Assembly: GCF_900103505.1 (NCBI RefSeq)
Contig: NZ_FNIA01000003.1
Coordinates: 62,001 to 126,000, forward strand
Direction of reading: 5' to 3'
Length of the DNA stretch: 64,000 bases
DNA from: Haloarchaeobius iranensis
Lineage (GTDB): Archaea; Halobacteriota; Halobacteria; Halobacteriales; Natrialbaceae
Shown: positions 1 to 64,000 of the stretch, piece by piece
How positions within the stretch are numbered: position 1 is the first letter of the stretch
Layout of the letters: the number at the start of each line of letters is the position of its first letter
Translations under genes and position numbers: made by a program
Notes under the pieces: model-generated
What the model was told of the DNA's origin: nothing
What the model saw: the letters and a program-made list of their open reading frames with translations, nothing else
Database searches by the model: none

Positions 1-696
1 TCGCCGAATCGGGGTTCTACCCATATTCCGTTCTGCCTCCGAGGACACGTTTCGTCTGGTCGCTCACCGCCGTTCAACTGATGGCCGACCGTCGGATCGG
101 CTGGTCCACTCATCCGTTCGAGGCGACTCGCGCCCCGGTAATCAATCTATCCCCAGAAGCATGGATAAAAGACCTTATCCGTATTACTAGGTGCTCCATA
201 CCTCGTGCTATGTATTATTATCAAATAATCTGGACCCATAAATCGTGTCTACTGGGGCCAGAGATACAGATAATTATTTCCAGCCCTGTTGTCTCAACTT
301 GGTCTGGTTCGAGGGACGGTTATCGCCGCCACCATCGTCGTGGGTTTCTCAACCACGTGTTGCATTCGGCTGGAACGACTGCTGGGGGAGGGTGCCCACG
401 GTTCACTCTGGGACGGTAGTCTGGGGCGACCCATCTGGTGTGTTCCTCGATGTACATTCGAACGGATGGAACCGGGGCACCTCCAGGCAGGCCGATACCG
501 CAATTGTGACGACGGGGTCGACCGATAGCCACGTCCAGGAGTCCGGGCCGATAATCTCGCGGTGCGAGCGTATCGAGACGGTCGAGACTGCGGGTTCTCG
601 TTGGGGATCTCGGGTGCAGAGACGGATCCTGAGACTGGTCGAGTAAAAACTGATAAACCGAATTTTGCTATATAGAACGCGTGGTGCGGAGCGAAC
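1..696. other. Gene-poor region, no supported gene
   Basis: About 700 bp at the left edge where I find no convincing gene. The open frames on both strands are rich in Arg, Ser, Pro and Cys and lack the acidic composition of real genes here. Bases 120-260 are clearly more AT-rich than the rest. They hold an inverted repeat (GGATAA at 163-168 with TTATCC at 175-180) and an AT-rich stretch around 209-227 that could be promoter DNA. A decayed gene is possible. Confidence 0.5.
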
Positions 697-1596
697 TCAC
701 TGGACCGCGAGCTCTGTCTCCACGTCACCGAACAGCGCCGTAACCGCGGCATCGCCGTCCGTCGATTCTTCCACGTTCTCCATCAGTACCGTCTCGCTGG
801 GGAACAGCTGCGTGCCGAGTTCGAGCCCGTGGTCACGGGCCGTACCGCCGGTCATCGTGAGGTAGACGCCGACGCCCGTCTCCGCGATACCCGCTTCCTC
901 CTCCTGACCGTCGCCGGGATAGCAGAACTCGACATCCTGCATGACGTCGGTGCCGAGGACGGCCTCGACCAGGCGTTCGTAGCGCGGTGAGATGCAGAGC
1001 TCGCCCTCGTACTCGGCGACGAACTTCCGTGTCGCCCCGTCGGCGCGGTAGCTGTCGAGAAGCTCGGGCGTCGCCATCAGCGTGTGGTGTACTGTATCAC
1101 CCAGTCCCGTGACGACCCGGACGTCGGTGTCGTGCGGGTCGATGCGGGCGTTCACGTCCGCGATGCTGTCGAGGGGCTCCGGCCTGAGTGCGACGACCTC
1201 CTCGAGGACGAGGTCCGCACTGTCGAAGCCGAACGCGAACGAGTGGGTCCGGAGCGAGCGGAACGGCTCCTCCCGACCGACGAGCTGGATTGGCCCGGTC
1301 TCGGTCTCGACCGTGACGCTGTCGAAGACGACGCGACGGGGGAGCCCATCGCGGTCGTCACGCAGCAGGGTGAACTCCGGTCGATGCGGATGGCCGAGGT
1401 CGCTGTAGTCAGCGAGCCGTTCGTACACGTTGCGGGGGTCCTCCGCGCGCCCCTTCGTGATCGCCTTCTCGTACCGGAGCGTGGAGATGATCGAGTCGGC
1501 GAGTTCGGTCGCGTCGGCGCGTGCTGCGACCCGCTCGAGAACTGCCTCCAGCGGACGCCCCTTCCGCGGGACTGCGACGGCTGTCGTCTCGGCCAT
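697..1596 (-). CDS. HisG-like fold protein
   Basis: A 299-residue protein. The N-terminus reads VAVPRKGRP, like the strand-loop that opens ATP phosphoribosyltransferase (HisG). The second half has an order of strands and a glycine-rich TMTGGT stretch resembling the HisG phosphate-binding segment (STGxT). Other HisG signature segments are not obvious, so this looks like a divergent paralogue or a protein that borrows the periplasmic-binding-protein-like fold, not the histidine-pathway enzyme itself. The start is the first ATG after the previous gene. It lies 41 bp downstream of the coiled-coil gene on the same strand and may be cotranscribed with it. The family assignment is by eye; the gene call is firm. 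Confidence 0.7.
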   Translation of the reverse strand: MAETTAVAVPRKGRPLEAVLERVAARADATELADSIISTLRYEKAITKGRAEDPRNVYERLADYSDLGHPHRPEFTLLRDDRDGLPRRVVFDSVTVETETGPIQLVGREEPFRSLRTHSFAFGFDSADLVLEEVVALRPEPLDSIADVNARIDPHDTDVRVVTGLGDTVHHTLMATPELLDSYRADGATRKFVAEYEGELCISPRYERLVEAVLGTDVMQDVEFCYPGDGQEEEAGIAETGVGVYLTMTGGTARDHGLELGTQLFPSETVLMENVEESTDGDAAVTALFGDVETELAVQ

Positions 1597-1637
1597 TTCG
1601 CGGACGAACGGCTTCGGGGAAGAAAACGTGTTCGTTC

Positions 1638-3269
1638 TCAGCTGAACATCTCGCCGAGCTGGTCACGCCAGTCCTGGATCTCGGTGACCTCCTCCTCAAC
1701 CTCGTCGACCCGGGACGCGACCTCGCCGAGGTCGTCCTCGAGTTCGGTCACGTCGGCCTGCACGTCGTCGATGCTGTCGGTGGCGTCGGCGATGTCTCCC
1801 GACAGGGACTCGGTCGACTCGTCGAGGTCGGTCCGGAGCTCGGAGACGTCATCGGACACCGCCTCGATTTCGGTCTCGAGGTCGGTCACGTCCGCCTCGA
1901 CGTCCTCGACGGACGAACGCACGTCGTCCACCTCGTCGTAGAGCGAGGTGATCTCCCCGTCGTGGGTTTCGAGGTCCGCCGAGAGGGTCGAGACCTCGTC
2001 CCGAAGGGAGCTGACCTCTCGCTCGTACTCCTCTAGGAGCTGCTGGGCGGTGCCCTCCTCGTCGAGGAACTCGGACAGGGCGTCGGAGTAGGCGGCGACC
2101 TCCTCGACGCGGGACTGGAGGTGTTCGACCTTCGCGATGTCGGTCCCAGTGCTCTCGACGTCGAGTGCCTGCCGGAGGTCATGGCGCTCGGTCTCGGTGA
2201 GCGTCCCGTTCCGGAGTTCCTCGACGAGTGCGGTCGCGACGCTCCCCTCGACGGCGGGCGCGGACTTCGGGTCAGCCTCGTCCTCGGCCGCTTCGTCGGT
2301 GTCGTCGGCTTCGGTGTCCGCCGCTGTGTCGGTCGCGTCGACCTTCGCCTCGGCCGCTCCGTCGGCATCGGCTTCGACCTCGGGCTGGTCCTCCACGTCG
2401 ACTTCGACGTCTCCGTCGGCATCGGCTTCCGCGGTGTCGGCTTCCACATCCTCCTCGGCAGCTGCATCGGCCTCCGGGGTGTCGGTCTCGGCCGCTGCAT
2501 CGGCCTCCGCTGCCTCCGCATCCGGTTCGGCGTCGTCGGCTTCCGTCTCTGGTTCGTCGATGTCGAGGTCGATCTCGGGCTCGTCCTCGGTGTCGCTCAC
2601 CTCGACCTCCTCCTCGGCGGCCTCGAGGTCGAGTTCGATGTCCGGCGTGTCCTCGTCGTCCGCGTCGGGCTCCGCCGGCTCGCCGAGGTCGAGGTCTACG
2701 GAGCCGCCGTCGCCCGACGCCTCGGCGGCGTCCGCGTCGGCGGCGGTCGCAGCCTCGTCCTCCTCGAGGCCGGGCATCTCGTCCTCGCCGGAGAGCATGT
2801 CCTTGACGACCTGGTTCGAGTCGCTGGAGACGATGTCGTCGATGGTGGTGTCGCCCTCGACCTCGGCCTCCGCGTCCGCCTCGGCGTCCGAGTCGTCGCC
2901 CTCGGCGTCGATCTCCGTGAGCCGGGGGTTGGTGAGGAACTTGGCTGCCTCCGACTCGTCGTCGATACGGATGCCGTAGACGGTCGTCACCTCCTCGCCG
3001 GGGTCGAGCGTGCGCTCGTACTCGACGTGGTGGTCCTGGAAGGCGGTCCAGTTCTCGCTCTCGTAGTCTGGGTGGAACCCGACCCCGTCCATCGGGAAGT
3101 CCGTGGGTATCTCCTCGTGAATCCGGATCGTGACGGTCTCCTCCCGGCCGGAGGTGATGCCGAACCGGATAGCGGGGACCGGGAACTCGTCGGCCTCGAA
3201 CGACTTTGCGACCGAGATCCCATCCGCGTCGACCTCGATTGTGGTATCCTCGTCGACCTCGCTACTCAT
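1638..3269 (-). CDS. Acidic coiled-coil protein with N-terminal beta domain
   Basis: A 543-residue protein starting MSSEVDED; an upstream extension of the frame is non-acidic and rejected. Residues 1-115 look like a compact beta domain that recurs as a unit (ending in the segment TNPRLTEI). Residues 120-330 are a very acidic Ala/Asp/Glu linker. Roughly residues 370-530 are heptad-rich coiled coil (repeats such as EVSSLRDEVSTL and DVEADVTDLETEI), and the chain ends WRDQLGEMFS. This architecture suggests a filament-like or scaffold protein; no enzymatic motif is visible. Its start is 97 bp from the divergent MBL-fold gene, so the two share a promoter region. Confidence 0.85.
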   Translation of the reverse strand: MSSEVDEDTTIEVDADGISVAKSFEADEFPVPAIRFGITSGREETVTIRIHEEIPTDFPMDGVGFHPDYESENWTAFQDHHVEYERTLDPGEEVTTVYGIRIDDESEAAKFLTNPRLTEIDAEGDDSDAEADAEAEVEGDTTIDDIVSSDSNQVVKDMLSGEDEMPGLEEDEAATAADADAAEASGDGGSVDLDLGEPAEPDADDEDTPDIELDLEAAEEEVEVSDTEDEPEIDLDIDEPETEADDAEPDAEAAEADAAAETDTPEADAAAEEDVEADTAEADADGDVEVDVEDQPEVEADADGAAEAKVDATDTAADTEADDTDEAAEDEADPKSAPAVEGSVATALVEELRNGTLTETERHDLRQALDVESTGTDIAKVEHLQSRVEEVAAYSDALSEFLDEEGTAQQLLEEYEREVSSLRDEVSTLSADLETHDGEITSLYDEVDDVRSSVEDVEADVTDLETEIEAVSDDVSELRTDLDESTESLSGDIADATDSIDDVQADVTELEDDLGEVASRVDEVEEEVTEIQDWRDQLGEMFS

Positions 3270-3366
3270 ACAGCCACGTACCTGCACCACGAACATAAAG
3301 GAAACGGGCCGACCGTAATCCACCGAAGTGACAACCCTTAGGGCGACGGCTTGCGCACGAAGGGGT

Positions 3367-4200
3367 ATGACAGTGAGCGACTGGGGTGACTGGCTGCCCC
3401 GCGCCGTCGAGGACGCGTCGCCCGAGGGCATCGCGGTCTGGTATCTCGGCTGTAACGGCTTCGTGCTGAAAGCCAGCGACGGGACGACGCTGTTCGTCGA
3501 CCCGTACGTCGGGCTCGGGGACCCCCCGCGGACGGTCCGTATGATTCCGGTGCCGTTCGACCCCGCGGACGTCACCGAGGCCGACGCCGTCTTCGCGACC
3601 CACGAGCACACCGACCACGTCCACGGCCCCAGTCAGGCACCCATCCTCGAACGGACCGGGGCCACGTTCTACGCGCCCGACGACAGCCTCGTGGTCGCCC
3701 GCGAGGAGGAGTCCTGGGCAGACGACCACGCCATCGACGACCACCAGTTCCACGAGGTCCGCGAGGGGAACACCGTCGAGGTCGGCGGCTTCTCGGTCCA
3801 CGTCGAGCCCGCCCGCGACCCCGACGCGACCCACCCGGTCAGCTACGTGTTCGAACACGACAGCAGGACGGTCTTCCACGGCGGCGACACCAAGCCCAGC
3901 GACGAGTTCGAGGACATCGGCGAGCGGTACGACATCGACCTCGGCATCCTCGCCTTCGGCACCGTCGGGAACATCCCCGACAAGGAGACCCGCGAACCCA
4001 AGCGCACGCGCTGGTACAACGACGAGAACCAGGTCGTCGAGGCCGCAAGCGACCTCCAGTTCGACCGGCTCCTCCCGAGCCACTGGGACATGTGGAGGGG
4101 CCTCACTGGCGACCCGAAGGTCCTGCACCATCACGCCAAGAGCTTCGAGTCCCCGGAGCGCCTCGAAGTCGTCGAGATCGGCGACCGCGTGAACCTCTGA
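3367..4200 (+). CDS. MBL-fold metal-dependent hydrolase (UlaG-like)
   Basis: A 277-residue metallo-beta-lactamase-fold protein. The metal site motif THEHTDH is at about residues 78-84, preceded by the LFVDPYV strand typical of the UlaG/ribonuclease Z-like branch. Later ligands are plausible in HGGDT and in PSHWDMW near the C-terminus. UlaG relatives hydrolyse L-ascorbate-6-phosphate lactone, but haloarchaeal members are uncharacterised, so the substrate is unknown. The ATG at 3367 is chosen because the upstream frame extension encodes Arg/Ala-rich sequence unlike a conserved start. Confidence 0.85.
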   Translation: MTVSDWGDWLPRAVEDASPEGIAVWYLGCNGFVLKASDGTTLFVDPYVGLGDPPRTVRMIPVPFDPADVTEADAVFATHEHTDHVHGPSQAPILERTGATFYAPDDSLVVAREEESWADDHAIDDHQFHEVREGNTVEVGGFSVHVEPARDPDATHPVSYVFEHDSRTVFHGGDTKPSDEFEDIGERYDIDLGILAFGTVGNIPDKETREPKRTRWYNDENQVVEAASDLQFDRLLPSHWDMWRGLTGDPKVLHHHAKSFESPERLEVVEIGDRVNL

Positions 4201-4464
4201 CCTCCGGGGCTGTAGTCGGCTGGGGAGGTCCGAGGCGCGGTCGTGGACGGGACGCCCCCGTGAGCGAGCGTACGAGCGACCGGTGGCTCGTCGGCCCGCA
4301 GGTCCGACGTTGGGACTGAAAGCGGGGATTCCCAGCTGTTTCTGTCAGCGGTTGTTCTCGTCACTGTCGTGGCTTCTCGGCTGTTCGGACTGTCCGCGCT
4401 CGCTCCGAATACGACCCCAAGCGCAGCACGAACGCATTAGTACCAGCCGTCCTTCCCGCCCGGT

Positions 4465-6114
4465 ATGGGTCTGCTGTCGTCAGTGATCGTCGTCTTCGTG
4501 CTGGTCGCCCTCGCCGTCTCGGTGGGCGTCGTCGCCCGGATCGACCGGCCGGATGGTGAGTGGGGGACACGGCTCCGGTCGCGCTGGGTGATGGGCGTGC
4601 CGTGGGGGACGTTCGTCGTCGTCGGGTTCGTGCTCGCGGTCTACCTGTTCGTGCAGGGCGGCTGGGCGCACTGGCGGGACCCGGTTGTCTTGCCGTTCCG
4701 GGCGTGGTCCTATCTCTACCCGACGGGGCTGCTCACGGCGGGGTTCTCCCACGCGAGTCCCGGCCACCTGACGGGCAACCTCACCGGCACGCTCGTGCTG
4801 AGCCCGCTCGCGGAGTACGCCTGGGGGCACTTCCCGCAGGAGCGCGGCTCCGAGTCGTTCGGGTCGTGGCAGAGGAACCCCTGGGTTCGGGCGCTCGTCG
4901 TCTATCCCGCCGCGGTCGTCGCCGTCGGCGTGCTGACGGCCCTGTTCTCCATCGGCGCGGTCATCGGGTTCTCGGGCGTCGTGTTCGCGTTCGCGGGCTT
5001 CGCACTGGTCCGCTACCCCCTGACGACGGTCGTGGCGGTGCTGGGCGGCCAGCGGTTCTTCTCCCTGCTGTACGACGTGCTCCGCGACCCGGTCCTCGTG
5101 CAGGGGGCGTCGCCGAGCCCGCCGTCGCCGCCGTGGTGGGCCGGCATCGCCATCCAGGGTCACGCCTTCGGCCTGTTCGTGGGGTTCCTGCTCGGCGTTG
5201 CCGTGTTCTACCGGCGGACGGACCGACCGAGCGCGCTGCGGCTCTGGCTCGGCGTGCTCCTCTTCGCGGTCGCGAAGAACCTCTGGGCGGTGTACTGGTA
5301 CCTGGGGAACGACGAGTACGTCCTCTACCGGGGCGTCGGGCTTGCCCTGGTCGTCGGGCTCGCGGTGATTGTCGCTCTCGCGCTCGACGTGACCGAGCGG
5401 GACTTCGACGCGTTCACGCTCCGGACCGGCGCGGTGACGGTGCTCGTGGTCGTCGCGGCGGTGATGACCGGGCCAGCGGTGTACAGCAACCTGACCACGG
5501 TGTCCGACTCGTCGGTGCCGGGAGAGGGGGCCGTCGAGGTGGAGGGCTACCACGTGACCTACGCCGAGGACGTCCGCAACGAGCTCATCCCGGTCGTCGA
5601 CGTCGGGCCGCTCTCCCAGCAGACGAACGTGAGCTCCTCGGGCGTCATCGTCGTCAACCAGGACCGGAGCATCTGGTACGAGTCCGTCTCGGCGGGCAGG
5701 TTGGCGTACACGGGCTACACGCGGGTCAGGGTCGGCGGCGTCGGCTGGAACGCGGATGTCGGGGTCAACCGCGACGGCTGGTCGGCGGTCGGCGGCGGGA
5801 CGGCGTACCGGGTGTTCCTCCGGCCGCCGGACGGCGACTGGACGCTCGTCCACGAGAGCGACCCCGTCACGGCCGAGCCGCGGCTGGACGGCAAGAACGT
5901 CTCCATCACCTCGGCCGGGGACAGCCCGTACCAGATCGTGGTGAGTCAGAACGGCTCGGTCGTCGGGCGCGACCCGGTGCCGCGCGCGAACGACTCGGTG
6001 AGCATCGGCGGCATCGAGTTCGTCCGCGAGGAACGCGACGGCGGTGGGGACCGCATCTACGCGGTCGTCGGCGACACGCGAGTCCGCGTGTTCGCGCAGG
6101 AGACCTACCGGTAG
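4465..6114 (+). CDS. Rhomboid-family intramembrane serine protease
   Basis: A 549-residue integral membrane protein. The first ~335 residues contain about eight hydrophobic segments. The rhomboid signature is complete: HASPGHLTGN (oxyanion His/Asn helix, residues ~96-105), the nucleophile in GFSGVVFA (Ser ~170), and the catalytic His in IQGHAFG (~233). After the membrane core the chain continues with ~220 residues of predicted extracytoplasmic beta-rich domain with several N-glycosylation sequons (NLT, NVS, NGS, NDS). Such an exterior tail is not part of the minimal rhomboid fold and may bind substrate or the cell surface. Substrates are unknown. Confidence 0.9.
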   Translation: MGLLSSVIVVFVLVALAVSVGVVARIDRPDGEWGTRLRSRWVMGVPWGTFVVVGFVLAVYLFVQGGWAHWRDPVVLPFRAWSYLYPTGLLTAGFSHASPGHLTGNLTGTLVLSPLAEYAWGHFPQERGSESFGSWQRNPWVRALVVYPAAVVAVGVLTALFSIGAVIGFSGVVFAFAGFALVRYPLTTVVAVLGGQRFFSLLYDVLRDPVLVQGASPSPPSPPWWAGIAIQGHAFGLFVGFLLGVAVFYRRTDRPSALRLWLGVLLFAVAKNLWAVYWYLGNDEYVLYRGVGLALVVGLAVIVALALDVTERDFDAFTLRTGAVTVLVVVAAVMTGPAVYSNLTTVSDSSVPGEGAVEVEGYHVTYAEDVRNELIPVVDVGPLSQQTNVSSSGVIVVNQDRSIWYESVSAGRLAYTGYTRVRVGGVGWNADVGVNRDGWSAVGGGTAYRVFLRPPDGDWTLVHESDPVTAEPRLDGKNVSITSAGDSPYQIVVSQNGSVVGRDPVPRANDSVSIGGIEFVREERDGGGDRIYAVVGDTRVRVFAQETYR

Positions 6115-6115
6115 C

Positions 6116-6760
6116 TCAGTCCGTGGCTCGGGCGTCGTCCTGCCACTCGATTCTGAACACTTCCGCGTCGACGGTGTGGGTCTCGGACTCGTGGAAGGGG
6201 AACTGTCGTTCGAGGTCGAGCTCCGCGGCGAACGCGTGGGTCACCTCGCCGGCGTTGTCGGCGGCGAACGACTCGACGAACGTCCGACTGCCCTCGTTGT
6301 GGACGGAGTAGGAGACGTCCGCGAGCGACGCCGCGGCGTCGAGGAACGCCCGGTCGGCGTGCTCGTTGCCGTCCTGTGCGCCGAACGGTGGATTCATCAG
6401 CACGGTCGTCGGCCCGGACGGACAGAGCGGTGGGTCCGTCGCGTCCCCACAGCACCACTCGACGGTCGTCCGGGCGCCGACGCGACGTTCGTTCTGTCGG
6501 GCGGTCGAGAGTGCGTCCCGGTCGAGGTCGACGCCGACGACCCGCTCGGCCCCTCTGAGCGCCGTCCCGAGGGCGAGCATCCCCGTCCCGGTGCCGAGGT
6601 CGAGGACCGTCGCGTCGACGATGTCCCCCTGCGTGTCGGCGACGTGGACGATGGAGGCGGCTACCTCAGGCGGTGTCGGGTACTGTTCGAGGTCCGTGCG
6701 TGGCGAGTCGAAGCCGGCGACCACGCCGAGTTGTTGCGCCAGCGCGCGCCGTGTACTCAT
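6116..6760 (-). CDS. METTL5-like rRNA N6-adenine methyltransferase
   Basis: A 214-residue class I SAM-dependent methyltransferase. The start MSTRRALAQQL fits the family; the longer upstream extension is out of character. SAM motif I is DLGTGTGMLALG (residues ~49-60), the acidic ribose-binding residue is in VVGVDLD, and the catalytic motif is NPPFG (residues ~118-122), diagnostic of N6-adenine (or related amino) methyltransferases. An early YPTPPEVA segment is characteristic of the METTL5 group, which methylates small-subunit rRNA. It is convergent with the rhomboid gene (stop codons 1 bp apart) and follows an unknown small gene by 10 bp, so these two are probably cotranscribed. Confidence 0.88.
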   Translation of the reverse strand: MSTRRALAQQLGVVAGFDSPRTDLEQYPTPPEVAASIVHVADTQGDIVDATVLDLGTGTGMLALGTALRGAERVVGVDLDRDALSTARQNERRVGARTTVEWCCGDATDPPLCPSGPTTVLMNPPFGAQDGNEHADRAFLDAAASLADVSYSVHNEGSRTFVESFAADNAGEVTHAFAAELDLERQFPFHESETHTVDAEVFRIEWQDDARATD

Positions 6761-6770
6761 CGGCGAAGAA

Positions 6771-7172
6771 TCAGTCGTCGAGGCTGATAGGCCCGTCGAG
6801 TTCGAAGGCGACGCCCTCGCGGCGGGCACGCTCCGCGCACGCCGAGAGCGCCGGCTCGACCTTGCTGGTGTCGGCCACGTCGCCGCACTCGACGGTGACG
6901 CGGGCCGCGCCGAGGAACGCTGCTGCACGGACGTAGCCGCGCACCCGGTCGACCTCGCGCTGGGTCTCCAGCGAGCAGTCCGCCTCGAAGCAGGCCCGCA
7001 CCGTCAGCACGGACGGGACGTAGCCGGACCGCGTGAGCTCGTGCTTCAGGTCGCGCAGGTACTCCGGTGCGGTGGAGTCGAGCGCCTGTGCGTCCAGCGA
7101 CACTGGCTGGAGGTCCTCGGGTCGACACTGTTCGATGGTTCGCTCGACGTTCGCGGACGGAGTCACGCTCAT
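6771..7172 (-). CDS. Conserved haloarchaeal protein, function unknown
   Basis: A 133-residue soluble alpha/beta protein, start MSVTPSANVERTIEQ chosen because the upstream extension is basic and unrelated in composition. It contains two cysteines close together (RACFEADCS). I recognise no family. Its 10-bp distance to the METTL5-like gene downstream on the same strand suggests one transcript and possibly a role connected with RNA modification. The sequence immediately upstream (about 7175-7225) is AT-rich, as expected for a haloarchaeal promoter. Confidence 0.75.
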   Translation of the reverse strand: MSVTPSANVERTIEQCRPEDLQPVSLDAQALDSTAPEYLRDLKHELTRSGYVPSVLTVRACFEADCSLETQREVDRVRGYVRAAAFLGAARVTVECGDVADTSKVEPALSACAERARREGVAFELDGPISLDD

Positions 7173-7287
7173 GCTCGGCACATACACTATGGGAATACAA
7201 AAATGTTTGTAAATGCTCAGTAGTAATACGCCGTTCGGGTGGTGACGGTAAGGTACACGTACCGAGACCGTGAGAGGATGGAACACG

Positions 7288-7298
7288 CTTATTATTCC
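7288..7298 (+). promoter_or_regulatory. TATA box for the zinc-ribbon gene
   Basis: The sequence CTTATTATTCC is centred about 24 bp upstream of the ATG at 7317, the spacing expected for a leaderless haloarchaeal transcript. Confidence 0.5.
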
Positions 7299-7316
7299 GT
7301 GTGCTTACTTTCCTGT

Positions 7317-7919
7317 ATGAAAGAGTGCCCACGGTGTGGCTCCTCGCTCAGCGCGTACTCGCTGAGCGACGTGGAAGCGTACGGCTGTGACTCGTGTGGG
7401 TGGGTCGGTGTGCCGGTCGACCACAAGAGCGAACCGAAGCGTCTGGAGTCCTGGCAGGACGCCATCCAGCGCTTCCAGAAGAAGTTCGCCGCAGACGGGC
7501 TCGAGGAACACGCCGAGCGACTCGAACGCGTCGAACAGGCCCGCCGGGACGCCGTGAACGGAGCCGTCGACGAGACCGAGGCGGCCGGCGACGGGGCGCC
7601 CGCGACTGCCGAGGACGAGGGTGACGAGCCGGCTGTAGACGACGAGACTACCGAGGACGACGCCGGCACAGAGCCCGAGGAGACCACCGACGGCACCGAG
7701 GAGGGCACCGATGTCCCAGACGACGGCGATGCCGCCGATTCCGAGGCCGCGACGACGGCGGGCGACGGGTCGGAACCGGACGCCCCGGACGAGAGCGAGG
7801 CCGATGCCGGAGAGGCTGCCGACTCGGACGATACCGACGACGAGGCAGAGGCAGCCGACGAGGAACCCAGTTCGGACGACGAGGAAGTCGAAGTCGCTGC
7901 CGACGGCGCGGGACAGTAA
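7317..7919 (+). CDS. Zinc-ribbon protein with long acidic tail
   Basis: A 200-residue protein. The first 30 residues form a zinc ribbon (CPRCG near the start, CDSCGW around residue 25). A short helical part follows (residues ~40-75, ESWQDAIQRFQKKF). The last ~120 residues are low-complexity Asp/Glu/Ala/Thr. The ribbon could bind nucleic acid or a protein partner; the tail resembles disordered halophilic linkers. The start at 7317 puts the TATA box at the correct leaderless distance. Function unknown. Confidence 0.8.
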   Translation: MKECPRCGSSLSAYSLSDVEAYGCDSCGWVGVPVDHKSEPKRLESWQDAIQRFQKKFAADGLEEHAERLERVEQARRDAVNGAVDETEAAGDGAPATAEDEGDEPAVDDETTEDDAGTEPEETTDGTEEGTDVPDDGDAADSEAATTAGDGSEPDAPDESEADAGEAADSDDTDDEAEAADEEPSSDDEEVEVAADGAGQ

Positions 7920-8013
7920 CTGCCGTTCTCGTGTTCTCGATGCGTGCTGGTGGCTGGGTAGCGACGGCGGCCGCTGGTCGGTCTACGCGGCGATAAAAAG
8001 GGATTCGGCGTCG

Positions 8014-9045
8014 TTACTCGTCGGCAGCCGGCGCTTCGGCTTCTGCTCCGGCCCCGCGCTCGTCGACGTCCTCGTCGGAGCGTGCGGCGACGAGCGAGCC
8101 ACGTGCGACGGAGTACAGCGGCTCGTTGGCGTGCTGGACGCCACTGATCGAGAACGGGATGTTCGCGTCCTCGAGGTGGTCGCGGAACAGCGCCTCGAAG
8201 CCGTCCGGGCTGGAGGTACCGCCGGTGACGACGACGGGCACGTCCAGACCCTCCTCGACGTCCTCCTCGTCGACCTCGCGGACGACGTTCTCGATGACGT
8301 AGTCGAGCAGGTTCTCGTAGTAGATGCTGAGGGCACCCTCGACGCCACCGACGTCGGTGGTGAAGTCGAGCTCGAAGTCGTTCTCCTTGATGGAGGTGAC
8401 CTTGTCGACGGGCGTGCCCGTGGCCTGTGCGGCCTGCTCGTCCACCCAGTCGCCACCGCGAGCGACCGAGAACTTCATGACCGGCACCGCGTAGTACGCG
8501 AGACAGACGTTCGTCATGCCCGCGCCGAAGCTGATGCCCAGGCCGGTGAAGTTGTTGTCCGCCAGCTCACTGTAGATGACGGACATGCCCTCGTTGATCG
8601 GCTCGGCGTCGTAGCCCATGTTGCCGAGGAAGCTCTCGATGGTCTTCTGGTGGTAGAGCGTCGACAGTTCGGAGTCGATCGGGTCCGCGGGCACCGAGAA
8701 GTAGAGCTTCTCGTCGGGGTGGTTCGGCTCGCCGACGACCTGCTCGATGATGAGCTTCATCATCGGAATCGCGGACTTCTCCGAGGAGGAGAGGATGCCG
8801 TGCTTCATCGGGCGGCGTGTCTCCTTGTTGAAGATGTTCGCGAAGTTCAGCGCGTCGTCACCGACGACGTACACCTTGTCGTCCTTCCGAATGTGGAGCA
8901 CTTCCGAGCGCGAGAGCATCTGCTCGGCCATGTCCGAGTACTCGATCTCCACGAAGGAGTTCCGCTGCTGTACGAACACCGTGTCGTTCCCATCTTGTTG
9001 GGCCGACAGAATGTTCATCGTCCCAACGTCCAGGCCTTTAGCCAT
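8014..9045 (-). CDS. Volactin/salactin-type archaeal actin homologue
   Basis: A 343-residue actin-superfamily ATPase. The phosphate-1 loop is at the N-terminus ([13 protein letters not shown]), the phosphate-2 region is around [13 protein letters not shown] (~residue 170), and an adenosine-loop glycine pair is in [12 protein letters not shown]. Length and opening match the haloarchaeal actins described as salactin in Halobacterium and volactin in Haloferax, which form dynamic filaments that affect cell shape or growth. The C-terminus is a short acidic, Ala-rich tail. It has its own promoter with a 13-bp palindrome and lies 101 bp from the next gene. I am confident of the family, less of the exact orthologue. 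Confidence 0.9.
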
Positions 9046-9068
9046 ATTTGCCCTTTCTAACCCACCGA

Positions 9069-9079
9069 ATAATAAAACT
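9069..9079 (-). promoter_or_regulatory. TATA box of the actin gene
   Basis: AATAATAAAAC on the plus strand (GTTTTATTATT on the coding strand) lies about 27 bp upstream of the ATG at 9045, consistent with a leaderless transcript. Confidence 0.55.
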
Positions 9080-9082
9080 ATG

Positions 9083-9095
9083 TGAAATTATTTCA
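9083..9095. promoter_or_regulatory. Palindrome TGAAATTATTTCA upstream of the actin gene
   Basis: A perfect 13-bp inverted repeat (TGAAAT-T-ATTTCA) sits just upstream of the TATA box, where a transcription factor would act on recruitment of TBP/TFB. No nearby second copy is visible. It is a candidate operator. Confidence 0.45.
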
Positions 9096-9146
9096 TCACT
9101 ATCGGCATTGGTATAAATTGGACGCCGCCGAATCCTCCGACGCGGG

Positions 9147-10112
9147 TCAGTTGAGACCGAGTGCCCGTTTGACACGAGCGAAGAACCCGTCACCGCCGCC
9201 GGTCGCCGCGGCGATGCTCGTGGACTTCTCCGATTTGCGCTGTTCCTCCTGCTGGCGACGCTCCCGGAGCTCCTTGAGCTTCTGGGTCTGGTCGTCGACC
9301 GTCGAGTTCGACGTCGCGGTCTTCTTCTCGCCACCCTTCATCGCCTTGAGGTTCTGTATCTGGGAGTCGACGCCCTGGGAACGGGTCACATTCGCGGTCT
9401 GCTGGCTGAACGCCGACGTGTCCATCTCCTCGTCGACATCGAACTGGAGTCGGCGGTTCTTGCTCTTCTCGACGCCGCCCCAGGAGAGGTCGACCCCGGA
9501 CATCGCCTGGTCGATGTCGGCCTGGATCTCGGCCTCGCTGTAGGACTCTTCGTCCTCCTGCTCGTCCTCCTCTATCGGTTCGATGTCGGCGGGGCCGGGC
9601 TTGCGGTAGTGCTCGATCTGGTTCGCGACCAGCGCCGCGCCGGTCGAGCCCACGACGAGCACGAGGCCGACGGCGTACAGCATGACGATGGGGAGGGTGT
9701 AGTCCGCGCCGTAGCCGTTCCAGTCGCTCGGGTAGGCGTACCAGAAGAACCCGACCGCGGCGAGGTCCACGACGGCACCGGCCGACGCCGCGTAGACCGC
9801 CCGCGGTTCGACCGGCAGGAGGACGACGATGCCGGTGATGACGGCCGGCAGCGACAGCATCCCGAGGCCGTACGCCGGCCCCATCCGGAGGAAGTAGGGC
9901 GCGGTGCGCGCCTCCTGCATCCCGCCCCAGACGAACAGGAACAGCGCGACGACCCCCACGACGATGCCCCCGAAGAACAGGCCGAAACCGAGGTAGACGT
10001 CCGTCTCCTCCTCCGGTTCGCCGATGTACTCACGATACAGATTGTAAAGCGGGTTGTCAGGTGGCGACTCGTCCGGTCCTGTCGCCGTAGTCGATGGTTC
10101 CTCGTCAGCCAT
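9147..10112 (-). CDS. Membrane protein with acidic/basic cytoplasmic tail (DUF7139-like)
   Basis: A 321-residue protein from MADEEPS. Five or six hydrophobic segments occupy residues ~45-180 (for example GLFFGGIVVGVVALFLFVW). They are followed by a soluble tail with an acidic stretch (EEDEQEDEES), a conserved-looking SGVDLSWGG segment, a coiled-coil basic region (KLKELRERRQQEEQRK) and a terminal amphipathic FFARVKRALGLN. I think this is the haloarchaeal DUF7139 family, from memory only. An in-frame ATG at 10133 fits a leaderless start better, so seven more residues are possible. Location next to the actin gene is suggestive of a membrane partner, but is only context. Confidence 0.8.
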   Translation of the reverse strand: MADEEPSTTATGPDESPPDNPLYNLYREYIGEPEEETDVYLGFGLFFGGIVVGVVALFLFVWGGMQEARTAPYFLRMGPAYGLGMLSLPAVITGIVVLLPVEPRAVYAASAGAVVDLAAVGFFWYAYPSDWNGYGADYTLPIVMLYAVGLVLVVGSTGAALVANQIEHYRKPGPADIEPIEEDEQEDEESYSEAEIQADIDQAMSGVDLSWGGVEKSKNRRLQFDVDEEMDTSAFSQQTANVTRSQGVDSQIQNLKAMKGGEKKTATSNSTVDDQTQKLKELRERRQQEEQRKSEKSTSIAAATGGGDGFFARVKRALGLN

Positions 10113-10157
10113 TGTCGCCCAATACAGCGTCATTGCTCATGACTGTTTGGTTAAGCG

Positions 10158-10167
10158 TATTTAACCT
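10158..10167 (-). promoter_or_regulatory. TATA box for the DUF7139-like gene
   Basis: GTTAAATACG on the coding strand is centred about 26 bp upstream of position 10136, which predicts a transcript beginning almost at the ATG codons at 10140 and 10133. Confidence 0.5.
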
Positions 10168-10242
10168 GAAAAAAGACGGTCGTACGTACGCATGACGCCC
10201 GTCTGACGGACGGCCGGAACGACGGCGAGGGACCCGCTCCCG

Positions 10243-10770
10243 TCAGTCCTTTCGCTTGACCACGTCGCCGAGCGTGGTCGTCGTCGAGGATTCGGCGTCC
10301 CAGTCGTTCTCCTCGTCACTGCCGGCACCCATGTCGAGGTTGATCTCGAGGAACCGCTCGAGCTTGGACTGGACCTTGTCGCTCGGGAGCGTGTCGCCGC
10401 GCTCGAGCTTGCGGATGAGGCTGGCCTTCTCGTTGAGCTCGCTCGCCAGGTCGGACTGGCTCAGGCCGCGGTCCTCGCGTGCCCGGCGGATGCGCTCGTC
10501 GTAGTCCTGGGCGAGCTCGTCCATGTCGTCGAACATGTCAGAGCGTCGGCGGGAGGAGCCCGAGCCGCCGGTGGAACTGGACGAGCTCGAGGACGACGAG
10601 GAAGAACTCGAGCTACTGGTCGAGTACTTCGTGGAGGTGCTCGAGGACTGCTGGGTCTTCACTTCGGTTCCGAAGTCGGCACAGTCGTCGCAGACGTCAA
10701 GCTCTGCGCCTTCGACTTTCACCGTCTTCGGCGACGCCGTTTCGGCACCACACATCTCACACTGAACCAT
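10243..10770 (-). CDS. Archaeal multiprotein bridging factor 1 (aMBF1)
   Basis: A 175-residue transcription-associated protein. An N-terminal zinc ribbon (CEMCG and CDDCADF, residues ~4-30) is followed by a linker containing about 15 consecutive serines. The C-terminal helix-turn-helix has the MBF1 signature (YDERIRRAREDRGLSQSDLA, then LIRKLERGDTLPS). Archaeal MBF1 has this ribbon-plus-HTH layout and associates with the small ribosomal subunit and the basal machinery. The start MVQCEMCG is clear. A TATA-like ATCTTTTATCAC (coding strand) lies about 29 bp upstream. Confidence 0.92.
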   Translation of the reverse strand: MVQCEMCGAETASPKTVKVEGAELDVCDDCADFGTEVKTQQSSSTSTKYSTSSSSSSSSSSSSSSSTGGSGSSRRRSDMFDDMDELAQDYDERIRRAREDRGLSQSDLASELNEKASLIRKLERGDTLPSDKVQSKLERFLEINLDMGAGSDEENDWDAESSTTTTLGDVVKRKD

Positions 10771-10793
10771 ACGCGGTCGTTCGTCGCGTGCAG

Positions 10794-10805
10794 TGATAAA
10801 AGATA
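10794..10805 (-). promoter_or_regulatory. TATA box of the MBF1 gene
   Basis: ATCTTTTATCAC on the coding strand, centred ~29 bp upstream of the ATG at 10770. Confidence 0.5.
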
Positions 10806-10870
10806 CGACGGCGCAGTCGACCGACCGGTCGATGGACTCCGGCCCGACCGCCTGCACGGTGTCGGCCCGT

Positions 10871-11503
10871 TCAGCCCAGCTGGCCCCAGACCTCGCGGAA
10901 CCGCTGGAGCGCGGTGATGTGCCCGACGACGGCGAAGACGACGAGCAGCCAGCCGACGATGTCGAGGCCGTACAGGCTCCGCGACAGGCCGGCGGCGGCG
11001 AAACCGACGAGGCCCGAGAGCGCGAGCCGGTCCGCCCGGCCGAGCACGCCCGCGTACAGCCGACCGACGCCCACAGCCTGGGCCTGCGTGCCGAGGTAGG
11101 AGGTCATTAACACGCCCGTGACGGCTGCAAGGCCGAGGTCGTAGCGCCCGACACCTGCGGAGAAGCCGGCGATGATGACGAGGTCGGCGTACCGGTCGAG
11201 CACGTGGTCGAGGACGTCACCGGCCTCGCTGGCCACGTCCTGCGCCCGCGCCAGTTCGCCGTCGATGACGTCCAGCCAGCCGTTCAGCCCGACACAGACC
11301 GCGCCGAGGGCGTACCAGAGGGCACGGCTGCCGGCGGGAGCGTCGACGGCCGGACCCCCGAGCGCGAACGCGACCGCTGCCGCGCCAGCGAGCCCGAACG
11401 CGATGACGCTCACGGCGTTCGGGGTCAGGCCGAGTCGGTCGGCGAGCCGGACGAACGGGTCGAGCAGCGCCTGGATTCGTGGTCTGAGCTGGTCGAGCGT
11501 CAT
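10871..11503 (-). CDS. CDP-alcohol phosphatidyltransferase, probable archaetidylinositol-phosphate synthase
   Basis: A 210-residue membrane enzyme of phospholipid synthesis. The full CDP-alcohol phosphotransferase motif DG-x2-AR-x8-G-x3-D-x3-D is present at residues ~80-102 (DGELARAQ...GDVLDHVLD). Five to six membrane segments follow the family pattern. In archaea such enzymes transfer a head group from CDP-archaeol; synteny with a Fap7-type kinase suggests the inositol-phosphate branch, but glycerol- or serine-using relatives cannot be excluded. Its ATG overlaps the stop of the upstream kinase gene by 4 bp (ATGA), so the two are translationally coupled. Confidence 0.85.
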   Translation of the reverse strand: MTLDQLRPRIQALLDPFVRLADRLGLTPNAVSVIAFGLAGAAAVAFALGGPAVDAPAGSRALWYALGAVCVGLNGWLDVIDGELARAQDVASEAGDVLDHVLDRYADLVIIAGFSAGVGRYDLGLAAVTGVLMTSYLGTQAQAVGVGRLYAGVLGRADRLALSGLVGFAAAGLSRSLYGLDIVGWLLVVFAVVGHITALQRFREVWGQLG

Positions 11504-12027
11504 AGGTAGTCGAGGTAGTCGACGTCGCCCGCGGTCGGTTCCCGCGTGCCGTCGACGACCCCGGCGAGGGCGTCCGCGACCGCATCGGGGCTCGACTGGG
11601 TCGTTTCTATCTCGTACACCGCGTCGAGCCCGTGGGTCTCGACGGCCTCCGAGAGCACCACGTCGAGCGCCTCGCTCTCCGCGTTCTCGGCGGCCTTCGC
11701 GTCGGACTCGCCGCGCTCGCGCAGCCGGTCCGCGAGCGTCTCTGGCGCACAGCGCAGGACGGCCACCCGGTCCGCGTCGAGATGGTGTGCGAGGTGCGAG
11801 TCGAGCACCACCACGTCGGCGTCGGTGGCGTAGTCGTCGACCCAGGCCGCGAGGGCGTCGAGGTCCGCGACCACGCTGTCGCGCTCCTCGTCGACCGACT
11901 CGTACAACCCCTCGGACTCGATGACTGCGTTCAGGTGGACCACGTCGACATCGTCCCGGCGCTCGGCGAGGCGCTCCGTCGCCGTCGTCTTGCCCGTGCC
12001 CGGGGTGCCCGTCACTGCGACCCTCAC
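11500..12027 (-). CDS. Fap7/AK6-type adenylate kinase family NTPase
   Basis: A 175-residue P-loop kinase. The Walker A motif GTPGTGKTT is at residues ~6-14. Later come the Fap7/hCINAP-like lid region (ERGESDAKAAENAESEALD) and the VVLDSHLAHH segment. Members are both adenylate kinases and assembly factors for the 30S subunit. It begins with GTG at 12027, and this start overlaps the TGA of the upstream hisC gene (GTGA); longer upstream extensions are Arg-rich and rejected. It therefore sits in the middle of a tightly coupled operon. Confidence 0.87.
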   Translation of the reverse strand: MRVAVTGTPGTGKTTATERLAERRDDVDVVHLNAVIESEGLYESVDEERDSVVADLDALAAWVDDYATDADVVVLDSHLAHHLDADRVAVLRCAPETLADRLRERGESDAKAAENAESEALDVVLSEAVETHGLDAVYEIETTQSSPDAVADALAGVVDGTREPTAGDVDYLDYL

Positions 12028-13112
12028 GTCTCCAGCACCTCGTTCAGCGTCTCGACGGCTTCGCGGGTGCCCGCCTCGGTGCCGCAGGTGACGCGGACAC
12101 AGCCCGGGAGCCCGAAGCTCGTGCAGTCGCGGATGATGACGCCCGCGCGCTGCATCTCGTCGGCGACGGTACGCGCGCTCTCGGGCCCGCGCGTCCCGCT
12201 CACGTCGACGAGGACGAAGTTGCCCTCGGACGGCCACACCGGCGCGTCTATCTCCTCGCGCATGTACTCGCGCGCCCAGCGAGCCGTCGCCACGGATTTC
12301 TCGACGTGGGCGTCGTCCTCGAGCGCGGCGAGCCCGGCCCGGCAGGCCAGCTCGCTCGCTGCAAAGGGTGTGTTCACGCGTGCGTAGGCGTCGGCCCAGT
12401 CCCCGGGGACGAGCGCGTAGCCCAGTCGCACGCCGGCGAGGCCGTACGCCTTCGAGAACGTCCGCAGGATGGCCACGTCGTCCCGGTCGTCGAGCAGCCC
12501 CCGTACGCTGTCGACGTCGGCGTACTCGCCGTAGGCCTCGTCGACGAGCACGAGCGTCTCGTCGTCGGTTTCGTCCGCAACGCGCTCGATGGCATCCGGC
12601 GAGAACGTCCCGCCGGTCGGGTTGTGCGGGCTGGTGAGGTAGACGATGCGCTCGCCGTCGTAGTCCGCGAGCACCGTCTCGGCCGTCAGCGGGAGGTCGG
12701 GACGCTCCAGGTCGTACGTCTCGACCGCGCCGTGGTGGTACCGCGCGCTCATCCCGTAGTAGGCGAAGCCCGGGTCCGGGACGAGGACGGTGTCGCCGGG
12801 GTCGAGCATCGCCCGCGCGAGGTAGTCGAGCGCGCCGTCGCCGCCGTTGGCGAGCCAGACCTGCGATGCGTCGCAGTCCCAGCGGTCCGCCAGAGCGTCC
12901 CGCAGGTCGGCGTGGGCGGCCTTCGGGTACGAGGAGACGCCGGGTGCGGTCTCCTGGATGGCCTCGACCGCCGCCGGCGAGGTGCCGTGTGGGTTCTCGT
13001 TCGACGCGAGCTTCGTGAGTGCCGCCGGGTCCACGCCGAGGTCCCTGGCGACCTCCTCGATGCCGCGCCCCGCCTCGTAGGCGACGTGAGCCGAGAGGTC
13101 GCGTGGTTTCAT
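12024..13112 (-). CDS. hisC: Histidinol-phosphate aminotransferase
   Basis: A 362-residue fold-type I PLP aminotransferase. The N-terminal KLASNENPHG motif, TSPHNPTGG, the VDEAYGEY segment and the PLP-lysine motif TFSKAYGLAGVRLGYA are all present, as in HisC. The reaction is transamination of imidazole-acetol phosphate with glutamate in histidine synthesis. The start is MKPRDLSAH. hflX ends 35 bp upstream, and the stop codon overlaps the GTG of the kinase gene, so hflX-hisC-kinase-phosphatidyltransferase is probably one transcript. Confidence 0.93.
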   Translation of the reverse strand: MKPRDLSAHVAYEAGRGIEEVARDLGVDPAALTKLASNENPHGTSPAAVEAIQETAPGVSSYPKAAHADLRDALADRWDCDASQVWLANGGDGALDYLARAMLDPGDTVLVPDPGFAYYGMSARYHHGAVETYDLERPDLPLTAETVLADYDGERIVYLTSPHNPTGGTFSPDAIERVADETDDETLVLVDEAYGEYADVDSVRGLLDDRDDVAILRTFSKAYGLAGVRLGYALVPGDWADAYARVNTPFAASELACRAGLAALEDDAHVEKSVATARWAREYMREEIDAPVWPSEGNFVLVDVSGTRGPESARTVADEMQRAGVIIRDCTSFGLPGCVRVTCGTEAGTREAVETLNEVLET

Positions 13113-13147
13113 GCCTGAAAGGCCGGGCCGTGAGCCCTTAAGCGTAG

Positions 13148-14437
13148 TCAAGCACGGCCGTCGGTGGTGTCGGACGCTGCGACGTTCGCCGCGCGGGCGC
13201 GGGCCTGCTCGACCACCGCCGGTCGCGCCCTGAGTACCAGCCGAACCCGCTCGCCGTACTCGACGGACTCGACCGCACCGTGGTCGTGGCACCAGGCGAC
13301 GAAGCTCATCGTGTCGTCGCCGTGCGGAAGCTCGAAGGTCTCGTGTTCGGCGGGGAGCGCCGCGACGACGCGTTCCCGCAGGTCGGCGAGTCCGGTCCCC
13401 GCCGTCGCGCTGATGGGAACCGCCTCACCCAAGCCGTCGGGAAGCACGGCCCGTTTGCGCTCGAGTTCGTCGGCGTCGACCCGGTCGACCTTGTTGAACG
13501 CCAGCACGACCGGGCCGTCGCCCACCTCGTCCAGCACCGTCTCGACCCGCTCCCGGAGTGTGTCGACGGGCTTGCTGGCGTCGGCGACGAGGACGACCAC
13601 GTCCGCCTCGCGCGCCTCGACCAGCGTCGACCGGAACGCCTCCACGAGGTCGTGAGGGAGGTCCCGGATGAAGCCGACGGTGTCGGAGACGAGCAGCCGA
13701 CGACCGTCGACCGTGCAGCGCCGCGTCGTCGTTTCCAGCGTCTCGAACAGCCGGTCCTCGACGGTGGCCGTCTCGGCGAGGTCATCCGGGCCTGCACCGA
13801 GGTCGTCCAGCGACAGGTCGTCGCCGAGTCGGTGCAACAGGGTCGACTTCCCGGCGTTGGTGTAGCCCGCGAGGGCGACGAAGTCGAAGCCGGCCTCGTG
13901 TCTGCGCTCGCGAGTCTCGTCGCCCGCCTCGGGCAGCTCTCTCAGCCGGTTTGTGACCCGGTCGATCCTGAGCTTGACTTCCCGGATCCACTCGCCCTCG
14001 GGGTCGTGGGTGGGGAACCAGTTGTACTCGTCGTCGTGGCTCTGGATCTCCCGCCGTCGGTGGAGTTCGTGCTCGAGCCGTGCGAGTTCGACCTGGAGCG
14101 ATGCACGGCGGGTGTTCGCGCGTGCCTCGAAGATATCGAGGACGAGGCGGAAGCGGTCCCGGACCTCGACGCCGTCGGGGAGGTGGTCGGTCCACGCGAA
14201 GAACTGCGACGGCGTGAGTTCGTTGTCCACGACCACGGCGCTGGCGTCGTGCTCGTGGACGCTCTCGGCCACCTCGGCGGCCTTGCCCCGGCCGAGGTTG
14301 AACGCGGCGTCCTCTGCGCGTGTCTGTGTGTGCTCCGCGACGACCTCGTGCCCCGCGGATTCGGCGAGTGCGCGGATCTCGGTCGTGTCGGGTCGTTCGT
14401 CTGCGGTTCGTGCTGCGAGTACTGTCCGTCGTGACAT
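13148..14437 (-). CDS. hflX: GTPase HflX
   Basis: A 429-residue GTPase. The N-terminal HflX domain (residues 1-~180) contains the GRGKAAEV and RRASLQVELARLEHELHRR segments. The G domain has G1 GYTNAGKST, G3 DTVGFIRDLP, G4 NKVD and a G5-like SATAGTG. HflX binds the 50S subunit and rescues or splits stalled ribosomes. C-terminal residues ~375-429 are a small extra domain rich in Arg/Ala. It is first in the operon with hisC. Confidence 0.95.
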   Translation of the reverse strand: MSRRTVLAARTADERPDTTEIRALAESAGHEVVAEHTQTRAEDAAFNLGRGKAAEVAESVHEHDASAVVVDNELTPSQFFAWTDHLPDGVEVRDRFRLVLDIFEARANTRRASLQVELARLEHELHRRREIQSHDDEYNWFPTHDPEGEWIREVKLRIDRVTNRLRELPEAGDETRERRHEAGFDFVALAGYTNAGKSTLLHRLGDDLSLDDLGAGPDDLAETATVEDRLFETLETTTRRCTVDGRRLLVSDTVGFIRDLPHDLVEAFRSTLVEAREADVVVLVADASKPVDTLRERVETVLDEVGDGPVVLAFNKVDRVDADELERKRAVLPDGLGEAVPISATAGTGLADLRERVVAALPAEHETFELPHGDDTMSFVAWCHDHGAVESVEYGERVRLVLRARPAVVEQARARAANVAASDTTDGRA

Positions 14438-14950
14438 GTGATGTGAATCTGGAGGGGTGGTTCTGCGGCGTCGCGCGTCACGAGTGACAGCCGGGTATCG
14501 GCGTTCGCACGACGGAGACGCCGCTGGCGGTCCAGCAGCCTGCGGCCTCGGGACCCGACCGGTGGGCCGGCGTCCGAGTCCGCCTCAGAAAGTGGATAGG
14601 GTCTCCATCGTGACCGTACATGCCCACCGGTTGACTGGCACTTCAAGCTTCGCCCGGGCTGTGAACCGGTCACACGGTCTGGGTGCCAGCTCGGGTTCCG
14701 ACGGGTGTCGGACCACCAAACCTGTTCTTTCCCCAACTTTTCCGGTCGCTGTCCGGCGACCGACGCGCGTCATATAAATCATATAGCGCTATATCAAATG
14801 GCCGCGGTCGGTGCGGCCTCCCGGCGGGCGTCGCAGGATGGAAGATACCGTCGGTGACAGCGAGGTGCCGTTCTGGCTGGCGCTGGGGTGAGGCACCGTC
14901 ACGGCTGGTTGGTCGACAGTGACCGTCGAGAAAAAAGAGCGGCCTCGCGT
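14438..14950. other. Intergenic region with AT-rich palindrome
   Basis: A 513-bp gap with no supported gene. Bases 14770-14800 are strikingly AT-rich and carry the perfect 14-bp palindrome ATATAGCGCTATAT (14781-14794), flanked by TATA-like ATATAAAT (14772-14779). It could promote transcription in either direction. To the right, a 17-codon frame at 14838-14891 (MEDTVGDSEVPFWLALG) reads like the N-terminus of a membrane protein and could be a gene remnant. Confidence 0.5.
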
Positions 14951-15919
14951 CTACTCCTGGGTCGTGTCCCGGACGTGTTCGCGCAGCCCGAACAGTATCG
15001 GGGCCGACACGAGCGCGAGCAGGCCGCCACCGGCCGCGAGCGAGGACTTCGACATGACCTCCTGCGGGCCCTCCCCGACGAGGACGACGCCGCGCATTCC
15101 CTGCTCCTTGTAGTCCTCGCAGTGGTACTTGCTCAGGCCCGAGCCCGAGAACTCCATCGCGTAGCGGTTGCCGACATCGCTCGTGTGCTCGCTGGCGAAG
15201 CCGAGCGTGTCGTCGACGACGCTGTAGGGCCCCTGGGAGCCGGTCCACTCCCAGACGACCGTCGTCCCGGGGTCGACCCTGATGGCTGGCGGGTCGAACG
15301 CGTACTGCCCGCCGTTGCCCTGCGCGCCGACGGCGACCGTCACGGTGTCCTGCCCGCGCTTGTCGGCGACGGTCTGGTAGTTCTCGACGCCCTCGAGCCA
15401 GCCGTCGAACGTCGAGCCGGTCGGGCCCTGTTCCTGGGTGTCGGTGCTCGTCCCGGCCGACTCGTTCTCGGTCAGCGTGACCGGAACGTCGCCGACGATG
15501 ACGGCCGCCCGCATCCCCATGTTCTTGTGCGGGTTGCAGGCGTACCTGACGACGCCCGTCTCCTCGAACTGCTGCTCGAACGTCGCGCCGGCCTCCCCCT
15601 GCATCTCGGAGGCGAAGCTGCCGTCCTCGGCGGCCACGTCGTGGACGCCACCGTTACCGGTCCACTCCCAGACGACCGTCGTCCCGGGGTCGATTCGCAC
15701 CGCTGGCGGGTCGAACGCGAACGCGCCGCCGTTGCCCTGCGCGCCGACCGCGATAGTGACCTCCGACTCGCCGGTCCTGTCGACCACGCCGTCGACGCTC
15801 ACGCCGTCGAACCAGTCGACCAGCGATACCTCGTCTCCCTGCTGGCCGGCGGCCAGCCCCGTCGCCGCCGTCCCGAGGGCGACGGTGCCGGCCGCGGCCA
15901 TGAACTGGCGTCGTTGCAT
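14951..15919 (-). CDS. Two-domain halocyanin-like blue copper protein
   Basis: A 322-residue exported cupredoxin. The Tat signal MQRRQFMAAAG covers residues 1-~25. Domain 1 has a complete type 1 copper site (His in GGVHDV, then Cys, His and Met in YACNPHKNMGM). Domain 2 repeats the same fold (VAVGAQGNGGQYAFDPPAIR) but has Tyr where the first His should be (GPYSVV) and Asp-Tyr where the second should be (HCEDYKEQGM), so it probably binds no type 1 copper. A C-terminal membrane helix (~residues 295-315) anchors it outside the cell. It starts 4 bp after the multicopper oxidase gene and is likely its electron donor or acceptor. Confidence 0.9.
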   Translation of the reverse strand: MQRRQFMAAAGTVALGTAATGLAAGQQGDEVSLVDWFDGVSVDGVVDRTGESEVTIAVGAQGNGGAFAFDPPAVRIDPGTTVVWEWTGNGGVHDVAAEDGSFASEMQGEAGATFEQQFEETGVVRYACNPHKNMGMRAAVIVGDVPVTLTENESAGTSTDTQEQGPTGSTFDGWLEGVENYQTVADKRGQDTVTVAVGAQGNGGQYAFDPPAIRVDPGTTVVWEWTGSQGPYSVVDDTLGFASEHTSDVGNRYAMEFSGSGLSKYHCEDYKEQGMRGVVLVGEGPQEVMSKSSLAAGGGLLALVSAPILFGLREHVRDTTQE

Positions 15920-15923
15920 CGTC

Positions 15924-17081
15924 TCAGCCCTCGTAGCCCGCGTACTCCATCAGGTTCGAGAAGATCTCGGTGTCCATCGCCTCCGTGTAGACGATGCCCG
16001 AGAGCATCCCGCCGGGGTAGGTCGAGCCGTTGCGGACGTGGTCGACCTTGTGGCAGTGCATCAGGTAGATGCCGGGGTCGACGTCGGCCTCGAACTCGAT
16101 GGTGTAGCGCTCGGCGGGCGCGACGTTCAGCACGTCCTGTTTCAGCTGCATCTCTTCGGGGTAGGGCGTGCCGTCCTTCTCGACCACCTTGAACCGGTGG
16201 TTGTGGATGTGCAGCGGGTGGCTCATGAAGCCGCCGTTGACCCAGTGGATGCGCACCGTGTCGCCCCGGTCGACGAGTATCGGCGACCCCTCCTCCGGGT
16301 GGAGCGTGCGCGGTGCGCACTTCCCGTTGACCGTGAACGCGTCGGGGCGGCGGTTCGTCAGGTCGAACTCGACGTCCTCGCCGGCGTGCTGGCGAGCGAG
16401 GCGCGTGTCCCACTCCTTGACGGTCATGAAGTACTCCTTGTCGGCCTCCTCGTACCCCTCGGGGTCGACGCGGAGGATGCCGAACATCCCCATCTCCATG
16501 TGCATCGGCGTCTGGTAGTGGCAGTGATAGAGGTGCGTGCCGGCAACGTTCGCGGGGACGGTGTACGTGTGCGTCTCGCCGGGCATCACCGTGATACCGG
16601 TCGTCGTCGGGACGCCGTCGTTCTCCCAGGTCTTCTTGACCCCGTGGAAGTGCAGCGTGTGCGGGGCGTCGGCGTCGGTGTTGTCGAGCGTGACTTCGAG
16701 CTCCGCGCCCTCCGTACACCGGAGGATGGGTGCGGGGACGCTCGGGTCGCCGTCGTCGGCGGCGAACGCCCACGTCGTCGGGAGCCCGACGGGGCCGCCC
16801 ATCGACTCTAGCGGGTGCATGTCGTGGCGGGCCTTGACGGGCTTCAGCGTGACCTCGTGGCCGCGCTCGTCGAGGTCCACGATCTCCGGTTTGCTCGTCG
16901 TCGGGAGGTCCTGCATCGCCCGGTTCTGCGTGGCCGTGCCGGGGTCGACCTGTCGCGTGGAGGGGTTGGTCGTCGTCGTCATACAGCCTGCCGCGGCCGC
17001 GAGTCCCGTGGTTCCCGTGGCCGCCATGAATCGCCGTCTCGAGATGCCGGTGCCGGGTGCGCCTATCTGGTTTCCGCTCAT
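15924..17081 (-). CDS. Two-domain multicopper oxidase (laccase/nitrite-reductase type)
   Basis: A 385-residue exported copper enzyme. The start has a twin-arginine motif (SRRRFMAATG) and a lipobox-like AAAGC, so a Tat lipoprotein is expected. Two cupredoxin domains follow. Copper ligands are visible as HTLHFHG and YHCHYQTPMHMEMGM in domain 1, and HPLHIHNHRF and LMHCHKVDH in domain 2. Both domains carry an HCH-type element with Cys, which would fit a two-domain oxidase with type 1 sites in both. Laccase-type oxidation and copper nitrite reduction are both possible; I favour a general multicopper oxidase. It is first in a two-gene operon with the halocyanin-like protein. Confidence 0.88.
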   Translation of the reverse strand: MSGNQIGAPGTGISRRRFMAATGTTGLAAAAGCMTTTTNPSTRQVDPGTATQNRAMQDLPTTSKPEIVDLDERGHEVTLKPVKARHDMHPLESMGGPVGLPTTWAFAADDGDPSVPAPILRCTEGAELEVTLDNTDADAPHTLHFHGVKKTWENDGVPTTTGITVMPGETHTYTVPANVAGTHLYHCHYQTPMHMEMGMFGILRVDPEGYEEADKEYFMTVKEWDTRLARQHAGEDVEFDLTNRRPDAFTVNGKCAPRTLHPEEGSPILVDRGDTVRIHWVNGGFMSHPLHIHNHRFKVVEKDGTPYPEEMQLKQDVLNVAPAERYTIEFEADVDPGIYLMHCHKVDHVRNGSTYPGGMLSGIVYTEAMDTEIFSNLMEYAGYEG

Positions 17082-17083
17082 AT

Positions 17084-17115
17084 CTCACCGTGAGGGCAGC
17101 ATCTACGTATATAGT
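17084..17115 (-). promoter_or_regulatory. Promoter and palindrome of the copper operon
   Basis: ACTATATACGT on the coding strand (17105-17115) is ~27 bp upstream of the ATG at 17081. A palindrome CTCAC-C-GTGAG (17084-17094) covers the predicted transcription start, a position expected for a repressor site. Confidence 0.5.
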
Positions 17116-17263
17116 GGAGGCGATTCCTGTGGCGCGGGAAAGGTATGCCCAAGAATTAATACATATATCATGGGCCTATTTTGCTACTCGGTACCACTCG
17201 GCGCTGTCATCGAACGTGGCCACAACGGTTAGCATCGGCCGGCCCATACGTTGGCGGAACTGA

Positions 17264-18946
17264 ATGGAGCCCCTCCCCGACGTGTCGACTGTCCGTATCG
17301 GCTACGTACTGGCGTTCACCGTCGCCACCGTCGCCACCCTCGGGTCGGTCCCGCGAGCCCGCACCATCGACCACGAGGGGACCCGACGGGGCCTCGTCGG
17401 GGTGCTGGTCGCGAGCGGTCTCTGGGCCGCGACCCACGCGGCCTTCGTCGCGCTGCCACCCGGTGAACCGGCACGCGTCGTCTACATCGGTGGTCTCGCG
17501 GTCGGCTTCTCGACGGTGTTCGCCTGGCTCTACTTCTGCTCTGCGTACACCGGCCGAGACCTCCACCGCGACCCGGTCCTGCGGCGAGTCGGGCTCGGGA
17601 CGTACCTCGCCGTCGTGCTGGTCAAGCTCACGAACCCACTCCACGGCTACTACTTCACGGTCGAGCCGGTGTCGACACCGTTCAGCCACCTCGCGGTCCA
17701 GCAGGGCGTCCTGCACTGGGTGGCCACCGGGCTCTCCTACGTGCTCGCGGGCGTCGGCCTGTTCATGTTGTTCGAGCGCTTCCGCGACGCGAACTACGAC
17801 ACGAGGGGCGTCTCCGGCCTCGTCGCGCTGACCGCCGTGCCGGTCGCCGCCGACCTCCTCGGCTACGCGACGCCGGTGCTGCTCGACGTCATCTACGCGC
17901 CGCTCGGCGTCGCCGCCTTCGCCGTCGGCGTCCTCTACGTCTACGACGACCGGTTCCTCTCCGTCCAGCTGACCGGCGACGTTGGCGACGGCATCGTCCT
18001 CCTCGACGACGACCGCCGCGTCGTGGAGGCCAACGACGGCGCCCGGGTGCTGTTCCCCGACCTCCGGGGCGCGAGCGGTCGCCCCGCCTCGGCCGTCGAC
18101 GGACTGTCGGCGGCACTCGATGCCGACGGGAGTATCGTCGACCGGCCCGTGGACGGCGAGACCCGGCACTTCCTGGTGAACGCGAGCAGCTTCTCGCTGG
18201 GCGGGAGCGACATCGGCCGCCTCCTTCTGTTCTCGGACGTGACCCGCATCGAACGCGAGCGACGGGAGGTCGCGCGCCACAACGACCAGCTGGAGGGGTT
18301 CACCGAGGGCATCCGTCACGAACTGCGCAACGCGGTCGCCGTCGTCGAGGGCTACGTCGACCTCGCGGCCGACAGACTCGACGCTGGCGAGGTGACACGG
18401 GCCAACGAGGCGTTGCAGGAGGCCTCGGGGATGGCGGCACGGATGAGCCGTACCGTCGACGACCTCGCGACGGTCGCAGAGCACGGCCGCACCGTCGACG
18501 ACACAACCTGGGTCGACTTCCGTGACGCGGTCGCAGAAGCACGGGACCAGGTCGACACCGGGGACGCCAGCGTGGTGGTCGTCGGGGACGGGCAGGTCGC
18601 GGCGGACCCGACGCGCCTCCAGCAGCTGTTCGAGAACGCGCTCCGGTTCGCGAGCCGAGAGGGGTCGACGACCGTCCGGCTCGAGCTCCGCGAGGACGGG
18701 TTCGTCGTCACCGACGACGGCACGACCGACCCCGACGCGGACCCCGAGGCGTTCTTCGACTACGGCGACGCCGTACCGACCGCCAGCGCCACCGTCACGC
18801 TGCCGACCGTCCGGACGCTGGCCCGCGTCCACGGCTGGTCGGCCACGGTCGACACCACCTACGAGACGGGTGTCCGGGTCGTCGTCGAGGGCGTCGATGT
18901 GCGCCTCGTCGAGGCGGAGACGGAGGCGGCGGCCGACGAGCGCTGA
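17264..18946 (+). CDS. Membrane histidine kinase (7TM type)
   Basis: A 560-residue sensor kinase. Residues ~10-235 hold seven hydrophobic segments, matching the 7TM N-terminal region of haloarchaeal histidine kinases. A PAS-like segment (GIVLLDDDRRVVEANDGARVLF) follows. The phospho-acceptor helix contains IRHELRN (His ~ residue 352). The ATPase domain keeps the N-box (LFENALRFAS), but the G1 box is shortened to VTDDGT and no clear glycine-rich lid is seen, so catalysis may be weak. No response regulator is adjacent. It converges with the GMC gene, five bases apart. Confidence 0.87.
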   Translation: MEPLPDVSTVRIGYVLAFTVATVATLGSVPRARTIDHEGTRRGLVGVLVASGLWAATHAAFVALPPGEPARVVYIGGLAVGFSTVFAWLYFCSAYTGRDLHRDPVLRRVGLGTYLAVVLVKLTNPLHGYYFTVEPVSTPFSHLAVQQGVLHWVATGLSYVLAGVGLFMLFERFRDANYDTRGVSGLVALTAVPVAADLLGYATPVLLDVIYAPLGVAAFAVGVLYVYDDRFLSVQLTGDVGDGIVLLDDDRRVVEANDGARVLFPDLRGASGRPASAVDGLSAALDADGSIVDRPVDGETRHFLVNASSFSLGGSDIGRLLLFSDVTRIERERREVARHNDQLEGFTEGIRHELRNAVAVVEGYVDLAADRLDAGEVTRANEALQEASGMAARMSRTVDDLATVAEHGRTVDDTTWVDFRDAVAEARDQVDTGDASVVVVGDGQVAADPTRLQQLFENALRFASREGSTTVRLELREDGFVVTDDGTTDPDADPEAFFDYGDAVPTASATVTLPTVRTLARVHGWSATVDTTYETGVRVVVEGVDVRLVEAETEAAADER

Positions 18947-18951
18947 CCGGC

Positions 18952-20568
18952 TCAGAGCGCTTCGGAGACGGCGTCGGCGGCCCGAAGCGCCAGCGCGGCG
19001 ATGGTCAGCGTCGGGTTCAACGCGCCGCCGGTGACGAACGTCGAGGAGGAGGCTATCCAGCAGTTGTCGAGGTCGTGGGTCCGCAGTCGCGGGTTCACGA
19101 CGCTCTCGTCGGGGTCGGTACCCATCCGCGTCGTCCCCATGTGATGGAAGGCAGGCCCCGTCGCCTCCGGGCCGGTGGTCCAGTCCACGTCGACGCCGAG
19201 CTCGTCCATGATGGCCGCCTGCGTCTCGTTGGCCGCCTCGATGGTCCGCCGCTCGCGTTCGCCGAGCGACCAGTGTATATCGGGGACAGGGTTGCCGTGG
19301 TCGTCGGTCACGTCCGGGTTCAGCGTCACCCGGTTCTCCGCGCGTGGCGGCTGCCCACAGAGCCCGCCCATCGCGATGCGGTTGCCGTAGGTATCACGTA
19401 TCTCCTCGGCGAGGGCGTCGCCCCAGGCGGCCTCGCTCTCGGTCGAGAGCGCGACGTCCACCGGGGACGGGCCGGCGTAGTTGAGGAACTCGAGCTTGTA
19501 CGGGCCGACCGACCCGTCCACCTCGTCGTAGAACTGGTGGGACTCGCTGGTGATGAAGCCGACGTGTTTCTGCCGGGTCGGCGCGTCCAGCTCGCCGCCC
19601 ATCCCGGCGAACAGGTGGTCCATGAAGTAGCGCCCGACCGCGCCCGAGGAGTTGGCGAGGCCGTCCGGGTGCTGTGTCGAACGGGAGAGCAGGAGCAGTC
19701 GCGGGATCTCGATGCCGCCGGCCGCGAGCACGAACTGCCGGGCCTCCTGGCGGTGCTCCGCCCCGTCGGGGGTCGCGTAGACGACTGCCTCGACCGTCTC
19801 TCCGGAGCGGTCGTGTTCGATGCGCTGGACGGGCGCGCGGTCGATGACGCGGGCTCCCTCCTCCTCCTCTGCCTTCGAGACGTGGACCGTCGCGTCGTAC
19901 TTCGCCCCCGACGGACAGACGGGCTTGCAGGTGCCGTAGCCCTGGCACGCGCTCCGGCCGTCGTGTGCCTCGGAGTTCCGGGCGTTGGGCGCCGAGTGCA
20001 TCGCGATGCCGAGCTCCTCGCAGGCGTCGGCGAACAGCGAGTCGGAGTACGACGGCCGGAACGCCGGCATCGGGAAGGGCTCCGAACGCGGGGGCGCGAA
20101 CGGGTTGTCGTCGGCCCCGGCGACGCCCAGCTCCGCCTCGGCCTCGGCGTAGTACGGCTGCAGGTCGTCGTAGCCGATGGGCCAGTCGCGCTCGACGCCG
20201 TGGCGGCTCCGGCGCTCGAAGTCCGACTCGTGGAGCCGGAACACCATCCCCTGCCAGTGCAGCGTCGTCCCGCCGACCCCCTTCACCCGCGCCGCGTTGA
20301 GCGGATAGTGCTCCTCGCCCGCGTTCGTGTACGCGTCGCGCGGGCCGCCCATATCCCACACGTCTTCTGGGCCGTGACTCGGCCGGATATGCCGTTCCAT
20401 CCGTTCGAGCCGGTTGGCGGGGTCGAACCGCGGCCCGGCCTCCAGCACGACCACGTCGTAGCCCTCGCTGGCGAGCCGGTGGGCGACGAGCGCGCCCGCC
20501 GGCCCCGCCCCGACGATGCAGACGTCGGTCCGCGGTGACGGCGTCCGGTCCACGTCCCCCCGGCTCAT
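18952..20568 (-). CDS. GMC-family FAD oxidoreductase (gluconate dehydrogenase-like large subunit)
   Basis: A 538-residue flavoprotein. The FAD Rossmann motif CIVGAGPAGALVAHRLASEG is at residues ~17-36. GVGGTTLHWQGM is the GMC signature 1 region, and the C-terminal HHMGTTRMG and GGALNPTLTIAAL segments carry catalytic-site and FAD-binding elements. A cysteine cluster CQGYGTCKPVCPSGAKYD sits near residue 210, as in gluconate/2-keto-gluconate-type dehydrogenases. There is no signal peptide; the Tat-signal-bearing small subunit encoded just upstream (4-bp overlap) probably exports it as a complex. The substrate is likely a sugar acid or alcohol. Confidence 0.9.
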   Translation of the reverse strand: MSRGDVDRTPSPRTDVCIVGAGPAGALVAHRLASEGYDVVVLEAGPRFDPANRLERMERHIRPSHGPEDVWDMGGPRDAYTNAGEEHYPLNAARVKGVGGTTLHWQGMVFRLHESDFERRSRHGVERDWPIGYDDLQPYYAEAEAELGVAGADDNPFAPPRSEPFPMPAFRPSYSDSLFADACEELGIAMHSAPNARNSEAHDGRSACQGYGTCKPVCPSGAKYDATVHVSKAEEEEGARVIDRAPVQRIEHDRSGETVEAVVYATPDGAEHRQEARQFVLAAGGIEIPRLLLLSRSTQHPDGLANSSGAVGRYFMDHLFAGMGGELDAPTRQKHVGFITSESHQFYDEVDGSVGPYKLEFLNYAGPSPVDVALSTESEAAWGDALAEEIRDTYGNRIAMGGLCGQPPRAENRVTLNPDVTDDHGNPVPDIHWSLGERERRTIEAANETQAAIMDELGVDVDWTTGPEATGPAFHHMGTTRMGTDPDESVVNPRLRTHDLDNCWIASSSTFVTGGALNPTLTIAALALRAADAVSEAL

Positions 20569-21089
20569 GCGTCCGGCCCCCGCTGGTAGCTCGCCGTCCC
20601 ACCCGGGTGGCCGATTGGGTTCTCGGTCCCGACAAGCGAGCCCCCCGTCGGCGAGGTGTAGAAGGCGTACAGCAGCTCGTTCACGACGTAGTACCTGACC
20701 CGCGCGGGGGGCCGGCCCGCCGGGTCCGGCGGGATGGCGTCGGCTCCGAGCTGGCGGAGCGTCGCGTCCCGGTCCTCGCGGTCGAGCGTCGCGAACGGTC
20801 CGTCGAACCAGCTCTCGGCCCGCTCGTCGACGACGGCGAGCGCGTCGGCCATGCCGGCGCGGTAGTCTGGCCTGTCCGCGGTCCTGCCGGCGGCGAACGT
20901 CTCGACGAACTCGCGGACCCCGTCGACCTCGGTCGGGTACAGCACCTCGGCGACGGCGACCAGCGTGTCCACGTCGACGGCCGGCTCCGCTCGCTGGTCG
21001 TCGAGTCGCGAGACCGCCGCCGCGCCGGCACCGACGACGATGCCGGTCGACGCCAGCGCGGCCAGCGCGTCCCGCCTGGTCAGCTCCAT
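20565..21089 (-). CDS. Gluconate 2-dehydrogenase subunit 3-like, Tat-exported
   Basis: A 174-residue protein with a Tat signal (TRRDALAALASTG, residues 4-16) and the body of the gluconate dehydrogenase subunit 3 family (VAEVLYPTEVDG near residue 48; a conserved C-terminal tail with TSPTGGSLVGTENPIGHPGG). It partners the GMC flavoprotein: its stop overlaps the GMC start (ATGA). A TATA element overlapping the stop codon of the preceding FAH gene gives this pair its own leaderless promoter. The cytochrome subunit known from bacteria is absent here. Confidence 0.87.
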   Translation of the reverse strand: MELTRRDALAALASTGIVVGAGAAAVSRLDDQRAEPAVDVDTLVAVAEVLYPTEVDGVREFVETFAAGRTADRPDYRAGMADALAVVDERAESWFDGPFATLDREDRDATLRQLGADAIPPDPAGRPPARVRYYVVNELLYAFYTSPTGGSLVGTENPIGHPGGTASYQRGPDA

Positions 21090-21106
21090 CTCTGACGCGA
21101 TTAGGC

Positions 21107-21119
21107 CGACCTAAAACTT
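21107..21119 (-). promoter_or_regulatory. TATA box of the GMC operon
   Basis: CTTAAGTTTTAGG on the coding strand lies ~24 bp before the ATG at 21089 and overlaps the TAA stop of the upstream FAH-family gene. Confidence 0.5.
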
Positions 21120-21855
21120 AAGCGCTGGGAATCTCCACGGTGTGTTCGAGCCGCCCGACGCCCTCTACCTCGATGGCGACCTCGTCGCCGTCCGCGAGCT
21201 TCCCGACGCCCTCCGGCGTGCCGGTGGCGATGACGTCGCCGGGTTCGAGCGTCATGTAGCTCGTTATCTCGGCGACGAGTTCGGGCACGGAGAAGAGCAT
21301 CAGCTCGCGGCTCGCGTCCTGTCGGAGCTCGCCGTTGCAGTACGACCGCACGGCGGCGTCCTCGGGCACCTCGTCGGGCGACGCCAGCACCGGGCCGAGC
21401 GGGGCTGCCCCGTCGAACGCCTTCCCGCGCACCCAGTTCGTCTCCCGACGCTGGTCGTCCCGGTTCGAGAGGTCGTTCACGCACGTAAAGCCCGCGACCA
21501 CGTCCATCGCGTCGGCCTCGGCCACGTTCTTGGCCTGCTCCCCGATGACGACGCCGAGCTCGGCCTCGAAGTCGAGCCGGTCCTTGCCGGCCGGCAGCGT
21601 CACCTCGCTGCCGTGGCTCGCGACGGTGTTCGGTCCCTTCAGGAACAGCAGCGGCCGGTCGGGGACATCGTTCCCCATCTCGTCGGCGTGCTCGGCGTAG
21701 TTCCGCCCGACGCAGACGATCTTCGTCGGCTCGCAGGGCGCGAGCACGTCCACCTCGTCCTCGTCGAACGTCCGGTCGCCGAACACGATGACTCCGTCCT
21801 CCCACTCGCCGTACCGGACTGCACCCGCCGGGTCGCGAAAGCGTACGCGTCTCAT
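21118..21855 (-). CDS. Fumarylacetoacetate hydrolase family protein
   Basis: A 245-residue FAH-fold enzyme. The signature CVGRNYAEHADEMGN (residues ~48-62) and metal-site elements (DFEAELGVVIG for two Glu; CVNDLSNRD for an Asp) are present, with the C-terminal LEPGDVIATGTPEGVG loop. Family members hydrolyse or decarboxylate acylpyruvates and related catabolic diketo acids; the true substrate is not deducible. The start MRRVRFRD is selected because TATA-like CCTTAACCGG on the coding strand is 28 bp upstream (21879-21888). Confidence 0.9.
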   Translation of the reverse strand: MRRVRFRDPAGAVRYGEWEDGVIVFGDRTFDEDEVDVLAPCEPTKIVCVGRNYAEHADEMGNDVPDRPLLFLKGPNTVASHGSEVTLPAGKDRLDFEAELGVVIGEQAKNVAEADAMDVVAGFTCVNDLSNRDDQRRETNWVRGKAFDGAAPLGPVLASPDEVPEDAAVRSYCNGELRQDASRELMLFSVPELVAEITSYMTLEPGDVIATGTPEGVGKLADGDEVAIEVEGVGRLEHTVEIPSA

Positions 21856-21947
21856 GCCCGGAGTCTGGCGCGGGGACCGGTTAAGGGTTGAGGAGGCGGT
21901 GAGTTCCGCGTGTGCGAGCGGCTGCCGGATTCCGGAGGGAACGGAAG

Positions 21948-21957
21948 GTTTAAAATT
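21948..21957 (+). promoter_or_regulatory. TATA box of tRNA-Glu
   Basis: GTTTAAAATT, ~28 bp upstream of the first tRNA base: a strong archaeal TATA element. Confidence 0.6.
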
Positions 21958-21980
21958 GCCGACCGGGAACGAACTGATGC

Positions 21981-22055
<75 letters not shown>

Positions 22056-22135
22056 TGCTTTTGAGCGACGAAGAAGTGAGTGCGGAGCACAGCGACGGGG
22101 GAAGACACTTCACGCTTCACGGACCAGCCCGATAC

Positions 22136-22375
22136 ATGACAGAGGCCCTCCTCCGTTCCATCCGGCGGTGGCTCATCACCATCGCCCTCCTGCTGGCTGT
22201 CCTCCTCCGCTACCAGACCACCGGGAGTACCGCGCCGGAATCGGTCGACCCCATCGTGAACGCGGTCGCGACGGCCGTCGCGTTCGTCGCGGCGCTCTGG
22301 CTCTGGCACTCGTTCCGCGGTGCAACGGGAGCCGACACCGCGGGTGAGGAGGCCTCGTCGACGGCCGAGAACTGA
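22136..22375 (+). CDS. Small two-helix membrane protein
   Basis: A 79-residue protein with two hydrophobic helices (LITIALLLAVLL, residues ~13-24; VNAVATAVAFVAALWLW, ~42-58) and a short acidic tail. Start MTEALLRS. It lies 80 bp after tRNA-Glu and converges with the dppC-like gene, one base apart. I know no function; the composition and helix pair make it a credible gene. Confidence 0.7.
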   Translation: MTEALLRSIRRWLITIALLLAVLLRYQTTGSTAPESVDPIVNAVATAVAFVAALWLWHSFRGATGADTAGEEASSTAEN

Positions 22376-22376
22376 G

Positions 22377-23582
22377 CTACCCCGACCGTGGGTCGAGCGC
22401 GTCGCGGAGCACGTCCCCGACGATCGAACAGGCGACGACCGTCAGCGTCAGCGCCGCGATCGGGAGGAGCACGGGCCACCAGACCTCGGGGAACTCCGCG
22501 AAGGTGCCGTGGAGCCCGCTCGAGATGGTCTCGCCCCACGAGACGACCATGATGTCGTTCAGGTCCATGTAGGAGATGGCAGCCTCGGCGAGGATGATGA
22601 GCGGTATCTGTCGCGTCAGCCCGGTGACGACGGCGTTCGAGACGTTCGGGACGATGTGTCTGCCGACGACCGCGAGGTCCGACGCCCCGGCGCTCCTGGC
22701 GGCGAGGACGTAGCCCATCTCGCGGCGCTGGACCGCCTCCGAGCGGACGAGCCTGGCGAGCCCGCCCCAGGAGAGCAGCCCGAAGACGAGCACGAACAGG
22801 AACAGCGACCGGCCCCAGTACGAGAGCACGATGTAGGCGACGAACGCCGGGATGGTCTGCTGGACGTCGACGTAGCCCATCAACGCGGAGTCGAGGCGAC
22901 CGCCGACGTAGCCGGCGACGGTCCCCACGGCCGTCGCGACGGGCACGATGATGGTCGCCGTGACGAGCGAGACCTTCACCGCGACGTGGGCACCGGAGAC
23001 GAGCAGGGCCCACATGTCGTAGCCGAAGGAGTCCGTGCCGAGGGGGTACTGCCAGGAGCCGTAGCAGAACGCCCGGGTCTCGGGCCCGACGCAGGGCGTG
23101 GCGAACTGTGCCGGCCCGCGGGCGAAGACGGGGGGCTGGTACGAGTGGCTGAAGTTCACGTCCGGCGTCCAGACGAACGGGCCGACCAGCCCGACGACGA
23201 ACACGACGACGAGGTAGCCGAGGCAGGCCAACGCGACCGGACGGCGTCGGAACTCGCGCCAGAGGCGCCCTCTGAGCCCGGCGTCGACGAGGAGCGGCCA
23301 GACGACGTAGCAGCCGAACGTCAGCAGGGACAGGAGGAACAGCCAGTCGAGCCGGCCGAGGTCCCACGTCAGCGGGGTGACGAGGAAGAACCCGAGGTCG
23401 ACCCGGGGACCCACCGCCACGAGGGTCGGGCGGCCGTGGACGAGGAACGTGTCGTAGAGGAAGCCGAGCCCCAGCAGCAGGAGGCCGATGGTGTACGTGA
23501 GCGTCCGCGGGGAGAACCGACGGCGTCTCGCGGCGACCTCGTCCCAGTCGACGTCCTCGAAGCGACTGCCGGTGTCGCTCAT
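22377..23582 (-). CDS. ABC transporter permease, DppC-like
   Basis: A 401-residue permease of the dipeptide/oligopeptide/nickel type. About seven membrane segments are visible; the C-terminal BPD domain carries the coupling motif (EAVQRREMGYVLAARSAGAS, residues ~275-295). The N-terminal ~110 residues add two extra membrane segments ahead of the usual DppC core. The gene is read away from the dppB-like gene, and no ATPase or binding protein is nearby. A 17-codon frame immediately upstream ends in an ATGA overlap with this start. Confidence 0.87.
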   Translation of the reverse strand: MSDTGSRFEDVDWDEVAARRRRFSPRTLTYTIGLLLLGLGFLYDTFLVHGRPTLVAVGPRVDLGFFLVTPLTWDLGRLDWLFLLSLLTFGCYVVWPLLVDAGLRGRLWREFRRRPVALACLGYLVVVFVVGLVGPFVWTPDVNFSHSYQPPVFARGPAQFATPCVGPETRAFCYGSWQYPLGTDSFGYDMWALLVSGAHVAVKVSLVTATIIVPVATAVGTVAGYVGGRLDSALMGYVDVQQTIPAFVAYIVLSYWGRSLFLFVLVFGLLSWGGLARLVRSEAVQRREMGYVLAARSAGASDLAVVGRHIVPNVSNAVVTGLTRQIPLIILAEAAISYMDLNDIMVVSWGETISSGLHGTFAEFPEVWWPVLLPIAALTLTVVACSIVGDVLRDALDPRSG

Positions 23583-23632
23583 GGCCGACTGTCGTCCGTG
23601 GCGACGCGGGCGTGCTCGTCCGTGGCGGCCAT
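23579..23632 (-). CDS. Possible 17-residue leader ORF coupled to dppC-like gene
   Basis: A short frame MAATDEHARVATDDSRP whose TGA overlaps the ATG of the permease gene (ATGA). The composition is typical for haloarchaeal coding sequence. It may be a translated leader for coupling, or just the 5' part of the message. Confidence 0.35.
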   Translation of the reverse strand: MAATDEHARVATDDSRP

Positions 23633-23732
23633 AGTCGGAGTGGGACGCGGACATTGTAAAGTGGTACCAAGACTCAAATAACCGTTTGACGTACCGGCGA
23701 CTATAACGGCCAGGTACGCGATTCCACCGACA

Positions 23733-23771
23733 ATGGGGCGAGCGACACGCCGCGCCCGTGGGCAGCCGTGA
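23733..23771 (+). CDS. Possible 12-residue leader ORF coupled to dppB-like gene
   Basis: A short frame MGRATRRARGQP whose TGA overlaps the GTG of the permease gene (GTGA). This mirrors the arrangement on the divergent dppC-like gene. Confidence 0.3.
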   Translation: MGRATRRARGQP

Positions 23772-24754
23772 GCCGACTGGGCTTTCTCGGCCGACGGTTC
23801 GCGTTCGCCGTCGCATCCACGTACGCCGTCATGACGGTCGCGTTCGCCGTCGTCGCGACGATGCCGGACCCGAACCTCGGGTGGCTGAGCCAGAGCCCGA
23901 ACGTCGAGGACCAGGCGGAGGCCGTCAACGCGGTCCGCGAGGCGAAGAACCTGAACGACCCGCTCCACGAGCGGTACCTCTCCTGGATCGTCGACGTGAC
24001 CATGCTGGACTGGGGGCGGTCCACGGGGCAGTTCGGTGGCGCCGTGAGCGGTCGGGCCGGCCCGCCCGTGACGGACCTCATCGCCGACGCGGTCCCCGTC
24101 ACACTTGCGTACGTGCTGCCCGCCGTCGTCGCCTCCTTCGCCATCGCCCTGGCCGTCGGCTCCTACGCCGCGTTGAAGCCGCACTCCCGGGTCGCCAAGG
24201 CCGTCTCCGCCGTCGGCTACCTCGGGCTCGGGATTCCGAACTTCTTCCTCGCCGAGCTCGCACTGCTCGCCGCCGCCGAGTGGTACGGCTGGCTGCCCGT
24301 CGGGTTCCCCTCCACGGTCTCGCTCACCCAGCCCGACACGCTCATCCCGTACCTGCTCCCCGCTGCCGTGCTGACGACGACGCTCGCCGCCGGACAGCTG
24401 CGGTACGTCCGCGCGGAGTCGGCCCACTACTTCGGCGAGGAGTTCGTCACCCTCGTCCGTGCGAAGGGGGCGTCGAACCTGCGGGTCGTCCGCCACGTCC
24501 TCCGGAACGCCGCGCTCCCGTTGCTCTCGCTCCTCGTCGCGGACCTCGTCAGCACGCTCGTCGTGCAGGTGTACGTCATCGAGTTCGTGTTCAACATCCC
24601 CGGGCTGGGCGACCTCGGGCTGCAGGCCATCCGCGACCGCGACATGCCGCTCATCCTCGGGACGACGATGGTCGTCGCCTACGTCGGCATCGCGGGCAAC
24701 TTCGCCCAGGACGTGGCCTACGCGTGGCTCGACCCGCGGGCCGCCGAAGAGTAG
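23768..24754 (+). CDS. ABC transporter permease, DppB-like
   Basis: A 328-residue permease with six membrane segments. The coupling loop is FVTLVRAKGASNLRVVRHVLRNA (residues ~228-250), and the C-terminal FVFNIPGLGDLGLQAI segment is diagnostic of DppB/OppB. The GTG at 23768 is the only reasonable start. It is divergent from its partner dppC-like gene, with a 185-bp region between them; in most genomes both are cotranscribed with a solute-binding protein and two ATPases, which are missing from the window. Confidence 0.88.
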   Translation: MSRLGFLGRRFAFAVASTYAVMTVAFAVVATMPDPNLGWLSQSPNVEDQAEAVNAVREAKNLNDPLHERYLSWIVDVTMLDWGRSTGQFGGAVSGRAGPPVTDLIADAVPVTLAYVLPAVVASFAIALAVGSYAALKPHSRVAKAVSAVGYLGLGIPNFFLAELALLAAAEWYGWLPVGFPSTVSLTQPDTLIPYLLPAAVLTTTLAAGQLRYVRAESAHYFGEEFVTLVRAKGASNLRVVRHVLRNAALPLLSLLVADLVSTLVVQVYVIEFVFNIPGLGDLGLQAIRDRDMPLILGTTMVVAYVGIAGNFAQDVAYAWLDPRAAEE

Positions 24755-24808
24755 CGAGACGGCCTCGAAAGTACTTTACCGGCGTAGGCGCGAGGTGACG
24801 GCAAGACC

Positions 24809-25339
24809 ATGTCCGACAAACCGGCGTCGATGTACCGGGAGATTTCCAAGCCCGCGTACACCCGACGCGAGTACATCACCGGCATCCCCGGCTCGAAGAT
24901 CGCACAGCACAAGATGGGCGACACCGCCAGCGACCCCGACGACTGGCCCGTCCAGATCACCCTCGTCCTCGAGGAGGAGTGCCAGCTGCGCCACGGCTCG
25001 CTCGAAGCCTCCCGCCTGTCGGCCAACCGCCACCTCATCAAGACCCTCGGCGAGGGCAACTACTCGATGATCCTGCGCAAGTTCCCGCACCACGTCATCC
25101 GCGAGAACAAGCAGGCCACCGGCGCCGGCGCCGACCGTGTCTCCGACGGCATGCGCCAGTCCTTCGGCAAGATCGTCGGCACCGCCGCCCGCGTCCAGAA
25201 AGGCGAGCGCCTGTTCACCTGCTGGTGCACCGTCGACCAGGCCGCCGAGGTCAAGGACGCCTTCCGCCGCGCCTACAACAAGATCTCCCCGCCCTGCCGC
25301 GTCGTCGTCGAACGTGGCGAGGACAAACTCATCGCGTAA
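24809..25339 (+). CDS. rpl10e: Ribosomal protein L10e (uL16)
   Basis: A 176-residue 50S protein of the L10e/uL16 family, full length. It begins [19 protein letters not shown], and the central [12 protein letters not shown] and [10 protein letters not shown] segments are typical of the archaeal protein, which sits near the peptidyl transferase centre and aminoacyl-tRNA path. Codon use is heavily C-ending, consistent with high expression. An upstream TACTTTACC (~24772-24780) is at a plausible TATA distance. Confidence 0.97.
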
Positions 25340-25351
25340 CCCCGCGACTCC

Positions 25352-26002
25352 TTACTCCGTCCGTCGCCAGAACGCCCAGTCGCGAGACCGGATCGGGCCT
25401 GCGTCCGCAGTTCCGCCCGTCTGTCCGGCCAGTCGCTCGGTGCGGAGGTGGGCCGCCGCGGTGGCCGCGAGCGCTCCGGCGAACAGTCCGCCGTACGCGA
25501 ACCCCGGTAGCGAGGCGAGGGGCGGGACAGCGAGCCAGCCCAGCGCGACGACGACGACGAACGACGCGGCGAGTGCGAGGTAGCGCTTGCCCCATGCGCT
25601 TCCGGGGACGGCCGTCTCGACCAGTTGCTCGGTCAGGTACGGTGCGAACGCCGCGGTCATGTCGGTCCGGGCGACGGTGCCACGCGACTTGTCGTAACCG
25701 ACGATCCCGTTCTTCGCCAACGCCGGGAGGTGCGTCTGGACGAGCGAGGTGTAGACGCGCTTGCGCTGCTTGTACTCGAGAGCGGGCACGGGAACCCCAC
25801 ACTCTCGCGCGGCGACGTAGGCCGTCAGCTCGCGAACGGTCAGTTGTTCGGACGTCTGCAGTGCCCGCAGTACCGACCGTCGGCGCTGGTTGCTCAGCGT
25901 CTGGTAGACCACGTCGGTGCTCAGTTCCTGTCCACTCGTCGATGTTTCCGGCGATTCGAGCGTGCCGCTGCTCCCCCCATCGCCTTCGGCTACAGTATCC
26001 AT
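25352..26002 (-). CDS. DUF7344-type HTH membrane-linked regulator
   Basis: A 216-residue protein. Residues ~28-125 form a winged-helix domain (VVYQTLSNQRRRSVLRALQ, then YTSLVQTHLPALAKNGIVGYD) of the haloarchaeal DUF7344 kind. Two membrane helices follow (residues ~145-190). The layout suggests a membrane-tethered transcription regulator. The start is preceded by GGGGGAACAATG, very similar to GGGGGGACAATG before the second such gene at 28434. It converges with rpl10e, 12 bp apart. Confidence 0.83.
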   Translation of the reverse strand: MDTVAEGDGGSSGTLESPETSTSGQELSTDVVYQTLSNQRRRSVLRALQTSEQLTVRELTAYVAARECGVPVPALEYKQRKRVYTSLVQTHLPALAKNGIVGYDKSRGTVARTDMTAAFAPYLTEQLVETAVPGSAWGKRYLALAASFVVVVALGWLAVPPLASLPGFAYGGLFAGALAATAAAHLRTERLAGQTGGTADAGPIRSRDWAFWRRTE

Positions 26003-26250
26003 TGTTCCCCCAATATCACAGCGCACTTATGTGTCTTAACCGTGCCGGTGGTCGAGACCGCCGTTGCCACGGGGTGAGAATGGAGCGCTGGGTGCGAGAA
26101 AACGTTGACTCCAGGGGCTTCAGTGCCGTATATTTCCGCTACTTGGCCACGCCGGCTTACCGCTGGTACTGCTGTCATACCTATGTCGTGTAGCGGTGTA
26201 ATAGTACCGAGAGGTCGGCGCATCGAGCGACCGGCCCAGGAGACTTTACG

Positions 26251-27078
26251 ATGGAAGGGACGACAGCAAGGAGGGGGAGGGAATCGTTCGTCGACCAGCT
26301 ACGCCGCCCGGAGTACACGGGCGAGAACCGCTGCATACCGTGTACCGTGACGAACCTCGGTATCGCTGGCGTGCTCTCGGCGGGGGCGTTCCTGCTTTCG
26401 CCAGCGCTCGCCGCCGGGGTCGCCCTGCTCTCGGCGACGGCGATCTACCTGCGGGGGTACCTCGTGCCGGGCACGCCCGAACTCACGAAGCGGTACTTCC
26501 CGGCCCGGTTGCTGGCGCTGTTCGACGAGGGACCGGCCGGATTCGACGCCGGCTCGTTCGCGGTCGAGTCGGAGCTGCTGCGTGCCGCGGCGGTGGTGCC
26601 GGCCGGTGACGACCTAAACCTCGACCCGGCGTTCGCCGCGGCGTGGTACGCGGAGATGGAGACGCTGACGGACAGGGCGAGCCAGCGCACGGCGCTGGCC
26701 GCACTGACGGAGCTCGACGTCGAGGCCCTCCGGCTCGACGCCCGCCCGGGTCGGTTCGTCGCCTGGTACGACGGCGAGTGGATCGGACAGTGGGAATCCC
26801 GTTCGGCGTTCGTCGCTGACGTGGCCGCTGCCCCGGTGGTCGCCGCACGGCTCGACGACTGGGAGACGATGCCGGTCGCGTACCGGAGCGAACTGCTGGC
26901 CGGACTCCGGCTGTTCCTGGACCGGTGTCCGACCTGCGGCGGCGACGTCGCCTTCGGCACCGACGTCGTCGAGTCCTGCTGCCGGTCGTACGACGTGGTC
27001 GCGGCCAACTGCGTGGACTGTGACGCGCGGCTGTTCGAGGTGCCCCTCGACGAGTCGATGGCCGCGATGCCGGCCTGA
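26251..27078 (+). CDS. Haloarchaeal membrane protein with C-terminal zinc ribbon
   Basis: A 275-residue protein. The opening (RRPEYTGENRCIPCTVTNL, residues 18-36) has a paired-Cys motif that I recall from other haloarchaeal proteins, which supports the ATG at 26251 over an internal start. Two hydrophobic segments follow (~38-75), then a long alpha/beta cytoplasmic part. The C-terminal zinc ribbon uses CPTCGGDV, a CC pair and CVDCDARLFE. Function unknown; the adjacent DUF7344-type gene is divergent. Confidence 0.78.
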   Translation: MEGTTARRGRESFVDQLRRPEYTGENRCIPCTVTNLGIAGVLSAGAFLLSPALAAGVALLSATAIYLRGYLVPGTPELTKRYFPARLLALFDEGPAGFDAGSFAVESELLRAAAVVPAGDDLNLDPAFAAAWYAEMETLTDRASQRTALAALTELDVEALRLDARPGRFVAWYDGEWIGQWESRSAFVADVAAAPVVAARLDDWETMPVAYRSELLAGLRLFLDRCPTCGGDVAFGTDVVESCCRSYDVVAANCVDCDARLFEVPLDESMAAMPA

Positions 27079-27227
27079 GGGGGCGATTTTTCGGATAGTC
27101 GAATCCCGCCAGTGGTTATCTCAGCTACGGGTTCGGCTGGCTGGACCGGTCGATAGAGACATTCGTTCTGTCCGGTGCCACCCCGCAATGGTTATGCAGT
27201 GGAGCGAGCGATGTTCGGCCACGTACA

Positions 27228-27803
27228 GTGTCTCCGATTCGCTATCGACGGAAACGGACCCGGGTGGATAGTACGGAGGTACTTCGGCAGTGGATACGCT
27301 GTGAGGCTCGAAAACGAGAGTATCCGACCGCCGATCCAGCCGGGTGGGACAGCGAGCGACTTGGCGCAGAACTCGAAACGACGTACGACGAACCAGTCCA
27401 GTACGCAACATTCAGAGCGCCAGCGTGGACGACACTCGTCGTGAGCGGTTCCGAACTCGGGAAGTTCGACCCGTACCCCAGCATCGGTTGCAACTGGCTC
27501 ACTGGTGGCAGAACGCTCGCCGGTGCCGTCGATAGACTCCAGGCCGGAGCGTTCGACGACGAACTCCCGGACTTTGTCGAGAAGATTTCGACGCTCCGTC
27601 GACAGTTCCCCGATCACGGGTTCGGTCCGGTCATCGTCCGACAGTACGAGGAGTGCTGGCCACCGGTGACCCTCGACGGGAATCATCGGGCCTGGGCGGC
27701 TATTCTGGCGGCAAGAGATGGCCTGGACGTTGAGCTGGACGTCCACGTCGGTCACGAATCGCCGCTGGAAGAGCTCCCGTTCGAGCAGGTGACCACGACG
27801 TAG
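27228..27803 (+). CDS. Unknown protein with ParB-like DGNHR motif
   Basis: A 191-residue protein starting with GTG at 27228. The segment VTLDGNHRAWAAILAARDG (residues ~150-168) resembles the DGNHR/DGxHR motif of ParB/Srx-like nucleotide-binding folds. Tyr/Trp-rich patches precede it (PPVTLDG, PSIGCNWLTGG). The opposite-strand frame covering the same bases is Arg/Ser-rich and unlikely to be coding. The G+C of the region is a little below its neighbours. It could be a horizontally acquired or fast-evolving gene; no partner is evident. Confidence 0.6.
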   Translation: MSPIRYRRKRTRVDSTEVLRQWIRCEARKREYPTADPAGWDSERLGAELETTYDEPVQYATFRAPAWTTLVVSGSELGKFDPYPSIGCNWLTGGRTLAGAVDRLQAGAFDDELPDFVEKISTLRRQFPDHGFGPVIVRQYEECWPPVTLDGNHRAWAAILAARDGLDVELDVHVGHESPLEELPFEQVTTT

Positions 27804-27906
27804 CATCGGCCAGACGGGTATCGAACGTGTTCGTCCCCGTCTCTGGTACGGTCGCGGCCGTAGGCCGGGTCACCGAAGGAAGCGGGTTTCGGCGCGAGAA
27901 GGGGAC

Positions 27907-28434
27907 TCAGAGCAGCGCGCGCAGCAGGCCACCACGCTGGCCCCAGAGCTGGTAGGCCGAGGAGATGGCGAAGGTCGCGAGGAACGCGGAGGCCAAGGCC
28001 AGCGGCGGCATCGCGGCGACGACTGGGACGCTCGCGAGGGCGGCGACCACGAGGAACAGCCCGACAACCCCGAGGGCACGGTAGTACTCGGCCCAGCTGA
28101 CGCCGAAGGCGGCCGTCATGGTCATGTAGCGCTCGACCTCACGAGCGGAGTCGAGGAGCGAGACGAGCTTCCGGTCGGCGTCGTACGCCAGGACCCCGGC
28201 CTCGTCGAGCATTGGCAGGTGGGTCTGGTGGAGCGACACGTACACCGTGTGCCGCACACAGCGTGGGGCCGGGTCCTCCCCCGATTCGACCGTCGCGATG
28301 GCCTCGGCGAGGTCGCGGAGCGCGACGCGCTCGTCGTGGCGTCGCAGATACTCCAGCGTGTGGCGGCGGCGTGTGTTGCTGAGAATGGTAAAAACGTCCG
28401 AATCGGGTACTTCGCGTGTCTTGTTGAGTAACAT
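27907..28434 (-). CDS. DUF7344-type HTH membrane-linked regulator (second copy)
   Basis: A 175-residue paralogue of the protein at 25352-26002. The winged helix (VFTILSNTRRRHTLEYLRRH, then VYVSLHQTHLPMLDEAGVLAYD) covers residues ~12-115, and two membrane helices end the protein. An alternative ATG four codons upstream (28446) exists. It is divergent from the SipW-type locus, with 551 bp between them, and might regulate that locus; this is only context. Confidence 0.83.
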   Translation of the reverse strand: MLLNKTREVPDSDVFTILSNTRRRHTLEYLRRHDERVALRDLAEAIATVESGEDPAPRCVRHTVYVSLHQTHLPMLDEAGVLAYDADRKLVSLLDSAREVERYMTMTAAFGVSWAEYYRALGVVGLFLVVAALASVPVVAAMPPLALASAFLATFAISSAYQLWGQRGGLLRALL

Positions 28435-28985
28435 TGTCCCCCCCATGACGCGCCGAAACGCGTCGTCGAACGTACGGTACACGCGCGGGGGGAATAGGTA
28501 TGGAGAGCGGACAGCGGTGGGGCGGTACGAGCAGGACCGTCCTTCAAGCGTGAATTTTCGGGGAGGTACGCTCGCTCGAACCGGCAGGAACCTCAATCCA
28601 GTACTGAGTCTGCCAGTACGGTCACCGTGTCTGTCTGTGACGAGTTTCTCGCCAAAATCGATAGACTGCGGCACTCTAACGGCTCCAACGACCTCCGCAG
28701 GGGCGTCCTACCAGTTCCGGCAAGCTAGGTGGTAGCAGGACCGGACCGGAAAGCAACGAGTCACTGAGAAGACGAAAGGAGAACATAAGTAATACGATAG
28801 GTGTCGGAGGTGGAGGTAGCCCGTCGAAGGGGGACCGGCACGTCGAGGGCATTCGGGGTGCGACGGGACCGTCGCTCACCGACCCTCGCGTGATGGCGTA
28901 CACAGGCGGGCTCACATCGACTTGGAATGGCACACGGATGGTTCGACTCCGTCACCAGGTCTTCCCCATGGGGGGAGCATATACA
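28435..28985. other. Divergent promoter region of the surface-protein locus
   Basis: A 551-bp non-coding stretch. Left part: promoter of the DUF7344-type gene. A TATA-like CATAAGTAATAC at 28784-28795 could start the rightward transcript near 28820, giving a leader of ~165 nt. In that leader lie a hairpin GCGACG-GGAC-CGTCGC (28860-28875) and the first structured leader element (28919-28978). Confidence 0.55.
28919..28978 (+). ncRNA. tRNA-like structured leader, copy 1
   Basis: The outer stem GACTTGG (28919-28925) pairs with CCAGGTC (28955-28961). The inner T-arm-like hairpin is GATGG-TTCGACT-CCGTC (28937-28953, one G-U pair). A second hairpin, CCCC (28964-28967) with the G run 28970-28975, covers part of the GGAG ribosome-binding site. 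The start codon follows 8 nt later at 28986. Outer-stem bases differ from copies 2-4 by compensatory changes. Confidence 0.7.
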
Positions 28986-30311
28986 ATGACAAACGAAAGA
29001 CAACACCTCTCTCGGCGGACCGTCCTCGCTGGCCTCGGCACCGTCGGTGTCGCAGCTGCGGGCGCGGGTCTCGGTACTACTGCACTCTTCAACGACCGCG
29101 AGGGATTCATCGGCAACTCCCTCGCAGCCGGTTCGCTCGACCTCCTGCTCGACTACAAGGCGACCTACGACGGCCCGAACGGCGTCGAGGTCCTCGGACA
29201 GCAGCCCACCCCGGCGGAAGAACAGGCCTGGGAGGACCAGTTCGGCGGCGAGATAGACTACTGCTCCGAGGATGGCCAGGCACTCCTCATCAACGGCACC
29301 GATATCCCCGTCTTCGGGCTCGACGACGTCAAGCCCGGTGACTCCGGCGAGGTCACCGTCAGCCTCCACATCTGTGACAACCCCGCGTGGGTGACGATGT
29401 CCGGCTCCATGTACGACAACCTGGAGAACGGCCAGACCGAGCCCGAACTCGCCGACGAGGGCGAGGACACCGACGGCGTCGGCGAGCTCGCCGACCACAT
29501 CGAGGTCACCATGTGGTACGACCCGAACTGCAACAACGTCCTCGACGACGGTGAAGTGGTCCTCTTCGAGGGGAGCATGACCGATGCCTTCGCGGCGCTC
29601 GAGGCCGGCATCGGCCTCGACGGCGACGCAAGCACACCCGAGTTCGACCCGGTCCCCGGGGCGAGCACGTACTGCATCGGCTTCTACTGGGAGCTGCCCG
29701 TCGACGTGGGCAACGAGGTCCAGACCGACTCCGTCAGCTTCGACCTGGTCTTCGACGCCGAACAGTCGCGGCACAACCCCGCCGTGACGACCAGCCAGGG
29801 CGAGGGTTTCGAGCCGTTCCAGCAGTCCTCGTTCGCACGGGCTCGCTACGGCGGCACCAACACCTGGGAACTCGCGGTCGGCACCGCACCCGGTAACGCC
29901 GACGAGGCGGACTACACCTGGACCTCCGGTGCGACCGTCCCGTTCGCCTACGAGTACGACGGCGTCGGCTCTGCAACCTTCACTGTCGACAGCGTGACCG
30001 TCGCCGACTCGATTCCGGCACCTGCCGGACGCTTCGCGTTCGTCGGCAAGGCCGACGAGGCGACCGTCACAGTCGAGAACCTCGCGCTCTCCGTCGACGG
30101 CGACCCGATCAGCCTGGTCGGTCCCGGCACGATGACCGCGTCGAACGACGACGACGGCACGGAGCGCGACATCCAGCACCTCGTCGTCAACACGAGCGCG
30201 GCACAGGTCACCCAGCCGTTCACCGTGACCGGCGACCTGACCGGAACGGTACAGGGCGACTACGACACCTCCGCGGAGGAGGGCATCGCCCTCGACCTGG
30301 TCTTCGAGTAG
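28986..30311 (+). CDS. SipW/TasA-type exported protein with extra C-terminal beta domain
   Basis: A 441-residue exported protein. The signal region combines a Tat motif (SRRTVLAGLG, residues ~9-18) with the SipW-type cleavage context (LGTTALFNDREGFIGNSLAAGSLDL). The mature N-terminal domain (to ~residue 260) is a TasA/camelysin-like beta sandwich with the shared landmarks HICDNPAW, WYDPNCNN and VGNEVQTDSVSFDLVFDAEQSRHN. A further ~170-residue Thr/Val/Ala-rich beta domain follows that its two tandem paralogues lack. It has no vWA insert. Its leader carries structured element copy 1. It is probably a cell-surface or filament subunit. Confidence 0.88.
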   Translation: MTNERQHLSRRTVLAGLGTVGVAAAGAGLGTTALFNDREGFIGNSLAAGSLDLLLDYKATYDGPNGVEVLGQQPTPAEEQAWEDQFGGEIDYCSEDGQALLINGTDIPVFGLDDVKPGDSGEVTVSLHICDNPAWVTMSGSMYDNLENGQTEPELADEGEDTDGVGELADHIEVTMWYDPNCNNVLDDGEVVLFEGSMTDAFAALEAGIGLDGDASTPEFDPVPGASTYCIGFYWELPVDVGNEVQTDSVSFDLVFDAEQSRHNPAVTTSQGEGFEPFQQSSFARARYGGTNTWELAVGTAPGNADEADYTWTSGATVPFAYEYDGVGSATFTVDSVTVADSIPAPAGRFAFVGKADEATVTVENLALSVDGDPISLVGPGTMTASNDDDGTERDIQHLVVNTSAAQVTQPFTVTGDLTGTVQGDYDTSAEEGIALDLVFE

Positions 30312-30329
30312 CCGCGCTGCTCGGAGCCT

Positions 30330-30390
30330 GACCCGGATTGGCGCACACGACGGTTCGACTCCGTCGCCGGGTCGTCCCCTAAGGGGGGAG
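30330..30390 (+). ncRNA. tRNA-like structured leader, copy 2
   Basis: The outer stem GACCCGG (30330-30336) pairs with CCGGGTC (30367-30373). The inner hairpin GACGG-TTCGACT-CCGTC is at 30349-30365. CCCC-TAA-GGGG (30376-30386) follows and overlaps the GGGGGGAG purine run that precedes the ATG at 30400. Confidence 0.7.
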
Positions 30391-30399
30391 TACAAACCA

Positions 30400-31887
30400 A
30401 TGACGACCGACAAGCAACACAACATCTCCCGACGGACGGTCCTCGCCGGACTGGGCACCGTCGGCATCGCCGCCGCAGGCGCGGGCCTCGGCACGACCGC
30501 ACTCTTCAGCGACCGCGAAGGCTTCATCGGTAACAGCCTGGGCGCGGGTTCGCTCGACCTGAAGCTCGACTACGAGGCGACCTACCTCGGCGGTGCGGGC
30601 CGGCTCGACGACATCGTCGCCATGGGCTACCCCGACGCCGAGGACCTCGGCGGTGGCCGCTACCTGCTCGACCAGGCACCGCGCCCGGGGGAGGGCCAGG
30701 GCTGGGACGACTACGTGACCGGGGAAGGGTTCGACTTCTGTGCACCCGAGAACGACGAGTTCCTCGTCAACGGCGACGAGATGCCCGTCTTCACGCTCTC
30801 GGACATCAAGCCCGGGGACTGCGGTGAGGTCACCATCAGCTTCCACATCTGTGACAACCCGGCCTGGCTCGACCTCTCCGGGAGCGTCTACGACAACAAC
30901 GAGAACGGCCGGACCGAGCCCGAGAGAGCGGTCGACGAGACCGGTGGGAACCCCGGCTTGGGCATGGGCGAGCTCGCCGACCTCATCGAGGTCTGCGTCT
31001 GGTACGACGAGGACTGCGACAACGTCTACGAGCCCGGCGGCGAGGGCGAAGGACAGGAGCTCGAGGTCGCACTCGTCAGCGACGTCTCCGGCTCGATGAA
31101 CGGGTCGAAGATCGCCGCGCTGCGGAACGCTGCCACCGACTTCGTCGACAACCTCGCACAGCCCGACGAGGTGGCTGCCATCTCGTTCAACTCCGGTTCG
31201 AATCTCGACCAGGCGCTGACGACCAACTACCAGGCCGTCAAGGACGCCATCAACAACTACAGTTCGGGCGGCACGACGAACATGAGCTCCGGCATCATCA
31301 CTGGTGACAACGAGCTGACCAGCGGGGCGAACGCGACGCCGTCGGCGTCGAAGGTCATGATTGTCCTGACCGACGGCGTGGTCAACAGCCCGCCGAGCGC
31401 CGAACAGGCCGCGACCGACGCGAAGAACAACGGTATCCGTATCTTCACCATCGCCCTCGGTGGGGACGCCGACCAGACCTTCCTCGAGAACGACATCGCC
31501 AGCAACCCCGGGGACGCGTTCCTCGCCCCCGACGCTGCCGACCTCGACACCATCTACGAGGAGATCGCACAGATCGTCCTCGAGGGCGAGCAGAAGGTCC
31601 TCTCCGGCACGATGGCCGAGGTGTTCGTCGAGCTCGCAGAGGGTGTCCCGCTCGACGGCGACCGCACCTCCGAGGAGCGCGACCCGTACGCGGCAGTGAC
31701 CACGCAGTGCATCGGCTTCGAGTGGTGCCTGCCCGCCGAGGTGGGCAACGAGGTCCAGACCGACTCCGTCAGCTTCGACCTCGTCGTCGACGCCGAACAG
31801 TCGCGGCACAACGACAACCCCGGTGGTGAGAACAACAGCAGCGACGGTGGCAACAGCACGCCGCCCACGACCACGGCTGCGAACTGA
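30400..31887 (+). CDS. SipW-type exported protein with inserted vWA domain
   Basis: A 495-residue paralogue of the preceding gene, with the same Tat/SipW-type signal (SRRTVLAGLG; GTTALFSDREGFIGNS). The beta-sandwich landmarks are split: between WYDEDCDN (~residue 205) and LSGTMAEVFVELAEG (~400) a complete von Willebrand A domain is inserted. It has a full MIDAS set (DVSGSMNGS; Thr in GGTTNMSSG; LTDGVVNS). The tail is Asn/Ser/Thr-rich with several N-glycosylation sequons. Metal-dependent adhesion to a partner is the likely role. It lies 88 bp after the upstream gene, with leader copy 2 between them. Confidence 0.9.
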   Translation: MTTDKQHNISRRTVLAGLGTVGIAAAGAGLGTTALFSDREGFIGNSLGAGSLDLKLDYEATYLGGAGRLDDIVAMGYPDAEDLGGGRYLLDQAPRPGEGQGWDDYVTGEGFDFCAPENDEFLVNGDEMPVFTLSDIKPGDCGEVTISFHICDNPAWLDLSGSVYDNNENGRTEPERAVDETGGNPGLGMGELADLIEVCVWYDEDCDNVYEPGGEGEGQELEVALVSDVSGSMNGSKIAALRNAATDFVDNLAQPDEVAAISFNSGSNLDQALTTNYQAVKDAINNYSSGGTTNMSSGIITGDNELTSGANATPSASKVMIVLTDGVVNSPPSAEQAATDAKNNGIRIFTIALGGDADQTFLENDIASNPGDAFLAPDAADLDTIYEEIAQIVLEGEQKVLSGTMAEVFVELAEGVPLDGDRTSEERDPYAAVTTQCIGFEWCLPAEVGNEVQTDSVSFDLVVDAEQSRHNDNPGGENNSSDGGNSTPPTTTAAN

Positions 31888-31939
31888 ACCGACCGAAGAC
31901 TGACTGCCTCGACCGTCGTGCCTCGGGGGGCGCGACGGT

Positions 31940-32010
31940 GGCCCACCGGTCACAGGGACCGACGACGACGGTTCGACTCCGTCGGTGGGCCGTTCCCCGA
32001 AAGGGGGGAG
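31940..32010 (+). ncRNA. tRNA-like structured leader, copy 3
   Basis: The outer stem GGCCCACC (31940-31947) pairs with GGTGGGCC (31984-31991), 8 bp of quite different sequence from copies 1, 2 and 4. The inner hairpin GACGG-TTCGACT-CCGTC is at 31967-31983, directly abutting the outer stem as in a tRNA. The linker here is longer and can form GGTC/GACC. The ribosome-site hairpin is CCCC-GAAA-GGGG (31995-32006) with a GNRA tetraloop; the ATG follows at 32022. Confidence 0.7.
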
Positions 32011-32021
32011 TACACAGACAA

Positions 32022-33542
32022 ATGACCGAAAAGAAGACGTACGACATCACCCGGCGGACGGTCCTCGCGGGCCTGGGAACCGCCGGCATCGCGGCGGCCG
32101 GCGCGGGCCTCGGCACGACTGCACTGTTCAACGACCGCGAGGGGTTCGTCGGCAACAGTCTCGCTGCTGGTCGGCTGGACCTCCAGCTCGACTACAAGGC
32201 CACCTACGACGGCCCGAACGGACTCGAGATGATCGGACAGGCACCGACCGAGCAGCAGCTCATCGACCAGGGCCTCGTCGGTATGGCCGAGGGCCCGATG
32301 ACCTGGGAGGAGCGCGCGGACCTCGGGTTCGCCTGTGACACCGAGGGGTTCATCGACGGCGACGCGATGCCGGTCTTCGAGCTCGACGACGTCAAGCCCG
32401 GGGACTGCGGTGAGGTGACCGTCAGTCTCCACATCTGTGACAACCCCGCCTACCTCTGGATGCGCGGGAGCGTCTACGACGACCTCGACAACGGACTCAC
32501 CGAGCCCGAGGGCGAGGTCGACGACACGCCCGACGTGGGCGAGCTCGCCGAGAACATCGACGTCACCCTCTGGTACGACGAGGACTGCTCGAACACCATC
32601 ACCGAGGGCGTCGGCACGAGCGACATCCTCGTCGTGCAGGACGTCTCCGGCTCGATGGAGTACGACCAGTACGGCGGTGAGATCTCCGACGGCCAGGGTG
32701 GCACGACCACGAAGCTCGCCGTCGCCAAGGACGCGATGGGCGACTTCGCCACCATCGTCTTCGACGAGACCGCCGACACCGAAGTCGGCGTGTTCACCTT
32801 CGGCAACGAGGACTACATCGGCGACGCACAGGCACCGGGCATCGCGTTCGGGCCCTCGGGGACCGAGGCCGACGTGCAGAACGCAATCGGGAACATCCAG
32901 GCGGTCCCGCAGGGCGTGACCGGTACGGCCCTCGGGCTCGCGGTGCAGGAGGGCGACGACTACCTCAGCGCGAACGCCCGCACCGGTGCACAGAAGATCA
33001 TGATCCTGCTCACCGACGGCGAGCAGTTCGCGAGCAGCGTCGACGAGCTCCAGGCCGCCAACGACGCCAAGGCCGGCGGCACCCGCATCATCGTCATCGA
33101 CATCAACGACCCGGGCGACGGCGAGCCGCAGCTGCTTCGGGACATGGCCGGGACGACGGTCAACAACCCCGGTGACGGCGACGGGACCGACTACTACAAC
33201 ACGTCGGCGGACGACCTCGCAGTCGTCCTTCCCGTCATCTATCAGTCGATCATCGAGTCCGTCGTCGTCGGCGAGGTGGTGTTCTTCGAGGGCACCCTGG
33301 CCGAGTTGAACGACGCGGCGTCGGGCGGCCTCAAGCTGGAGGCGCTCCCGCTGCTGGCCCAGGCCAGCGACGGGGACGAGTACTGCTTCCTGCCGGGCAC
33401 CCACTGCGTCGCGATGGAGTGGTGCATCCCGCGCGAGGTGGGCAACGAGATACAGACCGACTCCGTGACGTTCGACCTGGAGTTCGCCGCCATCCAGTGC
33501 CGGCACAACGGCGAGAACGCCAACCCGTTCGGGGCCGCCTGA
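32022..33542 (+). CDS. SipW-type exported protein with inserted vWA domain (second)
   Basis: A 506-residue paralogue. The Tat motif here is TRRTVLAGLG, and GTTALFNDREGFVGNS marks the SipW-type cleavage region. The vWA domain is inserted at the same place, between WYDEDCSN and VVFFEGTLAELND, with MIDAS residues in DVSGSMEYD, GVTGTALG and LTDGEQF. The C-terminus keeps VGNEIQTDSVTFDLEF. The two vWA inserts are clearly diverged from each other, so the duplication is not recent. Leader copy 3 lies directly upstream, with a strong purine-rich ribosome site. Confidence 0.9.
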   Translation: MTEKKTYDITRRTVLAGLGTAGIAAAGAGLGTTALFNDREGFVGNSLAAGRLDLQLDYKATYDGPNGLEMIGQAPTEQQLIDQGLVGMAEGPMTWEERADLGFACDTEGFIDGDAMPVFELDDVKPGDCGEVTVSLHICDNPAYLWMRGSVYDDLDNGLTEPEGEVDDTPDVGELAENIDVTLWYDEDCSNTITEGVGTSDILVVQDVSGSMEYDQYGGEISDGQGGTTTKLAVAKDAMGDFATIVFDETADTEVGVFTFGNEDYIGDAQAPGIAFGPSGTEADVQNAIGNIQAVPQGVTGTALGLAVQEGDDYLSANARTGAQKIMILLTDGEQFASSVDELQAANDAKAGGTRIIVIDINDPGDGEPQLLRDMAGTTVNNPGDGDGTDYYNTSADDLAVVLPVIYQSIIESVVVGEVVFFEGTLAELNDAASGGLKLEALPLLAQASDGDEYCFLPGTHCVAMEWCIPREVGNEIQTDSVTFDLEFAAIQCRHNGENANPFGAA

Positions 33543-33957
33543 GCGGGCACCGACCGGCTCGTTCGAGCCGAAGCTCCATCCCATAGCGAGACGACGGCCG
33601 GGGCCGTCGCCGCCCACGCCGACCCGGACGGGTACACGACGGTTCGACTCCGTCACCGGGTCCTCCCCGCGGACGGGGATACCACTCGATGCGCCGACAG
33701 ACGATGCCGCCAACCGGGCGTCGCCGACGTCGCTTCGGGCGAACGGTTCCAGGGTCGCCGTACCGGACGGCAGGGTCGGCCGACCGCTCTCCGAGCGGCC
33801 GGTAGTGGTCCACGTCCGGCTGGCGAGCGACCCATACCTAAACCCGTTGCTGTCCTTTCGACAGGCGAGAAACGACGACGAGGACTGCCGACCGGGGGTC
33901 GGACGAACGGGTCACGTCGTCGAGTCCGACACGCCGCCTGGGGGCGGCAGGGGGGAA
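33543..33957. other. Intergenic region with orphan leader
   Basis: A 415-bp gap. It holds structured leader copy 4, followed by a 38-codon Arg-rich frame (33689-33805) that does not resemble the SipW-type proteins. A further hairpin GCCGCC-TGGG-GGCGGC (33932-33947) comes just before the GGGGGG ribosome site of the next gene. The region looks like the remains of a deleted cassette. Confidence 0.5.
33621..33679 (+). ncRNA. tRNA-like structured leader, copy 4 (orphan)
   Basis: The outer stem GACCCGG (33621-33627) pairs with CCGGGTC (33656-33662). The inner hairpin GACGG-TTCGACT-CCGTC is at 33638-33654. A third hairpin TCCCC/GGGGA (33664-33668 with 33675-33679) has a six-base loop. Stems are kept, although no SipW-type gene follows the ATG at 33689. 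Confidence 0.65.
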
Positions 33958-34701
33958 ATGGTGACATCTACACAGAAACAACTGAATCGACGCGACCTTC
34001 TCGCTGGCCTCGGTGCCGGCGCGGTCGGGCTCGCCGCACTCTCGGGAGGGACCGGCGGGTTCGGCTCCAGCCCGGCGTACACGCACTACGCGTACGCAGC
34101 ACCGAACTCGCTGGTCAGAGTCGCATGGTTCGAGACGTACAACGGTGACGTTCTCGAGGGACAGAACGGGTCGACGGTGACGAACGGAAGCACCGTCCTC
34201 GACCCGGACGAATCGCCGGCGTACGTCGACGACGTGCCGGGGCCCGTGGTGACGCTCGACAACCTGCTCCCGGGCGACGAGGGGACCCTCGTCGTCGGGT
34301 TCGAGGCAGTGGACACGCCGGCGGAGGTCCGTCTCCGTCCGCAGCTCACCGGGACCGCGGAGAACGGTATCGTCGAGCCGGAGGCCGCCGCCGGTGACAC
34401 GACGTCGACCGCCGGCGAGTTACAGGACGCGCTGCTGGTCGAGTGCTGGCGCGACTCCGGCCTGCTCGGCGGCTGTGACGGCCGCCGCGGACTCGGTGAC
34501 ACCACCATCACCACGGGCACGCTCCAGAGCGTGAGCGACGAGTACGGCGCCGACGGCATCGCCGTGGGCTGTCTCGACGGTGGCGAGAACCGCTGTCTCG
34601 GGTTCACCTGGCGGTTCGACCCGTCGAGCACCGACACCCAGACCGACAGCGTCACGTTCGACCTCGTCTGCGAGGCGACCAGCTGTGGAGGGGCACAATG
34701 A
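33958..34701 (+). CDS. Tat-exported beta-rich protein of the SipW-type locus
   Basis: A 247-residue protein. The signal LNRRDLLAGLGAGAVGLAALSGG is a good Tat signal but lacks the SipW-type FNDRE context. The mature part has weak similarity to the neighbours (landmarks DNLLPGDEGTLVVGF and TDTQTDSVTFDLVCEA). Paired cysteines occur in the second half (GGCDG, VGCLDGGENRCLG). The start at 33958 follows a purine run. The stop overlaps the next ATG (ATGA), so it is coupled to it. Confidence 0.83.
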   Translation: MVTSTQKQLNRRDLLAGLGAGAVGLAALSGGTGGFGSSPAYTHYAYAAPNSLVRVAWFETYNGDVLEGQNGSTVTNGSTVLDPDESPAYVDDVPGPVVTLDNLLPGDEGTLVVGFEAVDTPAEVRLRPQLTGTAENGIVEPEAAAGDTTSTAGELQDALLVECWRDSGLLGGCDGRRGLGDTTITTGTLQSVSDEYGADGIAVGCLDGGENRCLGFTWRFDPSSTDTQTDSVTFDLVCEATSCGGAQ

Positions 34702-35867
34702 GCGGCCTCACGCGGCGCGAGATCCTCGTCGGTGCGTCCGTCATCGGCGGTGCCGGCGCGCTCTCGACGGCGAGCACGTACGGCGCACTGGTCGACCTGG
34801 AACGGTTCACCGGGAACTCGCTGCAGGCCGGCCTGCTCGACCTGCTCGTCGAGTGGGACCACGACGGCGAGACCGGAGCCAGCGACGGACAGGTGTCCAT
34901 CGACCTCGGGACCCTCTCGCCCGGCGAACAGGGATTCGTCGAGTTCACCGTGGACCTCCCCGAGTCCAGCGAGGGCATCAACAACCCCGCCTACACCTGG
35001 CTGCGCACGTTCTGCCCGTCCACGACCGGCCGGCTCGCGGGCGCGCTCGGCATCAGCCTCCGGTACGTCGACGAGACCGGCGCGTACGCGAGTGACACCC
35101 TCTTCGAGGGCACGCTCTGCGACGTCGCCCGCACGTACCAGACCGGGCTCCCGCTGGACCCGGCCCAGGACCCGAACGCGACCGTCCCCGGCTGCCTGAA
35201 CGCCGCCGAGGACGGACCGCTCCACCTGCGACTCGACTACGAACTCGCCGCCGATTACGTCGGCGAGGAGACGGTCGGCCTCGGCTTCGAGTTCGCGGCG
35301 GTCGCCTGCCGGCACGCGGACCCGACCGGGGCGGGCCCGTTCTCGCGCGCCGCCCGCGTCGACTGCTACTGCGGCCCCGACAGACACGGCGTCAGCTACG
35401 TCGAGGTGTACGTCTGCGAGGCCGGTGCACCCGGCTGCGACTGCGTCCTGCTCGGGAAGCTCGAACTCGACGACAAGCTCCCCGCTGACTGCGGCATCGG
35501 CACGCCCGCGACGCTCGGCGAGAACTACGTCGAGCCGGGTCGCTACACCCTCCCGGTCGACGACGACTGCGAGGGCTCCGGCTACGACATCGTCGTCACC
35601 GAGACGGCCAGCAGGCCCGCCGAGGACGACGGCCGCGACGAAGTCGTCGCGCTCGCCTTCCGCGTGGAGGGCGACGGCGACACGCCGGCTCCGACGCTCT
35701 GCCAGGTCGCCATCAAGGGCGGCCGGGGCGTCGCTTACTACGGCCCCGAGGACCTCGATGGGAACGGCACCGACGGTGTCCTCGGCGCGCCCGAGAACGA
35801 CGACGGCACCTCGACTGGTGGCTCGACGGACGACGGCACCCCCGGCAGCGGAGGTGGTCGCCGATGA
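34698..35867 (+). CDS. SipW-type exported, Cys-rich protein
   Basis: A 389-residue protein. The signal TRREILVGASVIGGAGALSTAS again begins with RR, and ERFTGNSLQAGLLDLLVEW matches the post-cleavage SipW-type context. The first ~210 residues follow the TasA-like pattern (NNPAYTWLRTFC; FEFAAVACRHADPTG). Then comes a ~130-residue Cys-rich domain (VDCYCGPDRHG, GAPGCDCVLLGK). The tail is Gly/Asp/Thr-rich. Overlapping ATGA junctions on both sides place it between the previous gene and the signal peptidase. Confidence 0.85.
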   Translation: MSGLTRREILVGASVIGGAGALSTASTYGALVDLERFTGNSLQAGLLDLLVEWDHDGETGASDGQVSIDLGTLSPGEQGFVEFTVDLPESSEGINNPAYTWLRTFCPSTTGRLAGALGISLRYVDETGAYASDTLFEGTLCDVARTYQTGLPLDPAQDPNATVPGCLNAAEDGPLHLRLDYELAADYVGEETVGLGFEFAAVACRHADPTGAGPFSRAARVDCYCGPDRHGVSYVEVYVCEAGAPGCDCVLLGKLELDDKLPADCGIGTPATLGENYVEPGRYTLPVDDDCEGSGYDIVVTETASRPAEDDGRDEVVALAFRVEGDGDTPAPTLCQVAIKGGRGVAYYGPEDLDGNGTDGVLGAPENDDGTSTGGSTDDGTPGSGGGRR

Positions 35868-37108
35868 GCCCCGAATCGACCCGTGGAACCGCTCTCCGGG
35901 CGGTCGGTGTCCTGCTCGTGCTGGCGCTGGTCGTCCCGTTCGTCGTCTTCGCCGTCCCGCAGGTCGTCGGCGCCGACGCGAGCTTCGTGGTCATCTCCGG
36001 TAGCATGGAGCCCGCGATCTCCGTCGGTGACGCGGTCGTCGTCGCGGCGGTCGACGGCGACGAGGTCCGCGTCGGCGACGTCATCACCTACGTCACGGCC
36101 GACCGCGCGGCCCCGACGACCCACCGTGTCATCGAGATACAGCAGACCGCCGCCGGCCCCGAGTTCGTCACACAGGGTGACAACAACGAGGACCCCGACG
36201 CGAGCACCGTCACGCCCGACCGGCTGGTCGGCCGCGTGCTACTCACCATCCCGTTCATCGGGTACGTCGTCGAGTTCGTCGGCACGACGACCGGCTTCGC
36301 GCTGCTCGTCGCGACGCCCATCGCGTTGCTCGTCGTCACCGAACTGTGGTCGCTGTACAGGCGCCGCACCGGGAACGACGAGGCCGAGAGTGTCGCCAGC
36401 GGCGCTGCGAGCGACGGCACCGCGAGCGCGGCAGCCGTCGCCACCGACGACGAGCAACCCGCCGGCTGGAGCATCGGCGTCCGCGACCTGACCGTCACGA
36501 TGGCGGTCGTCGGCGTCGCGGCCGTCTACTCCGGCGTGGTGGCCTACCTCGTCTACGACGGCTCGGTCACCTACCTGCGGCTGCTCCAGCTGAGCGTCGC
36601 GGCGTTCGCGGCCTTCGCCGTCGGGTTCCTGGTGCTGCTCGGGATGCGGGTGTTCGTCAGCCCGTCGAGCGACACGGCGGCTGCCGGCGGCACCCTTCGC
36701 GGGTCGCTCGACGAGACGACCCGCTCGCTCCCCACGGTCACCGTGGCCAGCGTGGCCGAGCTCCGGGGCATGGCCACCGCGGCCGAGCGCTGGCTCGTCC
36801 ACGACGAGGAGCACGACCGGCTCAGCTACTCGGACGGCACCATGCTGTACGTCTGCGAGGTGCCCGACGACGGCGAGGACCCGGCTATCGCGACGGCCGA
36901 CGAGCCCGTCACCGGGGAACTGACCGCCACCGACGACTCGGTGCTCGACGACGACGCCACCGGCGGGCCGGTCGTCGACGACGCCGTCGCCACCGAGGAG
37001 GCCGCCTGGGCGGCCCTGTTCGGTGATGCGTTCGAGCACGAGAACGGGGAGTTCACCTTCCCGACGCGCGACGCGCGACCCGACGGAGGTGAGGACGGTG
37101 AGCAGTAG
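35864..37108 (+). CDS. SipW/Sec11-type signal peptidase I with extended membrane tail
   Basis: A 414-residue signal peptidase. The catalytic Ser is in ISGSMEP (Ser ~47), and His is in TTHRVIEI (His ~87), as in the archaeal/ER Ser-His type. A following Asp is in TQGDNNEDPD (~106-110). Membrane helices lie at ~10-35 and ~130-160. Unusually, ~250 more residues follow, with two or three further helices (~200-265) and an acidic tail. It is embedded among SipW-type substrates with overlapping starts, so it is the natural enzyme for their processing. Confidence 0.9.
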   Translation: MSPESTRGTALRAVGVLLVLALVVPFVVFAVPQVVGADASFVVISGSMEPAISVGDAVVVAAVDGDEVRVGDVITYVTADRAAPTTHRVIEIQQTAAGPEFVTQGDNNEDPDASTVTPDRLVGRVLLTIPFIGYVVEFVGTTTGFALLVATPIALLVVTELWSLYRRRTGNDEAESVASGAASDGTASAAAVATDDEQPAGWSIGVRDLTVTMAVVGVAAVYSGVVAYLVYDGSVTYLRLLQLSVAAFAAFAVGFLVLLGMRVFVSPSSDTAAAGGTLRGSLDETTRSLPTVTVASVAELRGMATAAERWLVHDEEHDRLSYSDGTMLYVCEVPDDGEDPAIATADEPVTGELTATDDSVLDDDATGGPVVDDAVATEEAAWAALFGDAFEHENGEFTFPTRDARPDGGEDGEQ

Positions 37109-38189
37109 CCTCAGCCCCGCAGTCGTCGCGTTCGCGGCGGTCCTCGTCGTCCTCGCTGCGGTGGCTGGCGGCAGCGTCACGACGGGCCTGTTCGCCGACC
37201 GCGAGAACCTCGACGTCGCAGTCGGTGGCTCCGGGGTCGCACCCGTCGAAACCGGTGCTGTCGAACTCACCGGCTCGGGCAATCCCGCCTGGCAGGACGC
37301 CATCCGGGTGGTCCACGAGGGTGACGACGTCGCCGTCGTCTCCATCGTGACGGACACCGGTGGCGTGGTCGAGTTCACCGTCTCCCGCGTCGTGGACTCC
37401 CCCGCCACAGTGATGGTCCGCCTCGACGCACTCGCAGCCGTGGGGATGGATATCTCGGCGTTCCAGCTGCTGGTCGACGGACAGCAATCACCGTACCAGT
37501 CGGTCGATTCGGACGGTTACACGTGGGTGTCGTTCCACATGGCCTCGTTCTCGACCCACGCGGTCGGGTTCGCCACGGTCCCACCGGCACCCGACAACGA
37601 GACGGTCGGGGATTCGGACGACGGTACTGGTAGCGGCGACAGCGGCAACAGCACCGTGGACGATTCGAGCAATGACAACGGCAGCATCGGCGACAACAGC
37701 ACTGTCGACGATTCGAGCGAGAGCAACGCCAGCGTCGACGACAACAGCACCGTCGATGACTCGAGCAATGACAACGGCAGCATCGGCGACAACAGCACCG
37801 TCGATGACTCGAGCAATGACAACGGCAGCATCAGCGATAACAGCACTGTCGACGATTCGAGCGACGACAACGTCACTATCGACGGCAGCAGCCCCGCCGA
37901 TGACGGCAACAGCACCGTCGACGACAGCAACAGCGATGGCGGAACCGCCGGCGACGCTGGAGACAACAGTACCGACGACGGCGGTGACACGTCGGTCGAC
38001 GATTCCGGCGACGATGGCACCGCCGGCGAGCCCACGCGGGAGCCGGTCGACGACGCCGGCGACGACGGCTCCGTCGGAGATGGCACCGACGACAGCTCGG
38101 ACGACAGCACTGCCGACGACTCCACCGACGGTACTGGCGACGGCACTGCCGACAGCTCCACCGACGAACCCGCCCAGCCGGCGGCCTGA
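37098..38189 (+). CDS. SipW-type exported protein with Ser/Asp/Asn repeat stalk
   Basis: A 363-residue protein starting with GTG at 37098, overlapping the signal peptidase stop by 11 bp. The signal is a single hydrophobic segment without RR (VVAFAAVLVVLAAVAGG), then the SipW-like TGLFADRENLDVAV. A small beta domain (to ~residue 165) is followed by ~190 residues of Asp/Ser/Asn/Gly repeats with many N-glycosylation sequons (NGS, NST, NVT). This looks like a glycosylated stalk. It converges with a histidine kinase gene, 15 bp away. Confidence 0.85.
   Translation: MSSSLSPAVVAFAAVLVVLAAVAGGSVTTGLFADRENLDVAVGGSGVAPVETGAVELTGSGNPAWQDAIRVVHEGDDVAVVSIVTDTGGVVEFTVSRVVDSPATVMVRLDALAAVGMDISAFQLLVDGQQSPYQSVDSDGYTWVSFHMASFSTHAVGFATVPPAPDNETVGDSDDGTGSGDSGNSTVDDSSNDNGSIGDNSTVDDSSESNASVDDNSTVDDSSNDNGSIGDNSTVDDSSNDNGSISDNSTVDDSSDDNVTIDGSSPADDGNSTVDDSNSDGGTAGDAGDNSTDDGGDTSVDDSGDDGTAGEPTREPVDDAGDDGSVGDGTDDSSDDSTADDSTDGTGDGTADSSTDEPAQPAA
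37647..37886 (+). repeat. Five tandem 48-bp coding repeats
   Basis: Five in-frame units of 48 bp (16 residues, consensus NSTVDDSSNDNGSIGD) start at 37647, 37695, 37743, 37791 and 37839. Units differ mostly at synonymous positions or in Asn/Ser/Asp exchanges, indicating expansion by slippage or recombination followed by drift. Confidence 0.8.
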
Positions 38190-38204
38190 CGCCGCCCGGA
38201 GGCG

Positions 38205-40259
38205 TCACCGTTCTGCGATGACGAAATCAAACCGAGCGCCGCCGCCCTCGTCTGCGAGCTCGACCGTCCAGCCGTGCGCCTCCGCGATATCGGCGACGAT
38301 AGCCAGGCCGAGGCCCGTGCCTCCCTCTTGCGATGTGACCCCCGGTTGGAAGGCCCGGTCCCTGAGATCGGCCGGGAGGCCGGGGCCGTCGTCGGCGACG
38401 TAGAAGCCCTGCCGGTCGGTGAGTATCCCGACAGTCACGGTGAGGCGGTTGCCGGCCGAGCCGCCGTCCGTCCCGCTCCCGTGCTCGATGGCGTTGCGGA
38501 AGAGGTTCTCGAGCAGTCGGGCGAACTGGTCACGGTCGGCGTCGACGGGGGTGGAGTCGACGACGTCGAGGCTCGCGTCGTCGGTATCCACGCTCGACCA
38601 GGCGATACGGGCGACTGACTCGAGTTCGACCGACATCGTTTCGGAGAGTTCCCCGCCGTGGCGGGCGAGTGCGAGCACGTCGTCGACGATGCGGCCGATC
38701 CGGTCGTGGCTCGTCTCTACCTCCGTCAGATAGCCACGGAGGGTCTCGTCCTCCACGCTGTCCTCGAGGAGTTCGACGTAGCCCTGGGCCACGTTCAGTG
38801 GGTTGCGGAGGTCGTGGCTGACGACGCTCGCGAAGCGGTCGAGACGCTCGTTTGTCTCCGTGAGTTCGCGCTCGCGTTCGTTGCGCTCGGTCACGTCACG
38901 GGTGTTGATGACGATGCCGCCGACCGCCGGGTCGCCGAGCAGGTTCCGCCCGACCGACTCGTGGACCCGCCAGGAACCGTCGGCGTGCCGGATGCGGTAC
39001 TCGGCCCGTGCGACGTACCCGTCCTCGTCGACGCCTTCGAAGAACTCCTCTGCTAACGGTTCCCGGTCCTCGGGGTGGATCAGGTCGAACGCGTTGGTCC
39101 CGGCGAGTTCCTCGGGTTCGTAGCCGAGGATTCGTTCCGTCGACGGGCTCTGGTACTGGATGGTCCCGTCGGCGTCGAGGACGGTGACGATGTCGGAGGA
39201 GTTCTCGATGAGCGTCTGGAACCGCTGTTCGGTCTCGCGGGCATTGGTCACGTCCCGGAGCACGAGCAGCCGGCTCGCGTCGCCCCGTCCGACCGAGGAG
39301 ACGTCGGCGTCGACGAACCGGCGGTTCGGCCCCTCGCCGACGACGAACTCGGTCCGTTCCCCCTCGCTCGCGTCGACGAGCAGGTCCGCGTCGGGTGGGA
39401 GCACCGCCGCGATGGGTTCGCCGACCAGGAGCGAGGAGGAGAGCAGCCGCTCGGCGGCGGGGTTCGCGTCGACGACCCGGTCGTTTCCATCGACGACGAC
39501 GTAGCCGTCGCGCATCTCGTCGATGACCGACTCGCGGGCGACCGGTACCACGTCGAGCAGCCGGTATCGGGTGATTGCAAGCCAGAACGCGAGGCCCGAG
39601 GCTGTGAACGCGGCACCGGTGAAGTTCAGGTCGGGGCCCAGCCCGACGAAGTGGGCCACGTTCGTGACGAGGGGCACCAGGGCCCCGATGGTCAGGAGAG
39701 TGGCCTGGCCGCGGAACGTCGTGTCCTGCTTGCGGGCCCGGAACAACAGCACGTACGCGCCGAGGAGGACGAGAGCGTACGAGTAGAGCACGTGGGCGAT
39801 GTACGCCGGCCCCAGGCCGCTCACCAGCACCGGGATGTCTCCCGCCGTTCGAGTGAGTTCCCTCCCGGACCAGAGGAGGTCGTGCGCGTCTGTCGTCATC
39901 GACACCGCGGCGAGCAGGACAGGTTCTATCGCAAGCAGTGTGTGGACCCGGCGGTGCAGCCATCGGTCACGCCCGGCGTAGCTGAGCGCGAACAGCAGCC
40001 AGGCGACCGTCGGGACGACCGTGACGACGTTCAGTACGGTCTCAAGCGCGACCTTCGTCTGCACGTCCAGAATCAGCAACTGGACGGCGTCGCCGAACGA
40101 CCAGAGTGTCGCGCCGAACATGAACAGGGCGAACAACGAGAGCAGCCGCCGGTTGGCGGGGTCCTCGCGGGCCACGAACAGGGCGTAGGCACCGAGGCCA
40201 CCCGAGAGCAGCGCTGATCCGACGAGCAGCAGGACGTACGCGACGTGGGTGACCGTCAT
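38205..40259 (-). CDS. Membrane histidine kinase with two PAS domains
   Basis: A 684-residue sensor kinase. Seven membrane segments (residues ~1-220) precede two PAS domains (MRDGYVVVDGNDRVVDANPAA, ~245-350; SSDIVTVLDADGTIQYQSPS, ~360-480). The phospho-acceptor motif is VVSHDLRNPL, and the ATPase has N-box LFRNAIEHG, G1 VADDGPGLP and G2 GGTGLGLAI, all intact. An ATG 23 codons upstream (40328) is possible. It converges with the last gene of the surface locus; no response regulator is adjacent. Confidence 0.92.
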   Translation of the reverse strand: MTVTHVAYVLLLVGSALLSGGLGAYALFVAREDPANRRLLSLFALFMFGATLWSFGDAVQLLILDVQTKVALETVLNVVTVVPTVAWLLFALSYAGRDRWLHRRVHTLLAIEPVLLAAVSMTTDAHDLLWSGRELTRTAGDIPVLVSGLGPAYIAHVLYSYALVLLGAYVLLFRARKQDTTFRGQATLLTIGALVPLVTNVAHFVGLGPDLNFTGAAFTASGLAFWLAITRYRLLDVVPVARESVIDEMRDGYVVVDGNDRVVDANPAAERLLSSSLLVGEPIAAVLPPDADLLVDASEGERTEFVVGEGPNRRFVDADVSSVGRGDASRLLVLRDVTNARETEQRFQTLIENSSDIVTVLDADGTIQYQSPSTERILGYEPEELAGTNAFDLIHPEDREPLAEEFFEGVDEDGYVARAEYRIRHADGSWRVHESVGRNLLGDPAVGGIVINTRDVTERNERERELTETNERLDRFASVVSHDLRNPLNVAQGYVELLEDSVEDETLRGYLTEVETSHDRIGRIVDDVLALARHGGELSETMSVELESVARIAWSSVDTDDASLDVVDSTPVDADRDQFARLLENLFRNAIEHGSGTDGGSAGNRLTVTVGILTDRQGFYVADDGPGLPADLRDRAFQPGVTSQEGGTGLGLAIVADIAEAHGWTVELADEGGGARFDFVIAER

Positions 40260-40394
40260 GCTCTCGACGGCGACGAATGTCGGCACTCGTATCACGGATT
40301 GGTTCGTGTGAGCGTACTTATGTTCCATGGCTAGCACTGGTCGGGTGCCCGTCGGGTACCCAACGGTTATGACTGGGACGGTCGAATTCGGGCC

Positions 40395-40874
40395 ATGGAA
40401 CGCCTCTCGGTCGATACGAGTCCGACGACGGAGACGGAGGGTGGGGCGTCGCGTCGGTCGCTCTCCGACGCTCTCGGCACCGCGAATCTCTCGCTGAACC
40501 GGTACCGTGTCTCCACCGGCGAGCGCATGAGCCTGTCGCGCCACGCCCACACGCGACAGGAGGAGGTGTTCGTGGTCCTCGCTGGCGAGGCGACGTTCGA
40601 GACGCGCGACAGCGAGGTGGCCGTCGGGGAGCGCGAGGCGATACGGTTCGGTCCGGGCGAGTTCCAGCGTGGCCGGAACGACGCCGACGAGGACCTGCTC
40701 GTGCTCGCGCTCGGCGCCCCCCGTGAGGCCGGAGCGACGCTCGTCTCCTGGACGCCAGAGCTCGGCGAAGTCGGCTGTCCGAGCTGTGGACGGGACGCGA
40801 TGCGGGTCGACGCGACCGAGGACGGGCCCGTGCTCGTCTGTCCCGACTGCGGCACCGAGTGGGACCCGAACTGA
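40395..40874 (+). CDS. Cupin with C-terminal zinc ribbon
   Basis: A 159-residue protein. The cupin barrel (residues ~30-115) keeps the metal-site motifs (HAHTRQEEVFVVLAG and FGPGEFQRGRND). A C-terminal zinc ribbon (CPSCG, CPDCGTEWDPN) follows. Small haloarchaeal cupins of this type are generally uncharacterised. It is divergent from the kinase gene and 87 bp upstream of sucC. Confidence 0.85.
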   Translation: MERLSVDTSPTTETEGGASRRSLSDALGTANLSLNRYRVSTGERMSLSRHAHTRQEEVFVVLAGEATFETRDSEVAVGEREAIRFGPGEFQRGRNDADEDLLVLALGAPREAGATLVSWTPELGEVGCPSCGRDAMRVDATEDGPVLVCPDCGTEWDPN

Positions 40875-40961
40875 GTCGCCCGACCGGCGAGCATCACGCA
40901 AGCGACCGACGGTTTCGACACTACTAACTCCGGGTCCGCGAAACTACCGACCGAGCCAACA

Positions 40962-42110
40962 ATGAAACTGCACGAGTACCAGGCGAAGCAGGTCTTCGCC
41001 GATGCCGGTATCCCGACGCCGCCGTCGACACTCGCGGACAACGTCGACGACGCCGTCGCGGCGGCCGAGGAGATCGGCTACCCGGTCGCGATCAAGGCGC
41101 AGGTACAGGTGGGCGGACGTGGCAAGGCGGGCGGTATCAAGCTCGTCGACGACGCCGACGAGGCCCGCGAGGCCGCAGACGCCATCCTCGGGATGGACCT
41201 CAAGGGCATCCACGTCGACCGCGTCCTCGTCGAGGGGGCCGTCGACTTCGTGAACGAGCTGTACGTCGGCGTCACGATGGACCGCGGCGAGGGCAAGCCC
41301 GTCGCGATGGTCTCGACCCGCGGTGGCGTCAACATCGAGGAGGTCGCCGAGGAGGACCCGGACGCTATCGTGCGCGAGCACATCGACCCCTCGTTCGGGA
41401 TGCATCCCTACCAGGCGCGTCGAGCCGTCTACGAGGCGGGCGTCGAGCGTGACGTCGCCAACGACGTCGCCAGCGTCCTCCAGACGCTGTACACGCTCTG
41501 GGACGACCGGGACGGCGCGGACGCCGAGATCAACCCGCTGATGGTCACGAGCGACCGCGAGGTCGTCGCGGCCGACGCGGTCATGAACATCGACGAGGAC
41601 GCCCTGTTCCGCCAGCCCGAACTCGCCGAGATGGAGGAGGACGCCGCGGGCGGCGACGACCTCGAGGCCAAGGCCGACGAGTACGGCTTCGACTACGTCC
41701 GTCTCGACGGCAACGTCGGTATCATCGGCAACGGTGCCGGCCTGGTGATGACGACGCTCGACCTCGTCGACCACTACGGCGGGAAGCCCGCCAACTTCCT
41801 CGACATCGGTGGCGGCGCGAAGGCAGAGCGCGTCACCAACGCGCTGGACATGGTGTTCTCCGACGAGAACGTCGACAGCGTCGTCTTCAACATCTTCGGT
41901 GGCATCACCCGCGGCGACGAGGTCGCCCGTGGCATCAACGAGGCCCTCGAGGGCTTCGACGAGATCCCCAAGCCGGTCGTCGTCCGCCTCGCGGGCACGA
42001 ACTGGGAGGAGGGGATGGAGATTCTGAACGAGGACCTCGTCACGGTCGAGAAGACCCTCGAGGACGCGGTCCAGCGTGCGGTCGCGAACGCCGAGGAGGT
42101 GGACCAATGA
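40962..42110 (+). CDS. sucC: Succinate-CoA ligase, beta subunit
   Basis: A 382-residue ATP-grasp subunit of the citric-acid-cycle enzyme that forms succinate and ATP (or GTP) from succinyl-CoA. It begins [20 protein letters not shown], and contains [25 protein letters not shown] (metal ligands) and GNGAGLVM. It is full length. The last bases overlap sucD (ATGA). Confidence 0.97.
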
Positions 42111-42976
42111 GCGTACTAGTCGACGACGACACCAGAGTGGTTGTACAGGGCATCACGGGCGGCGAGGGCAAGTTCCACGCCGGCCAGATGATCGAGTACG
42201 GGACCAACGTGGTCGCGGGTGCGGTGCCGGGCAAGGGTGGACAGGAGGTCAACGGCGTTCCGGTCTACGACACCGTCGACCAGGCGGCGCGCGAGGAGGA
42301 CGCCGACGCCTCCGTCGTGTTCGTCCCGCCGGCGTTCGCGGCCGACGCCATCTTCGAGGCGCTCGACTCGCCGGTCGACCTCGCCGTGGCCATCACGGAG
42401 GGCATCCCGACGCAGGACATGGCCCGTGTGAACAAGCGCCTCTCCGAGGTCGACACGCGGCTCATCGGCCCGAACTGTCCGGGCATCATCACGCCGGGCG
42501 AGGCCAAGCTGGGCATCCTGCCGGGCAACATCTTCGAGTCCGGCAACGTCGGGCTGGTCTCCCGCTCGGGCACGCTGACCTACCAGGTCGTCTCGAACCT
42601 GACCGAGCGCGGCATCGGCCAGACCACGGCCATCGGCATCGGCGGCGACCCCATCATCGGCACCGACTTCGTCGACGCGCTGCGCCTGTTCGAGGACGAC
42701 CCCGACACCGACGCCATCGTCATGTGCGGTGAGATCGGTGGCGAGGACGAGGAGGAGGCCGCGACGTTCATCGACGACTACGTCGACACACCCGTCGCCG
42801 GCTTCATCGCGGGCCGCACCGCTCCGCCGGGCAAGCGGATGGGCCACGCCGGCGCCATCGTCTCCGGCTCCGGCACCGGCACCGCGCAGTCGAAGATCGA
42901 CGCGCTGAACGACGCGGGCGTCCCCGTCGGCGACACCCCCGAGGAGGTCGCCGACCACATCGAGAGCTTCCTGTAG
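42107..42976 (+). CDS. sucD: Succinate-CoA ligase, alpha subunit
   Basis: A 289-residue CoA-binding subunit. It contains [14 protein letters not shown], the [12 protein letters not shown] loop, and the active-site phosphohistidine in GHAGAIVSG (His ~ residue 245). It forms the alpha2beta2 or alpha-beta enzyme with the coupled sucC product. Confidence 0.97.
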
Positions 42977-42997
42977 GCTCTCGGCCGATTCCGCTTC

Positions 42998-45022
42998 TCA
43001 GAACAGGTTCCGCAGCCAAGCCGCCAGCCTGCCGAACGGCCCGCGTTCGGACTCGGCCTCGTCGTCCAGTCGCCCGACGATGACGTCGTCGTACTCGTCG
43101 TCGTGCTCGACGTCCGCGAGCGAGCTCTCGTCGGGGTCGGCGAGCAGGTCCGCGCCGACGGGGTCGTCCGGCGAGATGTCGGGCCGTTCGGCGGTGTCGG
43201 CGGCCCGCCCGCCGGTGGCCGACCCGTCGCGCTCGTCTGACGTGGCTGTCGACGAATGCGGAGCGACACTCCCGGCCAGCGGGCCCGCCGTGCTCGTCTC
43301 CTCGTCGCCGTCGACGTCCGGGATGTCGCTCTCGTCGACGCCGAGGTCGACCTCGTCGATGCTCGGTGACGCCTCCGGCTCGCCGTCGTCGAACGAGTCG
43401 TCCATCTCGCCGGGCGCTTCGGTCGCGGGCGGCGTGGGTTCTTCGGTGGTCGGCGTCTCGGCTTCGGTGGTCGGCGTCTCGGTCGCGCTGCCGGACGCGA
43501 GGTCAGCCAGCGCCTCGGCGTCCGCGCCGGTGTCGTCGTCGTCGTCCGCGATGGTCGCCGGCGCTTCGGCAGCAGGGTCCACCGTATCCACGTCGGCAGA
43601 CCGGGTGGCCGGCTCGTCGGGGACGGGTTCGTCGCCGGCCTCCGGCTCCTCGTCCCCGGCCTCGGTCGAACCGGGTGACCCGACCGGGGCGACCGCGTCC
43701 TGTTCGGGCGTGGTCAGCTCGTCGGGGTCGAGAACCGGCGTCTGGCCGTCCGCTGGCTCGCTGGGCGCGTCGACAACCTCCTCGTCGGTTTCGTCCTCGG
43801 CAGCGTCGGCAGTGTCCTGTTCGGCTGGCCCGTCCTCGACGGGTGCCGCATCGCCCGATTCCTGGTCGGTCGATTCCGCCTCGCCCGGTTCCGCCTCCAC
43901 GGAGTCGAGCACGTCGTCGGTCGCCATGCGTTCGGGGGCTGTCTCCCGGACCGGCGGGTTCGCCTCCTCGAGTCCGGCGAACACCTCGTCCAGCCCGTCC
44001 TCGACCACGGTCGTCTTGGGGCCGCCACCGACCAGTCCGGCGGAGCCGTCCGCCCCCGACTCGCGGTCGTCCTCGGGTTCCGCCGCGTTGCTCCGGGCGA
44101 CCGTCTGCTCGCCGCCGTCCTCGGCAGCCGAGCGCGTCGGCTCGTCGAGGTCCGACAGCAACGTCTCGACGTCGTCGTCGACGCGCTCGTTCGCCGAAGA
44201 TCCATCGCTCTGGTCGGCCCCCGCGTCGGCATCGATGGTCTCGAACACCTCGTCGATGCCCTCGCCGACGACGGTCTCCGGCCCGGCGTCCACGTCCATC
44301 TCGGTGTCCAGTGGCCGCGAGGAGCGATGCACCCGCGGGCCAGTCCCCATGGACTCCGCGAAGGCGTCCCCGGCGACGCCGGCCAGCTCGGACCCGCGGT
44401 CGTGCGCCTCGCGGTCGGCGGCAGCGGCGAAGTCGGCGGGCTGTTCCGCCCGCAGGAGGGGGCGGCGGAACACCCTGACGCGCTCGCCGTACCGCTCGCG
44501 GAGCGTCGCCAGGCGACCGGTCTCGACGCAGACGAACCGCCAGCGTCCGTCGCGGTCGGTCAGCAGCGCGAACGTCAGCCCGTCGAGCAGCTCGGCGACA
44601 GCGGCGGCGAGCGCGGGGTAGTTGTGCTGTCCGAGGTCGGACGGAGGATAGGTGAACCTGGACTCGCGGGGCTCCCCGTCGGGCGTCTCGGCGGTGATGG
44701 TTATGGGGTCCTCGCCCGAGAGGTCGACGCGCCAGCCGTGGGCGCGACATGCATCGTCGAGCTGGCGGGCCGGAGCGTGCGCCCAGTACTCGCGTTCGGC
44801 GTCGATACCGGCGGGACCGGTCGCGAGCGCGTCGTGCAGTCGCTCGTAGAGCGTGGACTCTTCGACGTGGTCGAACCGGTGGTCGAGGAACTCGGGGAGA
44901 GAGACCCCGTCCGGCAGCGACTCCTCGTCGTGGGCCGCCAGTATCTCGTCGTCCGAGCGGCCGAACTCGCGCAGGACGGCGACGTACTCGGTCAGCCGCT
45001 CGCGTCGGTCGCGGTCGGTCAT
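42998..45022 (-). CDS. Acidic protein, paralogue A of a four-gene cluster
   Basis: A 674-residue protein. Residues 1-~205 form a folded domain shared with the next two genes, with landmark RWRFVCVETGRLATLRERYGERV. The remaining ~450 residues are disordered, Asp/Glu/Ala/Pro-rich. Within the disorder two short motifs, GPETVVGEGIDEVFETID and GPKTTVVEDGLDEVFAGLE, stand out and recur in the paralogues. The chain ends with a hydrophobic/amphipathic tail GPFGRLAAWLRNLF that could attach to a membrane. No known family. Last gene of the cluster; convergent with sucD. Confidence 0.83.
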   Translation of the reverse strand: MTDRDRRERLTEYVAVLREFGRSDDEILAAHDEESLPDGVSLPEFLDHRFDHVEESTLYERLHDALATGPAGIDAEREYWAHAPARQLDDACRAHGWRVDLSGEDPITITAETPDGEPRESRFTYPPSDLGQHNYPALAAAVAELLDGLTFALLTDRDGRWRFVCVETGRLATLRERYGERVRVFRRPLLRAEQPADFAAAADREAHDRGSELAGVAGDAFAESMGTGPRVHRSSRPLDTEMDVDAGPETVVGEGIDEVFETIDADAGADQSDGSSANERVDDDVETLLSDLDEPTRSAAEDGGEQTVARSNAAEPEDDRESGADGSAGLVGGGPKTTVVEDGLDEVFAGLEEANPPVRETAPERMATDDVLDSVEAEPGEAESTDQESGDAAPVEDGPAEQDTADAAEDETDEEVVDAPSEPADGQTPVLDPDELTTPEQDAVAPVGSPGSTEAGDEEPEAGDEPVPDEPATRSADVDTVDPAAEAPATIADDDDDTGADAEALADLASGSATETPTTEAETPTTEEPTPPATEAPGEMDDSFDDGEPEASPSIDEVDLGVDESDIPDVDGDEETSTAGPLAGSVAPHSSTATSDERDGSATGGRAADTAERPDISPDDPVGADLLADPDESSLADVEHDDEYDDVIVGRLDDEAESERGPFGRLAAWLRNLF

Positions 45023-45098
45023 CCGTTAGATTACGGTTCGTAACTCACGGATATTAACGTTCGGTACGACCGGCCGACAGGAGTCGCACCGAGGCCGC

Positions 45099-46835
45099 TC
45101 AGAAGAGTCCCTTGATGGCGCCGACGATGCGTCCGACGAGGCCCGGCGAGTCGTCGCTCTCCGCCGTCGTTGCCTCCTCGTCCGTGGTCGAGTCCTCGGT
45201 CGCCGACGTGGGGTCGGCCGTCGCCGTCGGTTCGTCTCCGGTCGATTCGGCAGCCGTCGCCGTCGGTGGAGACGCCGGTTCGGTAGCCGTCGCCGTGGCG
45301 TCGGCTGGGTCCGGCTCCGCGGTCGCCTGCTCTGGCGTCGCCGCCTCGGTGCCGGACTCCGCTGGACCGGCTTGTGCATCCGCCGGCTGCTCGGGTGCCG
45401 CCGCTGGCTCGCCCCCGGCGGGCTCGCTCGTCGATTCCCCGGCAGCGTCCGGGGCCGAGTCGGCTGCCGGCTCCGCTGCCGTTTCGGCGTCTGGCGCAGG
45501 TTGTTCCGGCTCGACCGCGCCGGACACAGCGTCGGCTGGCCCCTCGTCCGCCGGTTCGTCGGCGGGCCCCGCCGCCGGGCCCGCCCCCGCGGGCTCCTCC
45601 GTCTCCCCACGTGCTGGTTCCGGCTCTGCGGTGACGAATCCGCCGTCGTCGTCCGCGTCGACGGAGCCACTCTCCGCCGTCGCGTGCTCGTCGGCCGCCG
45701 GCGTCGAATCAGCCCCCGCCGTTGGCTCCGGGGCTGTCGCAGGCTCGGGTTCGACAGCCGGTTCGGGCTCTACCTCCGTGGCGGGCTCCGGTTCCGCGGC
45801 GGGTTCTGGTTCCGGTTCCGTGGCAGGCTCCGGCTCCGGTTCCGCGGCGGGTTCGTCCGCTGGTCCGGTGGTGTCCGCCCCGATAAGGTCCTCGACGGTC
45901 TTGCCGGTGGACGCGATTTCGACGCTTCCGTCGCCGCCGGCGTTCGCATCCTCCTCGATGGTCGAGAAGATGTCCTCGAGCCCGGTCTCGACGGTCGGCT
46001 CGTCCGCGGTCGCCGTCGTATCGTCGGTGCCGGAGCCATCGAGGTCGACGTCGCTGAGGTCGGAACCACCGCTCCCGAGCCAGCCCTCGGTCGATTCGTC
46101 GACGCCGATTTCGCCGTCGCTGTCGCCGCCTGCCTCGCCCGACCCGACACCAGCGGCTGCCTCGACGGCGGCCTCCGTGACTGCCTGCCCCGAGCCGAAC
46201 TCGGCCGGGGTGTGCTCGTGGAGGAGCTGTTCGCCGAAGCACTCGATGCCGTCGCCGTAGTGCTCTTCGAGCGCGTCGAGACGGTCGGCCTCGAGCAGGA
46301 CGAACCGCCAGCGCTCGTCGGCCCAGTCCGACAGCATCACGAAGGTGAGCGGGACACCGTCGAGCAGTTCGCTCTGGACGGCTGCCACGAGTGCGGGATA
46401 GTTCTGCTCGCCGAGGGCGGTCTCCGGGTACTCGAAGGTGGTCGTCCGGACGTTCCCGTTCGGGTCCTCGAGCGCGATGCGGAACGGCTGGGAGGGTTCG
46501 GCCCCGGAGTCCAGCGGCTCACCGCTTCCGTCGAGGAAGTACATGGAGAACCCGAACGCGCCCATGACCGCGTTCAGCTGCTGAGGAACGACGCGGTTCG
46601 GGTAGTCACGCGGGGCGTCGATGCCGCGGGTCGCCGTAGCGAGCACACGATGTGTCTGGTCGTATAGATCCCTGGGTGTCGGCTCCCCGTCCAACGACTC
46701 CAGTACGATTCGGCCCACCGACACGTCGTCGGGTGGGTCGGTGACACCGTACACCTCGCAGATATCCTCGTCGGAGAGGCCGCAGCGCCGGAGTACAGTG
46801 ACGTGGTGTGAAACAAGATCCTCGGGACTGCCCAT
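45099..46835 (-). CDS. Acidic protein, paralogue B
   Basis: A 578-residue protein. The N-terminal ~200 residues are homologous to those of paralogue A (TALGEQNYPALVAAVQSELLDG; RWRFVLLEADRLDALEEHYGDG). The disordered part carries ETGLEDIFSTIEED, related to the DEVF motif of A, and long Ala/Glu/Pro repeats (PEPATEPEPEP). The tail PGLVGRIVGAIKGLF is again an amphipathic helix. The gene follows paralogue C by 88 bp. A role in tethering or scaffolding at the membrane is inferred only from architecture. Confidence 0.82.
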   Translation of the reverse strand: MGSPEDLVSHHVTVLRRCGLSDEDICEVYGVTDPPDDVSVGRIVLESLDGEPTPRDLYDQTHRVLATATRGIDAPRDYPNRVVPQQLNAVMGAFGFSMYFLDGSGEPLDSGAEPSQPFRIALEDPNGNVRTTTFEYPETALGEQNYPALVAAVQSELLDGVPLTFVMLSDWADERWRFVLLEADRLDALEEHYGDGIECFGEQLLHEHTPAEFGSGQAVTEAAVEAAAGVGSGEAGGDSDGEIGVDESTEGWLGSGGSDLSDVDLDGSGTDDTTATADEPTVETGLEDIFSTIEEDANAGGDGSVEIASTGKTVEDLIGADTTGPADEPAAEPEPEPATEPEPEPAAEPEPATEVEPEPAVEPEPATAPEPTAGADSTPAADEHATAESGSVDADDDGGFVTAEPEPARGETEEPAGAGPAAGPADEPADEGPADAVSGAVEPEQPAPDAETAAEPAADSAPDAAGESTSEPAGGEPAAAPEQPADAQAGPAESGTEAATPEQATAEPDPADATATATEPASPPTATAAESTGDEPTATADPTSATEDSTTDEEATTAESDDSPGLVGRIVGAIKGLF

Positions 46836-46923
46836 GCCACAAGTGACTAGTCAACCGTTCTTAGGCGTGTCGGCCAACCGGCCGGTCAGCAGGCCGACAG
46901 ATAGTTACAACGAAATCACATTT

Positions 46924-47964
46924 TCAGCTGTCCGGTCCGTCGTCCGGGCCGTCCGCCACCTCGCCCGGGGCGGCGATGGGCTCCTCGTCGACCTCGCCGC
47001 GGGCAACGATAGGCTCCTCGTCGACCTCGCCGCGAGCCACGATGGGCGGCTCGTCCAGCGCCGGGCCGGCGGGCTCGCCCGGCGGTGCGTCCAGCGCTGG
47101 CCTATCCGCGGGGGCATCGAGTGCATTGGTCGGGGAAGCGTCGACGGCGACCTCGACGTGCCCCGGCGCGACGATGGGGTCCTCCGCCACGTCGCCACGG
47201 GCCACGATGGGCTCCTCGTCGACCTCGCCGGGTGCGGCTACCGGCGGCTCGTCGAGCGGTGGCCCCGCCGGCTCCGACGGTGGCGCGTCGAGCGCGCGCC
47301 GCGCCGTCGCCCCGTCCAGCGGCGACGGCTCCTCGGCGTCGGCTGCCGCTCGCTCGATGGCGTCGAGCACCTCGTCGACGCTCCGGTCTGCGACCACGCG
47401 CTTCGGGCCCCCGCCCGGTGGCGAGAGCTCGGTCCCACTGTCCCGGTAGATCGGTGGCAGGTGGTCGGCGGGGTCGAGCGTCCGGTTGGCGGGCTGGTCG
47501 GCGTGGACGGTCGGCCGTCCCTCCAGCTCGACGTACTGGCCGAACTGCTCTGTGACGCCGGCCAGTCGACGAGCCTCGACGACGACGAACCGCCACCGGT
47601 CGTCGTCCGCGAGCCTGACGACCCGGTAGCTGCCGTCGAGTACGGCGCGTTCGACCGCGGCGAGGCGCTCGAACAGGCTCCCCTCCGCGTCCTCGATTGC
47701 GGCTGCGGCGTCGCTGCGTCCGAGGTCCCGAAGCACGGCACGGAGCGCTGCCGCCACGACCGCACCGTCGGCGTCACCGGGGCAGTCCACGCCGCGGTCG
47801 GAGCCGGCGAGTGTCGCCAGCAGTCGCGCGTGTCGGGCCTCGTGCGACGACAGCTCGAACAGCGTCTCGACCGGTCCCTCGGTGTCCTCGCCCAGGCGGA
47901 TCTCTCGCTCGCTCAACCCCAGCCCTCGACAGATCGCCACGTACCTGGATGCGTCACGGCTCAT
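46924..47964 (-). CDS. Acidic protein, paralogue C
   Basis: A 346-residue protein. The N-terminal domain has the same core landmark (RWRFVVVEARRLAGVTEQFG) but is more divergent. The motif GPKRVVADRSVDEVLDAIE is present at residues ~186-204. The C-terminal part is a set of near-identical repeats (VDEEPIVARGE, 11 residues, with the variants AEDPIVAPGH and VDEEPIAAPGE). It has no obvious tail helix, unlike A, B and D. Confidence 0.8.
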   Translation of the reverse strand: MSRDASRYVAICRGLGLSEREIRLGEDTEGPVETLFELSSHEARHARLLATLAGSDRGVDCPGDADGAVVAAALRAVLRDLGRSDAAAAIEDAEGSLFERLAAVERAVLDGSYRVVRLADDDRWRFVVVEARRLAGVTEQFGQYVELEGRPTVHADQPANRTLDPADHLPPIYRDSGTELSPPGGGPKRVVADRSVDEVLDAIERAAADAEEPSPLDGATARRALDAPPSEPAGPPLDEPPVAAPGEVDEEPIVARGDVAEDPIVAPGHVEVAVDASPTNALDAPADRPALDAPPGEPAGPALDEPPIVARGEVDEEPIVARGEVDEEPIAAPGEVADGPDDGPDS

Positions 47965-47994
47965 GGGATACTGTCACACACGATCCTCGGGGGG

Positions 47995-47999
47995 AAAAA
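47995..47999 (-). terminator. Poly-T tract after paralogue D
   Basis: A run of five T on the coding strand, 17 bp beyond the stop codon at 48016 and followed by a C run. It may terminate transcription, although the next gene on the same strand starts only 31 bp farther. Confidence 0.3.
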
Positions 48000-48015
48000 G
48001 GTAGTCCCGGCCGCC

Positions 48016-49065
48016 TCAGCTGGACAGAATCGACCGGATCTTGCTCGCGATACCGCCGCCGTCACCGTCGGCCTCGTCGTCTTCAGTCCCGGCCTCGTCG
48101 CCGTCAGTCTCGCCGTCGGCCTCGTCGCCGTCAGTCTCGCCGTCGGCCTCGTCGTCTTCAGTCCCGGCCTCGTCGCCGTCAGTCTCGCCGTCGGCCTCGT
48201 CGTCTTCAGTCCCGGCCTCGTCGCCATCAGTCTCGGCGTCGGACTCCGCAGGCGGGGACGGTTCAGGTTCCGTCGTCTCGTCGTCCTCGGAGGACACGGT
48301 CGCGTCGTCGAACGTCGCCGAGAGCGTCGCGCCGCTGTCGATTTCGGGGGCGTCGGCCTCGGACGTCTCCGTGTCCGCCGGAGCCGCCTCCGTCGCGGGG
48401 TCGGTGGTGCTCGATTTGTCGGCCTCGTCCGCCGTCGCCTGACCCGTGTCGTCCCAGGGGGGAGACTCCGACGACGACGCTTCGTCGTCCGGTTCGAAGG
48501 AGAAGCCGTCCTCGTCCAGCTCCGAGTCGGTCGAATCGGGTGCATCGGCCGCCGTGGCCTCGGGGCGCTCGGCCGCCGCGTCGGAGTCCGACCGCGGCGC
48601 ATCGTCGGTGGCTCCGGTGTCGTCCGCGGACGACCCCTCGTCCGCCTCGGTCTGGACCCAGAGGAAGCCGTCCTCCTCCTCCCGCTCGGGTAGCAGGAGC
48701 GTGTCGAACAGCTCGTCGTCGGCGGCGATGGCGTCGTCCACCTCGTCGACGTGCTCGACCTCCTCGTCGGCGCTGGCGATTATCTCCTCCGGAGATTCGT
48801 CGCTGAGCTCTTCGAACGGGTCCGCTTCGTCCGCCGTGTCGTCTTCATCCGCCGACACCTCCGCGCTGAGCTGCTCGAACAGCTCGCCTGCGGTCGTGTC
48901 CTCGATCTCGTCGCGATCGCCCGTGCCCTCGGGCGTCGCTCTCTCGTCGGACGGGTCGTCTTCGCGGCCCCCGTCGCCTGAGGACGCGAAGAGATCGTCG
49001 ATGTCGAGGTCGGCCTCGTCACCACCCATGCGAGACGACCCCGAGCCCATCGTACTGTCGGTCAT
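48016..49065 (-). CDS. Acidic repeat protein, member D of the cluster
   Basis: A 349-residue protein, almost entirely acidic. The start MTDSTMGSG is chosen; a 20-codon upstream extension is hydrophobic/basic and unlikely. Short motifs DLDIDDLFASS, AGELFEQLSAEV and DPFEELSDES in the first 100 residues resemble the DEVF-type motif of A-C. A repeat block near the C-terminus has three 16-residue units (ETDGDEAGTEDDEADG) plus a short one. The tail GGGIASKIRSILSS is an amphipathic helix. It is the first gene of the presumed four-gene transcript, next to an AT-rich region (49080-49140) that probably holds the promoter. Confidence 0.8.
   Translation of the reverse strand: MTDSTMGSGSSRMGGDEADLDIDDLFASSGDGGREDDPSDERATPEGTGDRDEIEDTTAGELFEQLSAEVSADEDDTADEADPFEELSDESPEEIIASADEEVEHVDEVDDAIAADDELFDTLLLPEREEEDGFLWVQTEADEGSSADDTGATDDAPRSDSDAAAERPEATAADAPDSTDSELDEDGFSFEPDDEASSSESPPWDDTGQATADEADKSSTTDPATEAAPADTETSEADAPEIDSGATLSATFDDATVSSEDDETTEPEPSPPAESDAETDGDEAGTEDDEADGETDGDEAGTEDDEADGETDGDEADGETDGDEAGTEDDEADGDGGGIASKIRSILSS
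48077..48238 (-). repeat. Tandem repeats in acidic protein D
   Basis: Near-identical 48-bp units and one shorter unit encoding ETDGDEAGTEDDEADG. They are practically identical in DNA, suggesting recent expansion or gene conversion. Confidence 0.75.
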
Positions 49066-49209
49066 CGGGAGATGTAGAAACCTCGGACTCCACACAATTA
49101 AATTTTTGCTATACCTCCAGGCCAATTTGAAAAGTTAAATTGGAGGCTTGATTCTCCAAACCGCCCCGTGTCAGCAGCTGTTAAACCGACGGGAACTGAA
49201 GCACGACCT

Positions 49210-50196
49210 ATGCGTTTCGGCGTACTTTCGACGGCGAACATCGGACGGAAGGCAGTGATTCCGGGAATCAGGACCGCTGGTCACGAGGTGACAGCCATCG
49301 CCTCCCGCGCTGCGGACCGGGCGGCCGGAGTCGCGGCCGACCTGGACATCGACCGCTCGTACGGCTCCTACCGGGAACTGCTCGGCGACGAGGCGCTCGA
49401 CGCCGTCTACGTCCCGCTCCCGAACGCCCATCACGACGCGTGGACGCGGGCGGCGGCCGACGCGGGACTCGACGTGCTCTGCGAGAAGCCACTGGCGGTC
49501 GACGCCGACGAGGCCCGGGCACTCGGTGACTACTGCGACGACGCCGGCATCACGCTGATGGAGGCGTTCATGTACCGCTACCACCCGAAGACGGAGCGCG
49601 CCGCGGCCATCGTCGCCGACGAGCTCGAGGACGTCCGCGGCGCGTTCGCGACCTTCCAGTTCCCGCTGCGCGGTCGCCCGGACGACATCCGGCTCGACCC
49701 CGACCTCGCCGGCGGCGCGCTGATGGACGTCGGCTGCTACGCCGTCAGCGTGCTCCGGACGCTGCTCGGCGAACCCGACAGGGTCCGGGCTCGAACGCTC
49801 GACACCCGGGACTGCGGTGTCGACACGCACCTCGCCGGCACGTTCGAGTACGAGGGTGCGACCGCACAGCTCTCCTGCAGCTTCGACACCCACGCCGAGC
49901 AGCGCTACCGCGTCGAGGCCGAGAACGGCTGGCTCGAGGTCGACGGCGCGTTCAACCCCGGCGACGCCGGCGAGCCACAGTCCATCACCTACCAGGTCGA
50001 CGGCCGGCAGGTCACCGAGACGTTCGACCCGGTGGACCAGTACGCCGAGCAGGTTCGCCACTTCGTCGACTGCGTCGAATCCGGCCGCCGACCCCGGACC
50101 GACGCCGACGAGGCTGTCGCCAACATGGCTGCCATCGACGCACTGTACGAGAGCGCAGACACCGGCGAGGCCGTCGACCTGGCGACCACTCAATAG
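49210..50196 (+). CDS. Gfo/Idh/MocA-family oxidoreductase
   Basis: A 328-residue NAD(P)-dependent dehydrogenase. The Rossmann motif is FGVLSTANIGRKAVIPGI (residues 3-20), and the cofactor/substrate motif CEKPLAVDADEA is at ~92-103. The catalytic region around LAGGALMDVGCYAVS (~175-190) is as in the D-xylose/glucose dehydrogenase branch. The sugar substrate is unknown. The start is at 49210. The HAD gene follows 23 bp later, so they may be cotranscribed. Confidence 0.9.
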   Translation: MRFGVLSTANIGRKAVIPGIRTAGHEVTAIASRAADRAAGVAADLDIDRSYGSYRELLGDEALDAVYVPLPNAHHDAWTRAAADAGLDVLCEKPLAVDADEARALGDYCDDAGITLMEAFMYRYHPKTERAAAIVADELEDVRGAFATFQFPLRGRPDDIRLDPDLAGGALMDVGCYAVSVLRTLLGEPDRVRARTLDTRDCGVDTHLAGTFEYEGATAQLSCSFDTHAEQRYRVEAENGWLEVDGAFNPGDAGEPQSITYQVDGRQVTETFDPVDQYAEQVRHFVDCVESGRRPRTDADEAVANMAAIDALYESADTGEAVDLATTQ

Positions 50197-50219
50197 CCTC
50201 CGGCCCCCAGGTCCGACCG

Positions 50220-51002
50220 ATGACCCGCTTCGACGGCGTCGTACTCGACGTCGACGGTACGGTGCTCCGCGGCGACCGAGCGCTCCCGGACGCCCCGTGG
50301 GCGGTCCGGTCGCTCCGGAACGCCGGTCTCGACCCGCTGTTCGTCACGAACAACCCGACGCGGACCGCCGGCGCGTACGCCGAGCGGCTCGTCGGGGCGG
50401 GCGTGGACGCGACCGCCGCACAGGTGCTGACCGCCGGCGAGGTGACGGCAGGCTATCTCCTCGACCGCCACCCCGATGCGTCGCTGTTCGTCGTCGGCGA
50501 GGACGGCCTCCGGGAGCAGTTTCGGGAGCGGGACCTCCGCTTGACCGCGGACCCGGACGCGGCCGACGTGGTCGTCGCCTCGGTCGACCGCGAGTTCCAC
50601 TACGACGACCTGCGGGACGCGCTCTGGGCGCTCTCCGGCGGTGACGTGCCACTCGTCGGCACCGACCCGGACCGGGTCGTGCCCGCCGCCGAGCGCGACG
50701 TGCCGGGGTCGGGTGCCATCGTCAACGCCGTCGCGGACGTCGCGGCGTGCGACCCGGAGGCCGTGCTGGGGAAACCACACCCCGCCACCCGGGCGACGGC
50801 GCTCGACCGCCTCGGCGTGCCTGCCGAGCGGTGCCTGGTCGTCGGCGACCGTCTCGACACCGACATCGCGTTCGGGGCCGACGCCGGGATGACGACCGTC
50901 CTCGTGCTCTCCGGGGTCACGGACCGCGCGGCGCTCGCACGGAGCGACGTGGAGCCGGACCACGTCGTCGAGTCGCTGGCGGCCGTCCCGGAACTGCTCT
51001 GA
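50220..51002 (+). CDS. HAD-superfamily phosphatase (NagD-like)
   Basis: A 260-residue type IIA HAD hydrolase. Motif I is LDVDGTVLRG (nucleophile Asp ~9), motif II FVTNNPT, motif III GKPHP, and motif IV GDRLDTDIAFGADAGM. The NagD/PGP branch includes nitrophenyl-, nucleotide- and phosphoglycolate phosphatases. It lies 96 bp upstream of form III RuBisCO on the same strand. A role in removing 2-phosphoglycolate or a phosphorylated sugar of that pathway is an inference. Confidence 0.9.
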   Translation: MTRFDGVVLDVDGTVLRGDRALPDAPWAVRSLRNAGLDPLFVTNNPTRTAGAYAERLVGAGVDATAAQVLTAGEVTAGYLLDRHPDASLFVVGEDGLREQFRERDLRLTADPDAADVVVASVDREFHYDDLRDALWALSGGDVPLVGTDPDRVVPAAERDVPGSGAIVNAVADVAACDPEAVLGKPHPATRATALDRLGVPAERCLVVGDRLDTDIAFGADAGMTTVLVLSGVTDRAALARSDVEPDHVVESLAAVPELL

Positions 51003-51098
51003 CGGCACGGGCGAGTGGAGGACCACCCCGCGTCAGTGTGCCAACTACCCACACATAGCAACTACCATATAGCTGGCCGGGAAACAGTTCGGAATCCG

Positions 51099-52367
51099 AT
51101 GACTGGAATCGAGTACGACGACTTCCTCGACCTCGACTACGAACCGACCGGGACGGACCTCGTCTGCGAGTTCTCCATCGCACCCGCCAGCGACATGTCG
51201 ATGGAGGCTGCCGCCTCGCGGGTCGCCTCCGAGTCCGCGAACGGGACGTGGGCCGCACTCCACGTCGACGAGGCCGAACTCACCGACCTCTCGGCGGTGG
51301 CCTGCGACATCCGCGAGAACGCCGGTCCCGGCGGCAACGTCACCGTCGCCTACCCGACCGACCTGTTCGAGGACGGCTCGATGGCCCAGATCCTCTCCTG
51401 CATCGCGGGCAACATCATGGGGATGAAAGCGGTCGACAGCATCCGGCTGGAGGACTGCAAGTGGCCGGAGACCCTCGTCGAGGGCTTCCCCGGGCCGCAG
51501 TTCGGGACTGCCGTGGCCCACGAGAAGCTGGACGCCGGCGACCGACCCGTCCTCGCGACCGTCCCGAAACCGAAGGTCGGGCTCTCGACGGACGCCCACG
51601 TCGACATCGCCGAGCAGGCCTGGCGCGGCGGCGTCGACCTGCTGAAGGACGACGAGAACCTCACCGACCAGTACTTCAACCCGTTCGAGGACCGAGTCGA
51701 GCGCTCGCTCTCGGTCGCCCGGGAGCTCACCGAGGAGACCGGCGAGAAGAAGGACTACCTCGTGAACATCACCGCCGAGACCGACGAGATGGTCCGCCGC
51801 GCCGAGTTCGTCGCCGACCAGGGCGGCGGCTTCATCATGGTCGACGTCGTCACCGCGGGCTGGTCTGCCGTCCAGACGGTACGGGATGTGGCAGAGAAAC
51901 ACGACCTCGCCATCCACGCCCACCGCGCGATGCACGCCGCCTTCGACCGGATGGACCACCACGGCGTCTCGATGCGCACGCTCGCACAGGTCGCCCGGCT
52001 CTGCGGCGTCGACCACATCCACACCGGCACCGCCGGTCTCGGCAAACTGGAGAACGAGGACACCCCCGGCATCAACGCCTGGCTGAAGTCCGACCTCTAC
52101 GGCACGACCGACGTGCTACCGGTCGCCTCCGGCGGGCTCCACCCGGGTGTCATCGACGCCCTCATCGACGCTCTCGGGACGGACATCGCCATCCAGGCCG
52201 GCGGCGGCATCCACGGCCACCCCGACGGTACCGAGGCCGGAGCCCGTGCGCTCCGACAGTCCGTCGAGGCGTCGATGCAGGGAGTCCCGCTGCGGGACCA
52301 CGCGGACGCCGGCAACCCGGAGCTGGCGGCCGCGCTCGACAAGTGGGGTGCGGAGACGCCGCGGTGA
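51099..52367 (+). CDS. rbcL: Form III RuBisCO large subunit
   Basis: A 422-residue RuBisCO. Active-site elements are intact: VPKPKVGLS (two Lys, ~157 and 159), the carbamylated Lys with metal ligands in LLKDDENLTD (Lys ~183, Asp 185, Glu 186), HAHRAMH (His/Arg), HTGTAGLGKLE (His, flexible-loop Lys) and GGLHPG. In haloarchaea form III works in the AMP/nucleoside pathway, turning ribulose-1,5-bisphosphate plus CO2 into two 3-phosphoglycerates. The other pathway enzymes are not in this window. The upstream region 51045-51075 is AT-rich. Confidence 0.96.
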   Translation: MTGIEYDDFLDLDYEPTGTDLVCEFSIAPASDMSMEAAASRVASESANGTWAALHVDEAELTDLSAVACDIRENAGPGGNVTVAYPTDLFEDGSMAQILSCIAGNIMGMKAVDSIRLEDCKWPETLVEGFPGPQFGTAVAHEKLDAGDRPVLATVPKPKVGLSTDAHVDIAEQAWRGGVDLLKDDENLTDQYFNPFEDRVERSLSVARELTEETGEKKDYLVNITAETDEMVRRAEFVADQGGGFIMVDVVTAGWSAVQTVRDVAEKHDLAIHAHRAMHAAFDRMDHHGVSMRTLAQVARLCGVDHIHTGTAGLGKLENEDTPGINAWLKSDLYGTTDVLPVASGGLHPGVIDALIDALGTDIAIQAGGGIHGHPDGTEAGARALRQSVEASMQGVPLRDHADAGNPELAAALDKWGAETPR

Positions 52368-52382
52368 GCTCTGGAGGTCGTT

Positions 52383-53054
52383 TCAGGACTCCAGTCGGGC
52401 GAAGATGAACAGCTTCTCCGCCTCGTCGGAATCCGCGGCGACGAGGCGGCTCGTCTTCCCGTCCTGGCCCAGGCCGTCGACGACGCCGACGGTCTCGTAC
52501 ACCGTGAAGCCGGCGGCCTCGAGGAGGCCGGTGCTGCGGTCGAGACCGAGGATGTCCCACTCCATCGGCGCGCCGCCCGCCAGCCAGTCGTCGTTCCGGC
52601 CGGCCCAGCCCTCCGTCCCGGTGGTGACGAGCGCGACACCGCCTGGAGACAGCACCCTGGCGAACTCCTCGTACACGGTGGGTGTCTCTCCTGCGGGGAC
52701 GTGGATGATGGAGTAGAACGCGCCGACGGCCGCGAACGTGCCGTCGGCGAACGGCAGTGCGGTCATGTCGCCCTGGACGACCCGCCCGGGCGCGACCTCG
52801 TTGGCCCGGGTCGCCTGTTCCCGTGAGAAGTCCAGGCCCGCAACGGGACGTTCGCCAGCCAGGGGCGACAGGGCGCTCGTGCCGTCGCCACAGCCGGCGT
52901 CGAGGACCCGCCCCGGCGGCGCGTCGCTCCGAAGTCGGTCGAGCAGTGCGTCGTTCTCGTTCCCCTCGCGCTCGGCGGCGTAGGTCTCGGCGAGTTCGTC
53001 GTAGCCGCGGCGCACCAGCTCTCGCTGGGCGAGCCCGTCGTCGTCGGATGTCAC
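52383..53054 (-). CDS. Class I SAM-dependent methyltransferase
   Basis: A 223-residue methyltransferase. The GTG at 53054 is preferred because the upstream extension looks unrelated. Motif I is LDAGCGDGTSA, and post-motifs VVQGDMTALPFADGTF and LSPGGVAL follow the ubiquinone/menaquinone-type family. Substrate unknown. It is related to the gene at 54120-54728 (same GDMTxLP and HVD/HVP segments), so these are local paralogues. It converges with the RuBisCO gene. Confidence 0.85.
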   Translation of the reverse strand: MTSDDDGLAQRELVRRGYDELAETYAAEREGNENDALLDRLRSDAPPGRVLDAGCGDGTSALSPLAGERPVAGLDFSREQATRANEVAPGRVVQGDMTALPFADGTFAAVGAFYSIIHVPAGETPTVYEEFARVLSPGGVALVTTGTEGWAGRNDDWLAGGAPMEWDILGLDRSTGLLEAAGFTVYETVGVVDGLGQDGKTSRLVAADSDEAEKLFIFARLES

Positions 53055-53170
53055 GTTCGTTCGACCGGTGGCACGCGCAAAGTGAGTTTCCCCGCACGTG
53101 AGTTGTTCCCGTGTGCGACGCCACCGCACGTCCGAGGTGGCTACTTGCCCACAGCCATCGACGTGCCGGT

Positions 53171-53344
53171 ATGCGAATCGAGAGCGACCCACTGACCTGC
53201 GAGAACTGCGGCGACCTCGACCACGGCGACGTGGAGACGGTACCCGAGGTGCCGAAGCTCGACCCCGAGAGCTACGCCGTCGAGGGTGAGGGAACCGACG
53301 TGTACGTCTGTCGCGGCTGCGGTTCGGTCCTCGGCGTGCGGTGA
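53171..53344 (+). CDS. Small zinc-ribbon protein
   Basis: A 57-residue protein with two paired-Cys motifs (CENCG, residues 10-14; CRGCG, ~47-51), thus one predicted zinc ribbon. Start MRIESDPLT. It abuts the convergent PGF-CTERM gene. Such small zinc proteins are common in haloarchaea; function unknown. Confidence 0.75.
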   Translation: MRIESDPLTCENCGDLDHGDVETVPEVPKLDPESYAVEGEGTDVYVCRGCGSVLGVR

Positions 53345-54067
53345 TCAGGCGCGGACGCGGCCGAGGACCGTTGCCACGACGACGGCGGCGAGTACGGTGA
53401 CCACGGTGAAACCAGGGGTCGAACTGCCGTCTGTCTGCTCGCCGGCCGTGTCCGCCGTCCCGTCGTCGGTGCCCGCAGCGGCTGCCGCTGTGTCGGTCGC
53501 CACGCCGCCCCCATCGCCGTCGGTCACTGGCGTACCCGCCCCGGCATCTTCACGGAGCGCCGCCGCGATTCGTTGGGCCGCCGTCTCGTTCGCCGCGGTG
53601 ACCACGAACCGTGGGTCCTGCTCGAACGCGCCGCTCTCGATGGAGTCCGCCAGCGCCGGGCCGAGCGCGTGCCAGGCGGTCACCTCCCCGTCGACCACGG
53701 TGAGCAGGCAGTACCCCGGGTCGTCCGACGACCGCCCCCACTCGCAGTTCCCGGCTCCGGTGGTAGTGAAGCCGTTCTCGACGAGCGTCGTTGTGAACGA
53801 CTCGGCACCCGCCTGGGTCAGGGTCACCGGAATCCGGTACCCGCCGCCGGTGCCGGCTTCCGGCTCCCCGACGGACGCGAGGTCCTCGGCCGTCAGCAGC
53901 GTCTCGTTCGTGGAACCGTCCTCGGTCGGGTAGTGTGCGAGAATCGTGACGTTCGTCTCACCGGCCTGCCCCGTGGTCGAGACGCCGGCGACCACGCCCA
54001 GACTGGCGGCGAACACCAGTGCAGCGGCCACTATGGCGATCATGTGTCGAGAGCGACTGCGCGTCAT
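53345..54067 (-). CDS. PGF-CTERM anchored surface protein with SecD-like domain
   Basis: A 240-residue exported protein. The N-terminal signal helix is MIAIVAAALVFAASLGVVAG, and the C-terminal sorting signal STPGFTVVTVLAAVVVATVLGRVRA is split here as STPGF plus a hydrophobic helix plus RVRA, typical of archaeosortase substrates. The central part (~residues 75-180, YRIPVTLTQAGAESF, then FVVTAANETAAQRIAAAL) resembles the periplasmic P1 region of SecD. A low-complexity Thr/Ala/Gly linker precedes the anchor. The function might be as a secretion accessory or a decoy of SecD; uncertain. Confidence 0.82.
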   Translation of the reverse strand: MTRSRSRHMIAIVAAALVFAASLGVVAGVSTTGQAGETNVTILAHYPTEDGSTNETLLTAEDLASVGEPEAGTGGGYRIPVTLTQAGAESFTTTLVENGFTTTGAGNCEWGRSSDDPGYCLLTVVDGEVTAWHALGPALADSIESGAFEQDPRFVVTAANETAAQRIAAALREDAGAGTPVTDGDGGGVATDTAAAAAGTDDGTADTAGEQTDGSSTPGFTVVTVLAAVVVATVLGRVRA

Positions 54068-54119
54068 GTTCCGGAGTTTGCCACCCTCACATCATAAGAC
54101 CGACGGGTCGTCGCTCGGC

Positions 54120-54728
54120 TCACCGACGCTCGCACAGCACGAACGTCACCTGCTCGCCGAGACCGTCCCGCACCGTCCGCTCCCACACGACCTCGAACCC
54201 GGCGTCGTCGAGCAGCGAGAGCGTCTTCGCGCGGCCCGGAGCGCTCCAGTACATATCGACGCCGTCACGGAGCCAGTCCGAGCGCGTCCCGTCCATCGGC
54301 CGCTGCGAGACGTTCGCCAGGAGCCGGCCGCCGGGCTTCGTCGCCCTCGCGAACTCCCGGTACACCTCGCCGTGGCGCTGTCGGTCGACGTGGAACACCG
54401 CGTAGTAGGCGACCACGCCCGCCACGCTGTCGTCGGCGAGCGGGAGTGTCGTCATGTCCCCCTGCACCCGGTCGACGGCGGGCACGTGGTCGCCCGCGAG
54501 CCGAAGCTGCGCCGCCGAGATGTCGAGCCCGACGACGGGGCGGCTGTCGACGATGTGTGCGGCCGTCCGTCGACCGTCGCCACAGCCAGCGTCGAGTATC
54601 GGCCCCCGCACCGCGAGCCCGTCGAGCAGGTCGTCGAAGAGGGCGGTCTCGGGGCCGTCGGTCCGCCGGAACTCGCCGTAGGCCTCGCCGACGGCGTCGT
54701 AGGCCTCTCTGACCGCGTCCGGATGCAT
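54120..54728 (-). CDS. Class I SAM-dependent methyltransferase (paralogue)
   Basis: A 202-residue methyltransferase. Motif I is LDAGCGDGRRTA, then VVGLDISAAQ and VQGDMTTLPLADDSVAGVVAY. It is paralogous to the gene at 52383-53054 with the intervening two genes inserted or the pair duplicated. Substrate unknown. Confidence 0.87.
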   Translation of the reverse strand: MHPDAVREAYDAVGEAYGEFRRTDGPETALFDDLLDGLAVRGPILDAGCGDGRRTAAHIVDSRPVVGLDISAAQLRLAGDHVPAVDRVQGDMTTLPLADDSVAGVVAYYAVFHVDRQRHGEVYREFARATKPGGRLLANVSQRPMDGTRSDWLRDGVDMYWSAPGRAKTLSLLDDAGFEVVWERTVRDGLGEQVTFVLCERR

Positions 54729-54863
54729 ACCTCCCGTAGGCGCCGCAGCGACTAAACCGCCGTGCCGACGGCTCGTCGTCGGCCGTCCGGACGCGCGGAG
54801 TCACGACTGGTCGGTGTAGCGTCGAAAGAAGTGTCGCAGAATCAACTGCGAGAGTTTACGAAA

Positions 54864-55058
54864 TTACGAGCGGACGACGTTCTTGGCCCGGGGGCCCTTC
54901 GGCGCGTCTTCGATGTCGAATTCGATCTCCTGTCCCTCTTCGAGGTCCGGTCCGCCAACGTCCTCCATGTGGAAGAAAACGTCCTCGTCCGCGTCCTCAG
55001 TCTCGATGAAACCGTAGCCGCCAGTGTCGTTGAAGAAGTCAACCTTGCCGTTTGCCAT
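54864..55058 (-). CDS. Cold-shock protein (CspA family)
   Basis: A 64-residue OB-fold protein. RNP1 is GGYGFIETED and RNP2 is DVFFHMED, both intact. It binds single-stranded RNA/DNA and is thought to melt structured RNA. A TATA-like CCTTATACG (coding strand) lies ~30 bp upstream. Confidence 0.95.
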   Translation of the reverse strand: MANGKVDFFNDTGGYGFIETEDADEDVFFHMEDVGGPDLEEGQEIEFDIEDAPKGPRAKNVVRS

Positions 55059-55083
55059 TGCGAATGTAGAGAGCCGGGGGAGA

Positions 55084-55093
55084 CGTATAAGGG
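55084..55093 (-). promoter_or_regulatory. TATA box of the cold-shock gene
   Basis: CCCTTATACG on the coding strand, about 30 bp upstream of the ATG at 55058. Confidence 0.5.
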
Positions 55094-55227
55094 TTCCGTG
55101 TTGTCTCACCCGTGACAACGGGTTAGCGTGGTCGAGGCGCTCGAATTCGTGGTTCTCGGGGAGGTTCGATCATTTCTCGACGACGCGAGAGGTGCTGGGA
55201 GGTGCGCTCCCGGCAGCTACGGACGCC

Positions 55228-57000
55228 TCAGTCGTCGGCCGGTGCGGCGTCGACCAGGCTCTCGGGGTCCACGGAGCCGTACCGCACCACGGCGTCGAAC
55301 CGCTCCAGCGCGAAGCGGTCACCGTCCCCGATGCCGCGGTCGCCGCCCGGCTCGCGGAGGTGGCGGTCGACGAACCGCTCGGCGACGAGCGCGGTGCGGG
55401 CGTCGTCCGCCTCGTCGATCTCGGTCTGGCCCTCCCGGCAGAGCAGGGCGGCGGTGTAGACGTCGAAGACGAGGTCGGCGAGCTCCTTCGCCTGGAGCTG
55501 GGCGTAGTCGCCGTCCTCGGTCGCGAGCGTCGCCATCGCAGTACCGAGGTCGGCGTTGGCCGCCTCGACGGCGGTCTTCGTCTCCGCGAGCGCGGGATGT
55601 TCGACGGCGTCGAGGTTCGCCCGAATCTCGGCGAGCAGCGGCTCGTGGGCGTCCTCGGACTCCAGCCCGCGGAGGAGGTCGAGCGAGAGGATGTTCGACG
55701 TGCCCTCCCAGATGGGGAGCACCTGCGCGTCCCGGAGCATCCGGTGGGTGACGAAGTCGTTCACGTAGCCGTTCCCGCCGAGTACCTCCATCGCGTAGGA
55801 GGCCGTGTCGACGGCCAGCCGGGCCGTGCGGTACTTGGCGACGGGAACCAGCGCGCGCATCAGCCGGTAGGCCTCGTCGTCACCGGCCTCGCGCTCGGCG
55901 AGCACCCGGCCGGCGTCGAACGTGTACGCCGTCGCGGCTTCGTGGTCGACCGCCATGTCGACGAGGTCCCGCTTCATCAGCGGGTACTCCTGGATGGGAG
56001 AGCCGAACGCCTCCCGGTTGGCCGCGTGGACCTTCGCCTCCAGCAGACAGCGGCCCATGATGGCGACCGAGGCGGTGGCGTTCGAGAGGCGTTCGAGGTT
56101 CAGCATGTCGGTCATGTATTTGAACCCGCGCTCCTCCTCGCCGACGAGGTAGCCCGTCGCCCCCTGCAGTTCGACCTCGCCCGTCGGTACGGAGATGGTG
56201 CCGAGCTTGTCCTTCAGCCGGCGGTAGCGCTGGTCGTTCAGCTCGTCGGTCTCGTCGGCGTCGCCCTTCGTGTGTGGGACGAGGAACAGCGAGAGTCCCT
56301 TCGTGCCGTCGGGCGCGTCGGGCGTCCGTGCGAGCGCGAGCGTCCCCTCGGCGTCGATGTTCGAGCAGAACCATTTCTCGCCGGTGAGCTCGTACTCCCG
56401 GCCCGCGACGTGCTCCGCGACCGTCTCGTTCGCGCCGACGTCGCTGCCGCCCTGTTCCTCGGTGAGGAACATCGCTCCCTCGACGTTCTCGTCGCCGTCG
56501 CGCGCGACGAGGCGCTCGTAGTACGAGTCGAGAACGTCGCCCTCGCCGTACTTGTCGAGCACGAGGGCGACTCCGCCGGTCATCGACACCGGGCAGGTGA
56601 ACCCCGGGTCGGCGTACGAGAGCAGGTACTCCATCGCGAGGTGGTGTGTCAGCGGCATCGCCCCGTCGCGGCCCGGCGGTGCCTCGAAGGCGTCCGCGAC
56701 GATGCCCGCGCCGTAGGCGATGCGCTCGTTCTCGTACTGCGCCGGGTGGTACTCGACCTCGTTCTGGACGTTCCCGTGTGCGTCGTAGGTGTGGAGTTCG
56801 GGGCCGTGGTCGTCGACCGTGTCGGCGTTGTCCGCGACGGTGTGGCCCACCGCCTCACCGAACTCGCGGAGCCGCGGTTCGGCCCACTCGTGCTCCGCCT
56901 CGTCGAGCACGCGAGCGACCTCCCGGCGGAACGTCCGGTCGAGGTCGAAGTAGTTCACGTGACGGCCGGCCTCGAACCGGCCGTAGTCGATGGGATCCAT
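55228..57000 (-). CDS. Acyl-CoA dehydrogenase family protein (AidB-like length)
   Basis: A 590-residue flavoprotein, longer than the usual ~380. The acyl-CoA dehydrogenase core is in the middle (MFLTEEQGGSDVGANET, WFCSNIDAEGTLALART, LNLERLSNATASVAIMGR, YAMEVLGGNGYVNDF, and IWEGTSNILSLDLLRG), flanked by ~100-residue extensions at either end. AidB-like and long aryl-CoA types have this layout. The role may be in fatty-acid or aromatic acyl oxidation. An ATG two codons upstream is possible. Confidence 0.92.
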   Translation of the reverse strand: MDPIDYGRFEAGRHVNYFDLDRTFRREVARVLDEAEHEWAEPRLREFGEAVGHTVADNADTVDDHGPELHTYDAHGNVQNEVEYHPAQYENERIAYGAGIVADAFEAPPGRDGAMPLTHHLAMEYLLSYADPGFTCPVSMTGGVALVLDKYGEGDVLDSYYERLVARDGDENVEGAMFLTEEQGGSDVGANETVAEHVAGREYELTGEKWFCSNIDAEGTLALARTPDAPDGTKGLSLFLVPHTKGDADETDELNDQRYRRLKDKLGTISVPTGEVELQGATGYLVGEEERGFKYMTDMLNLERLSNATASVAIMGRCLLEAKVHAANREAFGSPIQEYPLMKRDLVDMAVDHEAATAYTFDAGRVLAEREAGDDEAYRLMRALVPVAKYRTARLAVDTASYAMEVLGGNGYVNDFVTHRMLRDAQVLPIWEGTSNILSLDLLRGLESEDAHEPLLAEIRANLDAVEHPALAETKTAVEAANADLGTAMATLATEDGDYAQLQAKELADLVFDVYTAALLCREGQTEIDEADDARTALVAERFVDRHLREPGGDRGIGDGDRFALERFDAVVRYGSVDPESLVDAAPADD

Positions 57001-57073
57001 GATCACAGTTCCCACGGCAGAGGGCAAAAAACCGGGTAGAATAAACGGCCGGAAACAGTGCGGGAGTTCGGAC

Positions 57074-57562
57074 TCAACCGACCCGACCGCCCACGATAGC
57101 CGCGACGACAGTGAGGACGACGCCCAGCGCGAGCAAGGCGGTGTTCGCGACCGTGCTGTCGGCGCGAGTCACCGAGAGCGAGTAGTTCCGCGAGGAGACC
57201 GGCCAGAACGGCGCGATGCCGGCGGGCGTCAGCACGTCACCGACGAGGTGGGCGACGATGCCGTAGGTGCCGACGACCACACCTGCCAGCCCGGCGACCC
57301 GCGGGTCGAGGCCGAGTGTCGGAGCCGAGGCGTAGCTCGCGCCACCGAGGACTCCACCGACGAGGAGTGCGAACGCCAGCGTGTGCGTCGGGCCCCGGTG
57401 TTCGACGAACGGGACGCGCAGGTCGTAGTCCGGCAGTGGCGCGAGCGCGAGCATCGCCGCGCCACCCAGCAGGCAGACGGCGGGGTAGCCCGCGACCAAC
57501 AGCGCGAACCCGACGGGTGCATACAGCAGCAGCGAGACGCCGTAGTGTCCGGTCCGGTACAT
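57074..57562 (-). CDS. YdjM-like membrane-bound metal-dependent hydrolase
   Basis: A 162-residue membrane protein. It has HYGVSLLLYAP at the N-terminus and the motifs LPDYDLRVPFVEHRGPTHT (His/Asp ligands) and AHLVGDVLTPAGI, matching the YdjM/DUF457 family, with four or five membrane helices. It probably acts on a lipid-linked or membrane substrate; none is known. Confidence 0.87.
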   Translation of the reverse strand: MYRTGHYGVSLLLYAPVGFALLVAGYPAVCLLGGAAMLALAPLPDYDLRVPFVEHRGPTHTLAFALLVGGVLGGASYASAPTLGLDPRVAGLAGVVVGTYGIVAHLVGDVLTPAGIAPFWPVSSRNYSLSVTRADSTVANTALLALGVVLTVVAAIVGGRVG

Positions 57563-57650
57563 CTACGCCCGACTTCGGAGTGTGGCCCCTCCAACGTTTC
57601 GCTGCCAGGGCGAGCGGAACGTAGAAGCGGCTTACTGTTGTACGTGGTGT

Positions 57651-58763
57651 ATGCTCGACCAGATTACGGACCTCCTCGCGGGGTACCCGCCGCTCCAGCG
57701 GACCGCGCTCGTCCTCGGCCTCTCGTTGGTCTGTGCCGTCGTCCTGGAGTTCGTGGTGCTCAAGGCAGCCATGCGGTTCGTCAGCGGGACCGAGAGCACG
57801 GTGGACAACATCGTCGTCGGGGAGCTTCGCATCCCCATCGTCGTCTCGGCGGTTCTGGGCGGGGTCTGGTTGCTGACGGGGCCAGGTGCGGTCGACACCG
57901 GCGTCTTCGAGCCCCAGCAGCTCACGGACTTCTTCGGCCAGCCGTCCGCCTCCGTCATCGTCCTCGTCTGGGCACGGGCGCTGAACAACATCGTCAACCG
58001 CGCCGTCGAGGAGGTGAAGGGCGAGGGCGGCCACTACGACTTCGCGCCCGTCTTCTCGAACGTCTGGACCCTGGTCGTCCTCGTCGGGTCGGCGTTCCTG
58101 CTGCTCACCATCTGGAACATCGAGATCACCCCCCTGCTCGGCGCGGCCGGGGTCGCCGGCATCGCCATCGGCTTCGCCGCGAAGGACACCGTCGCGAACT
58201 TCTTCGGCGGCCTCGCGCTCTACTTCGACGACACGTACAAGATCGGCGACTACGTGGTGCTGGACACCGGCGACGCCGGCACCGTCGTCCGCGTCGGTAT
58301 CCGGTCGACCACGCTGCTCACCCGCGACGAGGTCATGGTGACGGTGCCTAACTCCGTCCTGAACTCGGCGCGCATCATCAACGAGTCCGCGCCGCAGCGA
58401 CGGAAGCGCATCCGCGTCCCGCTCAGTGTCGGTTACGGCACCGACCTCGACGAGTTCGAGGAGCTGGTCGTCGCGGTGTCCGAGGCGGAGTCGCTCGTGA
58501 AGGACTCCCCGAAGCCCCGGATGCGCTTCCGCGACTTCGGCGACTCCGGGCTGGAGTACGAGCTGCTCTGCTGGGTGTCGAGCCCGAGCCGCGAGCAGAA
58601 GACACGTCACAGGCTCAACCGGGCCATCTACAAGCAACTGCTCGAGGCGGAGATAGAGATGCCGTTCCCGAAGCGCGACGTGACGCTCTCGCTCGACGAG
58701 TCGGACCGACGTGTCATCGCGGACGCCGACGGTCTCGCGACCGCCGAATCCGACGACGACTGA
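57651..58763 (+). CDS. Small-conductance mechanosensitive channel (MscS family)
   Basis: A 370-residue channel. Four or more membrane segments precede the pore helix and the MscS core (LGAAGVAGIAIGFAAKDTVANFFGG). The cytosolic beta domain starts DTYKIGDYVVL and has VPNSVLNSARIINES. It protects against hypo-osmotic shock, and is important for an organism living in high salt. The acidic tail ends the chain. The start at 57651 avoids an odd Cys-rich extension. Confidence 0.94.
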   Translation: MLDQITDLLAGYPPLQRTALVLGLSLVCAVVLEFVVLKAAMRFVSGTESTVDNIVVGELRIPIVVSAVLGGVWLLTGPGAVDTGVFEPQQLTDFFGQPSASVIVLVWARALNNIVNRAVEEVKGEGGHYDFAPVFSNVWTLVVLVGSAFLLLTIWNIEITPLLGAAGVAGIAIGFAAKDTVANFFGGLALYFDDTYKIGDYVVLDTGDAGTVVRVGIRSTTLLTRDEVMVTVPNSVLNSARIINESAPQRRKRIRVPLSVGYGTDLDEFEELVVAVSEAESLVKDSPKPRMRFRDFGDSGLEYELLCWVSSPSREQKTRHRLNRAIYKQLLEAEIEMPFPKRDVTLSLDESDRRVIADADGLATAESDDD

Positions 58764-58807
58764 CCAACCTGGGAGGGACAGCGTAGAAGTGGATCCGGGG
58801 CGTCGGG

Positions 58808-58936
58808 ATGGATATGTCGAGTTTCGTCGGCGTCCTCTACGACACGTTCGGCGCGTTCCTCATCCCGGCGACCGTGTTCGCCGTCGGCATCCTGTTCTAC
58901 GGCGTACTGGTCTGGCTGAACCGAATCGAGATCTGA
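58808..58936 (+). CDS. 42-residue single-helix membrane protein
   Basis: A short frame MDMSSFVGVLYDTFGAFLIP followed by a hydrophobic helix to WLNRIEI. I recall small haloarchaeal proteins of this sort (DUF7512-like), but this is from memory. It is in the direction of the MscS gene, 44 bp after it, and abuts the convergent cupredoxin gene. The clean helix and the MscS context support a real gene. Confidence 0.65.
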   Translation: MDMSSFVGVLYDTFGAFLIPATVFAVGILFYGVLVWLNRIEI

Positions 58937-59341
58937 CTACTCCTCGACGATGATCTCGCCGGCCATGCCCTGCTGGCGGTGCGGCGCGCAGTAGTACTCG
59001 TACGTGCCCGGGGTCTCGAACGTGTAGCTGTAGACGTAGCCCGTGTCGAACAGGTTGTTGCTGTCGCCCTCGGTGCCCTCCCAGCTCGCATCCTCTGGCT
59101 GGTTCTCGACGACGATGTTGTGCGTGTCGCTCTCCCACTCCCAGGTGACCTCCGTGCCGGGGGAGACAGTGAGACTGTCCGGCTCGAAGACGAGCTGGTT
59201 GTCCGGACCGACCAGCACCGTGTTCTCGGGGATATCGTCGCCACCGTCGCCGTCACCGCCCATACAGCCCGCGAGGGAGACAGCGAGGGTTGATGCACCG
59301 ACACCGAGTAGTCTCCGTCGAGAGACTCGACTATGTTCCAT
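58937..59341 (-). CDS. Halocyanin-like blue copper lipoprotein
   Basis: A 134-residue cupredoxin. The signal carries a Tat motif (SRRRLLGVG) and a lipobox (SLAGC). The type 1 copper ligands are His in DTHNIVV and Cys-His-Met in YYCAPHRQQGM. It is a surface electron carrier. The site set is complete. Confidence 0.92.
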   Translation of the reverse strand: MEHSRVSRRRLLGVGASTLAVSLAGCMGGDGDGGDDIPENTVLVGPDNQLVFEPDSLTVSPGTEVTWEWESDTHNIVVENQPEDASWEGTEGDSNNLFDTGYVYSYTFETPGTYEYYCAPHRQQGMAGEIIVEE

Positions 59342-59448
59342 AGCGGTTTGAAGTTACCACCTCAGGAGCAAAAAGGCTGGTAATCCGGCTCAGTGCACGG
59401 CCATTCCGACCCTGTATTTTCTTGCCAGTGGCCAGTGAACTGATAGGT

Positions 59449-60519
59449 ATGCCGGACCGTGGTCCGCGACCGTTCCGGTTCGACGCCGAGGTCTCGCCCG
59501 GGGAGAAACGGCACTTCAAACACGAGGTGGGCGAGACGTATCTCGGTGACCCCGTCGAGATACCCGTCACCGTCGTCAACGGCACCCGCGACGGGCCGCG
59601 CGTGTTCTTCTCGGCGGCCATCCACGGGGACGAGCTCAACGGCGTGAAGGTCGTCCAGGAGGTCGCCGACCGGTACGACCCCGCGGATATCCACGGCACG
59701 CTCGTCTGTCTCCACGTGCTCAACGTCCCCGGGTTCCTCGCCCAGCAGCGCTACATCCCCATCTACGACCAGGACCTGAACCGGTCGTTCCCGGGCAAGA
59801 GCCACTCGAACACGGCGGAACGGATGGCCAGTGCCATCTATCGGACCTTCGTCTCGCAGTGCGACCTCGGCGTCGACTTCCACACCTCGACACGCAACCG
59901 GACGACGATGTACCACGTGCGCGCCGACATGGGAAACGAGACCGTGTCGCGGCTCGCCCGCGCCTTCGGCGCGAACGTCGTCCTCTCGGGCGAGTCGGAG
60001 TCTGGCATGCTCCGCAGCGTCGCGACCGCCGCGGGCACCCCCACCATCACCGTCGAGATGGGGAAGGCCCACCGCTTCCAGCGGCCGCTCATCGACCGCG
60101 CGCTGGAGGGCGTCGAGAGCGTCCTCGCGGAGTACGGCGTCCGCCCGGACCAGCCGGTCACCTGGCCGGGCTGGCGGAAGGTCATCGACTCCGCCGCGGA
60201 GAAGACGTGGTTGCGGGCGGATTCCGGCGGTCTCGTCGACATGGAGTGGGGACCGTACCCGCTGGTCCACGAGGGCGACACCATCTGTACCGTCTCGGAC
60301 CACTTCCGGACCGAGGAGCGCGTCGTCACGGCTCCCTTCACCGGTCTCATCGTCGGCATCCTCGAGAACCCGCTGGCCCAGCCCGGCCACCCCCTCTGTC
60401 ATCTGGTGCGTCTCGACGGGGAGACGACACGGGCCGTCGAGAACGAGATCGAACGGGGCGACGCCGGCGGCTATCGGGCGGATGGGTTGCGGTGGTCGGG
60501 GGACGGCGAGGCCGAGTGA
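59449..60519 (+). CDS. Succinylglutamate desuccinylase/aspartoacylase family protein
   Basis: A 356-residue zinc amidohydrolase. Zinc ligands are in AAIHGDELNG (His, Glu, ~residues 57-66) and VDFHTSTRNR (His), with a catalytic Glu in VEMGKAH. A C-terminal barrel-like region (~residues 265-335) contains a biotinyl-lipoyl-like TAPFTGLIVGILENP. Substrate unknown; haloarchaeal members are common and uncharacterised. The ATG at 59449 is preferred to a TTG nine codons upstream. The last five codons fall within the first of three direct repeats. Confidence 0.9.
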   Translation: MPDRGPRPFRFDAEVSPGEKRHFKHEVGETYLGDPVEIPVTVVNGTRDGPRVFFSAAIHGDELNGVKVVQEVADRYDPADIHGTLVCLHVLNVPGFLAQQRYIPIYDQDLNRSFPGKSHSNTAERMASAIYRTFVSQCDLGVDFHTSTRNRTTMYHVRADMGNETVSRLARAFGANVVLSGESESGMLRSVATAAGTPTITVEMGKAHRFQRPLIDRALEGVESVLAEYGVRPDQPVTWPGWRKVIDSAAEKTWLRADSGGLVDMEWGPYPLVHEGDTICTVSDHFRTEERVVTAPFTGLIVGILENPLAQPGHPLCHLVRLDGETTRAVENEIERGDAGGYRADGLRWSGDGEAE

Positions 60520-60717
60520 GCGCCAGCGAGCGAGGCCTCGAGGCGGAGCGGGGAGCGCAGCGACCCGCGGAGCAAGGCGGCGAGTGAATGTTGACGGCGA
60601 GGCCGAGTGAGCGCCAGCGAGCGAGGCCTCGAGGCGGAGCGGGGAGCGCAGCGACCCGCGGAGCAAGGCGGCGAGTGAATGTTGACGGCGAGGCCGAGTG
60701 AGCGCCAGCGAGCGAGG
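60503..60717. repeat. 91-bp direct repeat, two full copies plus a partial third
   Basis: The unit beginning ACGGCGAGGCCGAGTGAGCG starts at 60503, 60594 and 60685 (period 91 bp). The third copy diverges after ~33 bp. The first copy includes the end of the aspartoacylase gene. The sequence is full of GAGCG/AGCGAG steps, a common feature of haloarchaeal gene ends. The rest of the intergenic region up to 60859 holds no gene. Confidence 0.9.
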
Positions 60718-60859
60718 TCACCGAGCGTCTCGGGAGCCCGAACAGCTTCCACTTTCGGGGGACATCAATCAGAACAGCACGCGTTCGACCCGGCGACGGG
60801 GTACGCCCGTCCCGAGCAGTCGCTCGACACGAGCGGCGAGCCCAGAACGAGGTCACGCC

Positions 60860-61060
60860 TCAGAGCGGTTCCGCGTCGTACCCGGCCATCTCTATCTTCT
60901 CGACGAGTTCGTCGACGGCGGTATCGCCCTCGACGGTCGCCGTGGACTCGTCGACGTCCGTCTCGACGCCGTCCACACCGTCGGCCATCCGAATCGCCTT
61001 TTCGACGACCTCAGCGTGGGTCTCGTACGTCATTCCACGAACGCGGATTCGCGTCGCCAT
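60860..61060 (-). CDS. HMA-fold protein lacking the metal-binding cysteines
   Basis: A 66-residue protein with the beta-alpha-beta-beta-alpha-beta fold of copper chaperones (MATRIRVRGMTYETHAEVVE; GVDGVETDVDESTATVEGD; EKIEMAGYDAEPL). The metal loop normally reads GMTCxxC; here it is GMTYETH, with no cysteine anywhere. It may bind another ligand or act as a protein-interaction module. It is in the same orientation as the Lrp gene, 87 bp downstream of it. Confidence 0.87.
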   Translation of the reverse strand: MATRIRVRGMTYETHAEVVEKAIRMADGVDGVETDVDESTATVEGDTAVDELVEKIEMAGYDAEPL

Positions 61061-61147
61061 AGCGGTGTGTCGTCACCCGGGCATAGAACAGTTTTGGTCG
61101 GACCCCCTCCCGTCGACGGCGGTACGTCGGCGCTGCGGACCGGCCGG

Positions 61148-61627
61148 TCACTGCCGGACGGTCTGTTCGAGCTCGGCGTCGGTGTCGCTGTCTTTGACCT
61201 TCGGTCGCCACTCCGACTGGACGAGCAGGCTCACGTCGAAGCGCTCGACCAGGTCGAGGTCGACCCCGCCCGCGAGGAGTTCGCGAACGTCTCCCTTGGG
61301 CACGTTCGCGTCGATGAACACTCGCGAGTCGGCGGTGAGGAACGCGTGTTCCACGTCCTCGAGCGCGGCGAAGCGGTCGACGACGTCCGTGTCGACTGTC
61401 GGCGAGAGCTCGGCCTCGACGAGCACGGAGACGCCGTCGTTGAGCTTCGAGCTGTCCACGTCGATGGTGAAGCGGCGGATGACGCCCATCTCGCGCAGGC
61501 GGTCGATTCTGTCGGAGACCGTCGGCGGGGACACGTCGACGATCTCCGCGATGTCGCTGTACGTCCTGCTCGCGTCCTCGAGGAGCAGGCGGAGGATCTG
61601 TAGGTCGGTGTCGTCCAGCTGGCGCAT
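61148..61627 (-). CDS. Lrp/AsnC-family transcription regulator
   Basis: A 159-residue regulator. The winged helix (LDDTDLQILRLLLEDASRTYSDIAEIVDVSPPTVSDRIDRL in pieces; helix-turn-helix at ~20-45) is followed by a ligand-binding RAM-like domain. The start MRQLDDTDL is typical; a start nine codons upstream (61654) is possible. The upstream region 61640-61700 is AT-rich and has a TATA-like element. It may regulate the downstream HMA gene or the divergent-side genes. Confidence 0.9.
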   Translation of the reverse strand: MRQLDDTDLQILRLLLEDASRTYSDIAEIVDVSPPTVSDRIDRLREMGVIRRFTIDVDSSKLNDGVSVLVEAELSPTVDTDVVDRFAALEDVEHAFLTADSRVFIDANVPKGDVRELLAGGVDLDLVERFDVSLLVQSEWRPKVKDSDTDAELEQTVRQ

Positions 61628-61799
61628 GTCAGACTGTGGTCTATTATCCACCATACACTTTTCGACATAGTTTGAGATTTTCACCTTAGTAAATTTAACC
61701 GAACCTGGGGCAGGTCAGCGCTCGGTCCGGAAACCCTGTCCGAGACGTCTCTCGGGTTCGGTTGTCCGTCCAGTACGGCGGGGCGGGAGTGCGGGTGGA

Positions 61800-62372
61800 C
61801 TACCGCCCCAGCGTGTGGAACTCCGCGTTCGGTCGCATGTCGGCGAGATGAGCCATCCTGTTCGAGAGGTTGAAGAACGCGGCGACGCTCCCGACGTCCC
61901 AGATGGCCTCCCGGGAGAAGCCGTGCTCGCGGAGGCGCTCGAAGTCGGCCTCGTCGACCTCGGCCGGCCGTTCGGTCAGCTTCACGGCGAGGTCGAGCAT
62001 GGCGCGGTGGGCGTCGTTGAGGTCCGCGATGCGGTGGTTGGAGACGAGCTGGTCGGCGAGGTGCGGGTCGTCCGCGTAGATGCGGACGAGCGCCCCGTGA
62101 GCGACGTTGCAGTAGTAGCAGTCGTTCGCACCGCTGACCGCGACGACGATCATCTCGACCTCCTCGCGCTCGAGCGCGGTGTCCTCGACGAGCGCGTCGT
62201 AGTAGTCGAAGAAGGCCCGGAAGTGCGAGGGCTTGTAGCCGTACGCGAGGAAGACGTTGGGGACGAAGCCGGCGCGTTCTTCCTCCTCGTCGATGCGCTC
62301 GCGCAGGTCGTCGGGAAGTTCGTCGACGTCGGGGACCGGGAATCGCGTCATCGCGGGGGTGCCGTCGCTCAT
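61800..62372 (-). CDS. Peroxidase-related AhpD-like protein
   Basis: A 190-residue carboxymuconolactone-decarboxylase/AhpD-fold protein. The active-site motif is NDCYYCNVAHG (Cys-x-x-Cys-x3-His, residues ~80-90), as in uncharacterised peroxidase-related enzymes. It probably reduces peroxides or disulfides. The start MSDGTPAMTRF is one option; MTRFPVP seven codons later is the other. Confidence 0.9.
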   Translation of the reverse strand: MSDGTPAMTRFPVPDVDELPDDLRERIDEEEERAGFVPNVFLAYGYKPSHFRAFFDYYDALVEDTALEREEVEMIVVAVSGANDCYYCNVAHGALVRIYADDPHLADQLVSNHRIADLNDAHRAMLDLAVKLTERPAEVDEADFERLREHGFSREAIWDVGSVAAFFNLSNRMAHLADMRPNAEFHTLGR

Positions 62373-62459
62373 ACGCGCGACGACGGCGACCGGGACAATC
62401 AAACCATCGTCGTTCGGGACACCACGGCACTCTTTGTCACGGGGCGCGTCACGTAACGT

Positions 62460-62927
62460 ATGGGTCGATACTCACGACGCGCACTGCTGGGGACGGTCCC
62501 CCTTGCGGCCGGCCTCGCTGGCTGTCTCGGCGGCGGTGGCGGTGACGACGGCGGGGATGCGACGACCGAACCACCGGAGACGACCGCGATGGAGACCGGG
62601 ACGCCGACCGTCGAGCCGACGACGACAGCCACGACGACCAGCGAGGGCGTCGACTCGACGGTCGTCGTCGGTCCCGGCGGGTCGCTCTCGTTCTCACCGG
62701 CGACCATCGCGGTTCCGGCGGGGACGGCGGTCACGTTCGAGTGGGACTCCGGCGGCCACACCGTCACGCCCGAGAGCCAACCCGACGGCGCGGAGTGGGT
62801 CGGCGTGCCGTCGACGGAGTCCGCTGGCTTCGTCCACGAGTTCACCTTCGGGGTGGCCGGCACCTACCGGTACTACTGCGACCCGCACCGTGGCGCGGGG
62901 ATGACGGGACAGGTCATCGTGGAGTGA
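62460..62927 (+). CDS. Halocyanin-like blue copper lipoprotein (second)
   Basis: A 155-residue cupredoxin. The N-terminus has [17 protein letters not shown] (Tat/lipobox), a Thr/Pro/Glu linker (~residues 25-60), and the copper site residues His in GGHTVTP and Cys-His-Met in [11 protein letters not shown]. The start at 62460 is 87 bp from the divergent AhpD-like gene. Confidence 0.92.
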
Positions 62928-63015
62928 GCAGCCACGGCGGTCGGGGCGACGCGGCTGGACGGCGGACCCCGTCCGAGCCGAGAACTTGATACCAGCCCCT
63001 TGACTACCGGTTGGC

Positions 63016-63660
63016 GTGGAGAACGTAACGGACCGGGTGTCGAACCCGTTCGACATGCGCCCGCCCCCGGAGTATCCGCCTGTCGACGACGGGCCGGCCG
63101 CCGTCCCCGGCTACGGCGACGCGAACGCCGACTTCCACGTCGTCGGTGCGTCGTCCGCCCAGCACGGCGGGGAGACGACCGGTGTCCCGTTCACGGAGAC
63201 CGAGGGTGCGCGCCGACTGCAGGGCGTGCTGTACGACGTGGGGTTCCTCGCCGACCCGTACAGCGACGCGCCGGAGCCGACGAACCTCTTCATGAGCTAC
63301 CTGTTCATGCCCCGGTTGCCCGATGGGCGCGAACCGACCGCCGAGGACTACGAGTTCATGGAACGGTTCTTCGACGCGGAGTTCCGCGCCATCAACGCCC
63401 ACATTATCCTCCCGGTGGGCGCGACGGCCATCGACCGAGTTGTCCGGGAGTACACGACGCTCAGGCGTCGGTTCCCGGACCCCATCGACGACCGGGCGAT
63501 ACACGCGACGGAGGTCAGGGGGCGGGGGTTCCTCGTGGTGCCGGTCGCGGACCCGGAGACGTGGGACGATAGGGAGGCGGACGCGCTCCGCGAGCGACTG
63601 CGGGCCATCCTCGACTCGGATTACCGGCAGACGAAGGGCGTCGCGACGCGGGTCGGGTGA
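63016..63660 (+). CDS. Uracil-DNA glycosylase superfamily protein
   Basis: A 214-residue protein, GTG start at 63016. The DANADFHVVG and TTGVPFTETEGARRLQGVL segments match the UDG fold's first strand and the glycosylase loop in degraded form, and the NAHIILPVGATAIDRVV segment continues the fold. It has no cysteines, so it lacks the iron-sulfur cluster of families 4 and 5, and the HPS motif is not evident. It may be non-catalytic or use other residues. Haloarchaea commonly carry such a protein. Confidence 0.75.
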   Translation: MENVTDRVSNPFDMRPPPEYPPVDDGPAAVPGYGDANADFHVVGASSAQHGGETTGVPFTETEGARRLQGVLYDVGFLADPYSDAPEPTNLFMSYLFMPRLPDGREPTAEDYEFMERFFDAEFRAINAHIILPVGATAIDRVVREYTTLRRRFPDPIDDRAIHATEVRGRGFLVVPVADPETWDDREADALRERLRAILDSDYRQTKGVATRVG

Positions 63661-63677
63661 CCGACGGACGGCGGCGG

Positions 63678-64000
63678 TCAGAGACGGGCCGCGATCTTCG
63701 GCCGGACGAACGCGCTCAACAGCAGGACCACGACCGAGAGCAGCGGCAGGAGCATCACCAGCAGGTCCACGGCGAGCATCGGCGCGGCCTCCGCGGCGTC
63801 GAGCACGAGTCCGACCAGCGGTGCAGAGACACCGACGACGTAGAGGTACGTCGGCTTGAACTGCTGTGCCATCCGCGTGTGTCGGATGATGACCAGGTAG
63901 ACCAGCGGCAGGACGAGCGCGCCGGCCAGCAGCAGGCCGCCGTACGCCCCTGCCGCGATGGCGACGGCGAGCGAGACCCCGACGGTCTCGTTGACGGTCA
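63678..64000 (-). CDS. Membrane protein, 5' end beyond the window
   Basis: A partial protein of at least 107 residues, running off the right edge. Four hydrophobic segments are visible (VGVSLAVAIAAGAYGG, LLLAGALVLPLVYLVII, LYVVGVSAPLVGLVL, LLVMLLPLLSVVVLLLSAF). The C-terminus is RPKIAARL. No family is recognised. Confidence 0.8.
   Translation of the reverse strand, partial: TVNETVGVSLAVAIAAGAYGGLLLAGALVLPLVYLVIIRHTRMAQQFKPTYLYVVGVSAPLVGLVLDAAEAAPMLAVDLLVMLLPLLSVVVLLLSAFVRPKIAARL

Follow-up and report, generated by a model that had tools for sequence, protein, structure and literature searches.

In mitochondria, tRNAs lying between genes mark the cuts of RNase P and RNase Z that yield separate mRNAs, and in Bacillus the SipW/TasA operon has the order tapA-sipW-tasA. 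A second point of reference is the t-element that immediately precedes 5S rRNA in Haloferax volcanii and is a substrate of tRNase Z; when t-elements flank a foreign RNA, they release that RNA in vivo (PMC4326828, PMC7714728, PMC11602121). The same papers cite Hölzle et al. 2008 for the 5S t-element of H. volcanii and other haloarchaea, and two of them (PMC4326828, PMC7714728) cite a 2012 paper in Biochimie in which tRNA-like processing elements were sought in a haloarchaeal genome. The texts consulted that cite the 2012 work describe no clade-wide family like the one reported here.

The stretch of DNA analysed here (64 kb, "the window") carries a cluster of SipW-type genes with four tRNA-like elements, whose coordinates are collected in the table. 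As in the Bacillus operon, the SipW-type substrates are encoded beside a SipW-like signal peptidase, although no such RNA elements are known from Bacillus SipW/TasA operons. Genes 1-3 all score above the TIGR04088 cut-off for a SipW-cognate signal peptide, and homologues of the genes are annotated "SipW-dependent-type signal peptide-containing protein"; the peptidase matches NF046067 at 2e-25, below the family cut-off. The coordinates, stems, loops and G-U pair of the original prediction can all be read in the letters: the loop is TTCGACT in 4/4 copies, and the G-U pair lies in the T-stem of copy 1 (GATGG/CCGTC). Its statement that all copies precede SipW-type genes is correct for copies 1-3 and imprecise for copy 4, which does not stand directly in front of one: the next cluster gene starts about 280 nt further on and has no t-element directly before its start. 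Profile searches gave no family match for that gene. Copy 1 sits before the first gene of the cluster, copy 2 begins 18 nt past the gene 1 stop codon, and the linker of copy 3 folds into a small extra hairpin. A strict T-arm scan of the window returns the four copies and a tRNA-Glu gene only, with none on the minus strand. Folding energy is a weak signal (z-scores of -0.5 to -2.0) by which alone the elements would be missed, and it is not counted as evidence here; in copies 1 and 4 the fold of lowest energy even has a rearranged T-arm.

Table. Features of the SipW cluster in the window.
Feature	Coordinates	Strand	Parts	Evidence
Putative t-element, copy 1	28919..28961	+	outer 5' strand 28919-28925; linker with GG 28926-28936; T-arm 28937-28953; spacer 28954; outer 3' strand 28955-28961; predicted tRNase Z cut after 28961	letters; strict T-arm scan; R1 70.3 bits, E 9e-12
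Hairpin behind predicted cut, copy 1	28962..28977	+	TTCCCC-ATGG-GGGGAG; SD-like 3' arm	fold
SipW-type secreted protein gene 1	28986..30311	+		ORF; choice-of-anchor W domain NF041928; cognate_SipW signal TIGR04088 (C49:91037)
Putative t-element, copy 2	30330..30373	+	outer 30330-30336/30367-30373; T-arm 30349-30365; predicted cut after 30373	letters; strict T-arm scan; R1 74.8 bits, E 9e-13
Hairpin behind predicted cut, copy 2	30375..30389	+	CCCC/GGGG, SD-like	fold
SipW-type secreted protein gene 2, vWA domain	30400..31887	+		ORF; PF00092 3e-23; TIGR04088
Putative t-element, copy 3	31940..31991	+	outer 31940-31946/31985-31991; T-arm 31967-31983; predicted cut after 31991	letters; fold; strict T-arm scan; R1 51.7 bits, E 1e-7
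Hairpin behind predicted cut, copy 3	31993..32010	+	CCCC/GGGG, SD-like	fold
SipW-type secreted protein gene 3, vWA domain	32022..33542	+		ORF; PF00092 8e-12; TIGR04088
Putative t-element, copy 4	33621..33662	+	outer 33621-33627/33656-33662; T-arm 33638-33654; predicted cut after 33662	letters; strict T-arm scan; R1 72 bits, E 4e-12
Hairpin behind predicted cut, copy 4	33664..33679	+		fold; kept in four species, one loop base aside
Next cluster gene	33958..34701	+		ORF; SipW-like N-terminus by eye
Archaeal signal peptidase I, SipW kind	35864..37108	+		TIGR02228 2e-32

The four copies belong to a real haloarchaeal family that is far larger than one window. The covariance model R1 was built only from the six SipW leaders of this Haloarchaeobius genome, using a seed with trimmed linkers (c3, c5 and c6 shortened), because linker lengths differ and MAFFT, given the full copies, aligns the outer 5' strand wrongly; all searches were run on natural sequence. 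In the whole genome R1 gives six strong matches (E 9e-13 to 1e-7), of which the two outside the window also precede SipW-type genes. Across 3.77 Mb there are 5 exact matches to GGTTCGACTCCGTC, all of them on one strand, as against 0 for the reversed control. The string GGTTCGACTCC has 15 genome matches, comprising the six leaders, a weak candidate on C62 and a remainder that lacks the outer stem and looks like chance. The wider search called for by the original prediction succeeds: at E<=0.001 and with 5S matches included, R1 finds matches in 109 of the 292 sampled haloarchaeal genomes, distributed over 41 of the 77 genera of the class. In 72 named SipW loci (784 kb), the gene strand holds 124 strict T-arms and the opposite strand 2.

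The homologues sharpen the structure. Pairing holds in 93.1% of the cells of 118 distinct homologues (99.5% for the T-arm and 89% for the acceptor-like outer stem), with strong covariation in all three helices, and it falls to 46-60% when the structure is slid. The test of outer-stem covariation, fixed beforehand, bears out the original prediction: both sides change in 162 cells versus 37.2 ± 4.8 in shuffles, and 14 of 16 pairs, including 7/7 outer pairs, are changed on both sides. Separate permutation tests were made because the alignment used (A5) was fitted to the covariance model. When 3' strands are permuted among loci, which needs no alignment, the partner score of the outer strands is 14.1 versus 12.3 ± 0.23; in the test of the two outer pairs, pair 6 gives a strong signal (37 versus 23.9 ± 3.1) and pair 7 a weak one (30 versus 25.1 ± 2.7). 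The outer stem, first described as 7-8 bp, is present and is better defined as a core of 5 bp (CCCAC/GTGGG type) extended by two variable outer pairs. Of the two placements first allowed for its 3' strand, directly or one base after the T-stem, the homologues keep almost always the one-base spacer; this base is usually a G (85/105) facing a C before the T-stem (86/105). An extra arm in the linker is optional. The linker GG noticed at the outset is indeed kept: among 47 short linkers, 46 have it in their first 7 bases, where shuffling gives 25.7, and it may contact the T-loop as a D-loop would.

Although built from SipW leaders alone, R1 also finds the 23S-5S t-element, which the 5S gene directly follows, and both 5S genes of this genome coincide with sub-threshold matches (C47:192526 and C58:3219). 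The T-stem ends 8 nt before the 5S start, as placed by model position, in the same register as the predicted cuts of the SipW leaders. These results support the link to Haloferax t-elements drawn in the original prediction. Both kinds of element have an acceptor-like stem, a GG linker, a T-arm with the loop TTCGAYT and one spacer base. They differ in the acceptor core, which is CCCAC/GTGGG or CCCGG/CCGGG in the SipW elements and CCGAT/ATCGG in the 5S t-element, and in the loop, mostly TTCGACT in the former and TTCGATT in the latter. Unlike the 5S t-element, the SipW elements stand before mRNAs, occur several times per genome and have a CCCC/GGGG hairpin and then a start codon behind them. With canonical tRNA (Rfam RF00005, ARAGORN) they have in common the T-arm and acceptor-like stem. 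Against a t-element reading count the absence of a cloverleaf, in elements of 40-50 nt with a one-base spacer, and the imperfect outermost pairs, with A-C and other mismatches and the second outermost position unpaired in 33 of 99 sequences.

Among SipW-type ORFs of the 72 loci, which were called by a signal-peptide pattern so that a few may be wrong, 106 carry an element, 99 internal and 7 before first genes, versus 39 internal and 92 first genes without one (Fisher p = 2e-25). By position, then, the elements do lie between genes of a presumed polycistronic message, as first proposed. Copies 1 and 4 depart from strict intercistronic placement: copy 1, like seven other elements, lies before a first gene, and copy 4 has no conserved gene behind it, which counts against a punctuating role. 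Among the 39 internal genes without an element, 17-18 have gaps under about 80 nt, with no room for one, and most others have a near-miss arm or the variant loop TTCGCGA. From the end of the T-arm to the start codon, 26-34 nt are found in 86 of 106 cases. Behind the predicted cut, 102 of 105 homologues have a hairpin, where shuffles give 36, and in 91 of the 105 it starts 0-1 nt past the cut. Hairpin start and AUG distance in the mRNAs thus fit a fixed register like that of 5S rRNA. A lax hairpin threshold before start codons does not separate the gene classes, because G+C is high; a stricter one did better.

Based on the above data, we propose that the SipW elements are probably intercistronic t-elements, cut by tRNase Z so that each downstream gene receives its own mRNA. 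The element would be a minimal tRNA mimic, with an acceptor-like stem, a D-loop-like GG linker and a T-arm with a TTCGAYT loop, whose T-arm/acceptor stack and elbow would be recognised by tRNase Z within the polycistronic transcript of SipW substrates. The gene for this enzyme is present (C53, 342 bits). Cleavage would occur 13 nt downstream of the T-loop, 8 nt past the T-stem, as upstream of 5S rRNA, and RNase P may cut the 5' side. The new mRNA would begin with a short hairpin having an SD-like 3' arm, its AUG lying 20-25 nt from the new 5' end, and the hairpin could shield that end from 5'-3' exonuclease. The effect would be to uncouple individual SipW-exported proteins in stability and output; cleavage, enzyme and effect on stability or translation are inferred. 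As t-elements are already known, what appears to be new is a clade-wide mRNA family tied to one operon class. We lean slightly towards the broader view of "tRNA punctuation without tRNAs", in which 5S-related mimics and tRNase Z split SipW operons and tie surface-protein expression to the tRNA-processing machinery. The likeness to mitochondria lies in tRNA-shaped RNA between genes; here, by contrast, no functional tRNA is released, and the elements are minimal mimics found mostly in one operon class. If true, this would be a cellular parallel to the tRNA punctuation of mitochondria, and haloarchaeal SipW/TasA-like surface proteins would gain a post-transcriptional layer. In archaea, where mRNA-processing signals are largely unknown (processing sites have been studied genome-wide in Halobacterium salinarum, among others), the elements would constitute a structural signal of that kind, for which cut sites can be predicted exactly in dozens of genomes and which comes with a candidate enzyme and 5S rRNA as positive control; they could also serve as ready-made operon-splitting parts for archaeal genetics.

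A cis-regulatory leader that acts intact is a less probable alternative that deserves consideration. Such a switch would combine the tRNA-like fold with the SD-bearing hairpin, would be bound by a protein or ligand through the T-loop/elbow and would need no cleavage. The 3' arm of the hairpin is SD-like and lies 8-12 nt before the AUG, the hairpin is as conserved as the T-arm, and a 5'-proximal hairpin of this kind could equally control translation in an uncut message. First genes without an element also show a stem ending just before an SD-like sequence, and control at the start codon could thus be common to all SipW genes. However, a riboswitch-like leader is expected at the 5' end of the message, and 92 of 99 first genes lack the element (7/99 have it); SD 4-mers are present for 60% of first genes but for only 44% of genes with an element; and the register and sequence are those of the 5S t-element, which regulates no translation.

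It is quite improbable that the elements serve mainly to form 3' ends of the upstream gene, or to stop read-through from it, through a cut by RNase P or tRNase Z that yields the downstream 5' end only as a by-product. Copy 4 would suit this role: it lies behind gene 3 with no conserved gene directly 3', and together with its hairpin it is conserved in three sister species, in not all of which the following ATG is kept. Several elements likewise stand at the ends of SipW clusters with no start codon behind. Against it, copy 1 is an element kept without an upstream gene, and the tight distance from T-arm to AUG, together with the fixed place of the hairpin, argues that the downstream side is under selection.

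That the elements are tRNA-gene remnants, attachment sites for integration or a mobile repeat spread by gene duplication is very improbable: the SipW genes are duplicated paralogues and the T-loop has the consensus seen in tRNA 3' halves, but linkers and outer stems differ between neighbouring copies, both stem strands change together, across families, and the elements keep a fixed position and strand with respect to the start codon. The fixed sense orientation and the covariation speak against the integration-site and tRNA-pseudogene versions. Searched with 4227 Rfam covariance models, the window gives no match to the elements at gathering score and none sensible at a relaxed E-value; 0/4 copies are called as tRNA, the only call of ARAGORN and Rfam being tRNA-Glu at 21981. 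Over two homologues, ARAGORN does call a tRNA, namely tRNA-Gly and tRNA-Arg.

Read from the sequence, the four leaders of the window are exactly as the original prediction described them. In all of them, a linker of 10-20 nt and a 5-bp stem closing the loop TTCGACT lie within a 7-bp outer stem, and a one-base spacer sets this T-stem apart from the outer 3' strand. A CCCC/GGGG hairpin with an SD-like 3' arm begins 0-1 nt past the outer stem and, in copies 1-3, is followed by the start codon after 8-12 nt. The four copies and a tRNA-Glu gene are all the matches of a strict T-arm scan of the 64-kb window, whose minus strand yields none; neither ARAGORN nor Rfam calls any of copies 1-4. Their folding-energy z-scores range from -0.5 to -2.0. 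Since folding energy by itself is unpersuasive, the case for the elements rests on comparison.

Features of the window discussed in the text
Feature	Position	Predicted cut after	Remarks
tRNA-Glu gene	21981
Winged-helix-like gene	27907-28434, minus		divergent, by the cluster
Copy 1	28919-28961, +	28961
SipW-type gene	28986		SipW-cognate signal peptide, TIGR04088; choice-of-anchor W domain in one of the three SipW-type genes
Copy 2	30330-30373, +	30373
SipW-type gene	30400		SipW-cognate signal peptide, TIGR04088
Copy 3	31940-31991, +	31991
SipW-type gene	32022		SipW-cognate signal peptide, TIGR04088
Copy 4	33621-33662, +	33662
Conserved stretch past copy 4	33663-33957
Archaeal signal peptidase, SipW kind	35864		same cluster

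Two of the three SipW-type genes carry vWA domains, and haloarchaeal plasmid homologues are annotated 'SipW-dependent-type signal peptide-containing protein'. The product of the divergent gene is a short winged-helix-like protein that has hydrophobic segments at its C-terminus (MLLNKTREVPDSDVFTILSNTRRRHTLEYL...); genes resembling it adjoin a second SipW cluster on contig C39 (L002:4416-4985 and 5306-5836, minus), and these genes are candidate regulators of the SipW operons.

The C39 cluster holds two further copies, each preceding a SipW-type gene and one with an extra 6-bp hairpin inside its linker. A covariance model (R1) built from these and the four copies of the window, which lies within contig C49, finds six strong matches and a weak one on C62 in the whole 3.77-Mb genome; five of the strong matches directly precede SipW-type genes and the sixth is copy 4. 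Across the class, R1 has matches at E<=0.001 in 109 of 292 genomes, representing 41 of 77 genera (5S matches counted in), and the matches listed for a phylum-wide sample all fall within the same order. Among the 55 best-per-genome loci, 34 lie directly ahead of a SipW-type gene and 5-6 ahead of 5S rRNA, the remainder including loci at other genes for secreted proteins as well as copy-4 homologues. The strongest independent test is the T-arm count in 72 SipW-gene loci picked by protein, not RNA: the gene strand carries 124 strict T-arms vs 2 on the other strand, one of which is an ordinary tRNA. A T-arm is present at 106 of the 238 SipW-type ORFs, ending 26-34 nt ahead of the start codon in 86 of them.

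An alignment of 118 distinct homologues gives 93.1% paired cells, with changes on both sides in 14 of 16 pairs; 162 cells are changed on both sides, where shuffles give 37.2 +/- 4.8. A one-base slide of one strand lowers pairing to 52-60%. As this alignment had been fitted to the model, it was complemented by two alignment-free tests. Within its own upstream region, each 3' strand finds a best partner scoring 14.1, against 12.3 +/- 0.23 after 3' strands are swapped between loci. At the first variable outer pair, 37 of 64 cases are complementary vs 23.9 +/- 3.1. The consensus is CCCAC-N-YGG-N(3-5)-C-[GRCGG TTCGACT CCGYC]-G-GTGGG-NN, predicted cut, TTCCCC-N4-GGGG-N(8-10)-ATG. Of the linkers, 47 are short (<=20 nt) and 53 are long, the latter frequently bearing an extra arm; a GG occurs among the first 7 bases in 46 short linkers (25.7 in shuffles) and among the first 8 in 46 long ones, and would be the counterpart of G18G19 facing the T-loop. 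At one SipW joint in Halorubrum and relatives (L061, L062, L063, L074, L076, L078, L081, L083, L086, L087, L103, L106, L111), a variant T-arm, GGCGG TTCGCGA CCGCC within a CCCGG.../CCGGGAG stem, departs from the TTCRANY loop consensus and keeps the architecture.

Built from SipW leaders alone, R1 also matches an element in the 23S-5S rRNA spacer, immediately followed by 5S. Both 5S genes of this genome coincide with sub-threshold matches (17.3 bits); the element, CCGAT...GG...CAACGG TTCGATT CCGTTG GTCGGCG followed by TTAAGG, has the same arms, and 5S starts 8 nt past its T-stem. According to the available text of PMC4326828, PMC7714728 and PMC11602121, the H. volcanii t-element directly upstream of 5S is a tRNase Z substrate, and t-elements flanking a foreign RNA on both sides release it in vivo. 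By this 5S register, the predicted cuts of the four copies fall at the positions tabulated above, which are those of the original prediction. The genome has a tRNase Z gene on contig C53 (342 bits, above the curated cut-off). At one haloarchaeal locus (L051, G114:C6:1-540), 23S is followed by a tandem pair of 5S rRNA genes, each having a t-element of its own.

Based on the above data, we propose that the elements are probably sites at which tRNase Z divides the transcripts of SipW operons and leaves 5' ends folded into a hairpin. Scoring a position as internal when another SipW-type gene ends <=500 nt upstream, we count 99 internal and 7 other genes with an element, vs 39 and 92 without (odds ratio 33, p 2e-25); the elements therefore mark joints within SipW operons, and the front usually lacks them. 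Among the 39 exceptions, most have either a gap under ~80 nt, which leaves no room, or a near-miss or the variant loop TTCGCGA. An unlikely reading, though the main rival, is a translational switch without cleavage, which accounts for the SD-like hairpin but leaves unexplained both the preference for internal joints and the register common with 5S. Within the 55 nt ahead of their start codon, first genes have a different stem instead (mean best stem 18.2 vs 13.8 +/- 0.5 in shuffles). In L059-L130 this is mostly a long stem (e.g. CCGATTCGG...CGAGTCGG, CTGAGCG...CGCTCAG) whose 3' arm abuts an SD-like sequence. All SipW mRNAs may thus come to have a structure at the 5' end, beside the SD, which first genes would obtain from the transcription start and internal genes from the cut at the t-element.

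For copy 4, a 3'-end role is possible: downstream of it, the DNA is conserved but the ORF is not. The ~280 nt past this copy are ~87% conserved in four Haloarchaeobius species (the window, L030, L031, L032), the ATG and reading frame within them being not conserved; the stretch may contain an internal promoter (ATACCTAA) that serves the gene at 33958, or be the remnant of a lost gene.

Judged by sequence, the family appears to have every testable anatomical feature of a t-element, cleavage being predicted. Canonical tRNA identity is ruled out for it, and it is without an Rfam entry. t-elements as such are already known, and some members of the family may have been noted before, in a 2012 study of tRNA-like elements in H. 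volcanii that is not among the texts compared; in the texts found, neither the clade-wide family and its SipW-operon attachment nor the linker GG, post-cut hairpin and operon-joint rule appear. ARAGORN calls tRNA-Gly and tRNA-Arg over the t-elements of L030 and L040, so some genomes may have t-elements wrongly annotated as tRNAs.

t-element-like matches also lie ahead of other genes, some secreted (L033, L041, L044, L057, L148, L154, L155; e.g. MKRRTYLTTLGAITAGG...), and the family is therefore not restricted to SipW operons and 5S rRNA. A conserved t-element stands ~50-60 nt ahead of a ~480-codon gene (VRSTTKLLLTGLATITLALALLQGTGA...) outside the usual SipW-substrate pattern at L018 (G000:C62:26825-26882, minus) and L038 (G056). 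Lastly, the t-element of L047 (G105:C7:20274-20336 and the bases beyond) is followed directly by another minimal tRNA-shaped element, CCGTCGG TAGAC GTGGG TGCGAGT CCCAC CCGACGG, which lies ahead of a glycosyltransferase-like gene; by its sequence the locus reads as two tRNA mimics in tandem.

Follow-up and report, generated by a model that had tools for sequence, protein, structure and literature searches.

t-Elements with an Added 5' Hairpin in the Leaders of Haloarchaeal SipW/TasA-Like Genes: A Candidate mRNA Processing Site

Organization of the Locus

The window, by which we mean the whole stretch of 64,000 nucleotides analyzed (G000:C49:62001-126000, from a genome of 3.77 Mb), contains three genes with SipW/TasA-like N-termini, which were assigned by reading the sequences. 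Each is preceded by a leader composed of a tRNA-like minihelix (hereafter t-element) and a short hairpin; a fourth such leader lies 3' of the third gene, and a SipW-type signal peptidase I is encoded in the same operon. The features, in window positions, are listed below.

28919..28961, + strand: copy 1 t-element (acceptor-like stem, GG-holding linker, T-arm); R2 46.3 bits
28962..28977, + strand: copy 1 hairpin UUCCCC(AUGG)GGGGAG, beginning right at the predicted cut; SD-like GGGGGGAG at 28970-28977
28986..30311, + strand: gene 1, SipW/TasA-like N-terminus, choice-of-anchor W domain
30330..30373, + strand: copy 2 t-element; R2 61.2 bits; stop codon of gene 1 is 18 nt upstream
30375..30389, + strand: copy 2 hairpin UCCCCU(AAG)GGGGGA; SD-like GGGGGGAG at 30383-30390
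30400..31887, + strand: gene 2, SipW/TasA-like N-terminus, VWA domain
31940..31991, + strand: copy 3 t-element, with a small additional arm within the linker; R2 40.5 bits
31993..32010, + strand: copy 3 hairpin; SD-like GGGGGGAG at 32003-32010
32022..33542, + strand: gene 3, SipW/TasA-like N-terminus, VWA domain
33621..33662, + strand: copy 4 t-element, 3' of gene 3; R2 56.1 bits
33664..33679, + strand: copy 4 hairpin, 6-pair stem and loop CGGA, without SD or GGAG; ends without a family gene
35864..37108, + strand: SipW-type signal peptidase I, same operon; TIGR02228, 112 bits

The nearest SipW/TasA-family gene after copy 4 starts at 33958, and RNAfold on a longer stretch favors a different fold for this copy. 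The range given for the leaders in an earlier note on this DNA, 28962-32022, ends ahead of copy 4. Two further leaders of the same kind are present elsewhere in the genome, in a paralogous operon at C39.

ARAGORN detects no tRNA at the leaders, the only tRNA in the window being a tRNA-Glu at 21981-22055, and the leaders have no match above the gathering score in Rfam 15; lacking such matches, they were ruled out as a tRNA gene or a known Rfam family.

The Hairpin in Copies 1-3

The earlier note had described a CCCC/GGGG hairpin right behind the tRNA-like part, and in copies 1-3 this description holds. The motif TCCCC-loop-GGGGGGAG, located at 28963-28977, 30375-30390, and 31994-32010, has exactly three matches in the window against 0.03 expected, a count reached in none of 100 shuffles. 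Plain CCCC-N2-6-GGGG is no commoner in the window than chance predicts (six observed, 11.5 expected), and four of its six matches lie directly behind a tRNA-like part. A chance motif was rejected as an explanation: CCCC-N-GGGG by itself is not rare, yet its placement is. The start codon had been placed 8-11 nt downstream, and ATG is indeed found 8, 9, and 11 nt downstream of GGGGGGAG in the three copies. The two bases AT given as the loop of copy 1 are too few to form one, and this copy folds as listed above.

The G-run core is predicted to be paired in copies 1-3 (most positions 0.75-1), with the final AG of GGGGGGAG partly open. Minihelix and hairpin are predicted to fold simultaneously, and RNAfold at 37 and 45 °C and standard salt yields no alternative conformation for these copies; nothing suggests the mutually exclusive states of the two-state switch that had been proposed for them. 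Standard-salt RNAfold also disfavors the T-stem of copy 1 (0.03) and the arrangement in copy 4. Fold z-scores of single leaders are weak (-0.1 to -2.4), so the case for the hairpin rests on comparison among relatives; as a test, single-sequence folding energies were rejected as too weak for a decision.

The t-Element and Its Likeness to the 5S Element

Two models were used. R1 was built from six sequences, with its 3' boundary at the C-run and the G-run deliberately excluded. R2 covers the t-element part alone; 51 candidates with linkers of 9-16 nt were reduced to 42 aligned sequences, 26 of which entered the model. At E<=0.05, R1 has matches in 233 of 292 class genomes, many of them weak; at E<=0.001, R2 finds the minihelix in 192 of 391 class genomes. 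In a phylum sample R2 matches 21 of 196, and among the matches listed all are within the family or order of the window. Regions were taken for part of the matches, 80 for R1 (the strongest) and 60 for R2.

The T-arm has a 5-bp stem and a 7-nt TTCRA-type loop, and an acceptor-like stem is stacked upon it, the anticodon arm being absent. This arrangement agrees with the covariation: both sides changed in eight of 13 pairs among the 26 model sequences, whose acceptor strands were picked for pairing, and in ten of 13 among 145 model hits, an alignment that is model-fitted. In the 26-sequence set no shuffle of 500 was as good, and the same 0/500 was obtained with the larger one.

The single model R2, made from leaders, detects both mRNA-leader and 5S elements. 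In the window's own genome its next-best matches are the two 5S elements, five more 5S elements are found among 85 R2 hits, and in all seven the match ends one base short of the Rfam 5S start. The 5S t-element is cut by tRNase Z, yielding the 5S 5' end, according to passages of two papers (PMC4326828, PMC7714728). With this 5S calibration, the predicted cut was placed where the R2 match stops, +/-1 base. A U is found directly past the predicted cut in 74 of the 85 hits, whether the hairpin is present or absent. Judged by sequence, the leader minihelix and the 5S rRNA element belong to a single kind.

Gene Association and Conservation of the Hairpin

R1 gave 198 matches from 82 sources in the regions taken, and after omission of the five weakest, 193 were analyzed. 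These matches were found without gene information, and 177 of the 193 have downstream, mostly about 22 nt past the element, an ORF with an RR-type N-terminus as recognized by a loose regular expression that includes a few chance ORFs. The leader element occurs mostly upstream of RR-type signal peptide genes, chiefly SipW/TasA-like ones. Restriction to unique sequences with an RR-type N-terminus and a start within 70 nt left 167 leaders, and clustering 133.

The hairpin stem begins 0-2 nt past the predicted cut in 144 of the 167 leaders (112 of the 133 after clustering), a set retrieved by a model that favors C-runs; shuffles give 6-10%. In the R2 set, for which neither arm was used in the search, a hairpin is present in 42 of 85, as against 6% in shuffles. 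By gene class, as defined by regular expressions of our own making, it accompanies 26 of 32 SipW/TasA-like genes, six of 13 of GAFTSV type, and five of 22 other genes, and it follows five of 13 elements with no assigned gene and none of five 5S sites. The hairpin, therefore, goes with SipW/TasA-like leaders and not with t-elements as such. When SipW/TasA-like genes are divided by T-arm, a hairpin in the last 32 nt is found in 102 of 150 with a T-arm and in 34 of 87 in which none was detected (shuffles, 17 and 12%). The hairpins without a T-arm count against the processing-site reading set out below, though the comparison is blurred by missed t-elements in that group.

Pairing is retained in relatives whose stems have been rebuilt, including GCCCGG/CCGGGC, UCGCCC/GGGCGA, UCAUCCC/GGGAUGA, and CCUUC/GAAGG, while loop length ranges from 3 to 7 nt. 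For the 38 leaders with a 5' arm other than CCCC, that arm pairs better with its own 3' side than with the 3' regions of other leaders (0/500). One of the C39 leaders carries the compensated stem CCUC-GAGA-GAGGUG. The earlier statement that the stem is fixed while the loop changes is accurate within the window and fails beyond it, where this stem and many other paired stems depart from CCCC/GGGG. Special tetraloops are weakly preferred (six GNRA and two UNCG among 70 four-base loops). These comparisons support the hairpin as a real structure that is conserved as such.

Of 15 leaders with a length of 40 nt or more, 13 retain the hairpin at the t-element, away from the start codon, and no fewer than seven of the 15 have a GAGG of their own close to the start. 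Its position, therefore, tracks the predicted cut and not the ribosome site. Some hairpin-free t-elements end 1-4 nt ahead of the ATG, where a cut would give a leaderless mRNA, as expected of a processing site but not of a switch acting on ribosome access.

Ribosome-Site Masking and Other Explanations

The earlier note read the hairpin as hiding the ribosome site. A masking regulator of this kind would keep the site covered until a signal opened it, be it a protein, a change in salt or temperature, or cleavage of the upstream minihelix. In copies 1-3 the reading has substance: the stem covers the SD-like G-run, whose core is predicted paired, at an SD-like distance from the start codon. Across relatives, too, the 3' arm ends 5-10 nt upstream of ATG in 115 of 149 leaders, and leaders pair with the anti-SD at -9.0 kcal/mol, compared with -5.1 kcal/mol for shuffles (copies 1-3, -9.7 to -10.2 kcal/mol). 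The anti-SD sequence in these computations is that of general knowledge, and an exact-pattern search of the window's own genome for the 16S 3' end found nothing. As a role conserved across the family, however, masking lacks support. Among 126 SipW/TasA-like hairpin leaders, 57 have none of GGAG, GAGG, AGGT, or GGTG at -20 to -4, and an SD 4-mer overlaps the 3' arm in only 52, so that a stem containing the SD is not a family-wide trait; some 3' arms (CCGGGC, GGGCGA, TCCCGGT) contain no SD, long leaders hold the hairpin at a distance from the start, and copies 1-3 show no alternative fold. A hidden-SD switch as the general role was ruled out by the SD content and the long leaders.

Passages of PMC8241225 give the haloarchaeal SD consensus as GGAGGUGA, state that haloarchaea do not strictly need an SD, and describe synthetic SD/AUG-masking riboswitches that function in Haloferax, with effects up to threefold; passages of PMC4983044 put leaderless transcripts at 72% of protein-coding transcripts in Haloferax, and its authors consider regulation through structured leaders to be untypical. 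We consider a masking regulator unlikely. Copies 1-3 may mask their SD-like run, but masking is not supported as a function common to the family and would be at most a side effect; in short leaders the hairpin may nonetheless affect translation.

The tight spacing between hairpin and predicted cut (0-2 nt in 144 of 167) could also mean that the hairpin aids the cut itself, as a structured trailer that helps to position tRNase Z or to make it act faster, and has no later role; structured RNA follows the 5S element as well. In the R2 set, however, for which the hairpin played no part in the search, 43 of 85 t-elements have none, and its presence tracks gene family and not the t-element. A role confined to aiding the cut seems to us improbable. 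Six of the 32 SipW/TasA-like leaders lack the hairpin, as do most of the remaining leaders with a t-element, so that the predicted cutting would not require it; this counts against the processing-site reading given below. Inverted repeats close to gene starts can act as operators, and the repeat might be read at the level of DNA in this way or as a transcription terminator. Yet it is linked to a covarying minihelix of RNA type, and pairing is kept while loops vary in length; a terminator was ruled out by the absence of a U-run downstream, and we regard this class of explanation as very improbable.

Proposed Mechanism and Relation to Known Systems

The likeliest reading of the comparative sequence evidence is that the conserved unit is an mRNA cut site with a 5'-terminal hairpin. 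The anatomy of the leaders, their covariation, position, and gene association, and the likeness to 5S elements are evident in the alignments and counts above; from these we infer cleavage in vivo, stabilization of the product, and any effect on translation, which would perhaps be modest and on initiation. Each leader, we think it rather probable, is an mRNA processing site at which a tRNase Z cut is combined with a protective hairpin. In this scheme, tRNase Z would cut the t-element 3' of its acceptor stem, as before 5S rRNA, and RNase P would probably cut the 5' side. Cutting would separate the cistrons of the secreted-protein operon and trim the leader of its first gene. The resulting mRNA would begin with a UCCCC...GGGGA hairpin, separated from the start codon by about 5-10 nt. 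The hairpin would most likely guard the new, monophosphorylated 5' end from 5'-3' decay, and in short leaders its G-rich 3' arm, near the start codon, may also tune ribosome access.

t-Elements themselves are already known, one having reportedly been described upstream of haloarchaeal 5S rRNA by Hoelzle et al. in 2008 and 2012. The leaders resemble that element in having an acceptor-like stem on a T-arm and no anticodon arm, placed immediately ahead of what is, in the leaders, the predicted mature RNA. They differ in preceding protein genes, often several per operon, and in that those of SipW/TasA-like genes add a 5'-terminal hairpin, which is absent from the five 5S sites. The literature listings and passages covered by our search contain no report of t-elements placed before many protein genes together with an added 5' hairpin.

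In mitochondrial tRNA punctuation, tRNAs between cistrons mark the sites at which transcripts are cut. The leaders would likewise place tRNA-like parts between cistrons as predicted cut marks, whereas they hold no functional tRNA that ARAGORN recognizes. The E. coli ompA mRNA has a stabilizing stem-loop at its 5' terminus; the hairpin described here is predicted to lie similarly at or near the extreme 5' end, given its distance from the predicted cut, but that end would come from tRNase Z. RNA thermometers and translational riboswitches mask the SD, and in copies 1-3 the stem similarly covers an SD-like G-run, but no alternative state or ligand site is seen, and inclusion of the SD in the stem is not conserved.

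Extended to the class, the proposal becomes more tentative, and we consider it somewhat less probable than the reading of the individual leaders: a set of haloarchaeal mRNAs may have 5' ends that come from tRNase Z rather than from a promoter, with t-elements punctuating SipW/TasA-like operons and the exposed hairpin both protecting the mRNA and setting ribosome access. If true, this would provide a large group of natural mRNAs, readily amenable to testing, as substrates for archaeal tRNA-processing enzymes, and a rule for how short-leadered mRNAs arise within haloarchaeal operons. Members of a surface-protein operon could then be tuned separately, and a hidden-SD switch would no longer need to be assumed.

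One smaller feature of the t-element recalls the tRNA core. Of 145 sequences, 123 have the first GG of the linker 2-4 nt past the acceptor strand, compared with about 25% for shuffled linkers; in tRNA, according to a passage of PMC4810234, G18-G19 join the T-loop, and the linker GG could mimic this pair.

Linker of the t-Elements

In 123 of 145 t-elements (tRNA-like minihelices; leader-model matches, the window copies, and their relatives), the linker carries a GG 2-4 nt behind the acceptor strand. This GG resembles G18-G19 of the tRNA D-loop, which dock on the T-loop in tRNA (PMC4810234). The window t-elements with a linker GG are:

28919-28961
30330-30373
31940-31991
33621-33662

t-Elements in Other Contexts

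The leader model, built from the t-element part of the leaders, also picks up 5S rRNA t-elements in five further genome regions (L200, L216, L217, L221, and L223) and at two sites of the H. iranensis genome, and at all seven the Rfam 5S start lies one base beyond the t-element end. Other t-elements stand before another small membrane or secreted gene, or lack the leader hairpin and end 3-4 nt before an ATG. Predicted cleavage at these hairpin-less elements would yield almost leaderless mRNAs; the genes behind them belong to other secreted-protein families.

t-Elements outside the operon leaders
Own genome, before 5S rRNA:
C47:192537-192581 (-)
C58:3219-3263
Before a small membrane or secreted gene:
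C62:26839-26882 (-), own genome, seen in L023
L171:2162-2203 (-), congener
Without leader hairpin, 3-4 nt before ATG:
L112:6308-6350
L178:1685-1727
L193:2227-2269 (-)
L125:6812-6854
L155:6826-6886

The t-element at L081 ~3296 (+) has no leader hairpin behind it; a second T-arm-like stretch, GTGGGTGCGAGTCCCACCC, stands there.

Copy 4 (window 33621-33679; also L077, L078, and L181) keeps both t-element and hairpin in congeners; no gene of the SipW/TasA-like family is found at its end. Its sole role may be cutting the transcript behind gene 3.

Upstream Regions and a Possible Alternative Start

Genes 1 and 2 of the paralogous operon (L016) are without t-elements and have in common an upstream block around GTGACGTGGCGACGGATAACTAC, ~40-110 nt before L016 positions 1251 and 3274, which is perhaps a promoter. 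Upstream of the window operon, on the opposite strand, lie two possible regulators:

25352-26026, minus strand, DUF7344 gene
27907-28674, minus strand, DUF7344 gene

An ATG inside the copy 1 hairpin loop (window 28968-28970) is in frame with gene 1 of the window operon and is a possible alternative start of that gene.
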